The notes below the pieces were generated by a model. The model made no database searches and was not told where the DNA came from. It saw nothing but the letters and a program-made list of their open reading frames with translations. From Pontibacillus sp. HMF3514 (lineage in GTDB: Bacteria; Bacillota; Bacilli; Bacillales; BH030062): a DNA stretch of 64,000 nucleotides. The position numbers were made by a program, and so were the translations under genes. Where the stretch lies: contig NZ_CP047393.1 of NCBI RefSeq assembly GCF_009858175.1, forward strand, positions 248,001-312,000, in the 5' to 3' direction. Shown one piece after another: positions 1 to 64,000 of the stretch (its first letter is position 1; every line of letters begins with the position of its first letter).

Positions 1-2
1 GT

Positions 3-509
3 AAGTGGACGTTATCTTTTTTAGATATTCAATCTGATGAACATGTATTAGAGATTGGATTTGGCCCCGGTTATTGTATTCGAAGCCTCTGTAAAACATA
101 TAGAGATATTCACGTAACGGGGTTAGATCCATCTGGCACGATGGTAGAAGAAGCAACTCGGCGTAATCAAAAGTGGGTAGATGAAGGTAGGGTGGAATTG
201 AAAGAAGCTAAAGCAGGAGAAGTGGATGTCGTTTCAAAACCAATAGATAAAGTTATAACCATTAACAACATCACGTATTGGGAAGACCCTGTTAGGACAC
301 TCAATAACCTTAAAACTCGTATGAGAAAAGCCGGCCGAATTGCGATTACGCTTCAACCTCATGAAAAAGGAGCTTCTGATCAAACGGCTGAATTAGCAGG
401 TGATCAAATACGCTCCTTCTTAGAACAAGCAGGCTTTGAATATGTACGTGTACACCATCGTCCCGGTAAGCCAAACAAAACAACCTGTGTGGTGGGAAGT
501 GCTCCTTAA
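3..509 (+). CDS. Class I SAM-dependent methyltransferase, 5'-truncated by window edge
   Basis: The reading frame is open from base 3, upstream of the first ATG at 141, so the start lies outside the window. The upstream codons encode the glycine-rich SAM-binding motif I (VLEIGFGPG), followed by an acidic residue at the end of the next strand (GLDPS), the usual ribose-binding position. The visible part is 168 residues and ends with a typical Rossmann methyltransferase C-terminus. The substrate cannot be told from the sequence; small-molecule (UbiE/Methyltransf_11-like) methylation is the likeliest class. Starting at 141 would delete the cofactor site, so that start is wrong. Confidence 0.8.
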   Translation, partial: KWTLSFLDIQSDEHVLEIGFGPGYCIRSLCKTYRDIHVTGLDPSGTMVEEATRRNQKWVDEGRVELKEAKAGEVDVVSKPIDKVITINNITYWEDPVRTLNNLKTRMRKAGRIAITLQPHEKGASDQTAELAGDQIRSFLEQAGFEYVRVHHRPGKPNKTTCVVGSAP

Positions 510-589
510 TAGAGACCTTTAGAATAAAAGTTTGCGAGTGGGATTATACTTTGTTGACTATGTTACAGTATAAGCAAGGAGGGACGAGT

Positions 590-847
590 ATGGATATTAA
601 AATTTCCAAAGATGACAAAGATCAAATTATCGCTCAGATTCAAGCTTATTTTGAAATGGAACGTGGTGAAGAGCTTGGGATGATCGGAGCTGAACAGTTT
701 TATCATTATTTTGTAAAAGAGATTGGTCCTTACATATACAATCAAGGCGTGCGAGATGCGAAGAAAATGATTGATGAAAAGATGATGAATATCGACGAGG
801 ATATTACATCGTTAGAAAAACCTATTTATGTGCAACGTGAACGGTAG
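590..847 (+). CDS. DUF2164 family protein
   Basis: This is an 85-residue acidic protein of unknown function. The start at 590 is chosen because an AAGGAGGG ribosome binding site lies six bases upstream; an in-frame upstream start at 551 has none. The sequence has the pattern I recognise as DUF2164: an N-terminal ISKDDKDQIIAQIQ helix, then YFEMERGEELGMIGAEQF, then IGPYIYNQG and a C-terminal helical stretch. No catalytic motif or membrane segment is visible. It stands alone between the methyltransferase and the acetyltransferase. The family call comes from recall of the motif pattern, and no function is implied. Confidence 0.75.
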   Translation: MDIKISKDDKDQIIAQIQAYFEMERGEELGMIGAEQFYHYFVKEIGPYIYNQGVRDAKKMIDEKMMNIDEDITSLEKPIYVQRER

Positions 848-1072
848 AGTCCTGGTGACTTGCCGTTTTTTAATTTTTTGATATTCGTTTTGAGAGGTGG
901 TTTAATCCCTTAAATAATAAACGTACGAGCTTATACATAATTCAAAATGGAGCTACAATAAGAAAAAGAAGAATGGGCGATTCTGTCTATAGAATCAAAT
1001 GAAGAATTAAAACTTGATATGACCACCTAATATGATTAACATAGATTCATTAACATAAAAGGAGCGTCCTTC

Positions 1073-1573
1073 ATGATTCGAATAGCAAATAAAGACGATA
1101 TAAAAGATATTTTATTCATCTATAACGATGCGGTTGTAAACACTACGGCTGTATATGATTATGAACCCTATTCTTACGAAAACCGTGTTCAGTGGTTTGA
1201 AAAGAAACAAAAAGCTAGCGTACCCATTATGGTTTATGAAGAAGATGGAGAAGTTTGTGGATTTGCTACATATGGTGCCTTCAGGGATTGGCCTGCCTAT
1301 CAATATACTGTTGAGCATTCTGTATATGTGAACCCTAAACATGGTGGTAAAGGTATCGGTGGCACGTTACTAAAAGAGATCATAAAAGCCGCTAAACAGG
1401 ATGGCTATATTACCATGGTTGCAGGGATTGATGGTACGAACAAAGGAAGTATATCCTTGCATGAAAAAGTAGGGTTTACATATAGTGGGACTATTCAGAA
1501 AGCGGGTTATAAATTTGATCGGTGGTTGGACTTAGCATTTTATCAGATCGATTTAGAGCGTGTGAATAATTAG
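1073..1573 (+). CDS. GNAT N-acetyltransferase, phosphinothricin/amino-acid acetyltransferase-like
   Basis: This is a 166-residue single-domain GNAT protein. It begins IRIANKDDIKDILFIYNDAV, as in the PAT/MnaT/YwnH group that acetylates phosphinothricin, methionine sulfone or related amino acids using acetyl-CoA. The acetyl-CoA pyrophosphate loop is visible as HGGKGIGGTLL near residues 96-106. The C-terminal half has the characteristic NKGSISLHEKVGF motif. A GGAGCG ribosome binding site precedes the ATG. It is an isolated gene with no operon partner. The exact substrate is not determinable here; the original role is probably detoxification of an amino-acid analogue. Confidence 0.85.
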   Translation: MIRIANKDDIKDILFIYNDAVVNTTAVYDYEPYSYENRVQWFEKKQKASVPIMVYEEDGEVCGFATYGAFRDWPAYQYTVEHSVYVNPKHGGKGIGGTLLKEIIKAAKQDGYITMVAGIDGTNKGSISLHEKVGFTYSGTIQKAGYKFDRWLDLAFYQIDLERVNN

Positions 1574-1653
1574 ATATGGAAACATTTACTACATTAGGGG
1601 GAGCATTCTTTTTGATAAACTCTACTTAACAGATAATGAATAGGGTGTAAGAC

Positions 1654-2082
1654 ATGATCATAAAGAACTTCATTTATAAACTAAGAGACAGTCAAAAGTT
1701 TTATCTCCTTAATTTTGTTTTTATATTAATAGGGTTAGTTTCGTCTATGATCCTTACAAGTGAATCCATCATATGGGGGCAGCGATTAATTATCTTTTGG
1801 ATAGGATTATTGGTGTACATTTCGGTATTTCTAGGAGTAGATCCAATGATTAAAGGAGTAGGATTAGCACTGCTACCGATGGGGATCACAGGAGTATTTA
1901 TACAAATACTAGAAAATGTTCCTGTAATCTATTATAACAAATGGCTTGAGGCGGATACTGTTAGAGGCGGTGGCCCTGTCAGCTTATTTTTCTACATGAT
2001 ATTATTTATAGTTCTCAAGGTATTTAAGGTTGAACCCTATATGCTAAAGTTGGCGAGGGAGCAACAAAATAAATCCAAATAA
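1654..2082 (+). CDS. Hypothetical four-helix membrane protein
   Basis: I do not recognise this 142-residue protein. It has four hydrophobic segments at about residues 15-35, 44-62, 70-90 and 107-125, with short charged ends, so it is an integral cytoplasmic-membrane protein. The last segment is followed by a basic, lysine-rich tail. Codon use is ordinary for the window. It ends directly at a strong bidirectional terminator shared with the convergent cadA gene. No soluble domain, cysteine pair or transporter signature is visible, so no function is assigned. Confidence 0.6.
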   Translation: MIIKNFIYKLRDSQKFYLLNFVFILIGLVSSMILTSESIIWGQRLIIFWIGLLVYISVFLGVDPMIKGVGLALLPMGITGVFIQILENVPVIYYNKWLEADTVRGGGPVSLFFYMILFIVLKVFKVEPYMLKLAREQQNKSK

Positions 2083-2123
2083 AAAAGCTTGAGGCACTTC
2101 TTAGGAGCCTCAAGCTTTTTTTA
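2081..2123. terminator. Bidirectional terminator between membrane protein gene and cadA
   Basis: The hairpin AAGCTTGAGGC/GCCTCAAGCTT has an A-run on one side and a T-run on the other, so it can stop transcription from both strands. Confidence 0.9.
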
Positions 2124-4136
2124 TTTGGTTCTTAACAGCCTTAGTCCATTCAACGTTACAAGTAATGTCGCGCCCATGTCTGCAAATATAGCGATCCATA
2201 ATGTTAGCCAGCCAGGGATTACAAGTAACAACGCTAGTAGCTTAACTATAAGGGCAAAGCTAATGTTTTGTTTAATCACTCGTAATGCTTTGCGGCTGAG
2301 GCGAATGGTAAATGGCAGCTTATCGAGATCATCGGCCATTAGTGCAATATCAGCTGTTTCCAGAGCTGTATCGGTTCCTGCTCCACCCATAGCTACACCT
2401 ACAGTTGATGTTGCTAGAGCAGGGGCATCATTCACACCGTCTCCGACCATTGCAACTGGTCCAACATTTTTCTCATAATGCTTAATCCATTCGAGCTTTT
2501 GCTGAGGAAGAAGTTCTGCTTTGACCTCTTTCACACCAGACTCTTCACCTAGTGATTTTGCGGTAAGGTGATGATCACCTGTTAACATTACAGTTTCTCT
2601 GATCCCTAGTTCATGAATGGTCGATAAAATATTCGTTGCATGTTCCCGTAGTTCATCACGGACTGCAAGAATCACATCAATTTCATGTGATGTACCCGCG
2701 ATCATAACGGTCTTACCTTGTTTCTGTAACGATTCAACAAGCTCAAGAATGTTTTGTGGAACATCCATAGAAAGATCTTCAGTAAATAGTGCGAGAGACC
2801 CTACGTAATACGTTGATCCATTGAACTCTCCAGATATCCCTTTGCCTGTAATCGATTGAAACTCGTCAACCTCTATAGGAGCAATCTCTTCTTCTTGAGT
2901 TCTCTTCAAAATGGCTGATGCTAGAGGATGCTGAGATTTCGTTTCTAATCCCGCGACTTGAGCTAAAATTTTCGAGCGGTTTTCATCGGAAACGAACTTT
3001 AGGTCCGTAACTTCTGGAACTCCTTTTGTTAGCGTTCCGGTTTTATCAAACGCAACGGCTTTAACTTTTGCGACTTGTTCTAGATAGATTCCGCCTTTAA
3101 CAAGCACGCCATTTCGAGCAGCGTTTCCTATCGCAGTTACAATTGAGACAGGGGTTGAAATAACGAGAGCACAAGGACATCCCACAACGAGAACAGCTAA
3201 TCCTTGGTACACCCATGTTGACCAAGAAGCACCACCGATCAATGGAGGTAATATAGCGACAAGAAAAGCGACAGCGATTATTGCTGGTGTATAGTATTTT
3301 GCAAATTGATCCACGAACTTTTGAGAAGGTGCTCTTTCAGCTTGAGCTTCTTCTACAAGGTGAATAATCTTCGCAATTGTTGTATCGTCAACATGTTTGG
3401 TAACCTCAATTTCCAAGAACCCTTCTGTATTCAGTGTTCCTGCAAAAGCTTCGTCACCTTCTGTCTTTTCAACAGGGACAGATTCTCCAGTGATGGCGGC
3501 TTGATTAACTGAGGAGCGACCATCTTTTACAATACCATCCATAGCAATTTTCTCGCCTGGTTTAACAAGCATGATATCGCCAATTTGTATGTCTTCAACG
3601 TCTACGGTCAATTCATTCTGACCGCGTCTGATTGTTGCGGTTTTAGGAGCAATGTCCATGAGTGATCGAATAGACGAGCGAGCTTTATCCATGGAATAAG
3701 CTTCGAGTGCTTCACTAATCGCAAATAAAACAACTACGACTGCAGCTTCTCCCCATTCTCCAATGATTGAAGCACCAATAATGGCAATGGTCATCAAGGT
3801 GCGCATATCAAACTCAAGACGAAGCAGGTTCTTGAACCCAGTTTTAAAGAGGGGGATCCCTGCTGCAAGAATGGCACCGATGAAGAAACCAATGGTAGCA
3901 CCATCATGTTCTCCAACTGTAAAAGAAGAGGTGTATCCACAAACAATGAGAAGGATAGCGAATATTTCTTGCCAATATCGCTTAATAAAAGGTGTCTTTG
4001 GTGTCTCTTCTTTCTTTTCTCCTTCAGGTCTTACCGATAAATTTTCAAAGGCGCCTGCTTTTTCTAAATCCTCTACGGTCGTATCACCATAGACAGAAAT
4101 TTTCGAAGCGCCGAAATTAATTTGAGCATCTTTCAC
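2121..4136 (-). CDS. cadA: Cd/Zn/Co-exporting P1B-type ATPase CadA (translatable part, GTG start after an in-frame UGA)
   Basis: This is a heavy-metal-translocating P1B ATPase that exports Cd(II), Zn(II) or Co(II) across the cytoplasmic membrane. In the 671-residue frame the TGES dephosphorylation loop is at 217-220, the transmembrane metal site CPC at 320-322, and the phosphorylated Asp in DKTGTLT at 364; the GDGVNDAP hinge and the GWLTLWIAI last helix are near the C-terminus. Homology does not begin at 4136: codons continuing upstream to a GTG at 4250 encode a normal N-terminal HMA domain, interrupted once by UGA at 4187-4185. GTG 4136 has no visible ribosome binding site of its own, whereas GTG 4250 has AAAGGAGGTG. 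The gene may make an HMA-less pump by reinitiation, be read through, or be a pseudogene. The pair with cadC argues for metal-induced expression. Confidence 0.85.
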
Positions 4137-4250
4137 ACCATCCAGGTGCTTAACGTTCGTTTCGAACTTTTTGGCACAGTTTGCTCAGGTGAGACCTTCA
4201 ATACGATAAATCTCTTTTTCCTGTTCTGTATCAGCTTGATTCGTCGTCAC
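4137..4250 (-). pseudogene. cadA: N-terminal HMA domain of CadA, interrupted by UGA at the first Cys of CxxC
   Basis: Reading from GTG 4250 (ribosome binding site AAAGGAGGTG seven bases upstream, overlapping the end of cadC by 20 bases) gives MTTNQADTEQEKEIYRIEG, then LT, stop, ANCAKKF and on in frame into the ATPase. The stop codon TGA (4187-4185) occupies the place of the first cysteine in the conserved LTCANCA metal-binding motif. TGA differs from both Cys codons by one base. The frame is otherwise intact, so this is a single nonsense change, a sequencing error, or recoding. Confidence 0.8.
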
Positions 4251-4608
4251 GGTGCTTCACCTCCTTTTGGTGCGTAAAGGCAAGTTGAACGATTTGCTTT
4301 ACGTGATCATCGTCTAAGGAATAGTATGCGAGTTTTCCTTGTTTTCGATAACGTGCTAATCCTAATTTACGTAAATGGCGCAAGTGATGGGAAGCGGTTG
4401 CTGTTGATGAACCCACTATATTCGCTACATCACATACACAAAGTTCCTCTTCCTGTAAAAGGGCATATGCTATCGTGAGACGGGTTCCGTCAGATAGGGC
4501 TTTGAATATATGAGCTACACTTAGCGGCTCTTGATGTTGTAAGGATTCTTTAACACGATTCACCGTATCTTCATGGACACAGGTGACATCGCAAGTATCT
4601 TTAGACAT
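4231..4608 (-). CDS. cadC: ArsR/SmtB-family metal-responsive repressor CadC
   Basis: This is a 125-residue winged-helix repressor that releases DNA on binding Cd, Pb or Zn. The start at 4608 is chosen for its GGAGG ribosome binding site. The N-terminus carries DTCDVTC and the recognition region carries ELCVCDVA; these cysteines correspond to the alpha3N thiolate site of staphylococcal CadC. The helix-turn-helix core follows (SSTATASHHLRHLRKLGL). The C-terminus is acidic and histidine-containing (DDDHVKQIVQLAFTH), in the place of the alpha5 zinc site. It is the first gene of the cadC-cadA operon and overlaps cadA by 20 bases. Two operator palindromes lie just upstream. Confidence 0.9.
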   Translation of the reverse strand: MSKDTCDVTCVHEDTVNRVKESLQHQEPLSVAHIFKALSDGTRLTIAYALLQEEELCVCDVANIVGSSTATASHHLRHLRKLGLARYRKQGKLAYYSLDDDHVKQIVQLAFTHQKEVKHRDDESS

Positions 4609-4624
4609 TCGTTTTCCTCCATCA

Positions 4625-4675
4625 TTCAAATGATCGTTTGAGTATACTATATTCAAATGGGTGTTTGAATGTCAA
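4625..4675 (-). promoter_or_regulatory. cadC-cadA promoter with two CadC-type operators
   Basis: Two TCAAA-N7-TTTGA palindromes are visible, at about 4625-4642 and 4651-4670 (ATTCAAAT...GTTTGAAT). A minus-strand promoter with -35 TTGACA (4675-4670) and -10 TATAGT (4651-4646), spacer 18, overlaps the upstream palindrome. CadC bound there would occlude RNA polymerase. Confidence 0.75.
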
Positions 4676-4723
4676 TGATAGATCCGTTTATATAAAAAAT
4701 TTTTATATGGGGTTATTCAATTA

Positions 4724-5383
4724 TATGGCAGTTATGTGGAATAACTGTTTTAGTGAGAGAGGCGGTTCCGTTGCTATTGTGGAGTACGGTGGGATTGGGA
4801 ACGGGTTGCTTTCCCCGGACGAACGATCGAGCCTCCTCATACGCTATGCTTCTTGCGGGGTCTCGCTCGCCCGTATTTCCGGAGGAGTCAACCCGTTCCC
4901 AAGCCCACCTTAGCCGAATGGTGATTAACGGAACCGTAGCGATATGAGGAGGTAATGCTTACGGACATTTGTTCCGCTATTTCACCTTAAAATGGTTTTT
5001 CTAAAGAGCTTACGGACATTCATTCCGCTAATTGCTGCAAATCACCTTAATAAAGAGCAATATGTCACAAATAAGGTACCATATGTCCGTAACGACTCTC
5101 GAAATGCCTTTAAAGTTCAAAATAATGGAACAGATGTCCGTAAGGGTTAGAGCTCACACAACTAGGGTCCGTTAACCTCCATACAAGCAAGGGGGGAAGG
5201 AAACGTCGTACTCCAGTGGTAGAAAGGGCGGCCGAGATCCCGCAAGGAGCGCAGCGGATGAGGAAGCTCGGACGGTCTTCCACAGGAGTATCGACGTTTC
5301 ACTGACCCCCTAACTCTCACAAAAGCAACGGACTCCTCTCATATTTATCTCGATTCCAAGTCTTCCACATAAGGGGGCTTTAA
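4724..5383. repeat. Composite structured repeat, locus 1 (C'-A1-spacer-B1-C1)
   Basis: No gene lies between 4609 and 5443. The gap holds A1 (4764-4935, 172 bp), bounded by GGTTCCGTT/AACGGAACC and containing a 21-bp stem with one mismatch. After a 230-bp spacer comes B1 (5166-5336), a relative of A1 in inverted orientation, ending AGCAACGGACTCC, with its own inner stem GAAACGTCG/CGACGTTTC. C1 (5345-5383) matches 21967-22005 in inverted orientation at 38 of 39 bases. A degenerate partner of C lies at about 4724-4760. The same assembly recurs at 21967-22565. Confidence 0.8.
4958..5144. repeat. Four short TTACGGACAT repeats inside the locus 1 spacer
   Basis: CTTACGGACATTTGTTCCGCTAT (4958-4980) and its near copy at 5009-5030 are direct repeats. 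Inverted, shorter copies (ATGTCCGTAA) lie at 5083-5092 and 5128-5144 (GGAACAGATGTCCGTAAG). The array is itself roughly palindromic. Confidence 0.7.
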
Positions 5384-5398
5384 CAGAAGAATGGACCA

Positions 5399-5436
5399 TA
5401 AAAAAAGCATGACATCCATTTAAAGACGTCATGCTT
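5399..5436 (-). terminator. Terminator of the VOC-family gene
   Basis: The stem AAGCATGAC/GTCATGCTT is followed, on the minus strand, by a run of T. Confidence 0.85.
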
Positions 5437-5443
5437 AGAAGGA

Positions 5444-6133
5444 TTAAATATTAATATTACCAAACTTCGCATTAATCCCTTCTCCTTTTGAAAGAGAAAG
5501 GGTGCCATTACCAAGTTCCCAATCATACGAAGGGTTCCCAGCTAAGTCCGTAGAAGGGGTTGGTTCTCCTAGCTGATAAAGGTGCATCCATTCTTCCTTC
5601 GATTTCTCGAGTTCATCAACACCAATATGAATCGTATTGAAGGGGATAGAGTTGGTGTCTTCTGGGTTGTCAGGAGAGTTGATGTCACCTCCCCATTCAA
5701 TAACAAATGGTAACACTTTTGATTCAAAATTAAATTTTGGGAAGAGCATTCTCCAGGATAACGTATAGCCGTTTGGTTTTGTACGACTTCCTTCAAATGG
5801 TCCTTGGTAGGGGATACGCTCCTCATCCCAATATTCAATAAGCGAATTCATATCAGATGTTCTTAAAGCAAAGGTGATAGGACCTTCCACGTCTTGGTCA
5901 TGGTTGTGTATAAGGTGTTGGATAAGCGGATTGCCTGAATTCAAGGCAGTGTCATAATCTTGGACACCAAGCCACTCAATATAAGCCTGATTACTGAAGA
6001 AAGCTAAATGGTTATAGGTTCCCCAAGCCTTATGCTCTCCACCTTGCACCCCGATCACCCCATGCTTCATATTCATATCTTTTTTTGCCTGCTCAGGTGA
6101 TTTAGCAGCAACAACTAGATGATCAAAATACAT
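5444..6133 (-). CDS. Glyoxalase-like (VOC superfamily) protein
   Basis: This is a 229-residue cytoplasmic protein with two beta-alpha-beta-beta-beta modules. The N-terminus MYFDHLVVAAKSPEQAKKDM and the segment HLAFFSNQAYIEWLGVQD are typical of the Glyoxalase_3-like family within the vicinal-oxygen-chelate fold. The start at 6133 is preferred over the longer frame because AAAGGAGG precedes it. Candidate metal ligands are the His of FDHLVV and the Glu of AYIEWLG. The substrate is unknown; such proteins often isomerise or open small oxygenated metabolites. It stands alone between repeat locus 1 and the sigma-like gene. Confidence 0.75.
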   Translation of the reverse strand: MYFDHLVVAAKSPEQAKKDMNMKHGVIGVQGGEHKAWGTYNHLAFFSNQAYIEWLGVQDYDTALNSGNPLIQHLIHNHDQDVEGPITFALRTSDMNSLIEYWDEERIPYQGPFEGSRTKPNGYTLSWRMLFPKFNFESKVLPFVIEWGGDINSPDNPEDTNSIPFNTIHIGVDELEKSKEEWMHLYQLGEPTPSTDLAGNPSYDWELGNGTLSLSKGEGINAKFGNINI

Positions 6134-6232
6134 AAGAAAGCCTCCTTTGGCTTTTGAATCCATTATTCAATTTACCCTTATTATTAAGGTGGAAAACGAA
6201 GTGAAAAGGGCAGTGAGTCATTTACCTTTTTA

Positions 6233-6424
6233 CTATAATTTTTCACCCACAGGCTTCGCACACTTCGGACAAACAATCCAGGTTTCATGAAGGGGTTGGT
6301 CACAGCGATTGCAAGTTTCCATTTGGCTTGCTCCACACTTAGGACAGTAGAGGTAAGGGACACGGTATTTATCCGGGAGGGCATTAAGCGTTTCTAAAAA
6401 CTGTTCATCTGACTCTTGTTTCAT
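6233..6424 (-). CDS. Small double zinc-ribbon protein, possibly the C-terminal part of the upstream sigma factor
   Basis: This 63-residue frame starts with an ATG overlapping the stop of the upstream gene (ATGA). It has two CxxC pairs of one ribbon and another pair (CPKCG, CNRC, CPKC), giving a compact zinc-ribbon (DZR-like) tail ending GEKL. Its first 20 residues (EQFLETLNALPDKYRVPYLY) look like the beginning of sigma region 4.1. The same frame stays open upstream for about 35 codons with sigma-linker-like sequence. It could therefore be a separate translationally coupled protein or the 3' half of a frameshifted sigma-zinc-ribbon fusion; I favour the second. Confidence 0.55.
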   Translation of the reverse strand: MKQESDEQFLETLNALPDKYRVPYLYCPKCGASQMETCNRCDQPLHETWIVCPKCAKPVGEKL

Positions 6425-6786
6425 TGTGAGGTCTTCCTGTGTTGCTGACTGTGATGGTAAACGAGCCAGTTGGATGTCTTTATCCTCATTGAGAAGAAAT
6501 CCTTAACAACATTAAGCCAACGTTTCTTCTTTGTATATTCATCACGATATAAGTTCATACAAATGGTACATAACCATGTTTGGAAGGGGCCATCTCCGTC
6601 ATAACGGTTTAACGATCGGAAAACACGGACCCAAGTTTCTTGGAAGAGGTCATCTGCTTCGACCTGTGATTTTGTGAGTCGTAATGAAAATCGATACAAC
6701 ATGGTTTGGTGCTTATGAACGAGCATATCTGCAGCGTATTCATTTCCATTTTGATAGGCGTTAATTAATGCCTTTTCATCTTTCAT
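6421..6786 (-). CDS. ECF-type sigma-70 factor, region 2 (apparently frameshifted)
   Basis: The first 95 or so of 121 residues are a clear ECF sigma region 2: the helix around YRFSLRL is followed by ADDLFQETWVRVFRSLNRY (core RNA polymerase binding) and FQTWLCTICMNLYRDEY (-10 recognition). After KDFFS the frame turns into atypical sequence and stops at 6421. The frame shifted by one base continues LLNEDKDIQLARLPSQS and reaches the start of region 4, then the zinc ribbon. A canonical region 4 helix-turn-helix is missing in both frames. The start at 6786 has an AGGGGGC ribosome binding site. The product is probably inactive or depends on frameshifting. Confidence 0.65.
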   Translation of the reverse strand: MKDEKALINAYQNGNEYAADMLVHKHQTMLYRFSLRLTKSQVEADDLFQETWVRVFRSLNRYDGDGPFQTWLCTICMNLYRDEYTKKKRWLNVVKDFFSMRIKTSNWLVYHHSQQHRKTSQ

Positions 6787-6861
6787 TGTCCGTGCCCCCT
6801 TTCACTTTCTTTTACGGTTAGTGAGGGAGAAAGTTCAAGGAAATAAAAAATTCTTTGCTAA

Positions 6862-6890
6862 GAAAAAAGCAGCCCTCAACAGGAGCTGCT
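6862..6890 (-). terminator. Terminator of the DinB-family gene
   Basis: AGCAGC/GCTGCT hairpin followed on the minus strand by TTTTTTC. Confidence 0.7.
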
Positions 6891-6898
6891 CAACTACA

Positions 6899-7381
6899 TT
6901 ATAAAGCTTCTTTTATTTCTTGTATCTGTTCAAGGTGGCGAATTTCATGCCATCCAATAAATTCCGCCCATTGTTCTAGGTTCATATCGCCAAAGGCGGG
7001 GTGGGGCATGACTCTGTTTTGAAGGAGTTCTTGGTCCTTATTATGAATAAGGAAAAGCATTTGTTCACGTGATTTTTCTAAGTGATCTTTAGCATCTTGG
7101 ATGGATTCGAATTGACCTTTTGGCTGTATATATTCTGGAGCTTCAACTTTATAGTCTCGCCCTTGAGTACGATGAATTGGTTTTAATTCGGCTTGTTGAT
7201 CTGATCCTTTTTCAAGAGCGTTCGCCATCTGCTGGACAACAAAGCCCTCAATTAAATATAAATGCTCAAGGACCTCAAGAATACTCCAACTTTCATCTGA
7301 TGGCTTAGTGCGAGCTTGGTCATCAGTAAGACTTTGTAAGAATTCTAAGATTTGATTTCTCTTTTCTTCTAATCCGTACAT
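6899..7381 (-). CDS. DinB-superfamily protein
   Basis: This is a 160-residue four-helix-bundle protein of the DinB/YfiT metalloprotein superfamily. The pattern W-SILEVLEHLYLIEG (about residues 31-44) and the C-terminal FIGWHEIRHLEQI (about 144-156) supply the three histidines that usually bind a divalent metal in this fold (HLY, WHE, RHLEQ). Many members are thiol-S-transferases, for example with bacillithiol, but activity cannot be inferred from this sequence alone. It is monocistronic with its own terminator. Confidence 0.8.
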   Translation of the reverse strand: MYGLEEKRNQILEFLQSLTDDQARTKPSDESWSILEVLEHLYLIEGFVVQQMANALEKGSDQQAELKPIHRTQGRDYKVEAPEYIQPKGQFESIQDAKDHLEKSREQMLFLIHNKDQELLQNRVMPHPAFGDMNLEQWAEFIGWHEIRHLEQIQEIKEAL

Positions 7382-7523
7382 ATTAAACCGTCCTTTATAA
7401 ATGAATTTGAAGTAAGTGTATCATGGTGAAGGTGTAGATCCCTATTGAAATGTTTGGGGATAAAATGCTGTTTGATCGAAGTGTGGTGGTGTTGTAATTA
7501 GAAAGGTTGGGAGAGGGTTCGGA

Positions 7524-7569
7524 AATAATCATGAAGCCCGAGGTTTTATACTCGGGCTTCATGATTATT
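7524..7569 (-). terminator. Long palindromic terminator overlapping the stop of the luciferase-like gene
   Basis: A perfect 19-bp inverted repeat (AATAATCATGAAGCCCGAG and its complement) flanks an 8-base loop. It overlaps the last codons of the gene. The T-run is weak, so efficiency is uncertain. Confidence 0.65.
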
Positions 7570-8575
7570 CGTTCCGTTTATCTAATTCAAATTCTTTAGC
7601 TAATAATTCATAAGATGTTAATCGTTCTTCAAATGGACTCACAATGGTATTCACGATCACCTCATCCACATTATAAGCTCGAGCAAGATGTTCAATTTTC
7701 TCTTTCACTTGTTTTGGATCGCCTACAATCATTCGACTTCTATTTTCACGCACACGCTCTTTTTCAAATATGGAATAAGGGTATTGGCTCGCTTCCTCTG
7801 GAGTTGGGAAGCCATCGCGGTTACCGCCTTGTTCAATCTTTAAAATCGCTAAATCCAAGCTTGATGCAAGATATTCAGCTTTTTCTTCTGTTTCACTACA
7901 TACTACAAAAATCGAGACATTCCCTTGAGGACTCTCTTGTTGCATAGAGGGTTGGAAGTGATCCTGATACCGGCTCATTGCACGGGTTCCCCCGTAACCA
8001 TTAATAAAATGCGCAAATGAATAGGAAGCTCCTACATCTGCTGCAAGGCGTGCACTCGTACCGCTTGAACCGAGCATCCAAATCGATGGTGTGGTCTCAG
8101 CTAGAGGTGTTGCATAGACATTCATGTCATAAGGGTCATGTCCATGCAGATAAGCCATTAGCTCTTTTACTTGCTTAGGATAATGTTCAACATTAGGTGC
8201 ACCACCGTCATTGAGAGCTCGGTTCACATTTGGCATACCTCCAGGAGCACGGCCAACTCCAAGGTCAATGCGTCCCGGATAAAGTGTGTCGAGTACTCGG
8301 AAAGATTCAGCTACTTTATAAGCACTGTAATGGGGGAGGAGCACGCCTCCTGTGCCGACGCGTATAGAATTCGTATGTGCTGCTAAATGTGCTGTTAATA
8401 TTTCAGGAGCAGATCCAGCCAGGCTTTTAGTACTGTGGTGTTCGGAAACCCAGTAACGATGGTAACCAAGACGATCTACATGTTTTACAAGTTCAGTAGT
8501 TTGTTGAAAAGCATCTATAGGAGACATCCCCGTTAATATAGGGGATTGATCTAATACGCTTAATTTGATGGTCAA
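7565..8575 (-). CDS. LLM-class flavin-dependent oxidoreductase (bacterial luciferase-like)
   Basis: This is a 336-residue TIM-barrel flavoprotein of the luciferase-like monooxygenase family (MsnO8-type), expected to use FMNH2 or F420 and oxygen. Motifs include LSVLDQSPI at the N-terminus, HRYWVSEHHSTKSLAGSAPEI, VGTGGVLLPHYSAYKVAE and DLGVGRAPGG. TTG 8575 is chosen because AGGGTG lies six bases upstream and family members begin just there; a longer frame to 8746 adds a poor hydrophobic leader that runs over operator sites. It is divergent from the doxX-like gene, with three MhqR-type operators between them. This suggests induction by quinones or other electrophiles. Confidence 0.85.
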   Translation of the reverse strand: MTIKLSVLDQSPILTGMSPIDAFQQTTELVKHVDRLGYHRYWVSEHHSTKSLAGSAPEILTAHLAAHTNSIRVGTGGVLLPHYSAYKVAESFRVLDTLYPGRIDLGVGRAPGGMPNVNRALNDGGAPNVEHYPKQVKELMAYLHGHDPYDMNVYATPLAETTPSIWMLGSSGTSARLAADVGASYSFAHFINGYGGTRAMSRYQDHFQPSMQQESPQGNVSIFVVCSETEEKAEYLASSLDLAILKIEQGGNRDGFPTPEEASQYPYSIFEKERVRENRSRMIVGDPKQVKEKIEHLARAYNVDEVIVNTIVSPFEERLTSYELLAKEFELDKRNE

Positions 8576-8652
8576 TTCGTTCACCCTAACATTAATTTCT
8601 TTCTCCATTATTAGAATAGGCATAAGCACATTGCAAAAAACATGCTTAAAAA

Positions 8653-8750
8653 ATCTTGACTTCGAGATAATTTCAACATATAATAAATCTTGAATTCGAA
8701 ATAAATTTGCGGTTTTATATTTTTTGGTTATATATCTCGAATTCAAAATA
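8653..8750. promoter_or_regulatory. Three MhqR-type operator palindromes
   Basis: ATCTTGACTTCGAGATA (8653-8669), ATCTTGAATTCGAAATA (8687-8703) and TATCTCGAATTCAAAATA (8733-8750) match the B. subtilis MhqR operator pattern TATCTCGAATTCGAGATA. They lie between the divergent luciferase-like and doxX-like genes. A MhqR-like MarR protein is encoded at 14906-15367. Confidence 0.75.
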
Positions 8751-8773
8751 ATTTTTAAAGGAGTCGTTATTTT

Positions 8774-9172
8774 ATGATGAGTGTAGGTTTACTAATTATT
8801 CGTTTAGCAGTTGGATTAACATTTGTAGGGCACGGTGCTCAAAAGTTATTTGGAATGTTTGGAGGTCATGGGTTAAAAGGTACAGGTGGCTTTTTTGACT
8901 CTATCGGAATTAAGCCTGGTTATACGATGGCTTTATTGGCAGGATTATTTGAATTCATTGGAGGAGGTCTTTTTGCTTTAGGACTGCTAACGCCTCTTGG
9001 AGCATTGTTCATTGTGCTCACTATGCTTGGTGCGATTGTTAAAGTTCATGCTCCAAACGGGTATTGGAATACTGCGCAAGGTTACGAGTATAATTTCATC
9101 CTCATTGTGATCGCCATTGGTGTAGCTTTAATTGGAGCAGGCTCTTATTCTTTAGATGCCATTTTATTTTAA
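8774..9172 (+). CDS. DoxX-family membrane protein (MhqP/CatD-like)
   Basis: This is a 132-residue protein with four transmembrane helices. The DoxX signature is clear: LIIRLAVGLTFVGHGAQKLFG at the N-terminus, then GTGGFFDSIGIKPG and LAGLFEFIGGGLFALGLLTPLGAL. In B. subtilis, DoxX proteins of the mhq and cat operons are induced by quinones and catechol and pair with dioxygenases or reductases. The MhqR-type operators upstream agree with that role here. AAAGGAG precedes the ATG; a second ATG follows immediately at 8777. A complex terminator follows the gene. Confidence 0.85.
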   Translation: MMSVGLLIIRLAVGLTFVGHGAQKLFGMFGGHGLKGTGGFFDSIGIKPGYTMALLAGLFEFIGGGLFALGLLTPLGALFIVLTMLGAIVKVHAPNGYWNTAQGYEYNFILIVIAIGVALIGAGSYSLDAILF

Positions 9173-9187
9173 AAACAATAGGTTATA

Positions 9188-9262
9188 ACAAGTACCGTGT
9201 TCATCCGGATTTTGTCGAACATGATTCGACTGCTTTCGGGAAGAGCACGGTATTTTTTTTAA
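9188..9262 (+). terminator. Terminator after the doxX-like gene
   Basis: TACCGTG/CACGGTA arms enclose a branched loop and are followed by eight T. Confidence 0.8.
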
Positions 9263-9277
9263 TTCCTTCCTCTAATT

Positions 9278-9306
9278 TTGACAATGTCCTCTCTACTGTC
9301 TATGTT
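9278..9306 (+). promoter_or_regulatory. Sigma-A-type promoter with structured leader ahead of 9531 gene
   Basis: TTGACA (9278-9283), 17-base spacer, TATGTT (9301-9306). The 225-base leader contains a hairpin GGTGGAATGA/TCATTCAGCCACC at about 9350-9382 and two very short AUG frames. No other gene is visible in 9173-9530. Confidence 0.5.
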
Positions 9307-9530
9307 AAAATGATAGAAAAGTCGGAAAAAATACCAAGGAGTGTGAGAGGGTGGAATGAATCCCCGTCATTCAGCCACCACCTCAAGCGATTAAAGGGGA
9401 TCGGAAATGTTACTGAGTATCAGAAGACGAGCTAGATATGTAATCGATGCAGCCCACAAAAGAAATGTTTGAGATCATCAAAAGTGAGAGGGTGTTGAGG
9501 TTTGCTTAATTATAGGTGGAGGTTGATCTG

Positions 9531-9809
9531 ATGGAAGATAAGATCGCATGCATGCACCCAGAGGGAAAAGAAGCTCCAAATATAGATAGAGACAAGTATG
9601 AAAAAATTAAAGAATGTATTTTGAACAAGATTCGAGAGCACGAAATCATTTCGTTTAAACAGTTGCGAGTGGAGGTTGTCCATCAGTTAAAAGGGAACTT
9701 TGATGGTTCGATCTCTTGGTACTTAACGATCGTGAAATTAGATTTAGAAGCAAGGGGTTATATTAAGCGTTCGAAGGGGAATAACCTGCAATATTTAGAA
9801 TTAGCATAA
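9531..9809 (+). CDS. DUF6958-like small protein (winged-helix-like)
   Basis: This is a 92-residue protein. The start at 9531 has GGAGG nine bases upstream; the longer in-frame start at 9516 would place the codon inside that site. The segments MEDKIACMHPEGKEAPNI and FDGSISWYLTIVKLDLEARG, ending in an IKRS-type basic turn, match the family I recall as DUF6958. The C-terminal two thirds look like a small winged helix (helix, helix, two-strand wing). No catalytic residues are evident. It is monocistronic, and the 669-bp inverted-repeat unit starts 16 bases after its stop. Confidence 0.6.
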   Translation: MEDKIACMHPEGKEAPNIDRDKYEKIKECILNKIREHEIISFKQLRVEVVHQLKGNFDGSISWYLTIVKLDLEARGYIKRSKGNNLQYLELA

Positions 9810-9892
9810 AGAAAAATGCAGTTAGAAAAGAGCTTGGAATTTTCCTAAGTAGTTCGGTTCAGAGGTGGGAAAATGTAAATAGCAAGTATTTT

Positions 9893-9930
9893 AGCAAGCG
9901 AATTCGCCTAGTAGTTCGCTTGCTTCTTTT
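9893..9930 (+). terminator. Terminator hairpin near the left end of the inverted-repeat unit
   Basis: AGCAAGCGAA/TTCGCTTGCT stem followed by a T-rich run. Confidence 0.65.
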
Positions 9931-10002
9931 TGTTGATATGACGAGTATTACTAGTGTTTGACATCGAAAATAGCAACGGTTTTATCATAGGCTTTAACAA
10001 CA

Positions 10003-10020
10003 GGACAATAGCTATTGTCC
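10003..10020. promoter_or_regulatory. Perfect 18-bp palindrome, candidate operator
   Basis: GGACAATAGCTATTGTCC is fully self-complementary and lies about 140 bases upstream of the 52-residue ORF. No known operator is matched with confidence. Confidence 0.35.
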
Positions 10021-10156
10021 AGCCATTGGAATGATGCTAAAACCATGGTCAAAACCCATGCTGATTGTATAACGAATTATAGGGATATTAGAGGGTTATA
10101 AGAGTAAATGGTGAAATATAGATGTAGAATTTAATAAGAATAATGGGGGTAAATAT

Positions 10157-10315
10157 ATGTCGATTATAATGCTTATCGCTACTCTTGCAGTAGGATTAAT
10201 ATTGTTAACACTTGGGTTTTTGCTAAAAATTAAATGGTTAACAATTTTATCCATTGTTCCATTTGCCATATTATTATTTAATGTTATACGTCTTATTGGA
10301 TTCTTTTTTAATTAG
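10157..10315 (+). CDS. Small two-helix membrane protein inside the inverted-repeat unit
   Basis: This 52-residue ORF starts at ATG 10157 behind GGGGG and ends at TAG 10313-10315. It encodes two hydrophobic helices: residues about 2-23 (IIMLIATLAVGLILLTLGFLL) and 31-50, joined by the basic turn KIKW. A strong terminator follows 40 bases later. It resembles many small Bacillaceae membrane peptides that lack a known role. It is the only coding sequence within the 669-bp unit, so it could be its cargo. No toxin signature can be claimed from sequence alone. Confidence 0.55.
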   Translation: MSIIMLIATLAVGLILLTLGFLLKIKWLTILSIVPFAILLFNVIRLIGFFFN

Positions 10316-10354
10316 CGGGGTTTTAATTGAAGAGCAAGTCAATGAATTATTATA

Positions 10355-10388
10355 AACGCAGAGAGTTTTATATCTCTGCGTTTTTTTG
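10355..10388 (+). terminator. Terminator of the 52-residue membrane ORF
   Basis: AACGCAGAGA/TCTCTGCGTT stem followed by TTTTTTT. Confidence 0.9.
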
Positions 10389-10563
10389 TGTGATTTAGAT
10401 GTCTAAAGTTATGCGATTCACCCTGTTACTTCGCTTGTGATTTCGTGTTTTCTACTTCACAACCGAACTACTTGGAATTTTCCCAAGCTCTTTTTTAGCT
10501 TTTACTTGTGAGTTATTCCTAATAAGGGGACTAAAGTGTAATATCTAGTAGGATTGTGAATGG

Positions 10564-10752
10564 GTGAAGATTAAGTATTCTGTGGTAGATATACATGTTT
10601 ATTTTGTTGGACGAAAAAAAGAAATGATTATCACAGGAGATGTGTATCATTTAGAGGTGGAGGGTTGGTTAGAAGCTCATGAAGGCATTTTTTTTGGTTT
10701 GTCGTGCTTTTTTCGACAACCTTTGATCTATACTTGGTACTTTTTCGTTTAG
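10564..10752 (+). CDS. Doubtful 62-residue ORF
   Basis: A GTG-started frame with no clear ribosome binding site. The first 42 residues have a plausible mixed composition (VVDIHVYFVGRKKEMIITGD). The end runs through a TTGTCG/CGACAA hairpin and is aromatic-rich. It does not shadow any other gene, but nothing in it is recognisable. It may be a decayed gene fragment. Confidence 0.25.
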   Translation: MKIKYSVVDIHVYFVGRKKEMIITGDVYHLEVEGWLEAHEGIFFGLSCFFRQPLIYTWYFFV

Positions 10753-10807
10753 AAAAACACCCAACCAGGGTATGTTAATTCTAAACTATAATTTGAGGTG
10801 AATCATA

Positions 10808-11470
10808 ATGGATACACTACACATCATAGCTTGGATTGCACTTGCTATTGGACTTTTATCTTCGTTAATTATATTAATAGATGTTATTCGTCATCCACAG
10901 ATGATGAAAATTATGAATGTGGTTTGGCCTATTAATGGTTGGTTTATGGGCCCTGTGGCTCTTTGGACATATTTCAAATGGGGACGTATTAAAGCAAAAG
11001 ATCTTGATATAGAGGATAATCGTGATCGTCCAGCTAAGACCTTTGTTTCTACAACTCACTGTTCAGCGGGATGTACACTTGGTGATGCCATAGGTGTTCC
11101 AATTGTATTCTTTGCTGGAATGACAATTTTAGGTTCTAAACTTTTAGCTCATTACACTATTGAATTTATTGCAGCTTATGCCTTTGGTTTGTTATTCCAA
11201 GTATTAGCCATATATCCTATGAACAAAGATAAAGGTCTATTTGGTGCTTTTAAATCCGCTGTTAAAGCAGACACTTGGTCATTAATCGCATTTGAAATAG
11301 GAATGTTTGGTTGGATGGCTATCGTTCACTTTATTATCTTTACACACCCGCCAAAACCTGATGAAATCACATATTGGTTCATGATGCAAATTGCTATGAT
11401 ACTAGGGTTTATCACAAGTTACCCGGCAAACTGGTGGCTTGTGAAAAAAGGAATTAAGGATGCAATGTAA
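10808..11470 (+). CDS. DUF4396 domain-containing membrane protein
   Basis: This is a 220-residue polytopic membrane protein with about six helices. It has the features of DUF4396: an N-terminal helix pair with IDVIRHPQMMKIMNVVWPINGWFMGPVALW, the central STTHCSAGCTLGDAIG motif with two cysteines and a histidine that could bind metal or copper, and the C-terminal FGWMAIVHFI and SYPANWWLVKKGIK. It is often encoded near copper or heavy-metal genes in other bacteria, but no such neighbour is seen here. AGGTGAATC precedes the ATG. Monocistronic, with a strong terminator. The function remains unknown. Confidence 0.8.
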   Translation: MDTLHIIAWIALAIGLLSSLIILIDVIRHPQMMKIMNVVWPINGWFMGPVALWTYFKWGRIKAKDLDIEDNRDRPAKTFVSTTHCSAGCTLGDAIGVPIVFFAGMTILGSKLLAHYTIEFIAAYAFGLLFQVLAIYPMNKDKGLFGAFKSAVKADTWSLIAFEIGMFGWMAIVHFIIFTHPPKPDEITYWFMMQIAMILGFITSYPANWWLVKKGIKDAM

Positions 11471-11478
11471 AGAATATT

Positions 11479-11512
11479 AGCCCTTTTGCTACTAAGCAAA
11501 AGGGGCTTTTTA
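11479..11512 (+). terminator. Terminator of the DUF4396 gene
   Basis: AGCCCTTTTGCT/AGCAAAAGGGGCT stem followed by TTTTT. Confidence 0.9.
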
Positions 11513-11683
11513 ATAATAACAAGAGGTTTTCGGTTAAGATTAGTAGTTGAACTTTATATTTAAGGGGGATGTGAGTAGTTGTATAAGGTTATAATAGATT
11601 AACTGAAATGGGTGAAAGGGGATTTATTTCCCGTTTACATTTATTCTTCTTGTATCTTGGGCGCCTAGGGTGAATACGGATCA

Positions 11684-11917
11684 TTATCCTAATACTTCTC
11701 CATATATTTGGTCTGTCTCTTCTTTTTGAAGTGCTACAGTTTTTTCACCAATTTGTACAGCTATCATTTGACCAGCATTAATTTTACGGATTAGTACTAA
11801 AGTAGTATTCACTTCGATCCCTAACCGATATAATCTTTGTTCATGCTGACCTGTTGCTTCAATATGCTTAATCTGAAAATGGTTACCAACATATGCTTCT
11901 GAGAGTGTAATAAGCAT
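11684..11917 (-). CDS. Stand-alone FeoA-domain protein
   Basis: This is a 77-residue SH3-like FeoA-fold protein. Visible pattern: LSEAYVGNHFQIKHIE, RLYRLGIEVNTTL, GQMIAVQIGEKTVALQKEETDQIYGEVLG. FeoA normally partners the Fe(II) permease FeoB, but neither feoB nor any iron gene lies on either side: 214 noncoding bases follow and the next gene upstream is divergent. A GGGGGC sequence precedes the ATG. It may act with a FeoB encoded elsewhere or as an SH3-like adaptor. The region upstream is A/T-rich and holds TAATGATATTCCTCATCA, a weak match to a Fur box, which I do not claim. Confidence 0.75.
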   Translation of the reverse strand: MLITLSEAYVGNHFQIKHIEATGQHEQRLYRLGIEVNTTLVLIRKINAGQMIAVQIGEKTVALQKEETDQIYGEVLG

Positions 11918-12119
11918 TCCTCGTTGCCCCCTTACAAAACAAGAAAATATAAATAATGAAGAAATACCACATAATGATATTCCTCATCAGTAGGGTGGTC
12001 AAACTGTGATATGCAAAAAGTCTTATGATAATGGTGTTAGGTTTCATTTATACCCAGAACGGAAATGGTTCTATGATATAAATTCGAACTTGGACGGAAA
12101 AAGTAGGGGGGTATAGAAG

Positions 12120-13016
12120 TTGACACAGTATCAAACAGGTGCTTTTTTATATAATGGGAGTGCAGGACCTGATCAATTAAATGATAAATTAGCTGCAGCA
12201 TTACCTATACTTTCACAAAATGTTGAAAAACTTTCTGTTGTGCAAACGACAAGTCGTAATGACCTTATTGAAAAAGTTAAACATTATGGAGAAGAGGTTG
12301 AAGTTCTTTACATACTTGGAGGAGATGGGACCGTTCACGATTGTGTAAATGCGATTGCGGATGTAGAGCACCAACCTGCAATCGGTATATTACCTGGAGG
12401 AACCTGTAATGATTTCACCAGAATGTTAGGGATTTCTCAAAATGTTGGTCCAGCAGCTAATGCGTTAGTGAATGGCCGGGTGGCTCCAGTAGATCTTGGT
12501 CAGGTTGGAGACCGTTACTTCTTAAACTTCTGGGGTATTGGTCTGGTTACGGAGACCTCTATTAACATAGATCCAGATCAAAAGAATCGATTCGGTGTAT
12601 TAAGCTATTTTATTAGTGCGTTTAAAACCATGAACGAAGCCAATACTTTTACGTATAAATTAAAAGTGGATGGAGTGGAGTATGAAGAAGAAGGAGTTAT
12701 GATTCTCGTGCTGAATGGAAGGTTCATTGGCACTAGACAAATACCTGCTCCATCCCTTTATGTGAACGATGGAAAATTAGATGTGTTAGTTATAAAAAAC
12801 TCGAATCTAAAAACATTTCGGGAGCTTCTTTCTCTTAATCAGCCTCGGACTGATCCTGAATCGTTTCAGGAGTTGTTCCACACGCAAGGCAAAGAAATAG
12901 AGATTGAAACAGCAGAAGAAATGGATGTCGATACTGATGGAGAAATTTATTTGAAGACACCTGGGCATATCAAAGTGTTACCGAACCATCTTCGTATGAT
13001 TATGAAAGATTCCTGA
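12120..13016 (+). CDS. YegS/DgkB-like diacylglycerol/lipid kinase
   Basis: This is a 298-residue soluble lipid kinase of the diacylglycerol kinase catalytic family. It phosphorylates diacylglycerol or a related lipid using ATP at the membrane face. The nucleotide-binding GGDGT motif is in YILGGDGTVHDCVNAI (about residues 62-77), followed by GILPGGTCNDFTRMLGI, and the C-terminal DVDTDGE holds the conserved acidic residues. The start is TTG 12120, eight bases after GGGGGG, because no ATG lies nearby. It is followed closely by a lipoprotein gene that has its own ribosome binding site. Specificity (DAG, sphingoid or undecaprenol) is not readable. Confidence 0.85.
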   Translation: MTQYQTGAFLYNGSAGPDQLNDKLAAALPILSQNVEKLSVVQTTSRNDLIEKVKHYGEEVEVLYILGGDGTVHDCVNAIADVEHQPAIGILPGGTCNDFTRMLGISQNVGPAANALVNGRVAPVDLGQVGDRYFLNFWGIGLVTETSINIDPDQKNRFGVLSYFISAFKTMNEANTFTYKLKVDGVEYEEEGVMILVLNGRFIGTRQIPAPSLYVNDGKLDVLVIKNSNLKTFRELLSLNQPRTDPESFQELFHTQGKEIEIETAEEMDVDTDGEIYLKTPGHIKVLPNHLRMIMKDS

Positions 13017-13116
13017 ACAGTCTTCATGAAGTTGTCATGGTTCGGTGATTTGTATGGAAACCTTTCATGATAATATGACAGTAAATAAGGGATTAATGAA
13101 CAAGGAGAATTCAATA

Positions 13117-13893
13117 ATGAGAAAACTAGGATTACTATTACTTCTCTCAACTATTTTTGTTGTGTTATCAGCATGTGGTTCTGAAGAGAAAAACAATGCT
13201 AACAATAATGATGATCAACAGAATTCAGAAGAAAACCAAGAATTACAAGCTATTGAGGTAAAGATTAAAACGGTTCCTGAAACGTTAAAACCAAAAGAGA
13301 TTACAACAATCCAGGCTAAAGTTACACAAGGTTCTGAGAATGTAAATGATGCTCAAGAGGTAGAATTTGAGTTATGGAAAAAGGGTTCGGAAGACCATGA
13401 AAAGATGAAGGCAGAAAAGCAAGGGAAAGGTATTTATTCCATTCAGCACACATTTGATGAGAAAGGCATTTATTATGTGATAGCCCACGTAACGGCTCGC
13501 GATATGCATAACATGCCTCAAAAGAAATTGAACGTTGGTAATGTATCTGAAAACGAAGAAAAGTCAGAGGCGCATGACCATAATGAAAATGAGAACAAAG
13601 AAGAACATAGTCATGGAGATCATTCAGACGGTGTAGCTGTACACCTTATGAACAAAGAAGGGAAATTAATGGTTCATCTTCAAAAAGGAGAAGAACCTTT
13701 AGCAGAGGCAAAAGTTCGGTTTGAAGTATGGAAAGATAATGGGAAGCACCAGTATATTGATGCAAAAGAAGGTAAAGAAGGGGAATATGCTGCTGAATTC
13801 AATGCTGATTCAACAAGCACCTACACGGTAAATGTTCATTATGAAAAAGGCGAGCTTCATGGCCATCAGAAACAAGAGATAGAAATAAAATAG
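13117..13893 (+). CDS. Lipoprotein with two YtkA-like domains
   Basis: This is a 258-residue secreted lipoprotein. The start at 13117 gives a canonical lipoprotein signal peptide: MRKLGLLLLLS, hydrophobic core, then the lipobox LSAC at about residues 19-22, followed by a glycine/serine/asparagine tether. Two similar Ig-like YtkA domains follow (about 42-148 and 178-257), each with a VxFELWK or VRFEVWK strand and a YTV or YYV strand. A histidine/glutamate-rich linker (HDHNENENKEEHSHGDH) separates them, which suggests metal, possibly copper or zinc, binding outside the membrane. Tandem domain architecture is less usual than the single-domain YtkA. It is probably monocistronic. Confidence 0.8.
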   Translation: MRKLGLLLLLSTIFVVLSACGSEEKNNANNNDDQQNSEENQELQAIEVKIKTVPETLKPKEITTIQAKVTQGSENVNDAQEVEFELWKKGSEDHEKMKAEKQGKGIYSIQHTFDEKGIYYVIAHVTARDMHNMPQKKLNVGNVSENEEKSEAHDHNENENKEEHSHGDHSDGVAVHLMNKEGKLMVHLQKGEEPLAEAKVRFEVWKDNGKHQYIDAKEGKEGEYAAEFNADSTSTYTVNVHYEKGELHGHQKQEIEIK

Positions 13894-13900
13894 TAGATGC

Positions 13901-13940
13901 AAAAAAAGCCATTCTCAAAAGCGTGAGAGTGGCTTTCTTA
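13901..13940. terminator. Bidirectional terminator between lipoprotein and methyltransferase genes
   Basis: AAAGCCATTCTCA/TGAGAGTGGCTTT stem, with an A-run on the left and a TTCTT run on the right. Confidence 0.8.
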
Positions 13941-13941
13941 A

Positions 13942-14553
13942 TCATTTTTTACAAACTGCTATGCCCAATGGGTAATGCACACCATCTCTTCCAGGCTCAA
14001 TTAAGACACCTTTTTGATAATAAAACTCTGCTGCTGAATAAAGCTGAAACAGGTCTTTAAATTCCTCAGGTGTAATTTGATGGACGTGGAAAGGAGATCC
14101 GCATTCAATACCACGTCCTTGTCCAAATGGAGTTGAAACAATTAACATACCACCAGGTTTTAACAATTGAAAATAGTTGTTAAGTAGTTGTTGTTCTTCT
14201 TCAATATGTTCATAGGTTTCGAAGCTAATAATCGTATCAAAAGTTCCGAGCTTTTCTGGTAGTTCTGGATCAACGGCATTTTCCTGTTGAAAAAAGGATT
14301 TAGGATGGTAGTAGTGAGCTTTTGCATAATTGATGATATCTTGATCAATATCCACACCCAATACTTCATCTATTTCATCTTTTCGGTTTTTAGCCATCAT
14401 ATGCGTGCCATATCCAGAACCGCAAGAAAGGTCAAGTACCCGACCTGTGACGTAAGGAAGAGCAAATTGATAGCGAGCCATATGCTCGAGCAATAATCCA
14501 TTTGATGGCTTCATATATTCGGGTATTACACGTTCTCCAGTATCTTCTACCAA
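13942..14553 (-). CDS. Class I SAM-dependent methyltransferase
   Basis: This is a 203-residue Rossmann-fold methyltransferase. Motif I is VLDLSCGSGYG (about residues 39-49), the acidic residue after strand 2 is in VLGVDID, and motif IV is DTIISFETYEHI. The N-terminus VEDTGERVIPEYMKPSNGLLLEHMARYQFA is well conserved in Bacillaceae homologues, which supports starting at TTG 14553; ATG 14577 and the longer 14649 frame have poorer context. The substrate is unknown. Monocistronic, convergent with the lipoprotein gene and sharing its terminator. Confidence 0.8.
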   Translation of the reverse strand: MVEDTGERVIPEYMKPSNGLLLEHMARYQFALPYVTGRVLDLSCGSGYGTHMMAKNRKDEIDEVLGVDIDQDIINYAKAHYYHPKSFFQQENAVDPELPEKLGTFDTIISFETYEHIEEEQQLLNNYFQLLKPGGMLIVSTPFGQGRGIECGSPFHVHQITPEEFKDLFQLYSAAEFYYQKGVLIEPGRDGVHYPLGIAVCKK

Positions 14554-14844
14554 GTTCGTTCCACCGCTTTCTTTCATTTGTGTTATAGTACTGTTAATAG
14601 ACCGTAAAACTACAAAAGAATACAAGCCTAGATTAAAAAGATTTTGCAAGCGCTTTTCACTATATTATGCCATACTATACAATCTTTCAAAAGAAGGGTT
14701 TCGTATGAAGAATACTAAGATAGGTTAAAGGAGAAGAGTTTCCTCCTTATTCTTGTATTACGAATAACGTTTACTGTAGATTTATCTATGGGAATAATTG
14801 CACAAAGCTCCCCCAAGAGAACGTGTTAAAGGGTTAAAACCCGT

Positions 14845-14874
14845 TTGACAATAAATTGAAACGGTAGCTATACT
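14845..14874 (+). promoter_or_regulatory. Promoter of the MhqR-like regulator
   Basis: TTGACA (14845-14850), 18-base spacer, TATACT (14869-14874). No MhqR-type TCTCGAATTC palindrome overlaps it, so autoregulation is not supported. Confidence 0.6.
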
Positions 14875-14905
14875 TTAATTGAATAGAACAGAAAGGCTGA
14901 TTAAT

Positions 14906-15367
14906 ATGGATCAAGATCAACATTATCAACAAAAGAAAGAAGATCCATCCTTAAGATTATTTGTTGTGTTATCCAAAGCATATCGTTCCATCACAGATCA
15001 AGTGAAAAGAGATATACAGGAGCAAGGGCTTAACCCAACCGAATTTGGGGTTCTTGAAATGCTTTATCATCAAGGAGAACAACCTCTACAAAAAATCGGG
15101 GATAAAATTCTTTTAGCAAGTGGTAGCATTACCTATGTGGTGGACAAGCTTCAACAAAAAGGTTTGCTTGAGCGAAAGCCATGTCCGAATGACCGTCGTA
15201 TTACCTATGCTGCGATTTCAGACGAAGGGTGTAAGTTACTACAATCTATTTTCCCAGATCACTGGAAGAAAATCGAAGAGATTACAGGTGGTCTATCTAA
15301 TGAGGAGAAAGAGGAGCTTATTCCTTTACTCAAAAAGCTTGGACAGTATGCCGATCGATTGGATTAA
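14906..15367 (+). CDS. MarR-family regulator, MhqR-like
   Basis: This is a 153-residue winged-helix dimeric repressor. The segment LRLFVVLSKAYRSITDQVKRDIQEQGLNP, then QPLQKIGDKILLASGSITYVVDKLQQKGL and the wing CPNDRRITYAAI closely follow B. subtilis MhqR, the repressor of quinone-inducible dioxygenases and the DoxX protein MhqP. Start 14906 is chosen because AAAGG is correctly spaced; a TTG at 14879 is upstream of it. Three MhqR-type operators occur at 8653-8750, so this is the most likely local regulator of that divergent pair. Equivalence to MhqR itself is inference from sequence pattern. Confidence 0.85.
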   Translation: MDQDQHYQQKKEDPSLRLFVVLSKAYRSITDQVKRDIQEQGLNPTEFGVLEMLYHQGEQPLQKIGDKILLASGSITYVVDKLQQKGLLERKPCPNDRRITYAAISDEGCKLLQSIFPDHWKKIEEITGGLSNEEKEELIPLLKKLGQYADRLD

Positions 15368-15440
15368 TCTTGCAGTCTAAGTGAGCATTATGATAATCTA
15401 TAAGAAATCACACGTTATGAAAAAAGGAGGTGGAAAAGAG

Positions 15441-15557
15441 ATGTTACACACAGATAAGCGCATGATTGTTAGTAAATCACTATATTTTTACCGTGCGCAA
15501 ACTCATGAATTTGTTGCTGACGGGACACGTATGCCCTTTTTAGCAACTAAATTATGA
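15441..15557 (+). CDS. Short ORF, candidate leader peptide for the ABC-F gene
   Basis: This 38-residue ORF starts at ATG 15441 behind a very strong AAAGGAGGTGG site and ends at TGA 15555-15557. It begins MLHTDKRMIVSKSLYFYRAQ and has no domain I recognise. Two terminator hairpins lie between it and the ABC-F gene. ABC-F resistance genes are often controlled by translation of a leader ORF that decides whether a terminator forms, so a leader-peptide role is plausible. It could also be a small independent protein. Confidence 0.5.
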   Translation: MLHTDKRMIVSKSLYFYRAQTHEFVADGTRMPFLATKL

Positions 15558-15613
15558 CTGTGTGGATCTCTTATTCCATCTTAAAAGCGCAAGGAAGAAT
15601 AATGACATTTGTC

Positions 15614-15645
15614 CCCACACATCTCAATACATGTGTGGTTTTTTA
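15614..15645 (+). terminator. First terminator/attenuator ahead of the ABC-F gene
   Basis: CCACACAT/ATGTGTGG stem, 8-base loop, then TTTTTT. Confidence 0.85.
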
Positions 15646-15670
15646 TTGGGGTGTCGTGTTCTTCGTTTTG

Positions 15671-15707
15671 AAGCCTGAGAAATCTAAGAGATTCTCGGGC
15701 TTTTTTT
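15671..15707 (+). terminator. Second terminator/attenuator, 27 bases before the ABC-F start codon
   Basis: AGCCTGAGAA/TTCTCGGGCT stem with TTTTTTT. Too little room remains after it for a promoter plus ribosome binding site, so readthrough is needed unless the promoter overlaps the hairpin. Confidence 0.85.
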
Positions 15708-15733
15708 ATTTTTCATAACGGAGGGAAACGGAT

Positions 15734-17605
15734 ATGTTAATTACATTAAAAGAGATAAAGAAAATACTCGGTGGCGATCTATTATTTGAAAACCTAAATT
15801 TTGAAATACTGCCTGGAGAAAAAATTGGATTGGTTGGTCGTAATGGCAGTGGTAAAACAACGATCTTCAAGCTTATTAATCAAATTGAAACTCCTGACTC
15901 AGGGAAAGTTTTTATAAAGAAACAGGCTAATGTGGGATATTTAAGTCAAATTCCAGAAGGCATCACAGGAACGGTACACGATTATCTGAAGTCGAGTTTT
16001 TCAAGCTTAATGACGATTCAAGAAAAAATGAAAAGATTGGAAACAGACATGCAAGATGAGAAGAAAATGGAGCGTGCGATAGAGGAGTATGGAAACCTTC
16101 AGGACGAGTTCATGCGACTTGGAGGATATGAGGTGGAGTCGCAAATTGAGAAGGTTGCTCATGGTCTTAATTTGGAGGATCTTCTTTTCTCTCCTTTTCA
16201 AAATTTAAGTGGAGGAGAAAAAACAAAAGCAGGTCTCGCCAGGATTTTATTAGAAAAGCCTGATGTATTGCTTTTGGATGAGCCAACAAACCATTTAGAT
16301 TTACATGCTATTGAATGGTTAGAGAGTTATATTCAGCAATACGAAGGAGCCGTTTGCATTATCTCCCATGATCGTCAGTTTCTTGATCAAACCGTGGAAA
16401 AAATTTATGACTTGGATCAAGGAGAAATTAATGTCTATATAGGGAACTTTTCTTCTTATGTTAAAGAGAAAGAAGAAAGATTGCTTGCTGAATTTAAGGC
16501 TTATCAAGAACAGCAAAAGAAGATTAAGAAGATGAAAGAAGCGATTAAACGTCTAAAGATATGGGCGAATCAAGCAAACCCACCAAGTGAAAAGCTTCAT
16601 AAACGTGCACGTAACATGGAAAGAGCACTGGAACGAATGGAGAAGCTTGATAAGCCGAATCTTGATCCTCAAAAAATGGGGTTATCTTTTGATGCTGAAG
16701 ATCGTACAGGGAAGGATGTAATCGTAGCAGGAAGTATTACGAAAACTTATGGTGATACACCTGTTTTACAAGGACTTGATCTCCATCTTCGTTATCAAGA
16801 AAGACTAGCTATTGTTGGGAGAAATGGGAGTGGGAAGTCAACTTTTCTTAAATTGATTATCGGCGATGAACAGCCTGATGGGGGAGAGATATCTCTTGGA
16901 GCGCAAGTGTCCATCGGTTACCTTCCCCAGGAACCTTTGAAGCATGAAGATCCTAACATGCAAATGATTGAATACTTCCGAGAACATGTTCGAGTAACAG
17001 AAGGTCAAGCAAGACAGATTCTAGCTCGTTTTATGTTCTTTGGATACGCTGTTTTTCAAAGAATTGGAATGCTTAGTGGCGGTGAACAAATGCGTCTGAA
17101 ACTAGCTGTCTTTATGCATCAGAATATAAATCTGCTGATTCTTGATGAACCAACCAATCACTTAGATATTGATTCCCAGGAAGTATTAGAGGAAGCAATA
17201 GAAAACTTTAATGGAACCGTGTTAGGGGTGTCCCACGACCGCTACTTCCTTAATAGTTGCTTTACAGAAACCGCTTTTCTGCATGACGGACAGCTATATC
17301 GCTTCCCGAGAAGATATGAGGAAGCTCGTCTAAAATGGCAAGCACAATTAGATGCCATGAAACCTCAAGAGGGACATGATGAGAAACCTAAAGAGCCAAT
17401 GGGAAAACTATCACAACCTACTAAGGATAATGTTCAACTAGAAAAGTATATAGAAGAAAAAGAACAACAGTTACAAAAGTTAGAGGAAGAGATGGGACAA
17501 ACTGAGAATGCAGAGGAGTTAATAGAGCTTCAGCAAGAAAAAGAGAAAGTAGAGGCGGAACTTGAGAGTTATTATGATGCATGGATTGCGGAAAAGGATG
17601 AATAA
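15734..17605 (+). CDS. ABC-F family ATPase (ribosome-associated)
   Basis: This is a 623-residue protein with two ABC ATPase domains and no membrane domain, the ABC-F architecture. Walker A motifs are GRNGSGKTT (35-43) and GRNGSGKST (about 362-370); signatures are LSGGEKTKAG and LSGGEQMRLK; both Walker B/D-loops read LLDEPTNHLDL or ILDEPTNHLDI. A long basic linker between them (KKIKKMKEAIKRLKIWANQ) is the P-site tRNA interaction motif, and the C-terminus is a coiled coil from about 560. ABC-F proteins act on the ribosome, either as translation factors or as antibiotic-protection proteins. The tandem upstream terminators and short leader ORF fit the antibiotic-inducible type. Which antibiotic cannot be read. 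Confidence 0.85.
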   Translation: MLITLKEIKKILGGDLLFENLNFEILPGEKIGLVGRNGSGKTTIFKLINQIETPDSGKVFIKKQANVGYLSQIPEGITGTVHDYLKSSFSSLMTIQEKMKRLETDMQDEKKMERAIEEYGNLQDEFMRLGGYEVESQIEKVAHGLNLEDLLFSPFQNLSGGEKTKAGLARILLEKPDVLLLDEPTNHLDLHAIEWLESYIQQYEGAVCIISHDRQFLDQTVEKIYDLDQGEINVYIGNFSSYVKEKEERLLAEFKAYQEQQKKIKKMKEAIKRLKIWANQANPPSEKLHKRARNMERALERMEKLDKPNLDPQKMGLSFDAEDRTGKDVIVAGSITKTYGDTPVLQGLDLHLRYQERLAIVGRNGSGKSTFLKLIIGDEQPDGGEISLGAQVSIGYLPQEPLKHEDPNMQMIEYFREHVRVTEGQARQILARFMFFGYAVFQRIGMLSGGEQMRLKLAVFMHQNINLLILDEPTNHLDIDSQEVLEEAIENFNGTVLGVSHDRYFLNSCFTETAFLHDGQLYRFPRRYEEARLKWQAQLDAMKPQEGHDEKPKEPMGKLSQPTKDNVQLEKYIEEKEQQLQKLEEEMGQTENAEELIELQQEKEKVEAELESYYDAWIAEKDE

Positions 17606-17617
17606 GTATAATTTGCA

Positions 17618-17652
17618 AAAGGCTGCATTATAAAAGGCAGCCTTTATTTTTT
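17618..17652 (+). terminator. Terminator of the ABC-F gene
   Basis: AAAGGCTGC/GCAGCCTTT stem followed by ATTTTTT. Confidence 0.9.
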
Positions 17653-17660
17653 AATGAAAG

Positions 17661-18758
17661 TTAAGAAATCGTAACCTTCTTATCTTCATCATGCTTATGA
17701 GATCTATAGAAATGAATGAGTTGTGGGATCACTGTTTCAAAATCAGGGCATTCAATTTCGGTACCATTTAATGCGCTCATAGCTAGACTAGTATCATAGT
17801 GTGAATTATACATGAAGTAAGGGATCGTTTGCTTTTGGATATTTAACCATCTACGAACCGGGAGGAGATTTAATGGAAGTTTAGCTGCATGGAGTGGGAT
17901 CCTGTAAGAAGGCGTTTTCCCTAGCAATGCTTCCATTAACATACGATAGACTTCATGACTTTGGTACGGATTAGGATCTGTCAGATGATAGGTTTTCCCA
18001 ATCGAATTTGTGTGGTGACTTAAAAAAACAGATGCACGAATCACATAATCAACTGGAACAAAGTTGGCTTCTGCGTGCCCTTTTCCGACGTAGGGGATGG
18101 TGGGCAGAAAATGTAGGCGATCAAACAGATTTAATATAAAGTATGGTCCATCAAACTTAGATGTTTGTCCAGTTTGTGAATCTCCTACCACAATGCCAGG
18201 TCGAATGATTGTAACTGGTAGCTGTCCTTTAAGGTCTTGAACTAAAAGCTCAGCCTCGTATTTCGTGGACTCATAATGGTTTTTAAACCCTTGATCATGT
18301 TTTAAATCTGATTCTTTAATCGTTCCGGTTCGTTTTCCAGATACATAGGCTGTACTAAAATACGTATATCGTTCTAAACGATTTGCTTGTAATAACCATT
18401 CATTAACATGTTTTGTTCCAATAACATTCACATTATAGGCAGGTTCATACGGTACGGAAAGATCATAGATAGCAGCTAAATGATAGGCATGTGTAATAGA
18501 ATTTAACAATGTTTCAGAAGTCGATTCTGCTAAATCTAAGTTATCCTTAGTGATATCACCTTCAACGAGCTCAAATAAATGATGAGAAATATCGAGTTCT
18601 TCACAGAGTTGATGGATCTTAGATTGGGCATGTTTGCGGGTGGATGGAAGGATGAATAAATAAATTTTATCTATTGGAAATTCTTCATGAACAACTTGTT
18701 TGATAAGGCGGCTTGTTAAAAATCCAGGGAATCCAGTAAAAAAGTAAACATGGCTCAT
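17661..18758 (-). CDS. Extended SDR / thioester-reductase-like NAD-binding protein
   Basis: This is a 365-residue extended short-chain dehydrogenase of the NAD_binding_4 (male-sterility/thioester reductase) type. The Rossmann glycine motif is TGFPGFLTSRL (about residues 8-18), with HLAAIYDLSV after strand 4, and the catalytic Tyr-Lys pair in YESTKYEAE. The GDITKDNLDL segment is usual for thioester-reductase domains. It lacks any carrier or adenylation domain, so it is a free-standing reductase whose acyl or aldehyde substrate is unknown. It is convergent with the ABC-F gene and divergent from the smaller SDR at 18923. Confidence 0.8.
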   Translation of the reverse strand: MSHVYFFTGFPGFLTSRLIKQVVHEEFPIDKIYLFILPSTRKHAQSKIHQLCEELDISHHLFELVEGDITKDNLDLAESTSETLLNSITHAYHLAAIYDLSVPYEPAYNVNVIGTKHVNEWLLQANRLERYTYFSTAYVSGKRTGTIKESDLKHDQGFKNHYESTKYEAELLVQDLKGQLPVTIIRPGIVVGDSQTGQTSKFDGPYFILNLFDRLHFLPTIPYVGKGHAEANFVPVDYVIRASVFLSHHTNSIGKTYHLTDPNPYQSHEVYRMLMEALLGKTPSYRIPLHAAKLPLNLLPVRRWLNIQKQTIPYFMYNSHYDTSLAMSALNGTEIECPDFETVIPQLIHFYRSHKHDEDKKVTIS

Positions 18759-18922
18759 GTAAACGTAACCCCTTTTGAAGAATTCTTAATGTGTATATTT
18801 TTCGCCACTTTTTTCCAGAATCCTTCTTTTAATAAAAGAATTTTTGTTTCATCGAAAAGTTTCTGTCGTTTAGGTCATGATAAAACGGGAACAATGATTG
18901 CAATAAAGGAGGAATCTGGATC

Positions 18923-19549
18923 ATGAAAGTACTTGTTATTGGAGCTAATGGACAAGTTGGTAAACATGTCATTGATAAATTAATAGATAAGAATCATGAA
19001 GCGATTGCGATGATTAGAGATACAGATCAAATTCCATATTTTGAAGAACGTGGTGCCAATACTGTAATTGCAGATTTGGAAAAAGACTTTCATCACGCTT
19101 ATTACGGAGTAGATGCTGTTATTTTCGCAGCTGGTTCTGGTCCGAATACGGGTGCTGATAAGACCATTATGATCGACCAAGAAGGTGCGATCAAATCAAT
19201 GAAAATTGCTGAGAACTTTGGTGTTAAACGGTTTGTGATGCTTAGTTCAATGGCAGCTAATCGACCAGAGGTTGGTCCGGAAGCATTGAGGCATTATTTA
19301 TTTGCTAAAGGTAGAGCAGATGCCTTTCTTCGTGGAACAGCACTTGATTATACAATCGTACGCCCTGGTGGTTTAACAAATGACAAAGGGACTGGAAACG
19401 TGAAAATTGATGAACACTTAAATGAATTCGGTTCCATCCCTAGGGAAGATGTTGCACATGTGCTTGTCCAAACGTTACAATCTCCACAAACAGTTAAACA
19501 AAGCTATGATCTGTTAAGTGGAAGCACTAAAATTGATCAAGCTCTTTAA
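18923..19549 (+). CDS. NAD(P)-binding SDR-family protein (YhfK-like)
   Basis: This is a 208-residue atypical SDR with the NAD(P)-binding GANGQVGKHV motif at residues 7-16. VMLSSMAANRPE holds the Ser position, HYLFAKGRADAFLRGT the Lys position, and DYTIVRPGGLTND the substrate loop. This matches the B. subtilis YhfK/YwnB group. The usual catalytic Tyr-x3-Lys is represented by YLFAK. AAAGGAGG gives a firm start. It lies divergent from the larger SDR gene and has no operon partner. The substrate is unknown; many such proteins are stress-induced (SigB regulon) in Bacillus. Confidence 0.85.
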   Translation: MKVLVIGANGQVGKHVIDKLIDKNHEAIAMIRDTDQIPYFEERGANTVIADLEKDFHHAYYGVDAVIFAAGSGPNTGADKTIMIDQEGAIKSMKIAENFGVKRFVMLSSMAANRPEVGPEALRHYLFAKGRADAFLRGTALDYTIVRPGGLTNDKGTGNVKIDEHLNEFGSIPREDVAHVLVQTLQSPQTVKQSYDLLSGSTKIDQAL

Positions 19550-19733
19550 TGTAGCAGGTCGTATCTAGTTCTTTTTTCTTAGCCCTTCTAAAAAAGTAGG
19601 GAATTTGAATATTTTTTTAGAGAATATGTTTAACATCTATGTTTCAAGGGTAAGAGAAAAATATATTTATGAACGTTATTAGGTTATGTGAAAATATAAG
19701 TAAATAGAACTATTAAGTTTGGGGGATTCATCT

Positions 19734-20012
19734 ATGAGTAAACCAAATGTAGTCGTGTACACCAGTGATGGATGTCATTATTGTGAAAGGGTACTAAATC
19801 ATTTAAATGAGTGGGACATTGACTATACAGAAAAAAACATCTCTCAGAATGATGCTTATTACAAGGAAATGCGTGAAAATAAAGTTTATGGAACACCGGT
19901 AACCTTTATTGATGGTGAAAAGTTATTAGGGTTCCAAAAACGTAAGTTCAAAAAGTTACTGGGCATTGATGAAGTGTCAACTTATATTAGACAACGAAAT
20001 TTAAGTTATTAG
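19734..20012 (+). CDS. Glutaredoxin-family protein
   Basis: This is a 92-residue thioredoxin-fold protein with a dithiol active site C-H-Y-C at residues 14-17 (YTSDGCHYCERVLNHL). The conserved cis-proline segment VYGTPVTFIDGEKLLGF supports a glutaredoxin/NrdH-like assignment. It would reduce protein disulfides or mixed thiols in the cytoplasm, probably with bacillithiol-linked or thioredoxin-reductase electrons. Start 19734 is preferred to an upstream TTG because GGGGGA lies eight bases before it. Monocistronic, with a strong terminator. Confidence 0.85.
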   Translation: MSKPNVVVYTSDGCHYCERVLNHLNEWDIDYTEKNISQNDAYYKEMRENKVYGTPVTFIDGEKLLGFQKRKFKKLLGIDEVSTYIRQRNLSY

Positions 20013-20013
20013 T

Positions 20014-20047
20014 AAAAAAAAGGAGGTGGACAACCTCCTTTTTTTAA
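20014..20047 (+). terminator. Terminator of the glutaredoxin gene
   Basis: AAAAAAAGGAGGT/ACCTCCTTTTTTT, a very short-loop hairpin. Confidence 0.9.
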
Positions 20048-20137
20048 TGGCTCTAGAATGGTCTAACTTTATTTCACTTTCTCAAGCACACTTACATATT
20101 CTATGGGTAGATAACCATTAATTTCTAGGAGGTGCCT

Positions 20138-20548
20138 ATGGATATGTATAATCAATATCCACAACCACCATTTGGGCCGCGGCCGATGCAAGCTCCTTAT
20201 CCCAATCAAAATTCATTTCCAGGCTTTCAAGGTGTTCCAAACCAAATGAATATGATGCAACCTCAACCCACTGAACAACAGGAAATGAAGCCACCTATCT
20301 TTCAAAGTCCTTATGAACAGTTTACAAAGCCACCACAGCCGAACCAATGGAACCCATATTATTCATTAGAACAGCAATTTCCACAATACGGACAAATGCA
20401 AGCTCCAAAAGGGTTTATTCAATACTTTCAGGATAAGAACGGCCAGTTAGATCTTGATAAAATGCTCTCTACTATGGGGCAAATGGCAAATACCGCTAAC
20501 CAATTCAGTCCACTAGTGAAAAGTCTTGGATCTTTATTTGTAAAATAA
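20138..20548 (+). CDS. YppG-like protein, putative spore coat component
   Basis: This is a 136-residue protein. Residues 1-90 are low-complexity and rich in Pro, Gln, Met, Asn and Tyr, as in spore coat proteins. The C-terminal 40 residues hold the conserved YppG signature GFIQYFQDKNGQLDLDKML followed by SPLVKSLGSLFVK. ATG 20138 is chosen because AGGAGG lies at the right spacing; a GTG six bases upstream would overlap that site. It supports a spore-forming host. A perfect long hairpin follows the stop codon. Confidence 0.8.
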   Translation: MDMYNQYPQPPFGPRPMQAPYPNQNSFPGFQGVPNQMNMMQPQPTEQQEMKPPIFQSPYEQFTKPPQPNQWNPYYSLEQQFPQYGQMQAPKGFIQYFQDKNGQLDLDKMLSTMGQMANTANQFSPLVKSLGSLFVK

Positions 20549-20551
20549 TCT

Positions 20552-20597
20552 AAGGTGCCTGTTACTTGTTGAGAGTATGACAAGTGACAGGCACCTT
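20552..20597. terminator. Long hairpin after the YppG-like gene
   Basis: AAGGTGCCTGTTACTTGT and ACAAGTGACAGGCACCTT form an 18-bp stem with one mismatch and a 10-base loop. The T-run is poor, so it may be a dispersed palindromic repeat serving as terminator. Confidence 0.6.
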
Positions 20598-20637
20598 AAA
20601 TTTCCTTTACTATTATAAGGGGAAAGGGGTGAGCCTC

Positions 20638-21912
20638 ATGAATGTGCAAAAAAACGAACAAGCTCCGTTCAAGACACGTTTTTATTATGGGTGGGTTGTT
20701 GTTTTTATAGCAGGGTTAAGTGTTTTCTTTTCTGGCCCTGGTCAAACGTATTCGGTCTCAATATTTAGCGAGAGATACATAGAAGATTTTAATTACTCGA
20801 GTTCACTAGTTTCAGGTCTTTATTCAACAGCTACCTTACTTGCAGGTTTGACACTTTTTATGGTTGGTCGCCTTGTTGATAAGATGGGACAACGTATAAT
20901 GATGACGTCGGTTGGACTACTTTTGGCCTTAGCATGTTTTTGGAATGGCGCTCTTATCGGCCCCGTAATGATGTTTCTAGGTTTTTTTATGCTTCGGTTA
21001 TTTGGCCAAGGATCCATGACATTGCTACCGAATACATTGGTCCCTCAATGGTTTATAAGAAAAAGAGGGCGTGCGTTAAGTATTATGGCTATAGGAGGAT
21101 TTGTGAGCTCCGCATTGCTTCCTCCTTTAAATACATGGTTAATTAATTCATTTGGTTGGAGAGCAACATGGACATATTGGGGAATAGCCCTTCTTGTTAT
21201 TTTTGTTCCATTAGCTTTCTTTTTAGTTCGAAATCAACCCAAGGATATAGGAGAGGTTCCGGATGGGACGCCTAAAAAACGTTCTGATGGTTCAGAAAGT
21301 GAATCCAATGTAGACATAAATGAAGTTAGTTGGACATTAAAAGAAGCTATGCGTACGCGTGCTTTTTGGTTGATCCTATTTTGCGTGAGTGTACCAGCGC
21401 TTGTGAATACAGGAGTAACTTTCCACTTATTAGCTATCGCAGAAGGGAAAGGGTTATCGGATGCCACTGCAGCCCTTGTCTTATCGACCATGGCCATTGT
21501 TGGATTCCCGGTTACTTTTGTTGTCGGTTATTTGGTTGATCGTATATCCGTTCACTACGTGTTAGCTATTACATTTGTTGGACATATCATTGCTTTACTT
21601 ATTCTATTGCAGGTTGGAAGCTTTAAGGGAGCAGTGATCTATGGTGTTGTATGGGGGCTTGTAAATGGTTTTGAACGGATTGTTCTCAATATTGTTTGGC
21701 CGAATTACTTTGGTCGGGAACATTTAGGAAGTATTAAGGGGCTAGCCCAAACTGTTATGGTTATTGGTTCTGCATTTGGACCTCTACCATTTGGGTTGTT
21801 TTATGATTGGTTCGGAGGTTATCAAGAAATCCTTTGGGTTATGATTATATTCCCATTGATCGCAGCCGTATTTTCATTGCTATCTCCTAAACCATCTTAT
21901 ACGGCTAAATAG
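20638..21912 (+). CDS. MFS transporter (OFA/monocarboxylate-like)
   Basis: This is a 424-residue major-facilitator permease with 12 hydrophobic helices. The N-terminal FYYGWVVVFIAGLSVFFSGPGQTYSVSIF and the loop MVGRLVDKMGQR (motif A between helices 2 and 3) match the oxalate/formate antiporter and monocarboxylate porter group. The central loop (about residues 205-240) is charged and serine-rich. ATG 20638 follows GGGGTGA and starts just before the cytoplasmic N-terminus; the longer frame from 20584 has no such site. The transported solute is unknown. Monocistronic. Confidence 0.8.
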   Translation: MNVQKNEQAPFKTRFYYGWVVVFIAGLSVFFSGPGQTYSVSIFSERYIEDFNYSSSLVSGLYSTATLLAGLTLFMVGRLVDKMGQRIMMTSVGLLLALACFWNGALIGPVMMFLGFFMLRLFGQGSMTLLPNTLVPQWFIRKRGRALSIMAIGGFVSSALLPPLNTWLINSFGWRATWTYWGIALLVIFVPLAFFLVRNQPKDIGEVPDGTPKKRSDGSESESNVDINEVSWTLKEAMRTRAFWLILFCVSVPALVNTGVTFHLLAIAEGKGLSDATAALVLSTMAIVGFPVTFVVGYLVDRISVHYVLAITFVGHIIALLILLQVGSFKGAVIYGVVWGLVNGFERIVLNIVWPNYFGREHLGSIKGLAQTVMVIGSAFGPLPFGLFYDWFGGYQEILWVMIIFPLIAAVFSLLSPKPSYTAK

Positions 21913-21921
21913 AAAAAGAAG

Positions 21922-21952
21922 AAGCTCAGAATTATATGTTCTGAGCTTTTTT
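21922..21952 (+). terminator. Terminator of the MFS gene
   Basis: AAGCTCAGAA/TTCTGAGCTT stem followed by TTTT. Confidence 0.9.
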
Positions 21953-21966
21953 GTGTAGTTACTCTT

Positions 21967-22565
21967 TTAAAGCCCCCTTATGTGGAAGACTTGGATTCGA
22001 GATAAAGTGCGTATGGTTCCGTTGCTTTTTTGCAGATCGGCGGGCTGTGGAACGGGTTGCTTTCCTGCGGACGAAGCGCCGAGCCTCCTCGTTCGCAAGC
22101 TCTCTGCGGGGTCTCGTCACTCCGTTCTTCCGCTGGAGTCAACCCGTTCCACAGCCCACCTTTACCGAATGGTGACTAACGGAACCGCCGTAGTTCAGGG
22201 ATGAGGTGTTCTAATTCCAGGTAGTATAATCCTATCAAGACAGGGGTCTGAGCAACTTCTCTGAATATGATTTCCAATCAATATGAGGTGGGAAAGTCCA
22301 AATACTGGTCCGTTAGTCTCTATAAACGCGTGGAGGGAAGGAAACGGCAAACTGTCGTGGTAGCAAAGGCAAGACGAGACCCCGCAGGAACGAGGAGGCT
22401 ATACAATTGAGGTTCTACTAAAACCGCCACATCATGTGGCAACGTAGAACTATCCCACGTCGTGTGGGGCAACAACAGGCTTGCCGTTTCACTGACCGCA
22501 ACAAATTACTCAACAGCAACGGACTCCTCTCAGTTTCAAGTCTTCAACAATCCTGCCATAAAGCT
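21967..22565. repeat. Composite structured repeat, locus 2 (C'-A2-spacer-B2-C)
   Basis: No gene lies between 21913 and 22640, between convergent MFS and degV. C' (21967-22005) is an inverted 38/39 match to 5345-5383. A2 (22015-22186) is 172 bp, exactly as long as A1, with a 21-bp inner stem (left GGCGGGCTGTGG...). B2 (22307-22527) is 221 bp, about 50 longer than B1 because extra nested palindromes lie at about 22408-22478. A degenerate C follows to about 22565. The core GAGCCTCCTC...GCGGGGTCTCG is shared by all four A/B copies. Confidence 0.8.
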
Positions 22566-22600
22566 GAATAAAGCTCATCCTAGATTAATCACTACAAGAT

Positions 22601-22634
22601 AAAAAAAAGACGCTTGGCCATAACCAAGCGTCTA
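22601..22634 (-). terminator. Terminator of the degV-family gene
   Basis: AGACGCTTGG/CCAAGCGTCT stem with a T-run on the minus strand. Confidence 0.9.
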
Positions 22635-22640
22635 TCAACC

Positions 22641-23495
22641 TTAATCTCTAAAGAACGAAATTACATAACCACCTTCGCCAGCGTGTGTAGCGATTAGTGG
22701 ACCCATTTCGGTTAAAATGGAATCTTTAAAGGCGTAACGATCTTTGATTTCACCGATGAAGCTTTTTGCTTTTTCTTCAGTAGTGCTATAGGAAACAGCA
22801 ATAACTTTGTCCTCAAAATTTTTCGTGTATTCACCGATTTGCTCTAAGAAACGGCGTATTGCTTTTTTGTTTCCTCGGACTTTTTCAGCAACTTCAATTG
22901 TCCCGATATCACTCTTTTTCATCAGGATCTTAATATTTAATGTCTTGGCAATTGTCCCTTTAAAACGATCAAGGCGTCCACCTTTGATAAGGTTTTCAAC
23001 CGTTCTTAAGAAAATAAGGGTTGCTGTTTGCTCAATGCGCTCTTCCATGTGTTGAACAAGTGCACCAAATTCCATATCTTCTTCAACGCATCTACCTGCC
23101 TCATCTACTAAGAGCGTCATTCCCGAAGTAGCTGTCTTCGTATTTAGAACTACAATATTCCTTGATGGTTCTTCTTCTAGAAGCATATTCTTTCCAGCAA
23201 CAGCATTATCATGAGTTGTACTTAACTCTTGGGAAAGAGAGAGCATTAGAATGGGAACTTCTGGGTCCACTTCTTTATAAGCTTCATAAAAGGCATATGG
23301 AGCTGGCGCGGATGTTGTAGGAAGCTCTTCAGAACCTTTCATTTTCTCGTAAAATGTAGGAATGTCGATGTCCACACCGCTTTGAAATTGCTCATCTCCG
23401 AAGTGAACATTTAAAGGAACAATCTTAATATTATAGCGTTCGACAAGGGCCTTAGTAAGATCAGCACCACTGTCTGTCATGATTTGAATCTGCAT
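22641..23495 (-). CDS. DegV-family fatty-acid-binding protein (FakB-like)
   Basis: This is a 284-residue two-domain protein of the DegV/FakB family, which binds a fatty acid and presents it to the kinase FakA for incorporation into phospholipid. The N-terminal IMTDSGADLTKALVERYNIKIVPLNVHFGDE and the LPTTSAPAP motif (about residues 58-66) line the acyl pocket. The SQELSTTHDNAV segment and the GGRLDR motif follow, and the C-terminal THAGEGGYVISFF is typical. Monocistronic with its own terminator. Most Bacillaceae carry several paralogues, so the acyl specificity is unknown. Confidence 0.85.
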   Translation of the reverse strand: MQIQIMTDSGADLTKALVERYNIKIVPLNVHFGDEQFQSGVDIDIPTFYEKMKGSEELPTTSAPAPYAFYEAYKEVDPEVPILMLSLSQELSTTHDNAVAGKNMLLEEEPSRNIVVLNTKTATSGMTLLVDEAGRCVEEDMEFGALVQHMEERIEQTATLIFLRTVENLIKGGRLDRFKGTIAKTLNIKILMKKSDIGTIEVAEKVRGNKKAIRRFLEQIGEYTKNFEDKVIAVSYSTTEEKAKSFIGEIKDRYAFKDSILTEMGPLIATHAGEGGYVISFFRD

Positions 23496-23542
23496 TGAAC
23501 ATCACCTGCTTTTATTTTATTAGATAATAGCCTAAAGATGCT

Positions 23543-24454
23543 TTACATTTCAGTAGAATGCGTAATTTTAGGCTTGTGTTTTTTTGTAGTACTTATGATA
23601 AATAGGCTTAAACCTAATATAACGATGGAACCCCCGAGCCATTGGGACCAAGTAATCATTTCTCCTAAAATAAAATAGGCCAAGATAGAAGCTCCAACTG
23701 GCTCAAATACAATACTCATCGATATGGTGGAGGTACTTACCCATTTTAAGGCCCAGTTAAATAATGTATGTCCAAAAAATGTTGGTATGATGGCAAGTGC
23801 TAAAAATACCCACCAGTGATCAGCTGGATAACCTGTAAAAGGTTGTTGTAAAAATACATTATACAAGATTAATGTAAGGGAGCTTATCCCATAAACTACA
23901 AATGTATAAGTCATTAAATGGAGTCGTTTTCGAACATTTTGTCCCAACAAAAAATAACCTGTTACCATTATAGCACCGAATAGAGCTAAAATATCCCCCC
24001 ATAAAGCTAGTCCGCTTATTTGAAAGTCGCCCCAACTGATAATGACACTTCCTGTTAAAGCAATCGTCATACTTAGTATTGCTCCAATTGTAAATTTTTC
24101 TTTAAAAAAAATAAATGTTCCTAAAAATGCGAAGATGGGTTGCAATGTAACTAAAACAACTGAACTTGCGACAGATGTATAGTTTAATGACTCGAACCAC
24201 AAAATAAAATGGAATGCGAGAAACACCCCTGATATTGAAGCGAGCATCCAATCTCGCTTTGTGATTGACTTAAACTCATGCAAGTGTTTAGTTAGCACAT
24301 AAGGAGCCATAATAAGTACAGCAAAAAGTAAACGATAATTAGCAATGATAGAGGCTGGTGCAGATTCAGCTAGTTTAACAAGTACGGCAGCAGTGGATAC
24401 GGAGAGCACTCCAATAACTACAGCAACATAAGGGTTGAATGGCGGTTTTTCCAC
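23543..24454 (-). CDS. EamA/DMT-family transporter
   Basis: This is a 303-residue permease with ten helices in two EamA repeats (about residues 6-140 and 150-290). The first begins YVAVVIGVLSVSTAAVLVKLAESAPASIIANYRL and the second GDILALFGAIMVTGYFLLGQNVRKRL. The start at GTG 24454 is preferred; the longer frame to 24751 adds a non-conserved leader and overlaps the divergent cshA start. DMT proteins export amino acids, nucleosides or other metabolites; the substrate is unknown here. It is transcribed away from cshA. Confidence 0.8.
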   Translation of the reverse strand: MEKPPFNPYVAVVIGVLSVSTAAVLVKLAESAPASIIANYRLLFAVLIMAPYVLTKHLHEFKSITKRDWMLASISGVFLAFHFILWFESLNYTSVASSVVLVTLQPIFAFLGTFIFFKEKFTIGAILSMTIALTGSVIISWGDFQISGLALWGDILALFGAIMVTGYFLLGQNVRKRLHLMTYTFVVYGISSLTLILYNVFLQQPFTGYPADHWWVFLALAIIPTFFGHTLFNWALKWVSTSTISMSIVFEPVGASILAYFILGEMITWSQWLGGSIVILGLSLFIISTTKKHKPKITHSTEM

Positions 24455-24652
24455 TAGAGACCAACTCCAAACTTGAGCAAATTCTTCAATGATAAATGGT
24501 AATATAAAATCATTATATCCTCTATTTACCAAGGCATAGACTCCACTTTTTTTCATTTTATCATTGATAGAAAAGAAAATGTACTTTAAACTAGGGTGAA
24601 TTGCCGAACTTACTATGGTGTGGTAAGATGGTATTAAATCATTCTCGTACCG

Positions 24653-24686
24653 AAAGCCCTCTTCCAACTGTGAGGATGGCTTTTTT
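24653..24686 (+). terminator. Terminator-like hairpin in the cshA leader
   Basis: AAAGCC/GGCTTT plus five further pairs after one mismatch, followed by TTTTTT, 52 bases before the cshA start. It may act as an attenuator. Confidence 0.6.
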
Positions 24687-24738
24687 ACGTGGTTTTCTTT
24701 GGTTGTAAAGAAGACAATAAAGGAGTAGAAATAATAAA

Positions 24739-26280
24739 GTGACAACAACATTTAATCAATTAGGTTTATCCAAATCAGTTTTAAAGGCCGTCGAAGAGCT
24801 GGGGTTTGAAGAAGCAACTCCAGTACAAGAACAAACGATTCCTCTTGCGATGGATGGAAGAGATGTCATAGGACAAGCACAAACGGGAACTGGTAAAACA
24901 GCTGCCTTCGGGATTCCATTGATTGAAAAAATCAATCAGGATCTAAAGAAGACTCAAGGACTAGTTATTGCACCAACCCGCGAGCTAGCTATGCAAGTGG
25001 CTACAGAATTAAACCGATATGGTCGTTATAAAGGTATTCAGGTACTACCTGTTTATGGCGGTTCAGATATGGGACGTCAAATTCGTTCCTTGAAGCAAGG
25101 ACCTCAAATTGTAGTAGCAACACCTGGTCGTTTATTAGATCATATTCGTCGCAAAACGATTTCATTAAATAACATTCATACAACTGTTCTAGATGAAGCA
25201 GATGAAATGTTAAACATGGGCTTCATTGAAGACATTAAAGATATTTTGAAAGCTGTTCCTGAACAGCGTCAAACGCTATTGTTCTCTGCAACAATGCCTA
25301 AAGAAATTCATGAAATTGCAACCAAAATGATGAAAAAACCAGAAACCGTTAAGCTAAAAGCGAAGCAAATGACGGTTGAGAAGATTGATCAATACTTTGT
25401 CGAAGTAAATGAAGCTAAGAAGTTCGATACACTAACACGTCTTCTTGACATTCATGTACCTGAACTATCAATTGTGTTCGGACGTACGAAAAAACGTGTA
25501 GACGAAGTTACAGACGGATTGAATGCTCGCGGATTCCGTGCTGAAGGCATTCATGGTGACTTAACTCAGAAAAAACGTATGGACGTACTGAAGAAATTCA
25601 AGAATGGAAAAATTGATGTTCTTGTTGCGACAGATGTGGCTGCACGTGGTCTTGATATCTCTGGCGTTACTCACGTATTTAACTTTGATATCCCACAAGA
25701 TCCAGAAAGCTATGTACACCGAATCGGCCGTACAGGACGTGCAGGAAATGAAGGGTATGCTGTTTCGTTCATCACACCAAGAGAAATGGCTCACCTACAC
25801 TTAATCGAAAAGACAACAGGACGTAAAATTGAACGTCGTCCTATTCCTTCATATGATGAAGCGAATAAAGGACAGCAGCAAGTAACGATTGATAAGTTAA
25901 GACAGACAATCGAATCCAATAATTTAGAGACTTACCAATCAACTGCCGCTGATCTTCTTGAAGAGTATGATTCCGTTACAGTTCTTTCTGCAGCATTGAA
26001 GATGCTTACAAAAGAAAGAAAAGATGTTCCTGTTAAGCTTACTTCCTTATCACCAATTAGTGTGAAACAAGCTAAGAATGATAAGTACAAAGGTAAGGGT
26101 AAAGGACGCGGCCATCGTAACGACCGAAACGGAAAAGGTGGTTATAAAGGTGGCTATAACAAAGGTGGAAATGGTTACAAAGGTAAAGGCGGTTATAAAG
26201 GTAATGGCAACTACAAAGGTGGAGGCCGTAACCGAAACCAACAAAACAACCGTCGCCGTAATCAAGGAAACGAATCATAA
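24739..26280 (+). CDS. cshA: DEAD-box RNA helicase CshA
   Basis: This is a 513-residue ATP-dependent RNA helicase that unwinds RNA in cold growth, ribosome assembly and mRNA turnover with the degradosome. Motifs: Q motif near residue 30, AQTGTGKT (47-54), PTRELA (79-84), DEAD (152-155), SAT, and RGLDISG and [10 protein letters not shown] in domain 2. The C-terminal 70 residues are a Gly/Lys/Arg/Asn-rich disordered RNA-binding tail (YKGG, YKGK repeats). The tail and size fit CshA rather than CshB or DbpA. The start is GTG 24739, some distance after AAGGAG. A terminator-like hairpin in the leader suggests attenuation. Confidence 0.9.
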
Positions 26281-26285
26281 GATAA

Positions 26286-26319
26286 TAAAAAACGACTCTC
26301 GTCTCGAGAGTCGTTTTTC
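26286..26319. terminator. Bidirectional terminator after cshA
   Basis: AAAAACGACTCTC/GAGAGTCGTTTTT perfect stem with a 5-base loop. Confidence 0.9.
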
Positions 26320-26347
26320 TTATGGTGAATTTTAAGTTGACATTGTC

Positions 26348-27523
26348 TTAACTACTTTGTTTTTGACGAGATTTCGAGCTGTTCATAAAGAACGATGTGA
26401 TCATCATAAGGGCAAGGAAGATGATTACGATACTGAAACCACCTTTTTGACCAAATATCTCAGATGCCAATCCGACAATGTAACCGGCAATACCTCCACC
26501 TATACCAGCTGCAATGTAGATCAGTCCTAATGCAGATCCACCTGTTTTGGATAACTGTGTTCCGAAAGCGGTCGCTGTCGGAAATAGTGTAGAGAAGAAG
26601 AGTCCTGCACCAGCGAAAAGGTATGGAAAGCTATTTGCGAATAGAAAGCTGATGACAACCATAACTAAAGACCCTATAGAGAATGTAATAAGAATAAGGC
26701 GTTCGTTTATATAATTGGTCAAGTAGGCAACACCTAGGCGACCGATCGTGAAAAATACTGAGAATATAGAAAGGATTAACGCTACCATATCTTCTTTGGC
26801 TGACGTTGATAAGCCCCCTAGATCTAAGGATTTTAGGTAAGTTGGAAAGAAGTTCATAAAGGATACTTCAGCAGATACTTCAAACATAAGGAAGAATAGT
26901 AAAAATACGAATTGTGCATCTCGCAGCATAGGGATAAATGCTTTAAGGTTAATTTTTTCCACCTTACCAGATGGGAATTTCACTGATGTTATATATACAA
27001 TAACAGCAATTAAGCTTACCGCAATTCCGATGTAAAAATATCTCCAAGAAGCAAATTGGAATAGATAGTTAAGAATCTGAGGAAACACAACCATTCCAAG
27101 GCCGTACACCCCCATAGCTAAGTTGAACATTTGATTTTGCTTTTGAGGATACGCTGCAGGGACGATAGCATTTGAAGCTACTCCAAGGGCCCCTAGGCCA
27201 AACCCGACAATCATATAGAAACCGAGGAAAAATAAAATATTAGGTGCTATACCTGTTCCTAAGAAACCTAACCCCATAATGATGGAACTTATAATCGTCA
27301 TCATTCGTAAACCTTTTTTATCAGTATAATATCCAATAAGCACACTGGCTAACGTGAACCCTAACTGGAATATGAATACAACTAGACCGAACTGACTCAT
27401 ATCAAGCCCTAAATCCTTTTCGACTTGATCGAGTACAATTCCTTTTGTATTTGTCACACCGCCTGATATAAATTGCGTGAACATTAAAATGATTAAAGCA
27501 TGTATTGCTTTTCCTCTAGACAT
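26348..27523 (-). CDS. MFS transporter
   Basis: This is a 391-residue major-facilitator permease with 12 predicted helices. Motif A is visible as IGYYTDKKGLRMMTI between helices 2 and 3, and the second half repeats it weakly as RLGVAYLTNYINERLIL. The N-terminus is short. AGGAGGT precedes the ATG. It lies convergent to cshA and divergent from the moxR operon. The substrate is not deducible; sugar or organic-anion uptake is possible. A candidate CcpA (cre) site lies upstream at 27620-27634. Confidence 0.75.
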   Translation of the reverse strand: MSRGKAIHALIILMFTQFISGGVTNTKGIVLDQVEKDLGLDMSQFGLVVFIFQLGFTLASVLIGYYTDKKGLRMMTIISSIIMGLGFLGTGIAPNILFFLGFYMIVGFGLGALGVASNAIVPAAYPQKQNQMFNLAMGVYGLGMVVFPQILNYLFQFASWRYFYIGIAVSLIAVIVYITSVKFPSGKVEKINLKAFIPMLRDAQFVFLLFFLMFEVSAEVSFMNFFPTYLKSLDLGGLSTSAKEDMVALILSIFSVFFTIGRLGVAYLTNYINERLILITFSIGSLVMVVISFLFANSFPYLFAGAGLFFSTLFPTATAFGTQLSKTGGSALGLIYIAAGIGGGIAGYIVGLASEIFGQKGGFSIVIIFLALMMITSFFMNSSKSRQKQSS

Positions 27524-27619
27524 GTTGTTTACCTCCTAAGTTGTAATGCTTTACTCTGTTAAACTGATTTTCTGTTCGGGGTATTCCCACACATTTTTTT
27601 AGTAAAACGATAAAAATAA

Positions 27620-27634
27620 ATGTAAACGTTTTAA
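27620..27634 (-). promoter_or_regulatory. Candidate catabolite-responsive element (cre)
   Basis: ATGTAAACGTTTTAA matches the cre consensus at all fixed positions except one. It lies about 100 bases upstream of the MFS gene and 140 bases upstream of the divergent moxR-like gene. Confidence 0.3.
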
Positions 27635-27776
27635 AGTGAATAAAAAATTGGAAGTGGTTTAGAAAGCGTTTTAATGCGTTTTTAGGAGGTGGTTCCTTTA
27701 AACATTTGAAAAATAAAGGAATTTTTAGACAATTGCTGTTACAATGGGTGAATGAGAAAAAGGGGGAAATTTACAT

Positions 27777-28730
27777 ATGGGTCAACAAAACAAACAAATA
27801 CAAGAGGGTATTGAAAACATAGGAAAAGTTATTTTAGGAAAAAGTGATGTTGTAGAATTATTGTTTACGTCCTTGCTAGCAAAAGGGCAAGTTTTATTAG
27901 AGAGTGTCCCAGGTTCTGGGAAAACGAAATTAGCAAAGAGTTTTGCGAAGGTGATTGACGGGGAATTCCGTCGTATTCAGTTCACTCCAGATGTTTTGCC
28001 AAGTGATGTAACTGGCATTCAATTCTTTAACCCGAAGACACAGGAATTCGAATTACGTATGGGTCCTGTTATGACCAATGTGTTATTGGCGGATGAAATT
28101 AACCGTGCCACACCAAAGACACAGTCTTCGTTACTAGAGGTAATGGAAGAGCATCAAACAACAATCGATGGGGAAACGATTTCGATTAACCCACCGTTTT
28201 TCGTTATTGCAACACAAAACCCAGTAGAAAGTAACTATGGAACATTTCCACTTCCAGAAGCACAGCTTGACCGCTTCCTGTTTAAAGTGGACATGGGGTA
28301 CCCAACGAGAGAAGAGGAGAAAAATATCCTCATTGAATATCAGATGAACGAACCGTTAGATGAACTTCAAGCTACATTAACTCCTGAGATGATTTTATCG
28401 ATGCAGGAACAAGTGAAAGAGGTCAAGGTTTCAGAAGTTGTTCACGACTATTTGCTAGCTCTTGTGACAGAAACACGAAATAGTCCTGATATTGATTTAG
28501 GGATTAGTACACGTGGAGCTTTAGCTTTAATGCGTGCTACTCAAGCGAGAGCTTATATCAGAGGGCGTCAGTATGTAACACCTGAAGATGTAAAAGAGTT
28601 AGCTCCATATGTATTTGAACATCGTCTTATTCTTTCTATGGAAGGCTCTATTAGAAAGAAGCCTGAAGAGATTGTCGAGGAGATCTTAAATTCCATTGAA
28701 GTTCCAGTGGAAGTAGGCGAAGGAAAGTGA
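27777..28730 (+). CDS. MoxR-family AAA+ ATPase
   Basis: This is a 317-residue AAA+ chaperone-type ATPase. Walker A is GSGKTK (about residues 46-51), Walker B LLADEINRA (about 106-114), sensor 1 ATQNP, and the C-terminal lid carries the RGALALMRA sensor 2 region. MoxR proteins work with DUF58/VWA proteins in maturation or envelope functions. It is the first gene of a three-gene operon whose members overlap by four bases each (GTGA junctions), implying coupled translation. The specific client is unknown. Confidence 0.85.
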   Translation: MGQQNKQIQEGIENIGKVILGKSDVVELLFTSLLAKGQVLLESVPGSGKTKLAKSFAKVIDGEFRRIQFTPDVLPSDVTGIQFFNPKTQEFELRMGPVMTNVLLADEINRATPKTQSSLLEVMEEHQTTIDGETISINPPFFVIATQNPVESNYGTFPLPEAQLDRFLFKVDMGYPTREEEKNILIEYQMNEPLDELQATLTPEMILSMQEQVKEVKVSEVVHDYLLALVTETRNSPDIDLGISTRGALALMRATQARAYIRGRQYVTPEDVKELAPYVFEHRLILSMEGSIRKKPEEIVEEILNSIEVPVEVGEGK

Positions 28731-29941
28731 GGCAGTGGAAAAAAGAATTTGGGGGGAATCTAGAATCCACTTACGACATGCTTATTTCACTTTGTGTGTC
28801 GATAGCTGTACTGGCGCTTCTTACTAATAAACCAAATGTGTACTTAGTAGTAGGCGTTGTGTTTGCTTTTGTTTTCTTGAGCAAAATGTATGATAAGTAT
28901 GTAGGGCATGGAATCACTTTAGTTAATAAAAGAAGAACGTATAGGTTGTTTCCTGGGGATGAAGTAGAAATGGATCTTCGGTTACAAAACTCGTCGAGGC
29001 TTCCTATCATCAACGGGAAGTTCCAATTCTATGCGAATCATGTTATTCAGAATGATCGCTTTTTTACGGTGGGCCATAAGAAAACCAATTTATATGAAAT
29101 TCCTTTATCTATTATTGATAAAGGTGATGCTGCTGTCTCAGTAAATATGAAAGCTCAAAAACGTGGTGTGACCAGGCTGAATGAGATAGAGTATCATTTT
29201 CCGCATTTAATGAGCTTCGAGAATATCACGTTGTTTTTTCGGGATTTTTATAGAACGGAATTCATTATTTATCCGACACCATTACCTGTGAAAGGGTTAG
29301 AGGAACGTTTCCATGTAACAATTGGTTCTCAAAGAACGACATTCTCTCCATTCGAAGATCAACTTAGTCCAATAGGAACTCGGGATTATCTGCCCTCTGA
29401 TCCGTTCCACCGTATTAATTGGAAGGCATCAGCCAGAATACAGTCATTACAAACGAAGCTGTACGAACGTGTTCATGATATAACATGGGTATTTGTCGTA
29501 AACATCTCTGAATCAACCAGAATGCGAAACACCTATGTTAGTCATAACATTGAAAACATCCTTTCTTATGTCACATATATGTGTCAGTTTGCTACTGAAA
29601 AAGGCTATGCTTATGAGATTCATATTAATGCACGAAAGGCAGGATCTCCTCCTTATTTTTATCTTCATGAAGGAATAGGGAAGGAACATTTACGACACGC
29701 TCTTGAATTCTTAGCGAGGGTAAATACAGAGGAGTTAATCCTACCATATGAAAATCTGCTATATCGTGTTGATCAAGATTTATATAAGCCGAAGACACTT
29801 TTCTTGTTTGGAGAAGTAACCCCAGAAGCTGAAATGTATGCAAGAACATGGGAAAAGAAACGAATGAGCGTTTATCACATTAAGGAGTATGAAGAAGGAG
29901 CTTATCTGGGAGACGTAGTGAAGGAGGTGGCTGCGCAGTGA
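28727..29941 (+). CDS. DUF58 domain-containing protein
   Basis: This is a 404-residue protein. Two N-terminal hydrophobic helices (about residues 17-52) anchor it to the membrane. The DUF58 signature DQLSPIGTRDYLPSDPFHRINWKASAR is at about residues 206-232, within a VWA-like fold that would expose the protein to the cytoplasm. The start is GTG 28727, overlapping the moxR stop by four bases. MoxR, DUF58 and a transglutaminase-type membrane protein usually form one functional unit. Here the third partner is a DUF4129 membrane protein. Confidence 0.8.
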   Translation: MRQWKKEFGGNLESTYDMLISLCVSIAVLALLTNKPNVYLVVGVVFAFVFLSKMYDKYVGHGITLVNKRRTYRLFPGDEVEMDLRLQNSSRLPIINGKFQFYANHVIQNDRFFTVGHKKTNLYEIPLSIIDKGDAAVSVNMKAQKRGVTRLNEIEYHFPHLMSFENITLFFRDFYRTEFIIYPTPLPVKGLEERFHVTIGSQRTTFSPFEDQLSPIGTRDYLPSDPFHRINWKASARIQSLQTKLYERVHDITWVFVVNISESTRMRNTYVSHNIENILSYVTYMCQFATEKGYAYEIHINARKAGSPPYFYLHEGIGKEHLRHALEFLARVNTEELILPYENLLYRVDQDLYKPKTLFLFGEVTPEAEMYARTWEKKRMSVYHIKEYEEGAYLGDVVKEVAAQ

Positions 29942-31182
29942 TTACAGCTAACCTCACAATCGTTCGAATCTATCAGTTCTTAGGAGAAGCATTTCTGTTT
30001 TACCTGTTGTTAGTCCCTTTCTATTACTTTAGGGATCTTCAATTACCATTGGGGAGTTATATTATAGCGGTAGTGGGGACAACGATTATATTGGTATTAT
30101 TTACACGTGTTACAGACACGTACATCCCATTTTTGATCTATGCACCAGTAGCGGTGATGTTATTTGTGGTTATGGGTTACTCGTTGCTTATTGCTATTGC
30201 GATGGCTGCCTTCTTTAGTTGGCGTTTTATTCGACACCTACAAGAAGAAGGAATGGACCATGAGTATCGTTTAATTATGCTTGGTTTATTTCTTGCCTTA
30301 ATTGAGTCATTACTCATTACAGATTTTGCGATGTATCTGATGATAGGATTACAGGTTTCCGTATTGATATTTGGCCATATGCTAAGTCATGTTGTGAGTA
30401 TTAAAATCTCGAACTCTAATCAAAAGCCTTTCGCTCAAATTGGTGTGATTGGGGGAGCCTTCCTCCTTATTACAGGAATCTCCTACTCAGCTTATAATGG
30501 GTTAGAGAGAATGTGGAATGGTGCGCTTACTTTATTAGCTAATATATTTTCATATGGAATGTTGGGTGTAGTGAACTTCCTTGACTTTCTTGGTATTGAT
30601 CTGGCTGCAATAGGACAGTTAGAAGAAAGGATAAAAGAAAGTCAACAAGATGATATAAAGATGGAAAAGCCTGATTCACCTTTTACAGATAAGACGAAAA
30701 ACACTGTCGGTGCTGAAAATGCAGGGGAAACGATTTATTGGAGTTTCTTATCCATCATTATAGTGGTCGCTATTATTGTGGCGATTGTTCTTATTCGTAA
30801 AAAAGTGATGGAGAAAAGAAAAGACCCTGAGTCAGATGAAGCAAGTATGACATCGAAATGGACAACTCATGAGAAAAGTTCACTGAGGGATAAAATCTCT
30901 AAGTTCTTCGGTCGTAAGCCTGAAAACCCTGTACGCCAGCTGTTTTTTGATTTCGAACGCTTTGCTCAAAAGAAAGGTTTTGGAAGGAAAAACTATGAAA
31001 CCATTGAGGATTGGTTTGAACGATTAGGCGTGAAGAATGCGAATGTAGAAGTCTACCAAAAGGTTCGCTATGGTGATGAAACATCATTGACGCAGCAAGA
31101 AGTAGAACGGTTTAAACAAGACTTGCAGCAATTGCGAAAGTCTTTATTAGAAAAGTCTAAGTATAAAAAGGATACAGAATAA
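29938..31182 (+). CDS. Membrane protein with C-terminal DUF4129, no transglutaminase core
   Basis: This is a 414-residue protein. Five or six N-terminal helices (about residues 15-180) are followed by an extracytoplasmic linker, another transmembrane helix near 265-285 (SFLSIIIVVAIIVAIVLI), and a cytoplasmic helical DUF4129-like region (about 325-405; PVRQLFFDFERFAQKKG and QEVERFKQDLQQLRKSLL). In the common MoxR-DUF58-TgpA operon the third gene has a transglutaminase core; no Cys-His-Asp triad is visible here. GTG 29938 overlaps the DUF58 stop by four bases. Function unknown; it probably anchors the MoxR/DUF58 complex. Confidence 0.7.
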   Translation: MITANLTIVRIYQFLGEAFLFYLLLVPFYYFRDLQLPLGSYIIAVVGTTIILVLFTRVTDTYIPFLIYAPVAVMLFVVMGYSLLIAIAMAAFFSWRFIRHLQEEGMDHEYRLIMLGLFLALIESLLITDFAMYLMIGLQVSVLIFGHMLSHVVSIKISNSNQKPFAQIGVIGGAFLLITGISYSAYNGLERMWNGALTLLANIFSYGMLGVVNFLDFLGIDLAAIGQLEERIKESQQDDIKMEKPDSPFTDKTKNTVGAENAGETIYWSFLSIIIVVAIIVAIVLIRKKVMEKRKDPESDEASMTSKWTTHEKSSLRDKISKFFGRKPENPVRQLFFDFERFAQKKGFGRKNYETIEDWFERLGVKNANVEVYQKVRYGDETSLTQQEVERFKQDLQQLRKSLLEKSKYKKDTE

Positions 31183-31184
31183 GA

Positions 31185-31207
31185 AAAGCACCCTAAAAAG
31201 GGTGCTT
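31185..31207 (+). terminator. Terminator of the moxR operon
   Basis: AAAGCACCCT/AGGGTGCTTT stem with a 4-base loop; T-run short. The 160 bases after it to 31370 hold no convincing gene. Confidence 0.75.
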
Positions 31208-31370
31208 TCAGCTTGTAGAGGATCCCTTGGTTTTTTCGATAAGCTTTTTCATATTTGGGTCACAAATGGTGATGAGGAAAATTCTCTTCTATCGTCACAA
31301 ATTCTAATTCATTTAGTTGGTTTTTATTTAATCAAAACATTCAAGGGACAGTGCACCTGTCTTCTCTTAC

Positions 31371-32234
31371 CTACTTTAAGAGATCTACCGCTCTATCAGG
31401 ATTCGAAGGTCCCTCATGGGCTAGTGCATCGAAAACGAAGTTAAAAGCATTCAGATCATAACTGATTGCCGAGTGCTCAACTAGATCAAGTGGATAATAA
31501 TCCTGCAACGTAATGTTTGATACTTCCTTTGATTCTTTTAGAAAAGAAGAAGTGTAAGGAACTATAACTTCATCTATTTCGGTCGCTACGTTTGTATAGG
31601 AAACCTTCCCAGGGGTTTCATCCCCTTCATTCAATTTTTCTAGGAATTCTGAACCAATTAACTGCTGACGACAAGCGGTACAATCGCTTATAAGGTCTGC
31701 ACTCGTATCTGTTGCGTCCTCCAATCCTCCTAACCCCTCTGTACCGTGATTGGAAGGGGCAAGTCCAATTAGATCATCCACTTTTTCAGCACCACCTAAG
31801 AATTTAAGGTAATAACGGGGCATCATTCCTCCTTGGCTGTGACCGACAATTGAAACTTTCTCTGAACCCGTATGTTGAAGAACATTTTCAATGAAAGTTT
31901 TCAGTTCCATTGCTGAATCCTCTATTGGTCCTGTGCCATAGCCAGCCGTTGTATAACCATAGTTTAAAGAGTAGACACAATATCCTTTTTCTTTTAATAA
32001 TGGAGCAAGGTCAGCCCAGTTTTGAGCCATTGATTCAAAAGTTCCCGGTACAAGCACGACAGGGAAAGGGTGAGCTTCATCAGGTTGGCAGGTGGGGTCA
32101 TTTGCTCCAACGGGTGGAACGCCTTCTTCTAACAAGAAACTCCCTGAGGTATCAGCCTTAGCTTTGTCCATTTCCGTAGATAGTAAAGTAAACATAAACA
32201 AAGAAATTGCAGTCATAAACACAACATTTTTCAT
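31371..32234 (-). CDS. Secreted alpha/beta-hydrolase lipase
   Basis: This is a 287-residue secreted lipase/esterase. A signal peptide covers about residues 1-28 (MKNVVFMTAISLFMFTLLS...KADT). The nucleophile is Ser133 in GHSQGG, with LVPGTFES as the oxyanion-hole loop (HG-equivalent); the acid is probably the Asp of EIDEVIVPY and the histidine that of LVEHSAI. Cys pairs near CQPDEAH and CTACRQ may be disulfides, in line with Streptomyces-type class I.7/lipase 2 enzymes. ATG 32234 follows GGAG loosely. Monocistronic. It hydrolyses extracellular esters or triacylglycerols. Confidence 0.85.
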   Translation of the reverse strand: MKNVVFMTAISLFMFTLLSTEMDKAKADTSGSFLLEEGVPPVGANDPTCQPDEAHPFPVVLVPGTFESMAQNWADLAPLLKEKGYCVYSLNYGYTTAGYGTGPIEDSAMELKTFIENVLQHTGSEKVSIVGHSQGGMMPRYYLKFLGGAEKVDDLIGLAPSNHGTEGLGGLEDATDTSADLISDCTACRQQLIGSEFLEKLNEGDETPGKVSYTNVATEIDEVIVPYTSSFLKESKEVSNITLQDYYPLDLVEHSAISYDLNAFNFVFDALAHEGPSNPDRAVDLLK

Positions 32235-32560
32235 CAAATAATAGTCTCCAATCTTAGATCATTGATCATATTTAAGTAGTGCTTTTTAAAGATAGCCTAT
32301 CATAGGTGTTGGATATAGAAAACGACTGGTAGAGAAGAATCGCTATACAGACCGTGGATACAAGTGCTATGACCTCTTGGGGAAAGCGGTAAGTATTATT
32401 TAGTAGATTAATATCTGAAATTGTGAGCTGTTAAACTGATTGTTTTGCTAGCTCGATTGATTTTTTCGAGACGGACAAGAGCCCCCTCTCAATGCTTATC
32501 CTATTTGGTTCTTGAGCATGTGATCTCCACTCATTTCATGCAAAACAAATTTTAAAAGCA
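32235..32560. other. Gene-free gap upstream of the lipase gene
   Basis: A/T-rich sequence. It should hold the lipase promoter, but I see no confident promoter pair, RNA or repeat. Confidence 0.5.
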
Positions 32561-32594
32561 AAAAAAACTACCTCCTTTTGATAAGGGGGTAGTA
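32561..32594 (-). terminator. Terminator of the rhomboid gene
   Basis: ACTACCTCCTT/AAGGGGGTAGT stem with a T-run on the minus strand. Confidence 0.85.
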
Positions 32595-32618
32595 TAAGCG
32601 TTTGAAATGAAACATTCT

Positions 32619-33386
32619 TTACAATACTCGTTGAATTAACCCGAACACGACTAGCAATATAAGTATCCCCCAAAAAAGCTTCGGCAAATACTTTTTCATA
32701 GGGAAGCGTCTTTTCTTCCAGCGGTTTGGATCGAAAGCAATGTCACCGTCTGTATGATTTCGTCTACGCCTTACATTTCGCCATTGTGAAAATGGTTGAG
32801 CATTTCTTAAAACGAGTGGAGCAACAACAAGCCCACCAACAAGTCCGAAAATGTGCCCATAAATATTAATGTTTGAACGAAGGAACGTCATTACAAGAGC
32901 AATCACCGATATCGTAAGAATAATTTGAGTATTCGCTTGGTCAATAAGTTCTTTTCGTGCGTAAATCATATATAAGTAGATCCCAAATAGTCCGAAGATT
33001 GCACCTGATGCCCCTACGGATACAACATTCATAGGCCCGAAGAAGAAAGAGCCAAGGTTTCCGATAATACCTGTTGCTAAGTAGGCAAAAATAAACTTAG
33101 GTTTACCCAGCATTTGCTCTAACGCAGGGCCAAACAATACAAGAGAAAAGGAATTAAACAATGCGTGACCGAAACCATAATGGAAGAAGATTGGAGTTAC
33201 GAGACGCCAATATTCACCGTTGGCTACATAATAATTGTTTAATTCAGCCGAGTTTTCCAATGCTACAAAAGGTGAGAGCATTAAGAAATCCGTTGTTAAC
33301 CATAAAAAGAAATGAAGTCCAACTAAAAAGGATACAATAGGATAAAATCGAATAAATTCCTGAAATGATTCTGAACGACGAAACAT
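32619..33386 (-). CDS. Rhomboid-family intramembrane serine protease (YdcA-like)
   Basis: This is a 255-residue six-helix rhomboid protease that cleaves within membranes. The catalytic dyad is Ser128 in GASGAIFG and His178 in YGHIFGLVGG. The WR motif of loop 1 is present (EYWRLVTPIFFHYGFGHALFN, about residues 59-79), where H69 and H74 lie near the active site. A basic C-terminal region (RRRRN, WKKRR) and a last helix follow. The position next to acpS matches B. subtilis ydcA. AAGGAGAA precedes the ATG. The substrate is unknown. Confidence 0.9.
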   Translation of the reverse strand: MFRRSESFQEFIRFYPIVSFLVGLHFFLWLTTDFLMLSPFVALENSAELNNYYVANGEYWRLVTPIFFHYGFGHALFNSFSLVLFGPALEQMLGKPKFIFAYLATGIIGNLGSFFFGPMNVVSVGASGAIFGLFGIYLYMIYARKELIDQANTQIILTISVIALVMTFLRSNINIYGHIFGLVGGLVVAPLVLRNAQPFSQWRNVRRRRNHTDGDIAFDPNRWKKRRFPMKKYLPKLFWGILILLVVFGLIQRVL

Positions 33387-33531
33387 AATGAGTTCTCCTT
33401 ACTTATAAGTAATAGTCCTTAACTATTCATTACTCTCATTATACAATGAAAAAAGCTTATTCATGTTATGAACCGCTCACAAAATTATAAACCTACATAA
33501 AAATGAATAGTGATAGAAAGATGGTGGTACT

Positions 33532-33888
33532 GTGATTAAAGGAATTGGGATAGATTTAATAGAAATTGATCGGGTTGAAAGAAGTATTCAATCCAATCAA
33601 AAGTTTATTGACCGTATATTAACAGAAAATGAAAAGACTTTATATAACGCACTAAAAGCAGACCATAGAAAAGCTGAATTTGTGGCAGGACGTTTTGCGG
33701 CAAAAGAAGCTCTAGGTAAAGCGATGGGTACAGGAATAGGGAAGGAGTTTTCATTCCAAGATATCTCTATTACGAAATCAGATCAAGGAGCCCCTAAGAT
33801 GAAAGTGAAGAACTGTCCTTATAAAGTATGGGTTTCAATCTCTCATAGTCAGTCTCATGCCATTGCGCAAGTTGTATTAGAGGGTTAA
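33532..33888 (+). CDS. acpS: Holo-[acyl-carrier-protein] synthase
   Basis: This is a 118-residue phosphopantetheinyl transferase that moves 4'-phosphopantetheine from CoA to Ser of acyl carrier protein. The Mg-binding Asp is in GIGIDLIEIDRVE (Asp8), and the second motif RFAAKEALGKAMGTG (about residues 55-69) holds the catalytic Glu and Lys; the C-terminal VSISHSQSHAIAQV completes the trimer interface. The length is that of the AcpS type. The start is GTG 33532. It is the head of the conserved acpS-ydcC-alr block, here with nnrE-nnrD inserted before ydcC. Confidence 0.9.
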   Translation: MIKGIGIDLIEIDRVERSIQSNQKFIDRILTENEKTLYNALKADHRKAEFVAGRFAAKEALGKAMGTGIGKEFSFQDISITKSDQGAPKMKVKNCPYKVWVSISHSQSHAIAQVVLEG

Positions 33889-34023
33889 CTTCATTCGGAG
33901 CAAGCGATAATTTTTCATCTATGTGTGCCATCACTAAACGCACTTTACACTTTCTTTCGAAGGCTAGTCTGCATAATCACAAAGTTTGTCTCATATATTT
34001 TAGTGCGGGTAGGAGGGAACAAG

Positions 34024-35532
34024 GTGTATATTGTCACCGCAAAAGAAATGTACGATTTAGACCGTTATGCCATGGATGAAATTGGGCTAGACGGACGTTT
34101 GTTAATGGAAAATGCCGGACGGGCTGTTACCGATCAGATTGAATCTGAGCTTTCTTCATCAGATAGGGTTCTCGTTTTAATTGGTAAAGGGAATAATGGT
34201 GGTGATGGATTTGTTCTGGCAAGAACCCTTATGCAAAGAGGGTATGATGTCACAGCAATCCAAATGGTTCCTTCTTCAAAAATTGAAGGGGATGCAGCCT
34301 ATCACCGGAAGCTTTTTCTGAACATGGGTTATTCTGTCGTTCAATATGATGGACAAGAATCCTTAGAAAGACTTTGTGAACAGAGTTCTATAATTGTTGA
34401 TGCAATGTTAGGGATCGGTGTGAAAGGGGAGATTCGCTCTCCTTATCGAGAAGCGATTCAGACCGTAAACGCATCGCAAGCCTATACGATTTCTGTTGAT
34501 CTTCCAAGTGGTGTTCCTGCTGATGAAGGGGTGAAAGTGAATCAAGCTGTTAAAGCCGATCGTACTGTGGTTATTCAATATCCGAAGCTTTCCGCCTATC
34601 TTCAACATACCGCTCCTTTCTATGGGGAGTGGATAGCCGTGGATATCGGGTTGCCTGCACCATCACAGCATAAGCGATCCTACTGGGGAAAAGCGCAAGT
34701 CCAATCAACATTTCCGACACGTCACTTATTTTCTCATAAAGGAAAACATGGGAAAGGGCTCGTAATTGGTGGGGCTTCAACTATGCCAGGGTCTGTTGGT
34801 CTTACGTCTCGAGCAGCATTAAAAGGTGGGGCAGGGCTACTAACTTTAGCCACTGTACCAAGTGTGATCCAAGCACTGGCTTCTTCTGTCTTGGAAGCTA
34901 CGTATATATCCCTCAAAGACTTAAATGGGTATATCTTGGATGTGAAAGGATTGGACTATTCCTATGATGGGATTGCGATTGGGATGGGAATGGGAAGACA
35001 AGAAGAAACCGTTCAGGTTCTTCAAACCGTTTTACAAAAAGCGTCTTGTCCGGTAGTGATTGATGCGGATGGTTTATATGCCCTACAAAAGGACGCTTCA
35101 ATGTTGGATGAACGAGAGAGCCCTAGCATCTTAACGCCACACCCAGGAGAGATGGCTCACTTATTAGGTGTTTCTATACCTGAACTCCTTTCCAAGCCTT
35201 TCGAATATACGAAAAGCTTTGCGGAAAAGCATCATGTTTTCATCGTGTTTAAAGGAGCTTTTACCATCATTACAACTCCTGAAGGTGCGCAATGGGTAAC
35301 CGATACAGGGAACTCAGGGTTAGCTAAAGGCGGAAGTGGAGATGCTCTCTCTGGTATCTTGCTTGCTCATATCATGCAAGATCAATCGATTGTTGAAGCG
35401 CTTTGTAACGGCACATGGATTCATGGATACACGGCTGAACTTTTAACAGCTGACATTCACTCGCAATATGACCTTCTCGCTAATGATGTTATAGAAGGTC
35501 TAGCGCAAACGTATCGTACATTATCTTTATAG
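34024..35532 (+). CDS. nnrD: Bifunctional NAD(P)H-hydrate epimerase / ADP-dependent NAD(P)H-hydrate dehydratase
   Basis: This is a 502-residue fusion that repairs hydrated NAD(P)H. The N-terminal epimerase (NnrE/YjeF_N, residues 1-215) has GKGNNGGDGFVLAR and the substrate loop VDLPSGVPADEG. The C-terminal ribokinase-like dehydratase (NnrD, about 230-500) has KGKHGKGLVIGGA, ADGLYAL, LTPHPGEMAHLL and GTGNSG-like DTGNSGLAKGGSGDALSG, which binds ADP. GTG 34024 is chosen because AGGAGGGAACAAG immediately precedes it; the frame to 33925 lacks homology. It lies between acpS and ydcC. Confidence 0.9.
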   Translation: MYIVTAKEMYDLDRYAMDEIGLDGRLLMENAGRAVTDQIESELSSSDRVLVLIGKGNNGGDGFVLARTLMQRGYDVTAIQMVPSSKIEGDAAYHRKLFLNMGYSVVQYDGQESLERLCEQSSIIVDAMLGIGVKGEIRSPYREAIQTVNASQAYTISVDLPSGVPADEGVKVNQAVKADRTVVIQYPKLSAYLQHTAPFYGEWIAVDIGLPAPSQHKRSYWGKAQVQSTFPTRHLFSHKGKHGKGLVIGGASTMPGSVGLTSRAALKGGAGLLTLATVPSVIQALASSVLEATYISLKDLNGYILDVKGLDYSYDGIAIGMGMGRQEETVQVLQTVLQKASCPVVIDADGLYALQKDASMLDERESPSILTPHPGEMAHLLGVSIPELLSKPFEYTKSFAEKHHVFIVFKGAFTIITTPEGAQWVTDTGNSGLAKGGSGDALSGILLAHIMQDQSIVEALCNGTWIHGYTAELLTADIHSQYDLLANDVIEGLAQTYRTLSL

Positions 35533-35580
35533 GTGGAATGTTCCCTTTGTCCTTTGAAATGAGACAAAGGAGTTGTGATC

Positions 35581-36600
35581 ATGAAAAAATTAGCATGGCT
35601 TTGGATCCTAGCATCATTGGTCCTTGTTTTATCAGCCTGTGGAGAGAAATCTAAGGAAGATGTGGTTAGTGCTCTTGAAAAGAAACTTGAGCAGATGAAT
35701 GGGTATAAAGCAAAAGCTACAATGACCTTAAAAACAGGGCAAGATCCTCAAAAGTACAACATTGATGTTTGGCACAAGAAGAAGGATTACTATCGCGTTC
35801 TACTAAACAACGCTCAAGAAAAACAAGAAAGCCAAATCATCTTACGAAATGAGGAAGGAGTATTTGTTTTAACCCCTGCTTTAAACAAGAGCTTTAAGTT
35901 CCAAAGTGAATGGCCGCGTAATAGTAGCCAACCATACTTGTATGGTTCACTTGTGATGGACGTTAAGAAAGATAAAGATGCTAAGTTCACTTCTGAAGAA
36001 GATTATTATGTCTTTGAAACAAAAACAAACTATCAAAATAGTAAAAACCTACCGACTCAAGAAATCTACTTTAGTAAAAAAGATCTTACACCTGTAATGG
36101 TGAAAGTGATGGACCAAGAACGAAATCCTTTAGTTGAGGTGAATTTTTCATCATTTGAATTAAATCCTCAATTTAGTGATGATGCATTTACTACTGAGAA
36201 GAACATGTCCAGTGGCGTTTTAGGAGTTCCTGTGATGGCACAAGAGGACCAGCCTAAGCCGTTCACTGTTCTATATCCTCAGTCATCTATTGGCAATGCA
36301 GAGCTTGAAGCTAAGAAGGAAGTAGATCTAGAAAACGGTAAACGAGTAATAATGACCTTCAAAGGTGACAAGTCTTATACACTTATTCAAGAATCGCTAA
36401 GTGCGGTACCAGCAAGTGCAACAGTTCCAGTTGAGGTTTCTGGTGAGCCAGTAAACCTTGGTTATACAATGGGAGCTTGGTCAAATTCCACGCTAGAGTG
36501 GTCCCATAACGGAATGAATTTTTATTTAGCAAGTGACCAGTTAACTAAAGAAGAGATGATCCATATTGCACAATCGGTTCAAGGTACCGCAGTCAAATAG
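35581..36600 (+). CDS. ydcC: LolA-like outer-leaflet lipoprotein YdcC
   Basis: This is a 339-residue secreted lipoprotein. The signal peptide is MKKLAWLWILASLVLVLSA with Cys20 in the lipobox LSAC. The mature part begins GEKSKEDVVSALEKKLEQMNGYKAKATMTL, typical of the DUF4367/LolA-like sporulation-related YdcC proteins. The C-terminal half carries a DUF4367-like SYTLIQESLSA segment. The start at 35581 follows AAAGGAG. In B. subtilis ydcC is expressed in sporulation; the location between acpS/nnr and alr is conserved. Its biochemical role is unknown. Confidence 0.85.
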   Translation: MKKLAWLWILASLVLVLSACGEKSKEDVVSALEKKLEQMNGYKAKATMTLKTGQDPQKYNIDVWHKKKDYYRVLLNNAQEKQESQIILRNEEGVFVLTPALNKSFKFQSEWPRNSSQPYLYGSLVMDVKKDKDAKFTSEEDYYVFETKTNYQNSKNLPTQEIYFSKKDLTPVMVKVMDQERNPLVEVNFSSFELNPQFSDDAFTTEKNMSSGVLGVPVMAQEDQPKPFTVLYPQSSIGNAELEAKKEVDLENGKRVIMTFKGDKSYTLIQESLSAVPASATVPVEVSGEPVNLGYTMGAWSNSTLEWSHNGMNFYLASDQLTKEEMIHIAQSVQGTAVK

Positions 36601-36756
36601 TAGCCTGATATCATGCAGCAGACTCAGCACAAATTCTTATTGAGTCTGCTTTTATTTTTTGTGATCTAAAATCTCTAATATAGACAAATCGTCATTTGAC
36701 ATGCTTTCCGACACAGTCAATAATGAGAACTATAAAAAGCATGTGAGAGGGGACCT

Positions 36757-37926
36757 TTGTTGTCTATTGAAACGTTTTACAGGGATTCTTGGGTAGAAAT
36801 TCGATTAGATGCTATAAAAGAAAATATCAAACAATTACAAAAGACTTTAGATGATAAAACAGGTGTTTATGCAGTGGTTAAGGCTAATGCTTATGGTCAT
36901 GGGGATGTGCAAGTTGCCCAAGCCGCTTTGGAAGCAGGTGCATATGGTCTCGCGGTCTCCTTGTTGGATGAAGCCTTGATTCTACGTGAAGCGGGAGTAC
37001 AAGTACCAATTCTTGTCATGGGTTGGGTACGTCCGGAAGATGCTCCAGTAGCTGTGAAATACAACATAACATTAACCGCTTTTCAAACAGAGTGGGTTCA
37101 AGCTGTAAAAAATCAACCCTATGAAGGTGCGCTTTCCCTACATTTAAAATGGGATACAGGCATGGGAAGAATAGGGTTACGTACCAAAGAAGAATTACAT
37201 GAGCTGCTCCTGTCATGTCAGGATGAGAAGATTCAAATAGATGGGATATTTACTCATTTTGCAAAAGCAGATGAGGTGGACTTATCTTATTTTCATAAAC
37301 AGCAAGAACGTTTTGAGATATTACTCGAAGAATTCAATCGTCACTGGGAAAAGGATGTTGAAATTCATACAGGGAATAGTGCTGCAAGTATGAGGTTACC
37401 AGAAAAAATGCATCACGTTGTCCGTTTTGGCATAAGTATGTATGGGTTGTATCCTTCAACAGATGTGAAAGACCTAAAGCCAATTCCTCTTCAGCCTGCA
37501 TTCTCTTTACACAGTAAACTCATTCATGTGAAGAAATTACCCAAAGGAGAGTCGATAAGTTACGGTGCAACCTATACGACGTCTTCTGAAGAATGGATTG
37601 GAACCATTCCTCTAGGTTATGCTGATGGTTGGATACGAAAGTTGCAAGGTATGGAAGTTCTTGTAGATGGGAAGCGTATGCCTATTGTGGGTCGGATATG
37701 TATGGACCAATTTATGGTTCGCTTAGATCAACCTTATCCCGTTGGTACCAAAGTAACTTTAATAGGGAAGCAAATGGATCAAGAGATCACAATGGATGAG
37801 ATAGCTCATTACCTTGATACCATTAACTACGAAATTCCATGCATGATCAGTTATCGCGTTCCACGTATTTATGTGAAAGATAAAAATATTATTGAAGTGG
37901 ATAATTCCTTGTCGGTTGAGGACTGA
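36757..37926 (+). CDS. alr: Alanine racemase
   Basis: This is a 389-residue PLP enzyme that makes D-alanine for peptidoglycan. The PLP-Schiff-base lysine is Lys42 in AVVKANAYGHG. The TIM barrel carries LKWDTGMGRIGLR and VRFGISMYGLYPS, and the C-terminal beta domain provides the second catalytic tyrosine in ISYGATYTT. GRICMDQFMV is the substrate loop. The start is a TTG (36757, or the next TTG at 36760) after GAGGGG. The gene is the last metabolic gene before the ndoAI-ndoA toxin-antitoxin pair, as in B. subtilis. Confidence 0.9.
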   Translation: MLSIETFYRDSWVEIRLDAIKENIKQLQKTLDDKTGVYAVVKANAYGHGDVQVAQAALEAGAYGLAVSLLDEALILREAGVQVPILVMGWVRPEDAPVAVKYNITLTAFQTEWVQAVKNQPYEGALSLHLKWDTGMGRIGLRTKEELHELLLSCQDEKIQIDGIFTHFAKADEVDLSYFHKQQERFEILLEEFNRHWEKDVEIHTGNSAASMRLPEKMHHVVRFGISMYGLYPSTDVKDLKPIPLQPAFSLHSKLIHVKKLPKGESISYGATYTTSSEEWIGTIPLGYADGWIRKLQGMEVLVDGKRMPIVGRICMDQFMVRLDQPYPVGTKVTLIGKQMDQEITMDEIAHYLDTINYEIPCMISYRVPRIYVKDKNIIEVDNSLSVED

Positions 37927-38100
37927 TTTTGTAGAAATATTGCAGAGTTTATTATACGAATCCCCTAATTTTGGAATAATAAAACGAAAATTGGTATAAA
38001 ATCTTGGAAGAACCTTTGCAATGACTTATTTTGAATGGTATTATTGAAGAAGAATTCGATCGATATTTAGGTGTATAGTCGATGGTGGAGGTGCATGTTT

Positions 38101-38376
38101 GTGTCCGAAAATTCACAGGAGATCAAAATCAAATTGCCACAAAATTTATTAAATGAATTAGATGGCATGGTTGAGGAGGATAACGTGGATCGGAACGACT
38201 TTATTTACCAGGCAACAAAAATGTATTTGCGTGAACGCAAAAAGCGTCACATTCGTGAATCCATGCGTGAAGGGTACATGGAAATGGCGAAAATTAATCT
38301 AAACATTGCTTCAGAAGCTTTCCAAGCTGAAGAGGAGGCAGAAACTACCTGTGAACGTCTTGTGAGCGGGGTGTAA
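38101..38376 (+). CDS. ndoAI: Antitoxin NdoAI (MazE-type, ribbon-helix-helix)
   Basis: This is a 91-residue antitoxin. Its N-terminal ribbon-helix-helix ([28 protein letters not shown]) binds the operon promoter; the C-terminal [34 protein letters not shown] wraps the toxin. GTG 38101 gives the family N-terminus MSENS and a good spacing from GGAGG (38087-38091); ATG 38095 is too close. The stop is four bases before the toxin TTG. It neutralises NdoA RNase, as in B. subtilis. Confidence 0.9.
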
Positions 38377-38380
38377 TCCT

Positions 38381-38731
38381 TTGATCGTTAAAAGAGGCGA
38401 CGTGTACTTTGCGGACCTTTCACCGGTCGTTGGTTCCGAGCAAGGAGGCGTACGCCCAGTTTTAATCCTTCAAAACGATATCGGTAACCGATTCAGTCCC
38501 ACAGTTATTGTGGCAGCCATTACTGCGCAAATACAAAAAGCCAAACTACCTACACACGTTGAAATTGATGCCGAGCGTTACGGCTTTGAACGAGACTCAG
38601 TTATTCTATTAGAGCAAATACGAACAATTGATAAACAACGACTAACAGATAAGATCACAAATTTGGATGACTCAATGATGACTAAAGTTGATGAAGCATT
38701 GCAAATTAGTTTAGGTCTTATTGATTTCTAA
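38381..38731 (+). CDS. ndoA: Endoribonuclease toxin NdoA/MazF (EndoA)
   Basis: This is a 116-residue PemK/MazF-type toxin that cuts single-stranded mRNA at UACAU-type sites. It carries the characteristic [45 protein letters not shown]; the catalytic Arg is in GGVRPV and the Thr in AAITAQ. The C-terminal helix is [13 protein letters not shown]. The start is TTG 38381, in close tandem with the antitoxin. A strong terminator follows, separating it from the sigB operon; this is the usual context in Bacillaceae. Confidence 0.9.
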
Positions 38732-38734
38732 CTA

Positions 38735-38768
38735 AAAAAGCTACCTTTAAAGGTAGCTTTATTTTTTT
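38735..38768 (+). terminator. Terminator of ndoAI-ndoA
   Basis: AAAGCTACCTTTAAAGGTAGCTTT palindrome followed by ATTTTTTT. The next 220 bases to rsbR should hold the operon promoter, but no confident pair is assigned. Confidence 0.9.
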
Positions 38769-38991
38769 ACATGCTCATTTTTATAAAGTGAAATTGTTGG
38801 TAAAAAGTGTATTGAAGCAGGAGAATATTGAGAGTAGCAGAAAATGTCGTTTGGTGTTAGAGTTAGTGAAACAACACTTTTCGAAAATAATTTTTAAGTT
38901 AGCAGATTATATGTTTGCTTAGCTTGTACAAAAGTGTGACAATGGACGTAATTCGAACGTTGTTTCGTGATAAGTAACAGGGGGGTTCGAT

Positions 38992-39861
38992 ATGGAAGCG
39001 AACTTGAAGGAAATCGTGCTTAACAATAGTAATGAAATCGTGAAAATGTGGTTAGAGGAAATAGAGAGGAATAGGAAACATGACTACACATCAACTATTT
39101 CCGACGAGTTATTTGAAAGTACAAACCGTGAGTTTGTAAATGTCATTTTCTCAAGTCTTGAAAAGCAAGGGCTAACGAATGACATAGAAGGATTTGCTGA
39201 ACGTTTGATAAACTTAGGTTGGCCTTTGAGTTACTTAACGGATGGTATGCAAGCATTTCGGAGAGTGACGATCAATTATATCTTAAGTCAGTCTAACAAA
39301 GTTGATACAACGTATTTCTCCACAGTGTTATCAAAAGTTGACGAATGGGTCGACCCCATTATTAATCAACTTGTAAACGAATATTCTGGTAGTTGGGAAA
39401 ATATTGTTTCCCTCCAAAAGGTGGCCCTCCAAGAATTATCAGCTCCTCTGATTCCTGTCATGGAAAATATCACGGTGATGCCGCTTATAGGAACCATTGA
39501 TACTGAACGCGCAAAACTAATTATGGAAAATCTTCTTGATGGTGTGATCAAACACCACGCTGAAGTTGTTTTAATTGATATTACAGGTGTTCCGGTGGTA
39601 GATACGATGGTTGCTCATCATATTATACAAGCAGCTGAAGCCGTTCGCCTCATTGGCTCTACTTGTATTCTTGTCGGTATTAGACCTGAAATTGCCCAAA
39701 CGATTGTGAACCTAGGGATTGATTTGAGTAAGTTCCCTACAAAGAGTTCACTGAAAAAAGGGTTCGAATCTGCACTTGAACTAACCAATCGAAAAATTGT
39801 CGGAATTGAAAACACAAATAAAGATATAGAAGAGCTTGTAGACTCTTTGGATAGGGAGTGA
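38992..39861 (+). CDS. rsbR: Stressosome co-antagonist RsbR
   Basis: This is a 289-residue stressosome protein with an N-terminal non-heme globin-like sensor domain (residues 1-150) and a C-terminal STAS domain (about 155-270). The two RsbT-phosphorylated threonines of B. subtilis RsbRA, Thr171 and Thr205, are conserved at the same numbers (IDTERA and VVDTMV). GGGGGG precedes the ATG. It is the first gene of the complete rsbR-S-T-U-V-W-sigB-rsbX operon and forms the large ring complex with RsbS that releases RsbT on stress. Confidence 0.95.
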
Positions 39862-39866
39862 AGCAA

Positions 39867-40223
39867 ATGAGGATACCAATTTTAAAACTTCATAACTACC
39901 TATTAATATCCATTCAAATTGACTTAGACGATCAAACCGCTATTCAGTTCCAGGAAGACTTATTAAATAAGATTCATGAGAGCGGTGCTACAGGAGTGGT
40001 GATCGATCTAACATCTGTAGATATTATTGACTCATTTATTGCTAAAGTTTTAGGAGATGTTGTATCCATGTCAGATTTAATGGGTGCAAAAGTAGTTCTA
40101 ACAGGCATACAGCCGGCTGTTGCAATGACATTAATTGACCTGGGAATCCACTTGCAGGAAGTCCCAACTGCACTAGACTTAGAACAAGGGTTGATTAAGC
40201 TTCGACAGGAATTGGAGGAGTAG
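39867..40223 (+). CDS. rsbS: Stressosome antagonist RsbS
   Basis: This is a 118-residue single-STAS-domain protein. Ser56 in [13 protein letters not shown] corresponds to Ser59 of B. subtilis RsbS, phosphorylated by RsbT and dephosphorylated by RsbX. ATG 39867 matches the family N-terminus (MRIPILKL) and is nine bases after GGGAG; the GTG at 39858 overlaps the rsbR stop. RsbS holds RsbT inactive in the stressosome core. The [11 protein letters not shown] strand is highly conserved. Confidence 0.95.
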
Positions 40224-40226
40224 GAC

Positions 40227-40628
40227 ATGGACTTTCAATCCTGCGTAAATATTAAAAAGGAATGGGACATTGTAGGTGCAAGGCAACTTGGCAGGGACAT
40301 AGCCAAGAAGGTTGGCTTTGGTAATGTAGACCAAGCTAGAATTGCTACAGCTATCTCAGAACTTGCAAGAAACATCTATTTGTATGCCGGTAGTGGTAAA
40401 GTATGCTTCGATGCCATTGATGAACTAAATGAAAAAGGTCTTCGAATTGTAGCGATTGATGAAGGACCTGGTATTCAAGATGTTAGTCAAGTTATGGAGG
40501 ATGGATTCTCTACTTCGGGTGGATTAGGAGCCGGTCTTCCAGGAGTTAAACGTCTTATGGACGAATTTGATGTAATATCAAGGCAGGGGGAAGGGACCGA
40601 AATTAAAGTTGTGAAATGGCTCCGTTAA
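40227..40628 (+). CDS. rsbT: Serine/threonine kinase RsbT
   Basis: This is a 133-residue GHKL-type kinase with the N-box ISELARNIYLYAG (about residues 45-57) and the G1 box AIDEGPGI and G2 box GLGAGLPG. It phosphorylates RsbS and RsbR and, once released, binds and activates RsbU. It starts four bases after the rsbS stop. All catalytic residues of the GHKL fold appear present. Confidence 0.95.
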   Translation: MDFQSCVNIKKEWDIVGARQLGRDIAKKVGFGNVDQARIATAISELARNIYLYAGSGKVCFDAIDELNEKGLRIVAIDEGPGIQDVSQVMEDGFSTSGGLGAGLPGVKRLMDEFDVISRQGEGTEIKVVKWLR

Positions 40629-40641
40629 AGGAGGAAGTCTT

Positions 40642-41652
40642 ATGAGTACCTTAAAGCTTGACTTACAAACTTATAAGGACTTATTGAAACAGTATATTGA
40701 AACGCAAAATGAACAAGCATTGTATAATGCTGAACAATTCAGTAAGCATTCCATACAACAAAATATTTCACCAGATGAAATCATTAATGTTCATTTTCAA
40801 GCTTTAATGGAATTGTATCCGGATGTACCAGATGATATACGAAATTCCATGAACTTCCTGTTGGAGACGATGATTTCTTATGGGTTGGCTTATCAGGAAT
40901 ATCAAGCTTTACGAGAGAAACAGCTAGAACTTCAATCGGAATTATCTGTTGCAGCAAAGATGCAACAAACCCTTCTTTCGACCGTTAAACCTGAATATAA
41001 CCAATTAGATATTGGGGCTACGAGTCATCCTGCCAAACAAATGAACGGGGACTATTACCACTTTGTAGAAGACCAAGAGGGGTCATTAGGCATTGCGATA
41101 GCTGATGTGATTGGTAAAGGTGTACCTGCGGCTCTTTGTATGTCGATGATCAAGTACTCAATGGATAGTTTCCCTGAAAAACGTATGGAACCAAGCATCA
41201 TCTTAGAAGGTATGAATCGAGTTGTCGAAAGAAACGTGGATCCAAGCATGTTCATTACAATGTTTTATGGTCTTTATGACACAAAAGACAATCGTTTCTT
41301 CTATTCTTCAGCAGGTCATGAGCCAGGTTTTTATTATTCAGCTAAAGAGGATTCCTTTAAAGATATCGAAGCTGAGGGCTTAGTGCTTGGTGTAGATCGA
41401 GAAACGACTTACAAACAGTTTGAACAACAAGTGGATCCAGGCGATATGATCGTATTGCTTACAGATGGTGTGACAGAATGTCGATCTGGTGATGACTTTA
41501 TTGAACGTGAGGAAATTGCAGATGTGATTAGACAATATAAGCATTTACCTGCTCAGGAGATCACCGATCAAGTTTATACACACTTTGAACGGTTGCAGGA
41601 TTTTCAACTTCGTGATGATTTTACCTTGGTTATTTTACGTCGAGAGGTTTAA
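40642..41652 (+). CDS. rsbU: PP2C-type phosphatase RsbU
   Basis: This is a 336-residue serine phosphatase that dephosphorylates RsbV-P to turn on SigB. The N-terminal RsbT-binding helical domain covers about residues 1-85, a short coiled linker includes LRVAAKMQQTLL-like sequence, and the PP2C/SpoIIE domain has metal-binding MNGDYYHF and IADVIGKGVPAAL plus LLTDGVTECR and DDFTLVILR near the end. The start follows AAAGGAGG. A SigB promoter overlaps its stop codon. Confidence 0.95.
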   Translation: MSTLKLDLQTYKDLLKQYIETQNEQALYNAEQFSKHSIQQNISPDEIINVHFQALMELYPDVPDDIRNSMNFLLETMISYGLAYQEYQALREKQLELQSELSVAAKMQQTLLSTVKPEYNQLDIGATSHPAKQMNGDYYHFVEDQEGSLGIAIADVIGKGVPAALCMSMIKYSMDSFPEKRMEPSIILEGMNRVVERNVDPSMFITMFYGLYDTKDNRFFYSSAGHEPGFYYSAKEDSFKDIEAEGLVLGVDRETTYKQFEQQVDPGDMIVLLTDGVTECRSGDDFIEREEIADVIRQYKHLPAQEITDQVYTHFERLQDFQLRDDFTLVILRREV

Positions 41653-41672
41653 TAACTAAATAGATAGGGTAT
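41647..41672 (+). promoter_or_regulatory. SigB promoter ahead of rsbV
   Basis: GTTTAA (41647-41652) and GGGTAT (41667-41672), 14-base spacer, match the SigB consensus GTTTAA-N12-14-GGGTAT. The -35 box includes the rsbU stop codon. It gives autocatalytic expression of rsbV-rsbW-sigB-rsbX, as in B. subtilis. Confidence 0.9.
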
Positions 41673-41719
41673 TTTCATTATGGTAAGACTTAAATTAGAT
41701 GAGCAGGAGGAGTGTTTTC

Positions 41720-42055
41720 ATGAATTTAACGATCGATGTTGAACATAATGGAGCAGAGAAAATTGTTTCATTATCTGGCGAAATTGATGCTTATACAGCA
41801 CCAAAATTAAAAGAGACCCTACTTCCTCTAACGCAGGAAAGTGAAGTAACGGTCATTGTTGATTTACAACAAATCTCTTATATGGACAGTACAGGTTTAG
41901 GAGTATTTATTAGTGCTCTTAAGTCTACAAAAGAATATAACAATACACTGAAGTTAGTGAACCTTCAAGATCGAGTTTATCGATTATTCAAAATCACAGG
42001 ATTAACAGAAATCATTGCGATTGAAACTGATTCTACAGTTCGGGGTGGAATGTAA
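41720..42055 (+). CDS. rsbV: Anti-anti-sigma factor RsbV
   Basis: This is a 111-residue STAS protein. Ser57 in YMDSTGLG is the phosphorylation site that RsbW modifies and RsbU clears. Unphosphorylated RsbV binds RsbW and frees SigB. The start at 41720 follows GGAGG with nine bases spacing. Its stop overlaps the rsbW start (TAATG). The N-terminus MNLTIDVEHNGAEKIVSLSGEIDAYTAPKLK is typical for the family. Confidence 0.95.
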   Translation: MNLTIDVEHNGAEKIVSLSGEIDAYTAPKLKETLLPLTQESEVTVIVDLQQISYMDSTGLGVFISALKSTKEYNNTLKLVNLQDRVYRLFKITGLTEIIAIETDSTVRGGM

Positions 42056-42534
42056 TGTCAGAAACATTTGATTTTATAGAGGTAAAGGTACCGGCAAAAC
42101 CAGAATACGTTGGTGTCGTTCGCCTTAGTACCTCTGGAATTGCTAATCGTATGGGCTTTGCGTATGACGATATTGAAGATCTGAAAGTTGCCATTTCTGA
42201 AGCGATAACGAACGCAGTTAAGCATGCTTATAATGAAACGGGTGAAGGTGAGATTACAATTGGTTTCGGTGTTTATGAAAACCGTATTGAAGTAATGGTA
42301 GCCGACCACGGTGGTAGCTTTGATCTGAAGAAAGTAAAAGAAGATATTGGACCTTATCAAGAAGAAGACTCTGTGGAAGACTTGCGTGAAGGTGGCTTTG
42401 GACTCTTCTTAATCGATGCCCTGATGGACAAAGTCGAAATTAATAATAAATATGGTGTGATCGTTCTAATGACGAAATACCTCCATGAAAATGAGGTGGG
42501 GCTCAATGGCGACCAAATCTCAACCACACAATAA
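42055..42534 (+). CDS. rsbW: Anti-sigma factor/kinase RsbW
   Basis: This is a 159-residue GHKL-fold anti-sigma factor. It carries the N-box ISEAITNAVKHAYNE, the G1-like VADHGGSFD and the G2-like GGFGLFLIDALMD. It sequesters SigB and phosphorylates RsbV. The start overlaps the rsbV stop by one base and the coding sequence overlaps the sigB start by 29 bases. Confidence 0.95.
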   Translation: MSETFDFIEVKVPAKPEYVGVVRLSTSGIANRMGFAYDDIEDLKVAISEAITNAVKHAYNETGEGEITIGFGVYENRIEVMVADHGGSFDLKKVKEDIGPYQEEDSVEDLREGGFGLFLIDALMDKVEINNKYGVIVLMTKYLHENEVGLNGDQISTTQ

Positions 42535-43294
42535 CCGTGAGGGTGAGGTTTACGAATGGATCAAACATCTTCAAGAAACTCCTGATGATGAGGTCGTTCA
42601 AGAGAAGATCGTTCATCAGTACGAGGATCTCGTTCAATCCATTGCAAAAAAGTATTCCAAAAACAGTTCAATCCATGAAGATCTAGTACAGGTTGGGATG
42701 CTTGGACTTTTAGCTGCGATTAGACGTTATGATCCTTCTTACGGAAAATCATTTGAGTCGTTCGCTATTCCGACCATAATCGGTGAAATCAAACGATTTA
42801 TACGAGATAAAACATGGAGTGTACATGTGCCTCGACGCATTAAAGAACTAGGTCCTAAAATCAAGAAAGCTGCCGAAGAATTAACAGTGGATATGCAACG
42901 GTCCCCATCCGTTCAAGAGATTGCTGATTATCTTAATGTATCTGAAGAAGATGTCTTAGAAACGATGGAAATGGGCAAAAGCTATAAAGCATTGTCTGTT
43001 GATCGTAAAATCGAGGCTGATTCGGATGGAAGTACTGTCACAATCCTAGATTTAATTGGGAATTCAGAAAAAGGCTATGACCAAATTGACCAGCAAATGC
43101 TATTGGAGAAAGTATTACCAATCCTTTCAGAAAGAGAGCAGGAAATCCTTAAATGTACTTATTTTGATAATATGAGTCAAAAGGATACTGGGGAACATTT
43201 AGGCATATCACAAATGCATGTTTCTAGATTACAGCGCCGAGCTCTTCGTAAGTTGCGAGAAGCCTTACAATCGGACCAAGCGGAGGCTTACTAG
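42506..43294 (+). CDS. sigB: General-stress sigma factor SigB
   Basis: This is a 262-residue SigB/F/G-family sigma-70 factor. Region 2 is EDLVQVGMLGLLAAIRRYDPSYGKSFESFAIPTIIGEIKRFIRD, region 3 VPRRIKELGPKIKKAAEELT, and region 4 the helix-turn-helix MSQKDTGEHLGISQMHVSRLQRRALRKLREAL. ATG 42506 follows GAGGTGGGG; the ATG at 42485 lacks such a site. It directs the general stress response, and its own promoter pattern is at 41647-41672. Confidence 0.95.
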   Translation: MATKSQPHNNREGEVYEWIKHLQETPDDEVVQEKIVHQYEDLVQSIAKKYSKNSSIHEDLVQVGMLGLLAAIRRYDPSYGKSFESFAIPTIIGEIKRFIRDKTWSVHVPRRIKELGPKIKKAAEELTVDMQRSPSVQEIADYLNVSEEDVLETMEMGKSYKALSVDRKIEADSDGSTVTILDLIGNSEKGYDQIDQQMLLEKVLPILSEREQEILKCTYFDNMSQKDTGEHLGISQMHVSRLQRRALRKLREALQSDQAEAY

Positions 43295-43890
43295 TGGAAA
43301 GTGAGGGGAATAAGGTAGAGGTCTCAGTCTACCAAAAGCCTAAAAAAGGGAACTATTATTGTGGTGACAGCTACTTTTACAAGGAAACGGACAAGGAATT
43401 TGTCTGCGCACTTGCGGATGGTTTAGGTAGCGGTGAATATGCCAAAGAATCCTCACAGGCCGTCATGGATGTTATCGAAGAACACGTTGATGAGCCGATT
43501 GAAAAGATAATAAAAGAATGTAACAATATATTATCCAATAAACGAGGAGCAGTATTAGGTCTTTTAAGAATTAATTTTCAAGAAGAATGGTATTCTTTCA
43601 CTTCTATTGGTAATATCGGTATTATTGTAATCCCTCCTAAAGGTAAGCGTAAACGAAACATCCCCTCTGCTGGTTATTTAACGGGTTATCATAGACCTTA
43701 TAGGGTGACTCGAGATGCATTATCCCACGGTATGCTATTCTTTATGTTTTCAGATGGAGTAAATGAACGAACGTTATCCTCAAAAACATTCGTATCACCA
43801 AACCTAAATCAGATAATGGAAGATTTTAAAATGCAACAAGAAGAAGCAATTGATGATGACACGACATTTATAGCTATGCGATACGGATAA
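43294..43890 (+). CDS. rsbX: PP2C-type phosphatase RsbX
   Basis: This is a 198-residue small PP2C phosphatase that dephosphorylates RsbS-P and RsbR-P and resets the stressosome. Metal-binding motifs are CALADGLGSG (about residues 35-44), FMFSDGVNER and DDDTTFIAMRYG at the C-terminus. GTG 43294 overlaps the sigB stop by one base and follows GGAGG. It completes the B. subtilis-type eight-gene operon. Confidence 0.9.
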   Translation: MESEGNKVEVSVYQKPKKGNYYCGDSYFYKETDKEFVCALADGLGSGEYAKESSQAVMDVIEEHVDEPIEKIIKECNNILSNKRGAVLGLLRINFQEEWYSFTSIGNIGIIVIPPKGKRKRNIPSAGYLTGYHRPYRVTRDALSHGMLFFMFSDGVNERTLSSKTFVSPNLNQIMEDFKMQQEEAIDDDTTFIAMRYG

Positions 43891-43924
43891 GACCTTGGTT
43901 CTTTTAAATAAAAGGATCAGGGTC
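43891..43924 (+). terminator. Terminator of the sigB operon
   Basis: GACCTTGGTTCTTTT pairs with AAAAGGATCAGGGTC around a 4-base loop, then a T-rich run. Confidence 0.7.
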
Positions 43925-43948
43925 TAATTTATTTTAAAAGTAAATTTG

Positions 43949-44026
43949 CGATAGATGTCTAGCTCCAGCGCCCAGCAACGAATGGACTTCCCTCGTTGCT
44001 AAACGGGCGCTTGCGCTTTTCTATCG
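43949..44026. repeat. Structured repeat of the GTCTAGCTCCAGCGCC...GGGCGCTTGCGCTTTTC type, short copy
   Basis: CGATAGA/TCTATCG close the unit; inside, GCGCCCAGCAACGA pairs with TCGTTGCTAAACGGGCGC. Its ends match the unit at 57388-57541. Confidence 0.75.
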
Positions 44027-44090
44027 AAAGTAGGATTTTTGTAGTCCTTTTGATAAAATGAGGACATGATGCAGATCAAGGAGGAACACT

Positions 44091-46259
44091 ATGACTGATG
44101 AAACGCAAATTGTTCAATGGGTAGCAAAGGAAACGGAAATTAAGTCCTCGCTTATCGATAAAGTTATTTCGTTATTAGAGGAAGGAAACACAGTACCGTT
44201 CATAGCCCGTTACCGAAAAGAACAAACTGGCGGATTAGATGAAGTACAAATCAATACGATCCAAGAAAAATGGGAGTACGGACAGAACCTATCTAAGCGT
44301 AAGGATGAGGTTATCCGTCTTATTGAAGAACAAGGAAAACTAACAGATGACCTAAGACAAAACATATTAAAAGCTGAAAAACTTCAGAAGGTCGAGGATC
44401 TTTATCGTCCATACAAGCAAAAGCGAAGAACAAGAGCGGCAAAAGCAAAAGAAAAAGGTCTAGAGCCTTTGGCGCTTAAAGTCTGGAATCAGGAAGACTT
44501 TACTCTCCAGCCTGAAGCAGAACAATATATATCAGAGGAACATGAATTACATAACGTTGAAGAGGTTTGGGCTGGTGTTACAGATATTATAGCTGAGTGG
44601 ATTTCTGATGATCCTGCTTATCGAGAAGATATTCGAAAGCAAACCATGCAAAAAGGTAGCATTCAATCTAAAGCTAAAGAGAAAGATCAAGAAAAAGATG
44701 AGAAAGCTATTTTTGAAATGTATTATGATTATTCCGAAGCGGTTCGTTCCATCGCTTCCCACCGGGTACTTGCCTTAAACCGTGGTGAAAAAGAAGAGGT
44801 ACTTAAAGTGTCTATTGAACCACCAGTTGAGGTCGTGATGGATTACTTAAAGAAAAATGTAATTTCTAAACCATCCCATCCAACATCGAGCATCTTGGTG
44901 GGGGCAATTGAGGATAGTTACAAGCGATTAATTCAACCTTCTATTGAACGTGAAATTCGAAATTCCTTATCTGAAACTGCTGAAGACCAAGCGATTGATG
45001 TATTTTCCAAGAATCTCAGAAACTTATTATTGCAGCCACCTCTGAAAGGAAAAGTAGTGTTAGGGGTAGACCCTGCATATCGTACAGGATGTAAACTTTC
45101 TGTTATCGATGAAACGGGTAAGGTTCAAGCTATTAAAGTTGTTTATCCTACACCTCCTAAGAATGATAAAAAGGGCGCTGAGAAAGTCATTCTAGAGCTT
45201 ACTAAGCAGTTTCCTATTGAACTTGTTGCAATTGGTAATGGAACAGCTTCTCGTGAGACGGAACAGTTTATCGCTGATATGATTAAAAATCATCAGTTAG
45301 ATATTGCGTATATGATTGTAAATGAGGCAGGTGCGAGTGTGTACTCTGCATCACCACTAGCTCGAGAAGAGTTTCCTGACTTGCAAGTAGAAGAAAGAAG
45401 TGCGGTATCCATTGCTAGACGTGTGCAAGATCCATTAGCTGAGCTCGTGAAGATTGATCCGAAATCCATTGGGGTCGGTCAATATCAACACGATGTGAGT
45501 CAGAAAAAGCTGAATGAATCATTAACGTTTGTTGTTGAAACGGTAGTAAACCAAGTAGGCGTAAATGCCAACACAGCATCTCCTTCATTACTACAATATG
45601 TTTCAGGTCTCAGCAAGACTGTTGCGAATAATATTGTGAAAACACGTGAAGAGAATGGAAAGTTCACGGATCGCAAGCAATTAAAAAAGATCCCTCGTTT
45701 AGGAGCTAAAACATATGAACAAAGTATTGGATTTCTACGCATTCAAGACGGGAAACAGCCTTTAGATCGAACGCCAATTCACCCAGAAAGCTATGATGTA
45801 GCTAAGAGCTTATTGGATATGGCTGATTGTACTTCTGAAGATATTGGATCTGAACAATTATCCCAGCGCTTATCTAACTTCGATAAATCGGCAGTAGCTG
45901 AGCAATTGGAGGTAGGACTCCCGACGTTACAAGACATCATGAATGCACTTGCTCAACCTGGACGAGATCCTCGTGATGACTTACCAAAACCTTTACTAAA
46001 ACAAGACGTACTATCCATGGAAGACCTTAGACAAGGGATGGAGCTTCAGGGTACAGTGCGAAATGTTGTTGATTTTGGTGTGTTTGTAGACATTGGTGTT
46101 AAACAAGATGGTCTTGTGCATATTTCTAAACTAGCCAAGCGATTTGTTAAGCATCCCCTTGACGTGGTCGCTGTTGGTGACATCGTTACGGTATGGGTAG
46201 AAGAGGTAGACATGAATAAAGAACGTATTGCTTTATCCATGTTAAATCCATCTGAATAA
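44091..46259 (+). CDS. tex: Tex-family RNA-binding transcription accessory protein
   Basis: This is a 722-residue Tex/YdcI protein. The N-terminal Tex domain (VPFIARYRKEQTGGLDEVQI) is followed by the YqgF-like nuclease fold (VVLGVDPAYRTGCKLSVID and VAIGNGTASRETEQFI), helix-hairpin-helix repeats (FTDRKQLKKIPRLGAKTYEQSIGFLRI) and a C-terminal S1 RNA-binding domain (about residues 650-720, GTVRNVVDFGVFVDIGVKQDGLVHISKL). It resolves stalled RNA polymerase or ribosome-linked RNA. The start follows AAGGAGGA. It is next to sigB, as in B. subtilis ydcI. Confidence 0.95.
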   Translation: MTDETQIVQWVAKETEIKSSLIDKVISLLEEGNTVPFIARYRKEQTGGLDEVQINTIQEKWEYGQNLSKRKDEVIRLIEEQGKLTDDLRQNILKAEKLQKVEDLYRPYKQKRRTRAAKAKEKGLEPLALKVWNQEDFTLQPEAEQYISEEHELHNVEEVWAGVTDIIAEWISDDPAYREDIRKQTMQKGSIQSKAKEKDQEKDEKAIFEMYYDYSEAVRSIASHRVLALNRGEKEEVLKVSIEPPVEVVMDYLKKNVISKPSHPTSSILVGAIEDSYKRLIQPSIEREIRNSLSETAEDQAIDVFSKNLRNLLLQPPLKGKVVLGVDPAYRTGCKLSVIDETGKVQAIKVVYPTPPKNDKKGAEKVILELTKQFPIELVAIGNGTASRETEQFIADMIKNHQLDIAYMIVNEAGASVYSASPLAREEFPDLQVEERSAVSIARRVQDPLAELVKIDPKSIGVGQYQHDVSQKKLNESLTFVVETVVNQVGVNANTASPSLLQYVSGLSKTVANNIVKTREENGKFTDRKQLKKIPRLGAKTYEQSIGFLRIQDGKQPLDRTPIHPESYDVAKSLLDMADCTSEDIGSEQLSQRLSNFDKSAVAEQLEVGLPTLQDIMNALAQPGRDPRDDLPKPLLKQDVLSMEDLRQGMELQGTVRNVVDFGVFVDIGVKQDGLVHISKLAKRFVKHPLDVVAVGDIVTVWVEEVDMNKERIALSMLNPSE

Positions 46260-46296
46260 CTTTAGGAACAGATCATAAGAGGTCTTAAATATGAAG

Positions 46297-46344
46297 AAGC
46301 CGTTTGATGGTAATAGTTGAAATACCAATCAAACGGCTTTTTTA
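46297..46344 (+). terminator. Terminator of tex
   Basis: AAGCCGTTTGATGGTA/TACCAATCAAACGGCTT stem followed by TTTTT. Confidence 0.9.
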
Positions 46345-46364
46345 GTTATAGAAAAATAATCTTT

Positions 46365-47420
46365 TTATGCTTTGGTGCGATATTCAAGGTTGTGTTGCTT
46401 TAATGCTTCATCATCTCCGAAAAGGAAATGTTTCTGCATGTCAGGAGAGTATTTAGAGTTAGGTGCTTCTTCTCCTACGGCTTCAGCTACTTCTCTTAGC
46501 ATCGCAGGTGATGCACCGCAACATAGACCGAAATAATTGACGCCAACATCTTTTGCTTCCTTAGCCCAGCTAGCAATCTCATAACGATTACAGTAGAGCG
46601 GGTCTAATGATGTAGGGAATGTTGTTTCTGTTGGTAAATGGCAAGAGCATCCTCCATCAGGCAAATTGAAAAAGGTTGGGTGTTCCTCGGTTGTTCGATA
46701 TGGTACAGGTAGAGCAGCTACATATCCATCGCATGCCTCGCGGATTTTCTCAACAAAAGGCTGCATGGTCTGTGGTCCTCGGAAACAATTCATTCCAACA
46801 ACCAGTGCACCGTGTTCTTGTAATAGCTGACAAGCCTCTTCAACTTGGTATCCATCTCTTAAAATATTTTCTCCCATCAATCCTAATGTGATTACTGCTG
46901 GAAGGTCTTGTTTTTGAATTTCCTCTAAAGCTATTTTAGCTTCTTCATAATAATAGAAGGTTTCCCCATTTACAAAATCTACTTCTTCTTCTTTACACCA
47001 TTTCACCATTTCAGCAAACATCGTCCTTACCGTCTCTTTTGAAGCAGGATCTTCTGGGTCAAAAATGTTTGTGTTGGAGATGTTCCCTGCAACTAGTGCC
47101 TCTTCTTCTGGATGTTCCTTAGCAACTTCTTTCGCTAAACGAATGGCGTTACGATTTAAAGGTTCTAATAAGTGTTCTTTTTCAATAATTCGCATTTTTT
47201 CACGGTGAGCATTGTAGGTGAAAGCTAATACAACATCAGAACCAGCATTCATAAAATCTCTATAGGCTTGCTTTAAGGCTTCTGGATTTTCAAGTGCTAC
47301 CTCAGGAACAAACGTACCAGCTTGTAAGTAACCTCTGCGCTCTAATTCAAATAAATATCCTTCTCCACAAACTACGGGTCCATCTTGTAGGCGTTCTTGT
47401 AAACTTCTTTTCTTTGTCAT
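46365..47420 (-). CDS. Betaine-homocysteine S-methyltransferase-like protein
   Basis: This is a 351-residue zinc-dependent homocysteine methyltransferase. The three zinc-binding cysteines are Cys212 (GMNC), Cys300 and Cys301 (FGLCCGAS). The NGETFYYYEEAK segment and GEGYLFELERRGYLQAG at the start resemble the betaine-homocysteine methyltransferase branch rather than the S-methylmethionine branch. It would use glycine betaine to remethylate homocysteine to methionine. In a moderate halophile betaine would be abundant. It lies 103 bases downstream of metY in the same direction, so the S-box ahead of metY probably controls both. The methyl donor is inference. Confidence 0.8.
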   Translation of the reverse strand: MTKKRSLQERLQDGPVVCGEGYLFELERRGYLQAGTFVPEVALENPEALKQAYRDFMNAGSDVVLAFTYNAHREKMRIIEKEHLLEPLNRNAIRLAKEVAKEHPEEEALVAGNISNTNIFDPEDPASKETVRTMFAEMVKWCKEEEVDFVNGETFYYYEEAKIALEEIQKQDLPAVITLGLMGENILRDGYQVEEACQLLQEHGALVVGMNCFRGPQTMQPFVEKIREACDGYVAALPVPYRTTEEHPTFFNLPDGGCSCHLPTETTFPTSLDPLYCNRYEIASWAKEAKDVGVNYFGLCCGASPAMLREVAEAVGEEAPNSKYSPDMQKHFLFGDDEALKQHNLEYRTKA

Positions 47421-47523
47421 GTTTTTCTCTCCTTTTTTATGAGTTGATAAATGTCTACTATCTTTCTACCGTTTAAGGGTCAACCACATGGTGGGAACGA
47501 TTCCTTCTTCATGATTTGTAAAT

Positions 47524-49185
47524 TTAGACTTCTTTTCGGAGACGTACTGCTTCCTGATAAAGGTCACCTATAACATTCGTCTTCGTTTTTAATCCTACGT
47601 TACTAGAACCTTGTCCTTCTGTGTAAAGATAGATTTTTGTCGGCTGTAGTGTTTCAACGGTTGTCGAATATTGTTCTAACTCATTCTCGCTAAAAGCGTA
47701 TAATATATCGATTGGCTTTGGATCATTTAAGCTAGTTGCTTGTATAACTTCAAACCCTAATCGTTTTAATTTTGTAAGATCAGGCAATGAATTTTGAGGA
47801 GTATCGATCGTTGCGATTGTTTTGCGTCGAATACTTCCGTCACTAGATCTATGAATAGAAGATGCAAGTGCTTGTGTTTCATTCTGTGAATGATCCTGGC
47901 TCGGTGTTCCGGTAGCTTGGGCGATGGCTTGGTCTAAATCAGAAATAAGGTCATCGCTGTCTTCTAGTCCAACCGATAGGCGAATTAATTGTTCTGAAAC
48001 TCCTGCTTTTTGTAAGTCTTCAGCACTTAACTGTTGGTGCGTTGTAGTAGCAGGGTGTATGATGAGAGATTTTGCATCTCCTACATTTGCAACGTGTGAC
48101 CATAGAGAAACATGGTCAATCAGTTGTTTCCCTTCTTCCCGTCCACCTTTTAGTCCAAAAACTATAATGGAACCAAATCCTTCTTTGAAGTACTTTTGGG
48201 CTAAATGGTGTGTAGCGTGATCTTCCAACCCAGTGTATCGAACCCAATCAACCTGAGGGTGTTCATTCAAATAACGTGCAATGGATTCAGCGTTTTCACT
48301 ATGCTTTTTTATTCGAATAGGCAATGTTTCTAAGCCTTGTAAAAATAAAAAGGCACTATGTGGACTTAAACAAGCGCCCAGGTCACTTAACAGTCTTGTT
48401 CGTAACCTTGTTGCGTACGCTACAGGTCCGAGATCTGCGAAACGCAATTTGTACGTTTCATCTATGGTGGTAAATGAAGGGAACTTGGAGTTGTCCCAAT
48501 TAAAACGTCCACCATCTACGACTATTCCTCCAATCGTAGTGCCGTGTCCCCCGATCCATTTAGTTGCTGAGTGAATTACGATATCTGCTCCCCAACGAAG
48601 AGGCTGGCAAACAATAGGACTTGCAAATGTGTTATCGACGATAAGTGGTACTTGAAATTCATGTGCAATATCAGCAACAAGTTCAATGTCGAGGACCTGT
48701 AAGCTTGGATTACCAATTATCTCACTAAAGACTGCCTTCGTATTAGGGGTGATAGCTTCACGTAACTCACTAGCCTGATTAGTATCGACGAATTTAACTG
48801 AAATGCCGTACTTAGGTAATGTGTGTCTGAAAAGATTGTAAGTGCCACCGTATAAATCATTCGACGTTATAATTTCGTCACCGGCCTCTGCCACGTTTAA
48901 AATCGCTAACAATATAGCAGACATTCCTGATGAGGTAGCTACTGCGGCAGCTCCATCTTCTAAAAGTGAAACACGTTGCTCGAATGCAGCCACAGTTGGA
49001 TTGCCTGTTCGCGAGTACGTATTTCCAGGTTGTTCTAAAGCAAATACGTCTTGAGCATGTTGGGTGTTTTCAAAAGCATAAGATGTTGTTTGATAAATAG
49101 GAACAGCTAGCGCCCCGGTCGTAGGATCTGAGGTTTGGCCGCCATGTAGACTTAATGTTTCATGGTTATATTGTTGAGTTGTCAT
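47524..49185 (-). CDS. metY: O-acetylhomoserine sulfhydrylase (MetY) with C-terminal extra domain
   Basis: This is a 553-residue PLP enzyme that makes homocysteine from O-acetylhomoserine and sulfide. Lys209 in IHSATKWIGGHG binds PLP, and SYAFENTQHAQDVFALEQPGNTYSRTGNPTVAAFEQR is the family N-terminus. The core ends near residue 427. A further ~125 residues follow (about 428-553), with an acid/Ser/Gln linker then a small alpha/beta domain (IRRKTIATIDTPQNSLPDLTKLK ... KPIDILYAFSE ... KIYLYTEGQGSSNVG) that is Rossmann-like and may be a CoA-binding-type domain. It is controlled by the S-box upstream. Confidence 0.85.
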   Translation of the reverse strand: MTTQQYNHETLSLHGGQTSDPTTGALAVPIYQTTSYAFENTQHAQDVFALEQPGNTYSRTGNPTVAAFEQRVSLLEDGAAAVATSSGMSAILLAILNVAEAGDEIITSNDLYGGTYNLFRHTLPKYGISVKFVDTNQASELREAITPNTKAVFSEIIGNPSLQVLDIELVADIAHEFQVPLIVDNTFASPIVCQPLRWGADIVIHSATKWIGGHGTTIGGIVVDGGRFNWDNSKFPSFTTIDETYKLRFADLGPVAYATRLRTRLLSDLGACLSPHSAFLFLQGLETLPIRIKKHSENAESIARYLNEHPQVDWVRYTGLEDHATHHLAQKYFKEGFGSIIVFGLKGGREEGKQLIDHVSLWSHVANVGDAKSLIIHPATTTHQQLSAEDLQKAGVSEQLIRLSVGLEDSDDLISDLDQAIAQATGTPSQDHSQNETQALASSIHRSSDGSIRRKTIATIDTPQNSLPDLTKLKRLGFEVIQATSLNDPKPIDILYAFSENELEQYSTTVETLQPTKIYLYTEGQGSSNVGLKTKTNVIGDLYQEAVRLRKEV

Positions 49186-49242
49186 ACGAAACCTCCTAAG
49201 AAAATTCGAGTTAGTGAGAAGAGGATCAGGAATAATAGACAT

Positions 49243-49410
49243 AGAAAAACCCTCTTCATAAGAAGAGGGTTCATTAAATGTATGAGTATAGTCCTCTCCT
49301 TATCTCTCAGATCATTAAAGACCTGTAGGAATTGGCACCTTATTCAAACAGTTTCGTTTGAATGGTTGCCGGGCGTCGCAGGGCCTAATCCCTCAGCCAC
49401 TCTTGATAAG
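49243..49410 (-). ncRNA. S-box (SAM-I) riboswitch with terminator, ahead of metY
   Basis: Read on the minus strand, it shows CTTATCAAGAG (P1), GGCTGAGGGA, GGCCCTGCGACGCCCGGCAACC, GGTGCCAATTCC and GATAAGGAGAG in order, the SAM-I core. The terminator AACCCTCTTC/GAAGAGGGTTTTT is at 49246-49271. High SAM ends transcription. The gap between the riboswitch and metY is short. Confidence 0.97.
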
Positions 49411-49447
49411 AATGTAATGAATATGTGTTTTTAAAAGCTTGTTTAGC

Positions 49448-49476
49448 ATTATAAAGCGTTAATTAATTAGAGTCAA
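49448..49476 (-). promoter_or_regulatory. Promoter of the S-box-metY transcript
   Basis: On the minus strand, TTGACT (49476-49471), 17-base spacer, TATAAT (49453-49448), about 40 bases ahead of the riboswitch. Confidence 0.85.
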
Positions 49477-49877
49477 CAAATATTTAGAAAATTTAGTTTT
49501 ATGAGAAAGTAATCACAGATATCTACGAGTAATGAAATAGGTTGCCTGGTTTTTATATAATAGGAAGAAAGAGTATATTAAGAACAGTGTTTCTTCCTAT
49601 AGAAGTACCAACACTGGTTTAAGATTCGGATTTGATATAAATCTTTATTTAAATAAGCTCTCATGAGTTGATTTTTTAACCAACTAGGCATTGGATTAAC
49701 CGCCTTTCTATCTTATAGTCAAAGAAGAAATCGTTAGACAATGACCTTATATCACCAGTTCTTTGTGATCTTCATTATGATAAGGTGATCTTTTACGGGG
49801 ATGATATTGAATTTGTTTGGAATTAAAGTTAACTTAGAATATGCAAACAATAGCCTAGATGTGAATGAGGAGATTTC
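49477..49877. other. Gene-free gap between the S-box promoter and the sprT-like gene
   Basis: A/T-rich sequence with no open frame that I can support, no tRNA and no confident repeat. It probably holds the promoter of the sprT-like gene. Confidence 0.5.
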
Positions 49878-50324
49878 ATGAATCAAGCAGTGTTAAAAGA
49901 GTGGGTCAATGAAATATCGGAGCATTGGTTTGGTAAACCATACCCTGATGAAGTGGCTATGAATGCTCGATTGCGTACAACAGGAGGGCGTTATATTCCG
50001 AAGTATAGACGAATTGAGCTTAACCCTAAATATTTAGAAGAACATGGGGAAGAGGAGTTCGTTGGGATCATTAAGCATGAGTTATGTCATTACCACTTAC
50101 ATGTGGAAGGGAAGGGATACCAGCATCGGGATCGTGAATTTAAGGAACTAATGCGACAAACAGACTCACCAAGACATTGTAAGCCACTCCCTTCGAAAGC
50201 TAAGGATAGAAAGCATGAGTACCAATGCGAATCTTGTTCGATGAGCTATAAAAGAGTAAGGAGAGTTGATGTTAAACGCTATCGCTGTGGGAAGTGTAAA
50301 GGGAAATTAAAAAAGATTCATTAA
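49878..50324 (+). CDS. SprT-like zinc metalloprotein
   Basis: This is a 148-residue SprT-family protein, the fold of eukaryotic Spartan. The zinc-protease motif is HELCH (67-71) in IIKHELCHYHLHVEGKG. A C-terminal zinc ribbon has the pairs CESC (about 122-125) and CGKC (about 140-143). The position after the S-box and before the tRNA/rRNA operon matches B. subtilis ydcK. It probably acts on DNA or ribosomal targets as a cytoplasmic protease or chaperone, but no substrate is known for the bacterial version. A GAGG ribosome binding site precedes the ATG. Confidence 0.85.
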   Translation: MNQAVLKEWVNEISEHWFGKPYPDEVAMNARLRTTGGRYIPKYRRIELNPKYLEEHGEEEFVGIIKHELCHYHLHVEGKGYQHRDREFKELMRQTDSPRHCKPLPSKAKDRKHEYQCESCSMSYKRVRRVDVKRYRCGKCKGKLKKIH

Positions 50325-50328
50325 CTTA

Positions 50329-50357
50329 TTGACGGGACCCTGCGTCCGTGTTAAATT
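50329..50357 (+). promoter_or_regulatory. Stable-RNA operon promoter P1
   Basis: TTGACG, 17-base spacer, TAAATT (50352-50357). It starts only five bases after the sprT-like stop codon. Confidence 0.6.
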
Positions 50358-50427
50358 ATATAAGCCGTCGAAAAAACGGACAAAAAACAAAATAGCAATT
50401 GCAAATGATTTTTTTATTAGAAACCAT

Positions 50428-50456
50428 TTGACACAGCACGAAAGCTGTTGTAAGAT
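50428..50456 (+). promoter_or_regulatory. Stable-RNA operon promoter P2
   Basis: TTGACA (50428-50433), 17-base spacer, TAAGAT (50451-50456), with an A/T-rich upstream stretch. The leader has a TCGTCGC/GCGACAGCGA hairpin at about 50461-50492, as usual before rRNA-type operons. Confidence 0.8.
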
Positions 50457-50623
50457 ATTTATCGTCGCAAGTTAAACAAGCGACAGCGAACAGCACATTG
50501 AAATAAAAAAACGAAATTCATCCTTGCATTAAGTGAGGAAAGATGTTAAAGTTATTAACTGTGCTTGATTGAAAGAAAAGCTTTTAAACAAGCAAGGAAA
50601 AGGCTTTTAATACTTTATATTAT

Positions 50624-50646
50624 TCCAACGTAGCTCAGTGGTAGAG
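50624..50646 (+). pseudogene. tRNA-Asn 5'-half fragment
   Basis: TCCAACGTAGCTCAGTGGTAGAG equals the first 23 bases of the tRNA-Asn at 50803; with flanking bases the direct repeat is about 29 bp (50618-50646 and 50797-50825). The sequence then diverges and no tRNA can fold. The 156 bases between the copies are not recognised. Confidence 0.75.
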
Positions 50647-50802
50647 GATCCGTAAACATCGATGTAAATCCATCAATGTAGGATCTGCGAGGAACAGCCC
50701 ATCAACTAGTAGAGTAATCTTGGGTCGTGACGAGCACAAAAGGAATAACTTCGAGAGTAAGCATCTAACTCTCATAAAATATTGGTGCAATTTTAATATT
50801 AT

Positions 50803-50877
50803 TCCAACGTAGCTCAGTGGTAGAGCTATCGGCTGTTAACCGATCGGTCGCAGGTTCGAATCCTGCCGTTGGAGCCA
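50803..50877 (+). tRNA. tRNA-Asn (GTT)
   Basis: Acceptor TCCAACG/CGTTGGA, anticodon GTT, CCA encoded. First intact gene of the cluster. Confidence 0.97.
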
Positions 50878-50879
50878 GT

Positions 50880-50970
50880 GGAGAAGTACTCAAGTGGCTG
50901 AAGAGGCGCCCCTGCTAAGGGTGTAGGTCGCGTAAGCGGCGCGAGGGTTCAAATCCCTCCTTCTCCGCCA
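50880..50970 (+). tRNA. tRNA-Ser (GCT)
   Basis: Acceptor GGAGAAG/CTTCTCC, anticodon GCT, long variable arm, CCA encoded. Confidence 0.97.
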
Positions 50971-50976
50971 TTTCAT

Positions 50977-51051
50977 GGCCCGTTGGTCAAGTGGTTAAGA
51001 CACCGCCCTTTCACGGCGGTAACACGGGTTCGAATCCCGTACGGGTCACCA
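50977..51051 (+). tRNA. tRNA-Glu (TTC)
   Basis: Acceptor GGCCCGT/ACGGGTC, anticodon TTC, CCA encoded. Confidence 0.97.
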
Positions 51052-51056
51052 TGGAA

Positions 51057-51133
51057 GGTCCGGTAGTTCAGTTGGTTAGAATGCCTGCCTGTCACGCAGG
51101 AGGTCGCGGGTTCGAGTCCCGTCCGGACCGCCA
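51057..51133 (+). tRNA. tRNA-Asp (GTC), copy 1
   Basis: Acceptor GGTCCGG/CCGGACC, anticodon GTC, CCA encoded. Identical to the copy at 57214-57290. Confidence 0.97.
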
Positions 51134-51140
51134 TCTATTT

Positions 51141-51215
51141 TGGGCCATAGCCAAGCGGTAAGGCAACGGTTTTTGGTACCGTCATGCGCTGGTTCGAATC
51201 CAGCTGGCCCAGCCA
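51141..51215 (+). tRNA. tRNA-Gln (TTG)
   Basis: Acceptor TGGGCCA/TGGCCCA, anticodon TTG, CCA encoded. Confidence 0.97.
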
Positions 51216-51256
51216 AGATTTCCTTTTTTAAAGAACATTGATTCTTACATTTTAGT

Positions 51257-51332
51257 GAGCCATTAGCTCAGTTGGTAGAGCATCTGACTTTTAATCAGAG
51301 GGTCGGAGGTTCGAATCCTCCATGGCTCACCA
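51257..51332 (+). tRNA. tRNA-Lys (TTT)
   Basis: Acceptor GAGCCAT/ATGGCTC, anticodon TTT, CCA encoded. Confidence 0.97.
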
Positions 51333-51344
51333 CTTTCACACTTA

Positions 51345-51429
51345 GCGGGTGTGGCGGAATTGGCAGACGCGCTAGACTTAGGATCTAGTGTCTCTTGACG
51401 TGGGGGTTCAAGTCCCTCCACCCGCACCA
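51345..51429 (+). tRNA. tRNA-Leu (TAG)
   Basis: Acceptor GCGGGTG/CACCCGC, anticodon TAG, long variable arm, CCA encoded. Confidence 0.97.
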
Positions 51430-51527
51430 TTCATATTTTGTTACAAAAGATGAATTACACTGGTTGTGTACATTGCTGTGACTAACACGGCATTTTATTT
51501 TGCTCAATTTGCTGAAACACAAGTTGA

Positions 51528-51614
<87 letters not shown>

Positions 51615-51682
51615 AAGAAAAATAAAAAAGGTATTGCATCAAGTTGTAGCGTGTGATACAATGAAATATGTCGCTTCAAAAG

Positions 51683-51759
<77 letters not shown>

Positions 51760-51767
51760 TTTATTAT

Positions 51768-51844
51768 CGGGAAGTAGCTCAGCTTGGTAGAGCACATGGT
51801 TTGGGACCATGGGGTCGCAGGTTCGAATCCTGTCTTCCCGACCA
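51768..51844 (+). tRNA. tRNA-Pro (TGG)
   Basis: Acceptor CGGGAAG/CTTCCCG, anticodon TGG, CCA encoded. Confidence 0.97.
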
Positions 51845-51875
51845 TCGAGATCTTTCAATTAAAACATTTAAACAT

Positions 51876-51949
51876 GCGGGTGTAGTTTAGTGGTAAAACC
51901 TCAGCCTTCCAAGCTGATGTCGTGGGTTCGATTCCCATCACCCGCTCCA
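51876..51949 (+). tRNA. tRNA-Gly (TCC)
   Basis: Acceptor GCGGGTG/CACCCGC, anticodon TCC, CCA encoded. Confidence 0.97.
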
Positions 51950-51959
51950 TTATCATTAT

Positions 51960-52036
<77 letters not shown>

Positions 52037-52137
52037 TGAAGATTTGATCCTTGAAAACTGAACGAAACGACATGTTACGTCAATGAATTACTTTTTATTT
52101 TAAAAGCCAGACATCATTTTGATGCAAAGGCGAACTC

Positions 52138-53705
<1,568 letters not shown>

Positions 53706-53883
53706 ATAACTACGGAAAACGCAGTGTTACTGCGTTCACGTAACATGCTTCGTTTCGTTCGGTTTTGAGGAATCAAATTCCTCAAAGTCATGTACCTTGA
53801 AAACTAGATAAGAATTAGACATCAAACCAACGCAATTTTTTCATTCACACCAGATGATATTCGCTCATCTGGCAACTGAGATA

Positions 53884-56800
<2,917 letters not shown>

Positions 56801-56866
56801 CTCTATTGAAAAAACGTTACGATGTCTCTTATCTAGTTTTGAAGGTATATCCTTCAACTATATAGG

Positions 56867-56982
56867 TTTGGTGGCTTTGGCGAAGAGGTCACACCTGTTC
56901 CCATGCCGAACACAGAAGTTAAGCTCTTCAGCGCCAATGGTAGTCGGGGTTTCGCCCCCGCAAGAGTAGGACGCCGCCAAGC
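56867..56982 (+). rRNA. 5S ribosomal RNA
   Basis: TTTGGTGGC... to ...GACGCCGCCAAGC, about 116 bases, with the conserved CGAACACAGAAGTTAAGC loop. The terminal arms TTTGGTGGC/GCCGCCAAGC pair. Ends are estimates. Confidence 0.95.
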
Positions 56983-57071
56983 CTGTATATTTCAATACTT
57001 CCCGAAAATGGGAGGATCTAAGGATGTCATGAATTCTTAGAGCAGGTACTAAATTTAATACTTTTTATTAT

Positions 57072-57148
<77 letters not shown>

Positions 57149-57213
57149 ATTTATTTCAATTACAATTTCGTGTAGTACTAGAAAAGTGCAACCAATTTTT
57201 TTACTTACATAAT

Positions 57214-57290
57214 GGTCCGGTAGTTCAGTTGGTTAGAATGCCTGCCTGTCACGCAGGAGGTCGCGGGTTCGAGTCCCGTCCGGACCGCCA
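57214..57290 (+). tRNA. tRNA-Asp (GTC), copy 2
   Basis: Identical over its length to 51057-51133. Preceded by a GCAACCAATTT segment resembling a tRNA 3' end. Confidence 0.97.
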
Positions 57291-57329
57291 CTTTGATTTT
57301 TACACCAATACATATAATATATAACATCC

Positions 57330-57360
57330 GCCTTAGGAAATCTCCTAAGGCTTTTATTAT
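57330..57360 (+). terminator. Terminator of the stable-RNA operon
   Basis: GCCTTAGGA/TCCTAAGGC stem, 4-base loop, then TTTTATTAT. Confidence 0.9.
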
Positions 57361-57387
57361 GCCATTTTTTATAAGTGGTAATTCACA

Positions 57388-57541
57388 GATGTCTAGCTAC
57401 AGCGCCCTGGGTAGCAACTAGTATGCTTCCCTCACCTCCGGTCGATAAGTCAACATCGATTCGCAGGTTCATCGTGTTTCCTTTATCTCACTTCGGCTCA
57501 GTCCAGCATATACGTTGCTACCCAGGGCGCCTGCACTTTTC
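57388..57541. repeat. Structured repeat of the GTCTAGCTCCAGCGCC type, long copy
   Basis: GATGTCTAGCTACAGCGCC at the left and GGGCGCCTGCACTTTTC at the right, with GCCCTGGGTAGCAAC/GTTGCTACCCAGGGC as a 15-bp perfect stem. The ends match the unit at 43949-44026. It fills the gap before tsaE. Confidence 0.75.
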
Positions 57542-57615
57542 TTTTTCCACTTGTTTTTGCTATGATATAGATTAGCATGAAATCGAGGTTTTACATGAAA
57601 GTTGGTGAACGTGTC

Positions 57616-58074
57616 ATGGAACAAACTTTTACCATTCAAACTCAATCTCCTGATGAAACCATGGATCTATCATCTCGACTAGGGACGCTACTTCAAGAAG
57701 GAGATGTCTTAACGCTAGAAGGAGATCTTGGGGCTGGTAAAACGACGTTTACAAAAGGTTTAGCTAAAGGGTTGGATGTTAAACGCACAGTGAATAGTCC
57801 TACCTTTACAATAGTGAAAGAATATAAAGGGAGGCTTCCTTTATATCACATGGATGTCTATCGCTTAGAAGATAGTGATGAAGATATTGGCTTTGATGAA
57901 TATTTCTACGGTAATGGCGTTTCTGTAATAGAGTGGGCCCACTTTATTGAGGAGTTTCTTCCGTCTAATCGTTTAGATATTAGACTATCGTACCTTGAAG
58001 GAGATATGCGCAGTATTAAGCTGATGCCTAAAGGAGACCACTATATTCGTGTATGCGAGGAGTTAGTAAAATGA
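57616..58074 (+). CDS. tsaE: tRNA t6A biosynthesis ATPase TsaE
   Basis: This is a 152-residue P-loop ATPase (YjeE/YdiB) that powers the TsaB-TsaD-TsaE complex for t6A modification of ANN-decoding tRNAs. Walker A is GDLGAGKTT (36-44); PTFTIVKEYKG and LYHMDVYRLE follow, and VIEWAHFIEE is the last conserved block. ATG 57616 fits the family N-terminus; ATG 57595, six bases after CGAGG, is a possible alternative. First of four overlapping genes, in the same order as B. subtilis ydiB-ydiC-ydiD-gcp. Confidence 0.9.
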   Translation: MEQTFTIQTQSPDETMDLSSRLGTLLQEGDVLTLEGDLGAGKTTFTKGLAKGLDVKRTVNSPTFTIVKEYKGRLPLYHMDVYRLEDSDEDIGFDEYFYGNGVSVIEWAHFIEEFLPSNRLDIRLSYLEGDMRSIKLMPKGDHYIRVCEELVK

Positions 58075-58766
58075 ATGTGTTAGCCATAGATACTTCAAAT
58101 CAACCGCTAGGAGTAGCTGTAATAAAAAATAGCCTGGTTGTTGCAGAGTACACCAAAAATATTAAAAAGAATCATTCTGTTCAATTAATGCCTGTCATCA
58201 ATCAACTTATGAGTGAAGCTGGTTTGCAGCCTAGTGAATTAGATCGTATTGCTGTTGCAAATGGTCCAGGCTCTTTTACTGGAATACGTATTGGATTAAC
58301 AACAGCTAAAACATTAGCATGGTCTTTGAATATTCCTATTGTAGCGATGTCTAGCTTGGAGTTGTTAGCATACAACGGTTTTTATTCGAACAGCCTTATT
58401 TGCCCGTTTTTTGATGCGAGAAGAGGACAGGTTTATACTGGCCTTTATCAGAAGGAGCAAAGAGAATTACGATCTGAGAATGAAGAAGTAAATATATTAA
58501 TGGAAGATTGGCTTGAATCATTAAAAGAGTATCATCAGCCTATCATGTTTTTGAGTCATGATTTAGATGCTCATCGTGAAACAATCGTTAATACTCTTGG
58601 AGAACAAGCCATTTTACCTGATTTACCCGTTCATTTACCACAAACAGGTGTATTAGCGAAGATTGCGATGACTAAGGAACCTGTAGATGTTCATTCGTTG
58701 ACTCCGAACTACTTACGTCTTGCAGAGGCTGAAGCCAAATGGATTCAGAAGCAACAGGAGTCCTAA
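58071..58766 (+). CDS. tsaB: tRNA t6A biosynthesis protein TsaB
   Basis: This is a 231-residue inactive ASKHA-fold partner of TsaD, needed for t6A synthesis. The N-terminal VLAIDTSNQPLGVAVIK and NGPGSFTGIRIGLTTAKTLAWSL are typical. The start at 58071 shares ATGA with the end of tsaE; a longer frame to 58053 has no homology. GAGGAG just inside tsaE is the ribosome binding site. The order and coupling are as in B. subtilis. Confidence 0.9.
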   Translation: MNVLAIDTSNQPLGVAVIKNSLVVAEYTKNIKKNHSVQLMPVINQLMSEAGLQPSELDRIAVANGPGSFTGIRIGLTTAKTLAWSLNIPIVAMSSLELLAYNGFYSNSLICPFFDARRGQVYTGLYQKEQRELRSENEEVNILMEDWLESLKEYHQPIMFLSHDLDAHRETIVNTLGEQAILPDLPVHLPQTGVLAKIAMTKEPVDVHSLTPNYLRLAEAEAKWIQKQQES

Positions 58767-59218
58767 TGAAAATGGCTCCCCCTGTTGTCCGCACTATGGT
58801 AGAAGATGATATTAATACGCTTTTGGATATCGAAGAGGCTTGTTTTGCAACTCCTTGGACATGGGATTCTTTTCTTTATGAGTTGAAAGAAAATCCTTAT
58901 GCTACGTATTATGTAATGGAGCTAGATGGTGTTATCATTGGCTATTGTGGGCTGTGGTTAATCATTGATGAGGCTCATATAACAAATATTGCGATTATGC
59001 CTGATTACCGTGGTTACAAATATGGGAATTTTTTATTTTCTCATGTTTTAGAGAAAGCGAGAGAAGCTGGTGCTATTCAGCTCTCATTAGAGGTACGTGT
59101 ATCAAACATCGTTGCACAGAAAATGTATCGAAAATACGGACTAATTCCTGGTGAGATACGTAAACGTTATTATACCGATAACCAGGAAGATGCTTTAGTG
59201 ATGTGGGTGAAATTATGA
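58766..59218 (+). CDS. rimI: Ribosomal protein S18 alanine N-acetyltransferase RimI
   Basis: This is a 150-residue GNAT enzyme that acetylates the N-terminal Ala of ribosomal protein S18. The hallmarks are [42 protein letters not shown] (acetyl-CoA loop) and [18 protein letters not shown], ending [19 protein letters not shown]. The start at 58766 overlaps the tsaB stop by one base and follows AGGAG; the ATG at 58739 lacks such a site. It lies between tsaB and tsaD, its standard place. Confidence 0.9.
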
Positions 59219-60231
59219 GTGAATATCAAGATCAGTATATATTAGGTATTGAAACGAGTTGTGACGAAACGGCTGTAGCGATTGTTAAAAATGGTCGTGA
59301 ATTGATTGCAAATGTAGTGGCATCACAAATTGATAGTCACAAACGATTCGGTGGTGTAGTGCCAGAGATTGCTTCAAGGCATCATGTTGAGCAGGTCACG
59401 ATGGTACTGGAAGAAGCGCTAAACGAAGCTGATATGTCTATGGAAGATATGGATGCTATAGCTGTTACAGAGGGACCTGGATTAGTGGGTGCTCTTTTAG
59501 TAGGAGTTAATGCTGCAAAAGCATTGGCTTTTGCCCATAATAAACCACTTGTTGGGGTTCATCATATTGCAGGACATATCTATGCAAATCGTCTCTTAAA
59601 AGAATTTGAATTTCCTTTATTATCTCTTGTTGTCTCAGGAGGTCATACAGAGCTGATCCTAATGAATGAGCATGGTTCTTATGAAGTTATAGGGGAAACA
59701 CGTGATGACGCTGCAGGTGAGGCTTATGATAAGGTAGCACGAACCTTACAGCTTCCTTATCCAGGTGGTCCTCATATTGATCGTTTAGCACATGAAGGAG
59801 AAGTTACGATTGATTTTCCACGTGCTTGGTTAGAAGAGGGATCATATGATTTTAGTTTCAGTGGATTAAAGTCTTCAGTTATTAACACCTTACACAATGC
59901 TAAACAAAAAAATATTGAGCTGTTGCCTGAAAATATTGCAGCAAGCTTTCAAGAGAGTGTTATCGACGTGTTGTCCACAAAGACACATAAGGCTGCTCAA
60001 GAATATGGTGTGAAGCAAGTTATTGTGGCTGGAGGAGTAGCTGCAAACAAGGGGTTAAGAGAAAAACTTGAAGCTACTTTTGCTGATGAAGAAGGTTTAG
60101 AATTACTGATTCCACCTCTTCATTTATGTACAGATAATGCAGCAATGATTGCAGCTGCAGGTACGATCGCCTTTAATAAGGGAGAGCGTTCTGGATGGGA
60201 TATGAATGCAAATCCAGGACTTCCATTGTAA
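59215..60231 (+). CDS. tsaD: tRNA threonylcarbamoyltransferase TsaD (Gcp)
   Basis: This is a 338-residue Kae1/TsaD enzyme that transfers threonylcarbamoyl to A37 of tRNA. The N-terminal [14 protein letters not shown], the metal-binding His117 and His121 in [19 protein letters not shown], and [10 protein letters not shown] near the C-terminus are all present. The start at 59215 shares ATGA with the end of rimI. It ends the tsaE-tsaB-rimI-tsaD cluster and is followed by a DnaA-box cluster. Confidence 0.95.
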
Positions 60232-60263
60232 AAAGTTATCCATTCACATGTGGATAACTTTTT
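60232..60263 (+). terminator. Terminator of the tsa operon, made of two DnaA-box-like arms
   Basis: AAAGTTATCCA/TGTGGATAACTTT stem plus TT. Its arms contain TTATCCATT and TGTGGATAA. Confidence 0.8.
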
Positions 60264-60407
60264 ATTAAACAATGATGTTAAGGCTTTCATTATGTGGGTA
60301 AAAATTGTGGATAACTTCGCATTTTCTTGTGGATAATGTGTATAAACTTGTGAAAAACGATTATTATCCTTCTTTATATGTGAATAACTGTGTGGATGAG
60401 TGGATAA
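60236..60407. promoter_or_regulatory. DnaA-box cluster
   Basis: Three perfect copies of TGTGGATAA (60249-60257, 60306-60314, 60328-60336) and six near matches (60236, 60337, 60364, 60379, 60391, 60399) lie in 172 bp. The consensus TTATCCACA is that of DnaA boxes. I recall a DnaA-bound cluster beside gcp in B. subtilis; this is likely its counterpart. Confidence 0.8.
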
Positions 60408-60439
60408 CTGTTTTTTACAATAATTAGCATATTATGAGT

Positions 60440-60474
60440 AGGGACAAGTCCACTTATGGTACTTGTCCCTTTGT
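60440..60474. terminator. Hairpin between the DnaA-box cluster and nrdB
   Basis: AGGGACAAGT/ACTTGTCCCT stem with an 11-base loop. It may terminate nrdAB on the minus strand or reads from the plus strand; the T-run is weak. Confidence 0.5.
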
Positions 60475-60499
60475 TGTTGAACGGCCACTTGCGCTTTTT

Positions 60500-61540
60500 T
60501 TATAAATCATCAAATCCGTTATCTTGATAGTCTACTTTTGTGTACTGGCGAGATTTTTGTTCAAAGAAATCAGATTTTCCACTATTCACGTCTTTATACG
60601 CTTTTATCCACTTTAATGGATTCTTAGAGTATCCTTCAAAGGGTTTTTCCGCGCCAAGTTCTTTACAACGTTTATTGGCCATGAATTTGATATACGCATC
60701 AATGTCATCCATAGACAGTCCTTCAAAGTGATCTCCAATAATGTAATGTCCCCACTTAATTTCTAGTTCTGCTGCCTCTTTAAACGTATTGGTTACAAAC
60801 TCATATAATTCATCTGTTTTATAGGATGGGTTCTCGTCTAAGACTTCTTTAAAAATGTGGACAAATAAGTTTACGTGAAGTTGTTCGTCGCGATTAATAT
60901 AATTGATCATGGTGCTTGTTGAGACCATCTTCTGATTTCGTGCAAGGTTATAAAAGAAAGCAAAGCCTGCATAGAAGAATAAACCTTCTAGAACTACATC
61001 ATATACAATCGATCGAAGGAAGCTATCCACAGTTTTTTCTTCCGTGAATTTTTTGTATCCTTCTGCTATAAAGGCGTTTCGCTCTAATAAAATCTCATCG
61101 TGTTTCCAATACTCAAAGATCTCGTCTTGTTCTTGTTTATCAACAAGAGAGGATAGAACATATGAATAAGACTGATTGTGGACAACTTCTTGAAAAGAGA
61201 GTACTTGCATAAGTGCTGTTAGGCTCGAATCCGTTAAGTAGTCTGCAACCTTAGCACTGTAATCCGTTTGAATCGAATCAAGAAAGGCGAGTAAGCCAAT
61301 GATCTTTTTAAAAGAGTCTTGTTCCTTACTTGAAAGTTCCTTCCACTGACGGAGGTCATTAGCCATGTTGATTTCACTTGGGATCCAGAAGTTTGCAAGC
61401 ATGTTTTTGTACATCGGGTAGGCCCATTTAAAACGGACATCGTCCCAATTTAATACGTTAGAGCTCTCTCCGTTAATAATGCCTGTAGATCTGTTAGGAG
61501 CATTTGTGTCATATAAGTTTCGTTCATGGATCGTATTCAT
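60500..61540 (-). CDS. nrdB: Class I ribonucleotide reductase, small subunit
   Basis: This is a 346-residue R2 protein that stores the radical for ribonucleotide reduction. The dimetal ligands are Asp88 (FLDSIQ), Glu118 and His121 (FQEVVHNQ), Glu185 (VVLEG), Glu219 and His222 (RDEQLH). Tyr125 is in the radical-tyrosine place relative to His121 (His+4). It is downstream of nrdA by 15 bases, presumably the same transcript. An A-run separates the genes; AGGAGGA serves as its ribosome binding site. The final residues (DYQDNGFDDL) resemble an R1-binding tail. Confidence 0.9.
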   Translation of the reverse strand: MNTIHERNLYDTNAPNRSTGIINGESSNVLNWDDVRFKWAYPMYKNMLANFWIPSEINMANDLRQWKELSSKEQDSFKKIIGLLAFLDSIQTDYSAKVADYLTDSSLTALMQVLSFQEVVHNQSYSYVLSSLVDKQEQDEIFEYWKHDEILLERNAFIAEGYKKFTEEKTVDSFLRSIVYDVVLEGLFFYAGFAFFYNLARNQKMVSTSTMINYINRDEQLHVNLFVHIFKEVLDENPSYKTDELYEFVTNTFKEAAELEIKWGHYIIGDHFEGLSMDDIDAYIKFMANKRCKELGAEKPFEGYSKNPLKWIKAYKDVNSGKSDFFEQKSRQYTKVDYQDNGFDDL

Positions 61541-61555
61541 ATTTTTCTTCCTCCT

Positions 61556-63793
61556 TTATGATGAACAGCTTTCACAATCGTCAATGTCTTCAGTTGAAGT
61601 GGAGCGCATGTAATAGGTCGTTTTACATTTTTCCTTCCATGCATTGAGATGAAGGTTCAGTAATTCCTTTGCTTGTACGGTGTTTTTTACATAGATGTTA
61701 AAAGAAATCGATTGGTCGATGTGACGTTGGCGTGCAGAATTTTGTCGAATACTCCATTGTTGATCGATGTCGTATGCTGATTTGTAGAACCAATACGTAT
61801 TAGGCGTTAAATCTGGAACGGTAACCGGGATCTTATAATCCTTTTTCTCTTCTGAGTAGAACTTTTTGAAAATCGGATCGATGCTAGCCGTACTTCCTGC
61901 TATAAGAGAGGTGGATGAGTTAGGCGCTACAGCCATCAGGTAACCGTTACGTACGCCCTGATCTGATACTTTCTTTTGAAGGTCCTTCCACATAGGACTG
62001 TTGTAGCCTCTATCCTTAAAATAGTCTCCTGTATCCCATTTCGAACCTTTAAAATATGGATAAGCCCCTTTTTCCACAGCTAACTCATTGCTTGCATTGA
62101 TTGTGAGGTAGGCTATTTGTTCATATAAAGTATCAGCAAAATCCACAGCTTCTTCAGATTCCCATTGGATCCCTTTTAAAGCTAAAAGATGATGCCAGCC
62201 AAATGTTCCAAGACCTATTCCTCTATAACGCTGGTTCGTTAATTCAGCCTGTAAAACAGGGATCTTGTTTAAATCTATAACGTTATCCAACATTCGTACC
62301 TGAATCGGAATCAATCGTTCTAACACATTGGCAGGAACGGCTTTTCCTAAATTGATGCTAGATAGGTTACACACAACAAAGTCTCCGGCATCTTTAACCG
62401 TAATAATTTTGCCGTCCTCTGTGAAATGCTCTTGAACCGTTGTTGGACTTTGGTTTTGCGCAATCTCCGTACAGAGATTAGTACAATAAACCATTCCTTT
62501 GTGGCTGTTTGTATTTTTGCGATTAACTTCGTCTCGATAGAACATAAAAGGAGTCCCAGTCTCGAGTTGAGAAACCATGATGCGTTTCATAATGTCTATA
62601 GCTGGAACACGCTTTTTATTTAGACTGGGCTCCTCTACGCATTGCCAGTATTTTTCGCGGAAACTTCCTTCGCCATCTTGTTCATCATAGTAGTCTTCTA
62701 AACTAAAGCCCATATTTTGTCGAATTTCATGAGGGTCAAATAAATACCAATCTTCACGTTTTTCGACAGCTTCCATAAATAAATCAGGAAGGGTGACTCC
62801 TGTGAAAATATCATGTGTACGCTGGCGTTCGTCACCGTTATTTAACTTAGCATCTAAGAATGAAAAAATATCATGGTGCCAAATATCAAGATAGACTGCG
62901 ATGGCACCCTGACGTTGCCCGAGCTGATCTACGCTTACGGCAGTGTTGTTCAGTTGTTTCATCCAAGGAATAACACCTGAGCTAACCCCTTTAAACCCTT
63001 TAATATCACTTCCACGTGATCTGATTTTGCCTAAATAAACGCCGAGTCCTCCACCACTTTTTGATAAATTAGCAATGTCCGTATTGCTATCAAAAATCCC
63101 TTGTAAGCTATCATCTACTGTGTCAATAAAGCAGCTAGATAGTTGACCATAGCTTTTTCCTGCATTGGCAAGGTTAGGCGTGGCGACCGTCATATATAAA
63201 TGACTGAGTGCCCAGTAAGTTTCTTTTACAAGTTCTACGCGTTTGGAGGGTTCTTCGTTAACCATTAGAGTCATGGCAATCACCATAAAGCGCTCTTGCG
63301 GCAATTCATATAAATAACCTTCATGATCTCGTGCAAGATAGCGGTCTGCTAATGTTTTTAAGCCGATATACGTAAACAGGTCATCACGTTCTGGATCAAT
63401 CTCTTGTCCAAGCTCCTCGATTTCATTGCGAGAGTAGTGCTGAAGAATAACATCACTGAATATGTTTTTGTTATGTAATTCTTCGATAAGTTGATGAAAA
63501 TTCGGATAAGGAGTAGAGCCTTCATGGTTACGTTGTTTTTTAGCTTGTTCGTATAGAGATTGAGCAAAAATACGAGCACATACATACGTCCAATCTGGCT
63601 CATATTCATCCATCTGATCTAAGCCTTTCAATATCATTTCATGGTACATCTGGTCGATGTTGCTTGTGGATTTAGTTTCTGAAATACGGTTAACTTCTTC
63701 TCGAAAAGTTATGATATCTAGATGAGGGAATTCTTTTTCGACTTTTTGTAAAATCGATTCAACTTCTGTTCCATTCTTTTCTTGAGTAAACAT
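61556..63793 (-). CDS. nrdA: Class I ribonucleotide reductase, large subunit
   Basis: This is a 745-residue R1 catalytic subunit that reduces ribonucleoside diphosphates. The catalytic NLCTEI triad (Asn-Cys-Glu), CNLSSINLG, GLGTFGWHHLL and the Cys-rich end DDCESCSS (redox-active CxxC tail) are present. The N-terminus lacks a VxKRDG-type ATP-cone start and looks degenerate in that region, so dATP inhibition may be absent. It is preceded by a cobalamin riboswitch. GGAGGC precedes the ATG. Confidence 0.9.
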   Translation of the reverse strand: MFTQEKNGTEVESILQKVEKEFPHLDIITFREEVNRISETKSTSNIDQMYHEMILKGLDQMDEYEPDWTYVCARIFAQSLYEQAKKQRNHEGSTPYPNFHQLIEELHNKNIFSDVILQHYSRNEIEELGQEIDPERDDLFTYIGLKTLADRYLARDHEGYLYELPQERFMVIAMTLMVNEEPSKRVELVKETYWALSHLYMTVATPNLANAGKSYGQLSSCFIDTVDDSLQGIFDSNTDIANLSKSGGGLGVYLGKIRSRGSDIKGFKGVSSGVIPWMKQLNNTAVSVDQLGQRQGAIAVYLDIWHHDIFSFLDAKLNNGDERQRTHDIFTGVTLPDLFMEAVEKREDWYLFDPHEIRQNMGFSLEDYYDEQDGEGSFREKYWQCVEEPSLNKKRVPAIDIMKRIMVSQLETGTPFMFYRDEVNRKNTNSHKGMVYCTNLCTEIAQNQSPTTVQEHFTEDGKIITVKDAGDFVVCNLSSINLGKAVPANVLERLIPIQVRMLDNVIDLNKIPVLQAELTNQRYRGIGLGTFGWHHLLALKGIQWESEEAVDFADTLYEQIAYLTINASNELAVEKGAYPYFKGSKWDTGDYFKDRGYNSPMWKDLQKKVSDQGVRNGYLMAVAPNSSTSLIAGSTASIDPIFKKFYSEEKKDYKIPVTVPDLTPNTYWFYKSAYDIDQQWSIRQNSARQRHIDQSISFNIYVKNTVQAKELLNLHLNAWKEKCKTTYYMRSTSTEDIDDCESCSS

Positions 63794-63811
63794 GATGATC
63801 GCCTCCTATAA

Positions 63812-63847
63812 TAAAAAAATCCGTTCTCTTTTCTTCAGAGAACGGAT
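63812..63847 (-). terminator. Expression-platform terminator of the cobalamin riboswitch
   Basis: On the minus strand, ATCCGTTCTC/GAGAACGGAT stem followed by TTTTTTT, 19 bases before the nrdA start codon. Confidence 0.9.
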
Positions 63848-63852
63848 CAAAC

Positions 63853-64000
63853 GATAGTACAACAGCACGAACCGGCGCCTAGGCTCGATCTGTTGATGCT
63901 ATCGTTTCATCTTCTCAATCCCCGAAGAAAAAGAAACTCGATCGAGCAAAGGCAGGTCTCCTGACTTGTGTATCGTCCTACTCTGAGACCTTCCCATGTT
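63853..64000 (-). ncRNA. Cobalamin riboswitch ahead of nrdA, cut by the window end
   Basis: Read on the minus strand, GTCAGGAGACCTGCCT is the conserved B12-box region at about 63949-63964, after GGAAGGTCTC. Downstream, AACGATAG/CTATCGTT with inner AACAG/CTGTT arms form a large stem that could compete with the terminator. The 5' aptamer half lies past position 64000. Confidence 0.9.

Follow-up and report, generated by a model that had tools for sequence, protein, structure and literature searches.

The cadA gene of Pontibacillus sp. HMF3514, which lies in the 64-kb stretch of DNA analysed here (the window), carries an in-frame UGA codon that is almost certainly read as selenocysteine (Sec) in the metal-binding site of the encoded pump. 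The best explanation overall, in which we place high confidence, is that CadA is a selenoprotein with Sec at UGA 4187, inserted via a SECIS made of two successive hairpins. This prediction is based on what could be read from sequence: the conserved UGA codon, the genes of the Sec system, and a pair of hairpins with covarying positions. The protein belongs to an already predicted, little-studied selenoprotein family; the two-hairpin form of the SECIS, with a proximal hairpin followed by a distal GG/GU loop 40–47 nt from the UGA, looks new.

The cadA gene and its UGA codon

The original prediction placed a TGA at the first cysteine of the HMA CxxC motif, in a frame starting at GTG 4250 behind a ribosome binding site. 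Both were confirmed on the minus strand: the TGA occupies positions 4187-4185, and the GTG start codon (4250-4248) has AGGAGGTG just 5′ of it (Table 1). The frame comprises 21 codons before the TGA, reads VTTNQADTEQEKEIYRIEGLT up to it and ANCAKKF after it, and then stays open to the TAA at 2123-2121, a distance of 687 codons and not 683 as first given. According to Pfam, the HMA domain (PF00403) covers residues 15-64 of the read-through, and the E1-E2_ATPase and Hydrolase domains are intact as well. The read-through contains the UxxC motif that defines the UxxC cation-transporting ATPase family, and its post-UGA part scored 601.7 bits with TIGR01525 (cut-off 346.25) and 522.4 bits with the cadmium subfamily TIGR01512 (cut-off 313.5), which places it in both. 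The same post-UGA part, searched alone, fell short of the ZntA equivalogs NF008262 (607.7 bits, cut-off 1005) and NF033775 (538.2 bits, cut-off 1240), and CadA was therefore not filed as ZntA proper. The closest solved chain was that of the zinc-transporting ATPase ZntA (4umv), with which residues 14 to 708 align, the HMA domain, CPC, DKTGT, and the C-terminal D-GAT region among them. When compared to CadA/ZntA-type Zn/Cd/Pb-exporting P1B ATPases, the protein differs in the first HMA cysteine, which is predicted to be Sec here. Among the matches listed in a plasmid search with the post-UGA part, pumps reached at most 65% identity. The family and the adjacent ArsR/SmtB regulator suggest that CadA transports Cd, Zn, or Pb. 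If the UGA is taken only as a stop, cadA is called broken or started late, and the metal-binding domain is lost.

The cadC gene is situated directly 5′ of cadA, and the two genes overlap. Since cadC terminates at an ordinary TGA (4233-4231), UGA has not simply become a sense codon in Pontibacillus sp. HMF3514. Upstream of cadC, a sigma-70-like promoter was found in a region in which promoter-like consensus matches numbered 14 against 6.7 expected. The inverted repeat that overlaps it is probably the CadC operator, a role assigned from the form of known cad operators, and the pump is probably under CadC control.

Table 1. Positions in the window of the cadA gene, its predicted recoding signals, and the upstream control elements.
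Feature	Positions	Strand	Description
cadA	2121..4250	-	Zn/Cd/Pb-type P1B ATPase, 709 residues, predicted Sec at residue 22, GTG start
UGA codon, predicted Sec	4185..4187	-	first cysteine position in the CxxC of the HMA domain
Ribosome binding site AGGAGGTG of cadA	4258..4265	-	within the cadC end; from sequence
H1, proximal hairpin of candidate SECIS	4153..4169	-	columns 19-24 with 30-35, 5-nt loop, G first
H2, distal hairpin of candidate SECIS	4135..4149	-	columns 39-43 with 49-53, (G/A)CACC-UGGAU-GGUGU
cadC, ArsR/SmtB-type metal-sensing repressor	4231..4608	-	NF033788 93 bits (cut-off 55), HTH_5
Sigma-70-like promoter TTGACA-18-TATAGT	4646..4675	-	consensus match 11/12
Inverted repeat ATTCAAA-N6-TTTGAAT	4651..4670	-	7-bp arms, overlaps promoter; probable CadC operator

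Conservation of the TGA codon among cadA orthologues

The same codon was sought in relatives and was found widely. The best 30 orthologue loci from 61 genomes (our own and 60 relatives) carried TGA in 16 cases and TGT or TGC in 14 at the exact Sec codon. At least 17 of the 61 genomes have a TGA-cadA, our own included, these locus counts being lower bounds; one genome (G037) was flagged but its copy was not read. A separate genome of the same genus (G002), apparently that of Pontibacillus marinus, has a cadA 95% identical to ours with the same TGA; the P. marinus locus L124 shows 97% N-terminal identity, and the selB of its genome agrees with that of G002 in contig position and score. The codon also occurs in many more distant genera. 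Across 397 genomes of the order, at least 49 genomes hold at least 50 TGA-flagged cadA loci, and TGA stood at the exact Sec codon in 40 of the 40 that were fetched; four of the 50 were left out of the codon reading, one of which (G091) was read later as L208. Ten of 80 named cadA loci, a count that leaves out L211 (a spurious TGA match), L183 (misread), and L230 (unreadable), carry TGA, namely those of P. marinus, Salinibacillus xinjiangensis, S. kushneri, Mesobacillus maritimus, M. persicus, Peribacillus cavernae, Bacillus marasmi, two other Bacillus species, and a MAG labelled Desulfoscipio geothermicus. A scan of the phylum (398 genomes) gave a TGA-flagged match in 12 of 31 matching genomes, 9 of the 12 lying outside the class.

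The original prediction listed four candidate explanations, among them a recent nonsense mutation and a sequencing error. On this reading, translation would restart at GTG 4136 and the resulting pump would lack its metal-binding domain. A restart there would be possible, with a 671-aa ORF beginning at this GTG, and the N-terminal domain is often dispensable for function in CadA-family pumps. Against this, at least 49 of 397 genomes and 16 of the 30 loci read have the TGA at the identical position, the downstream hairpins are conserved, and the codon at 4136 is GTG in only 10 of 51 group I sequences (GTT 36, GTA 4, GTC 1), which speaks against reinitiation as a conserved device. Chance or sequencing error was rejected on account of the shared TGA in G002 and in many distant genera, and a recent pseudogene because the TGA is conserved across orthologues and the hairpins are kept. 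We regard this family of explanations as extremely improbable.

Two further observations concern the wider set of loci. The D. geothermicus MAG (L186/L206) holds a Bacillales-type group I TGA-cadA, either by transfer or by mis-binning. In the 61-genome listing, stop codons were seen in distant paralogues as well: TAA, TAG, and TGA, the last in two cases (G017 and G055).

Selenocysteine machinery and its co-occurrence with TGA-cadA

Our genome, assembled as a single 3.98-Mb contig and 99.95% complete, was searched for selA, selB, selC, and selD, and all four are present within about 7 kb. The scores were 557.6 bits for selA (cut-off 268), 357.7 bits for selB (cut-off 242), 68 bits for the tRNA-Sec gene selC at C1:1887425-1887517 (cut-off 47), and 405.7 bits for selD at C1:1891374-1892303 (L047; cut-off 125). 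ARAGORN assigned the anticodon TCA to the tRNA-Sec (SeC tca), and selD itself contains one in-frame TGA near its N-terminus. The original prediction would have given up recoding to Sec for a stop unique to this strain in a genome devoid of a Sec system; the system is complete and the stop is shared. Recoding is the candidate explanation that the evidence supports; a TGA kept across relatives, a complete set of Sec genes, and the hairpins in the RNA disfavour nonsense mutation, sequencing error, and plain suppression.

TGA-cadA and selB occur together. In the 61-genome set, selB was found in 17 of 17 TGA-cadA genomes against 29 of 61 overall (Fisher test 1e-7, with relatedness ignored), and in the 397-genome set, among the matches listed, in 47 of 49 TGA-cadA genomes against 179 of 397. 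Pontibacillus litoralis (L188) has a Cys-form cadA, and selB was not found in it. In G205 (480 contigs, 96% complete), which has a TGA-cadA, selB was not found and tRNA-Sec is present. G173 carries a TGA-cadA, yet a search of its genome found neither selB nor tRNA-Sec. Its TGA-cadA (L097) lies on an 8.7-kb contig and has the 14-mer of the distal hairpin, and two further cadA copies in the genome lack an internal stop; the TGA copy may be a recent acquisition. G173 is also the case that favours decoding of the UGA without selenium, whether through a near-cognate or suppressor tRNA, such as one for Trp, or through programmed read-through. This alternative has to face the strong co-occurrence of TGA-cadA with selB, an alternative codon that is always Cys in the loci read, the presence of SECIS-like hairpins, and a selD with TGA in all 17 cases found among 21 loci near selB; we consider it very improbable.

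The search for other selenoproteins in our genome covered SelD, formate dehydrogenase (FDH), and a covariance model of both hairpins (R1). FDH as the reason for the Sec system was rejected, as of three FDH-family matches, two above the cut-off, none has an internal stop. With R1, searched under strict filters in 41 genomes, the sole match in our genome at E up to 0.5 was cadA, with no further selenoprotein. The R1 matches elsewhere were mostly cadA orthologues, Cys types included, plus six marginal others (E 0.06-0.33).

Two hairpins downstream of the UGA codon

The Sec-type cadA genes (56 distinct sequences) were divided into group I (n = 51, our own included) and group II (n = 5), and hairpin columns were numbered from the U of the UGA. 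In group I, a proximal hairpin (H1) is followed by a distal one (H2) (Table 1). H1 can form 6 bp in 29 of the 51 sequences; in the remaining 22, ours included, pair 20-34 is mismatched and a 4-bp core is kept. A complete H1 core is kept by 49 of 51 sequences in group I and by 11 of 25 distinct Cys sequences; for the H2 stem the figures are 51 of 51 and 0 of 25. Within group I, 44 of the 51 sequences contain the exact H2 14-mer CACCTGGATGGTGT, and no exact copy occurs in the 25 Cys or the five group II sequences.

The hairpin GUUCG-AAA-CGAAC of the original prediction exists and begins at the 18th base past the UGA. It had not been called a SECIS, but it is part of a conserved signal, although its innermost G-C pair uses a varying loop base. 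The loop of H1 begins GA, not GG or GU; the more conserved H2 (4149-4135), which had been overlooked, has a GG loop.

Pairing in H1 and H2 is kept in 95.7% of the 561 cells of the 51 group I sequences. Both sides are changed in 11 cells (seven at pair 21-33, three at 24-30, one at 41-51), so that H1 holds 10 compensatory cells in two pairs and H2 one only. None of 500 shuffles gave covariation as high, and slid versions of the two hairpins pair in 28-47%. Synonymous constraint, scanned in 43 full-length group I genes (344 usable codon columns), was concentrated in the same places: codon +14 (CTG in 42 of 43) ranked 1, +13 (CAC) 4, +16 (GGT) 5, +7 (TTC) 6, and +10 (AAC) 7, with +7 and +10 falling in H1 and +13, +14, and +16 in H2. 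Ranks 2 and 3 were AGY-type serine codons elsewhere in the gene. In a control of 15 Cys-type genes, +7 ranked 269 and +10 ranked 136 of 274 codon columns, and +13, +14, and +16 could not be ranked because amino acids vary there. Folded as a single sequence, our own gene did only slightly better than shuffled ones, with a z of -2.4 over 71 nt and of -1.6 over 61 nt. No Rfam match was obtained at the UGA-downstream region at E up to 1.

In its available text, PMC13188914 gives a bSECIS model with a loop of 3-9 nt and a stem of 4-16 bp, 16-37 nt from the UGA, in which the first or second loop base is a G and the next one often G or U, and notes that some SECIS misfit. H1 agrees with this model in the size of its loop, the length of its stem, the place of the G, and a spacing of 21 nt, but has an A after that G. 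H2 agrees with it in the GG loop, that is, in a loop G followed by G or U, and lies 40 nt from the UGA, outside the 16-37 nt range. H1 alone could be taken as the SelB-binding SECIS, with H2 as an enhancer or pause element: it satisfies the published spacing and G-position rules (PMC13188914, available text) and shows the clearer covariation. Nucleotide conservation, in turn, is stronger in H2 with its G-G loop, the GU loop sits in the distal hairpin of selD and of the group III genes described below, and H1-type pairing recurs in 11 of 25 Cys sequences, while H2 recurs in none. H1 as the binding hairpin is a possible reading that we nevertheless doubt; our preference is for H2.

Other forms of the candidate signal in cadA and selD

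The five group II genes have a single hairpin with the loop AGUUU or GGUUC 16 nt from the UGA, which fits the bSECIS model. Group III, made up of eight predicted Sec loci (TGA-type) outside the class, has two hairpins, in columns 12-24 with 30-42 and then 45-50 with 56-61, and the distal loop, 47 nt from the UGA, has GU in 8 of 8. Covariation in group III is weak, with 3 cells (n = 8) and 37 to 44 of 500 shuffles as high by the change and covariation measures.

Regarding selD, a gene near selB was found in 17 of 21 loci (our own and 20 relatives) and had TGA in 17 of 17; it was not found near selB in the other four. Two genomes with a selD-TGA, G016 and G103, showed no TGA-cadA. The selD alignment (n = 17) supports two successive hairpins. 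In all 17 sequences the distal loop is GUN and lies 33 nt from the UGA, within the 16-37 nt range. The 6 compensatory cells all fall in this distal hairpin, and 0 of 500 shuffles were as high. Minimum-energy single-sequence folds placed both hairpins side by side in about 9 of the 17 (by eye), our own gene not among them.

When the length of the proximal hairpin is subtracted, the distance to the UGA becomes 23 nt in group I, 16 nt in group III, and 20 nt in selD. This suggests that H1 takes up spacer length and would bring the distal hairpin within the 16-37 nt range.

Exchange of Sec and Cys

On a cadA tree of 94 rows, the Sec and Cys forms require 18 changes, 13 of them forced by well-supported branches; the tree was built with a quick method, and 29 of its 89 inner branches are unresolved. 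The Cys genes of Neobacillus pocheonensis (L138) and Bacillus sp. MCCB 382 (L157) retain a complete H2 and the H1 core, and both genomes have selB. These hairpins look like fossil SECIS, pointing to a change from Sec to Cys. Since the hairpins are intact in two Cys genes, hairpins alone are no proof of Sec in any one genome.

The position of the UGA early in the gene, at codon 22, also accommodates a reading in which Sec is real but the UGA acts mainly as a selenium-dependent switch, low selenium leading to a stop at codon 22 and less pump. The competition that such a switch would exploit has reportedly been studied in E. coli. According to the available text of PMC4513850, Sec insertion competes with termination and requires enough selenium. 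The 18 changes between Sec and Cys fit a role of Sec as ligand or in chemistry equally well, and a UGA serving mainly as a switch appears unlikely to us.

Proposed mechanism

With regard to Sec insertion itself, the hairpin that binds SelB, and the role of Sec in the pump, we infer the following course. In the presence of Zn, Cd, or Pb, CadC would leave the promoter and cadC-cadA would be transcribed, as is suggested by the family. At UGA 4187, SelB would bring Sec-tRNA-Sec to the ribosome by virtue of the two-hairpin SECIS downstream in the mRNA. The SelB-binding hairpin would be H2, the loop of which has the GG expected of a bacterial SECIS, and H1 would fold the spacer so that H2, at 40 nt, acts as if it were about 23 nt from the UGA. 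The product would be a P1B-type pump with an N-terminal HMA domain in which Sec-Ala-Asn-Cys replaces Cys-x-x-Cys; Sec would thus be one of two N-terminal metal-site ligands, and the transmembrane CPC would be untouched. Its selenolate may bind soft metals (Cd, Pb, Hg) more tightly, join the nearby Cys in an Se-S bond that responds to redox conditions, or do both, and the UGA could also couple pump output to selenium supply.

A more general form of this proposal extends to Sec-CadA and Sec-SelD of the Bacillales. The proximal hairpin would fold away 13-31 nt, so that a distal GG/GU hairpin at 33-47 nt is effectively at 16-23 nt, and the selenolate would make soft-metal export selenium-dependent. 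We offer it tentatively, giving it slightly less than an even chance of being correct.

Relation to known selenoproteins and SECIS elements

Tables in the available text of PMC2398784, PMC5029168, PMC9312934, and PMC13188914 list a predicted selenoprotein family with a UxxC motif under the name "cation-transporting ATPase, E1-E2". Within the same limits, the family is assigned to TIGR01525/COG2217 with ABB15669.1 as an example (PMC9312934, PMC13188914), comprises 32 proteins from 25 organisms (PMC5029168 Table 3), and is the subject of a call for further work on the roles of such selenoproteins in metal detoxification (PMC13188914). The 2006 survey (PMC1794560), in its available text, counts three selenoproteins in Firmicutes/Bacillales, and "ATPase" is absent from its main text. 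Our CadA shares with the published family the heavy-metal P-type ATPase and the predicted Sec in the UxxC motif. The available text of the published accounts names no Bacillales members and gives no SECIS details, whereas the CadA described here spans many Bacillales genera, alternates between Sec and Cys, is linked to selB, and has had its hairpins tested. A search of the open-access literature found neither an experimental study of Sec-CadA nor a description of a two-hairpin bacterial SECIS, which in both cases is weak evidence of absence. Compared to the bSECIS consensus, the signal differs in its two successive hairpins and in a GG/GU loop at 40 nt in group I and 47 nt in group III.

In many Bacillales, Sec recurs where an exporter binds its metal and has been exchanged repeatedly with Cys, and these natural Sec/Cys pairs offer material for testing what selenium contributes to the export of metals. 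If the SECIS does consist of two hairpins, this would explain how searches based on spacing could miss such genes, and it would open a new way to study the recognition of the hairpin by SelB.

Further features of the window

Two other regions of the window were noted. At 6184-6786 on the minus strand, an ECF-sigma-like ORF (6786-6421) seems to end before region 4, and the frame 6424-6233 resumes with a region-4-like start followed by a zinc-ribbon-like CxxC sequence; with family names given by eye, this looks like a frameshift or rearrangement. Additionally, 12 tRNA genes are clustered at 50803-52036, followed at 52-56 kb by a G+C-rich stretch that is perhaps rRNA.
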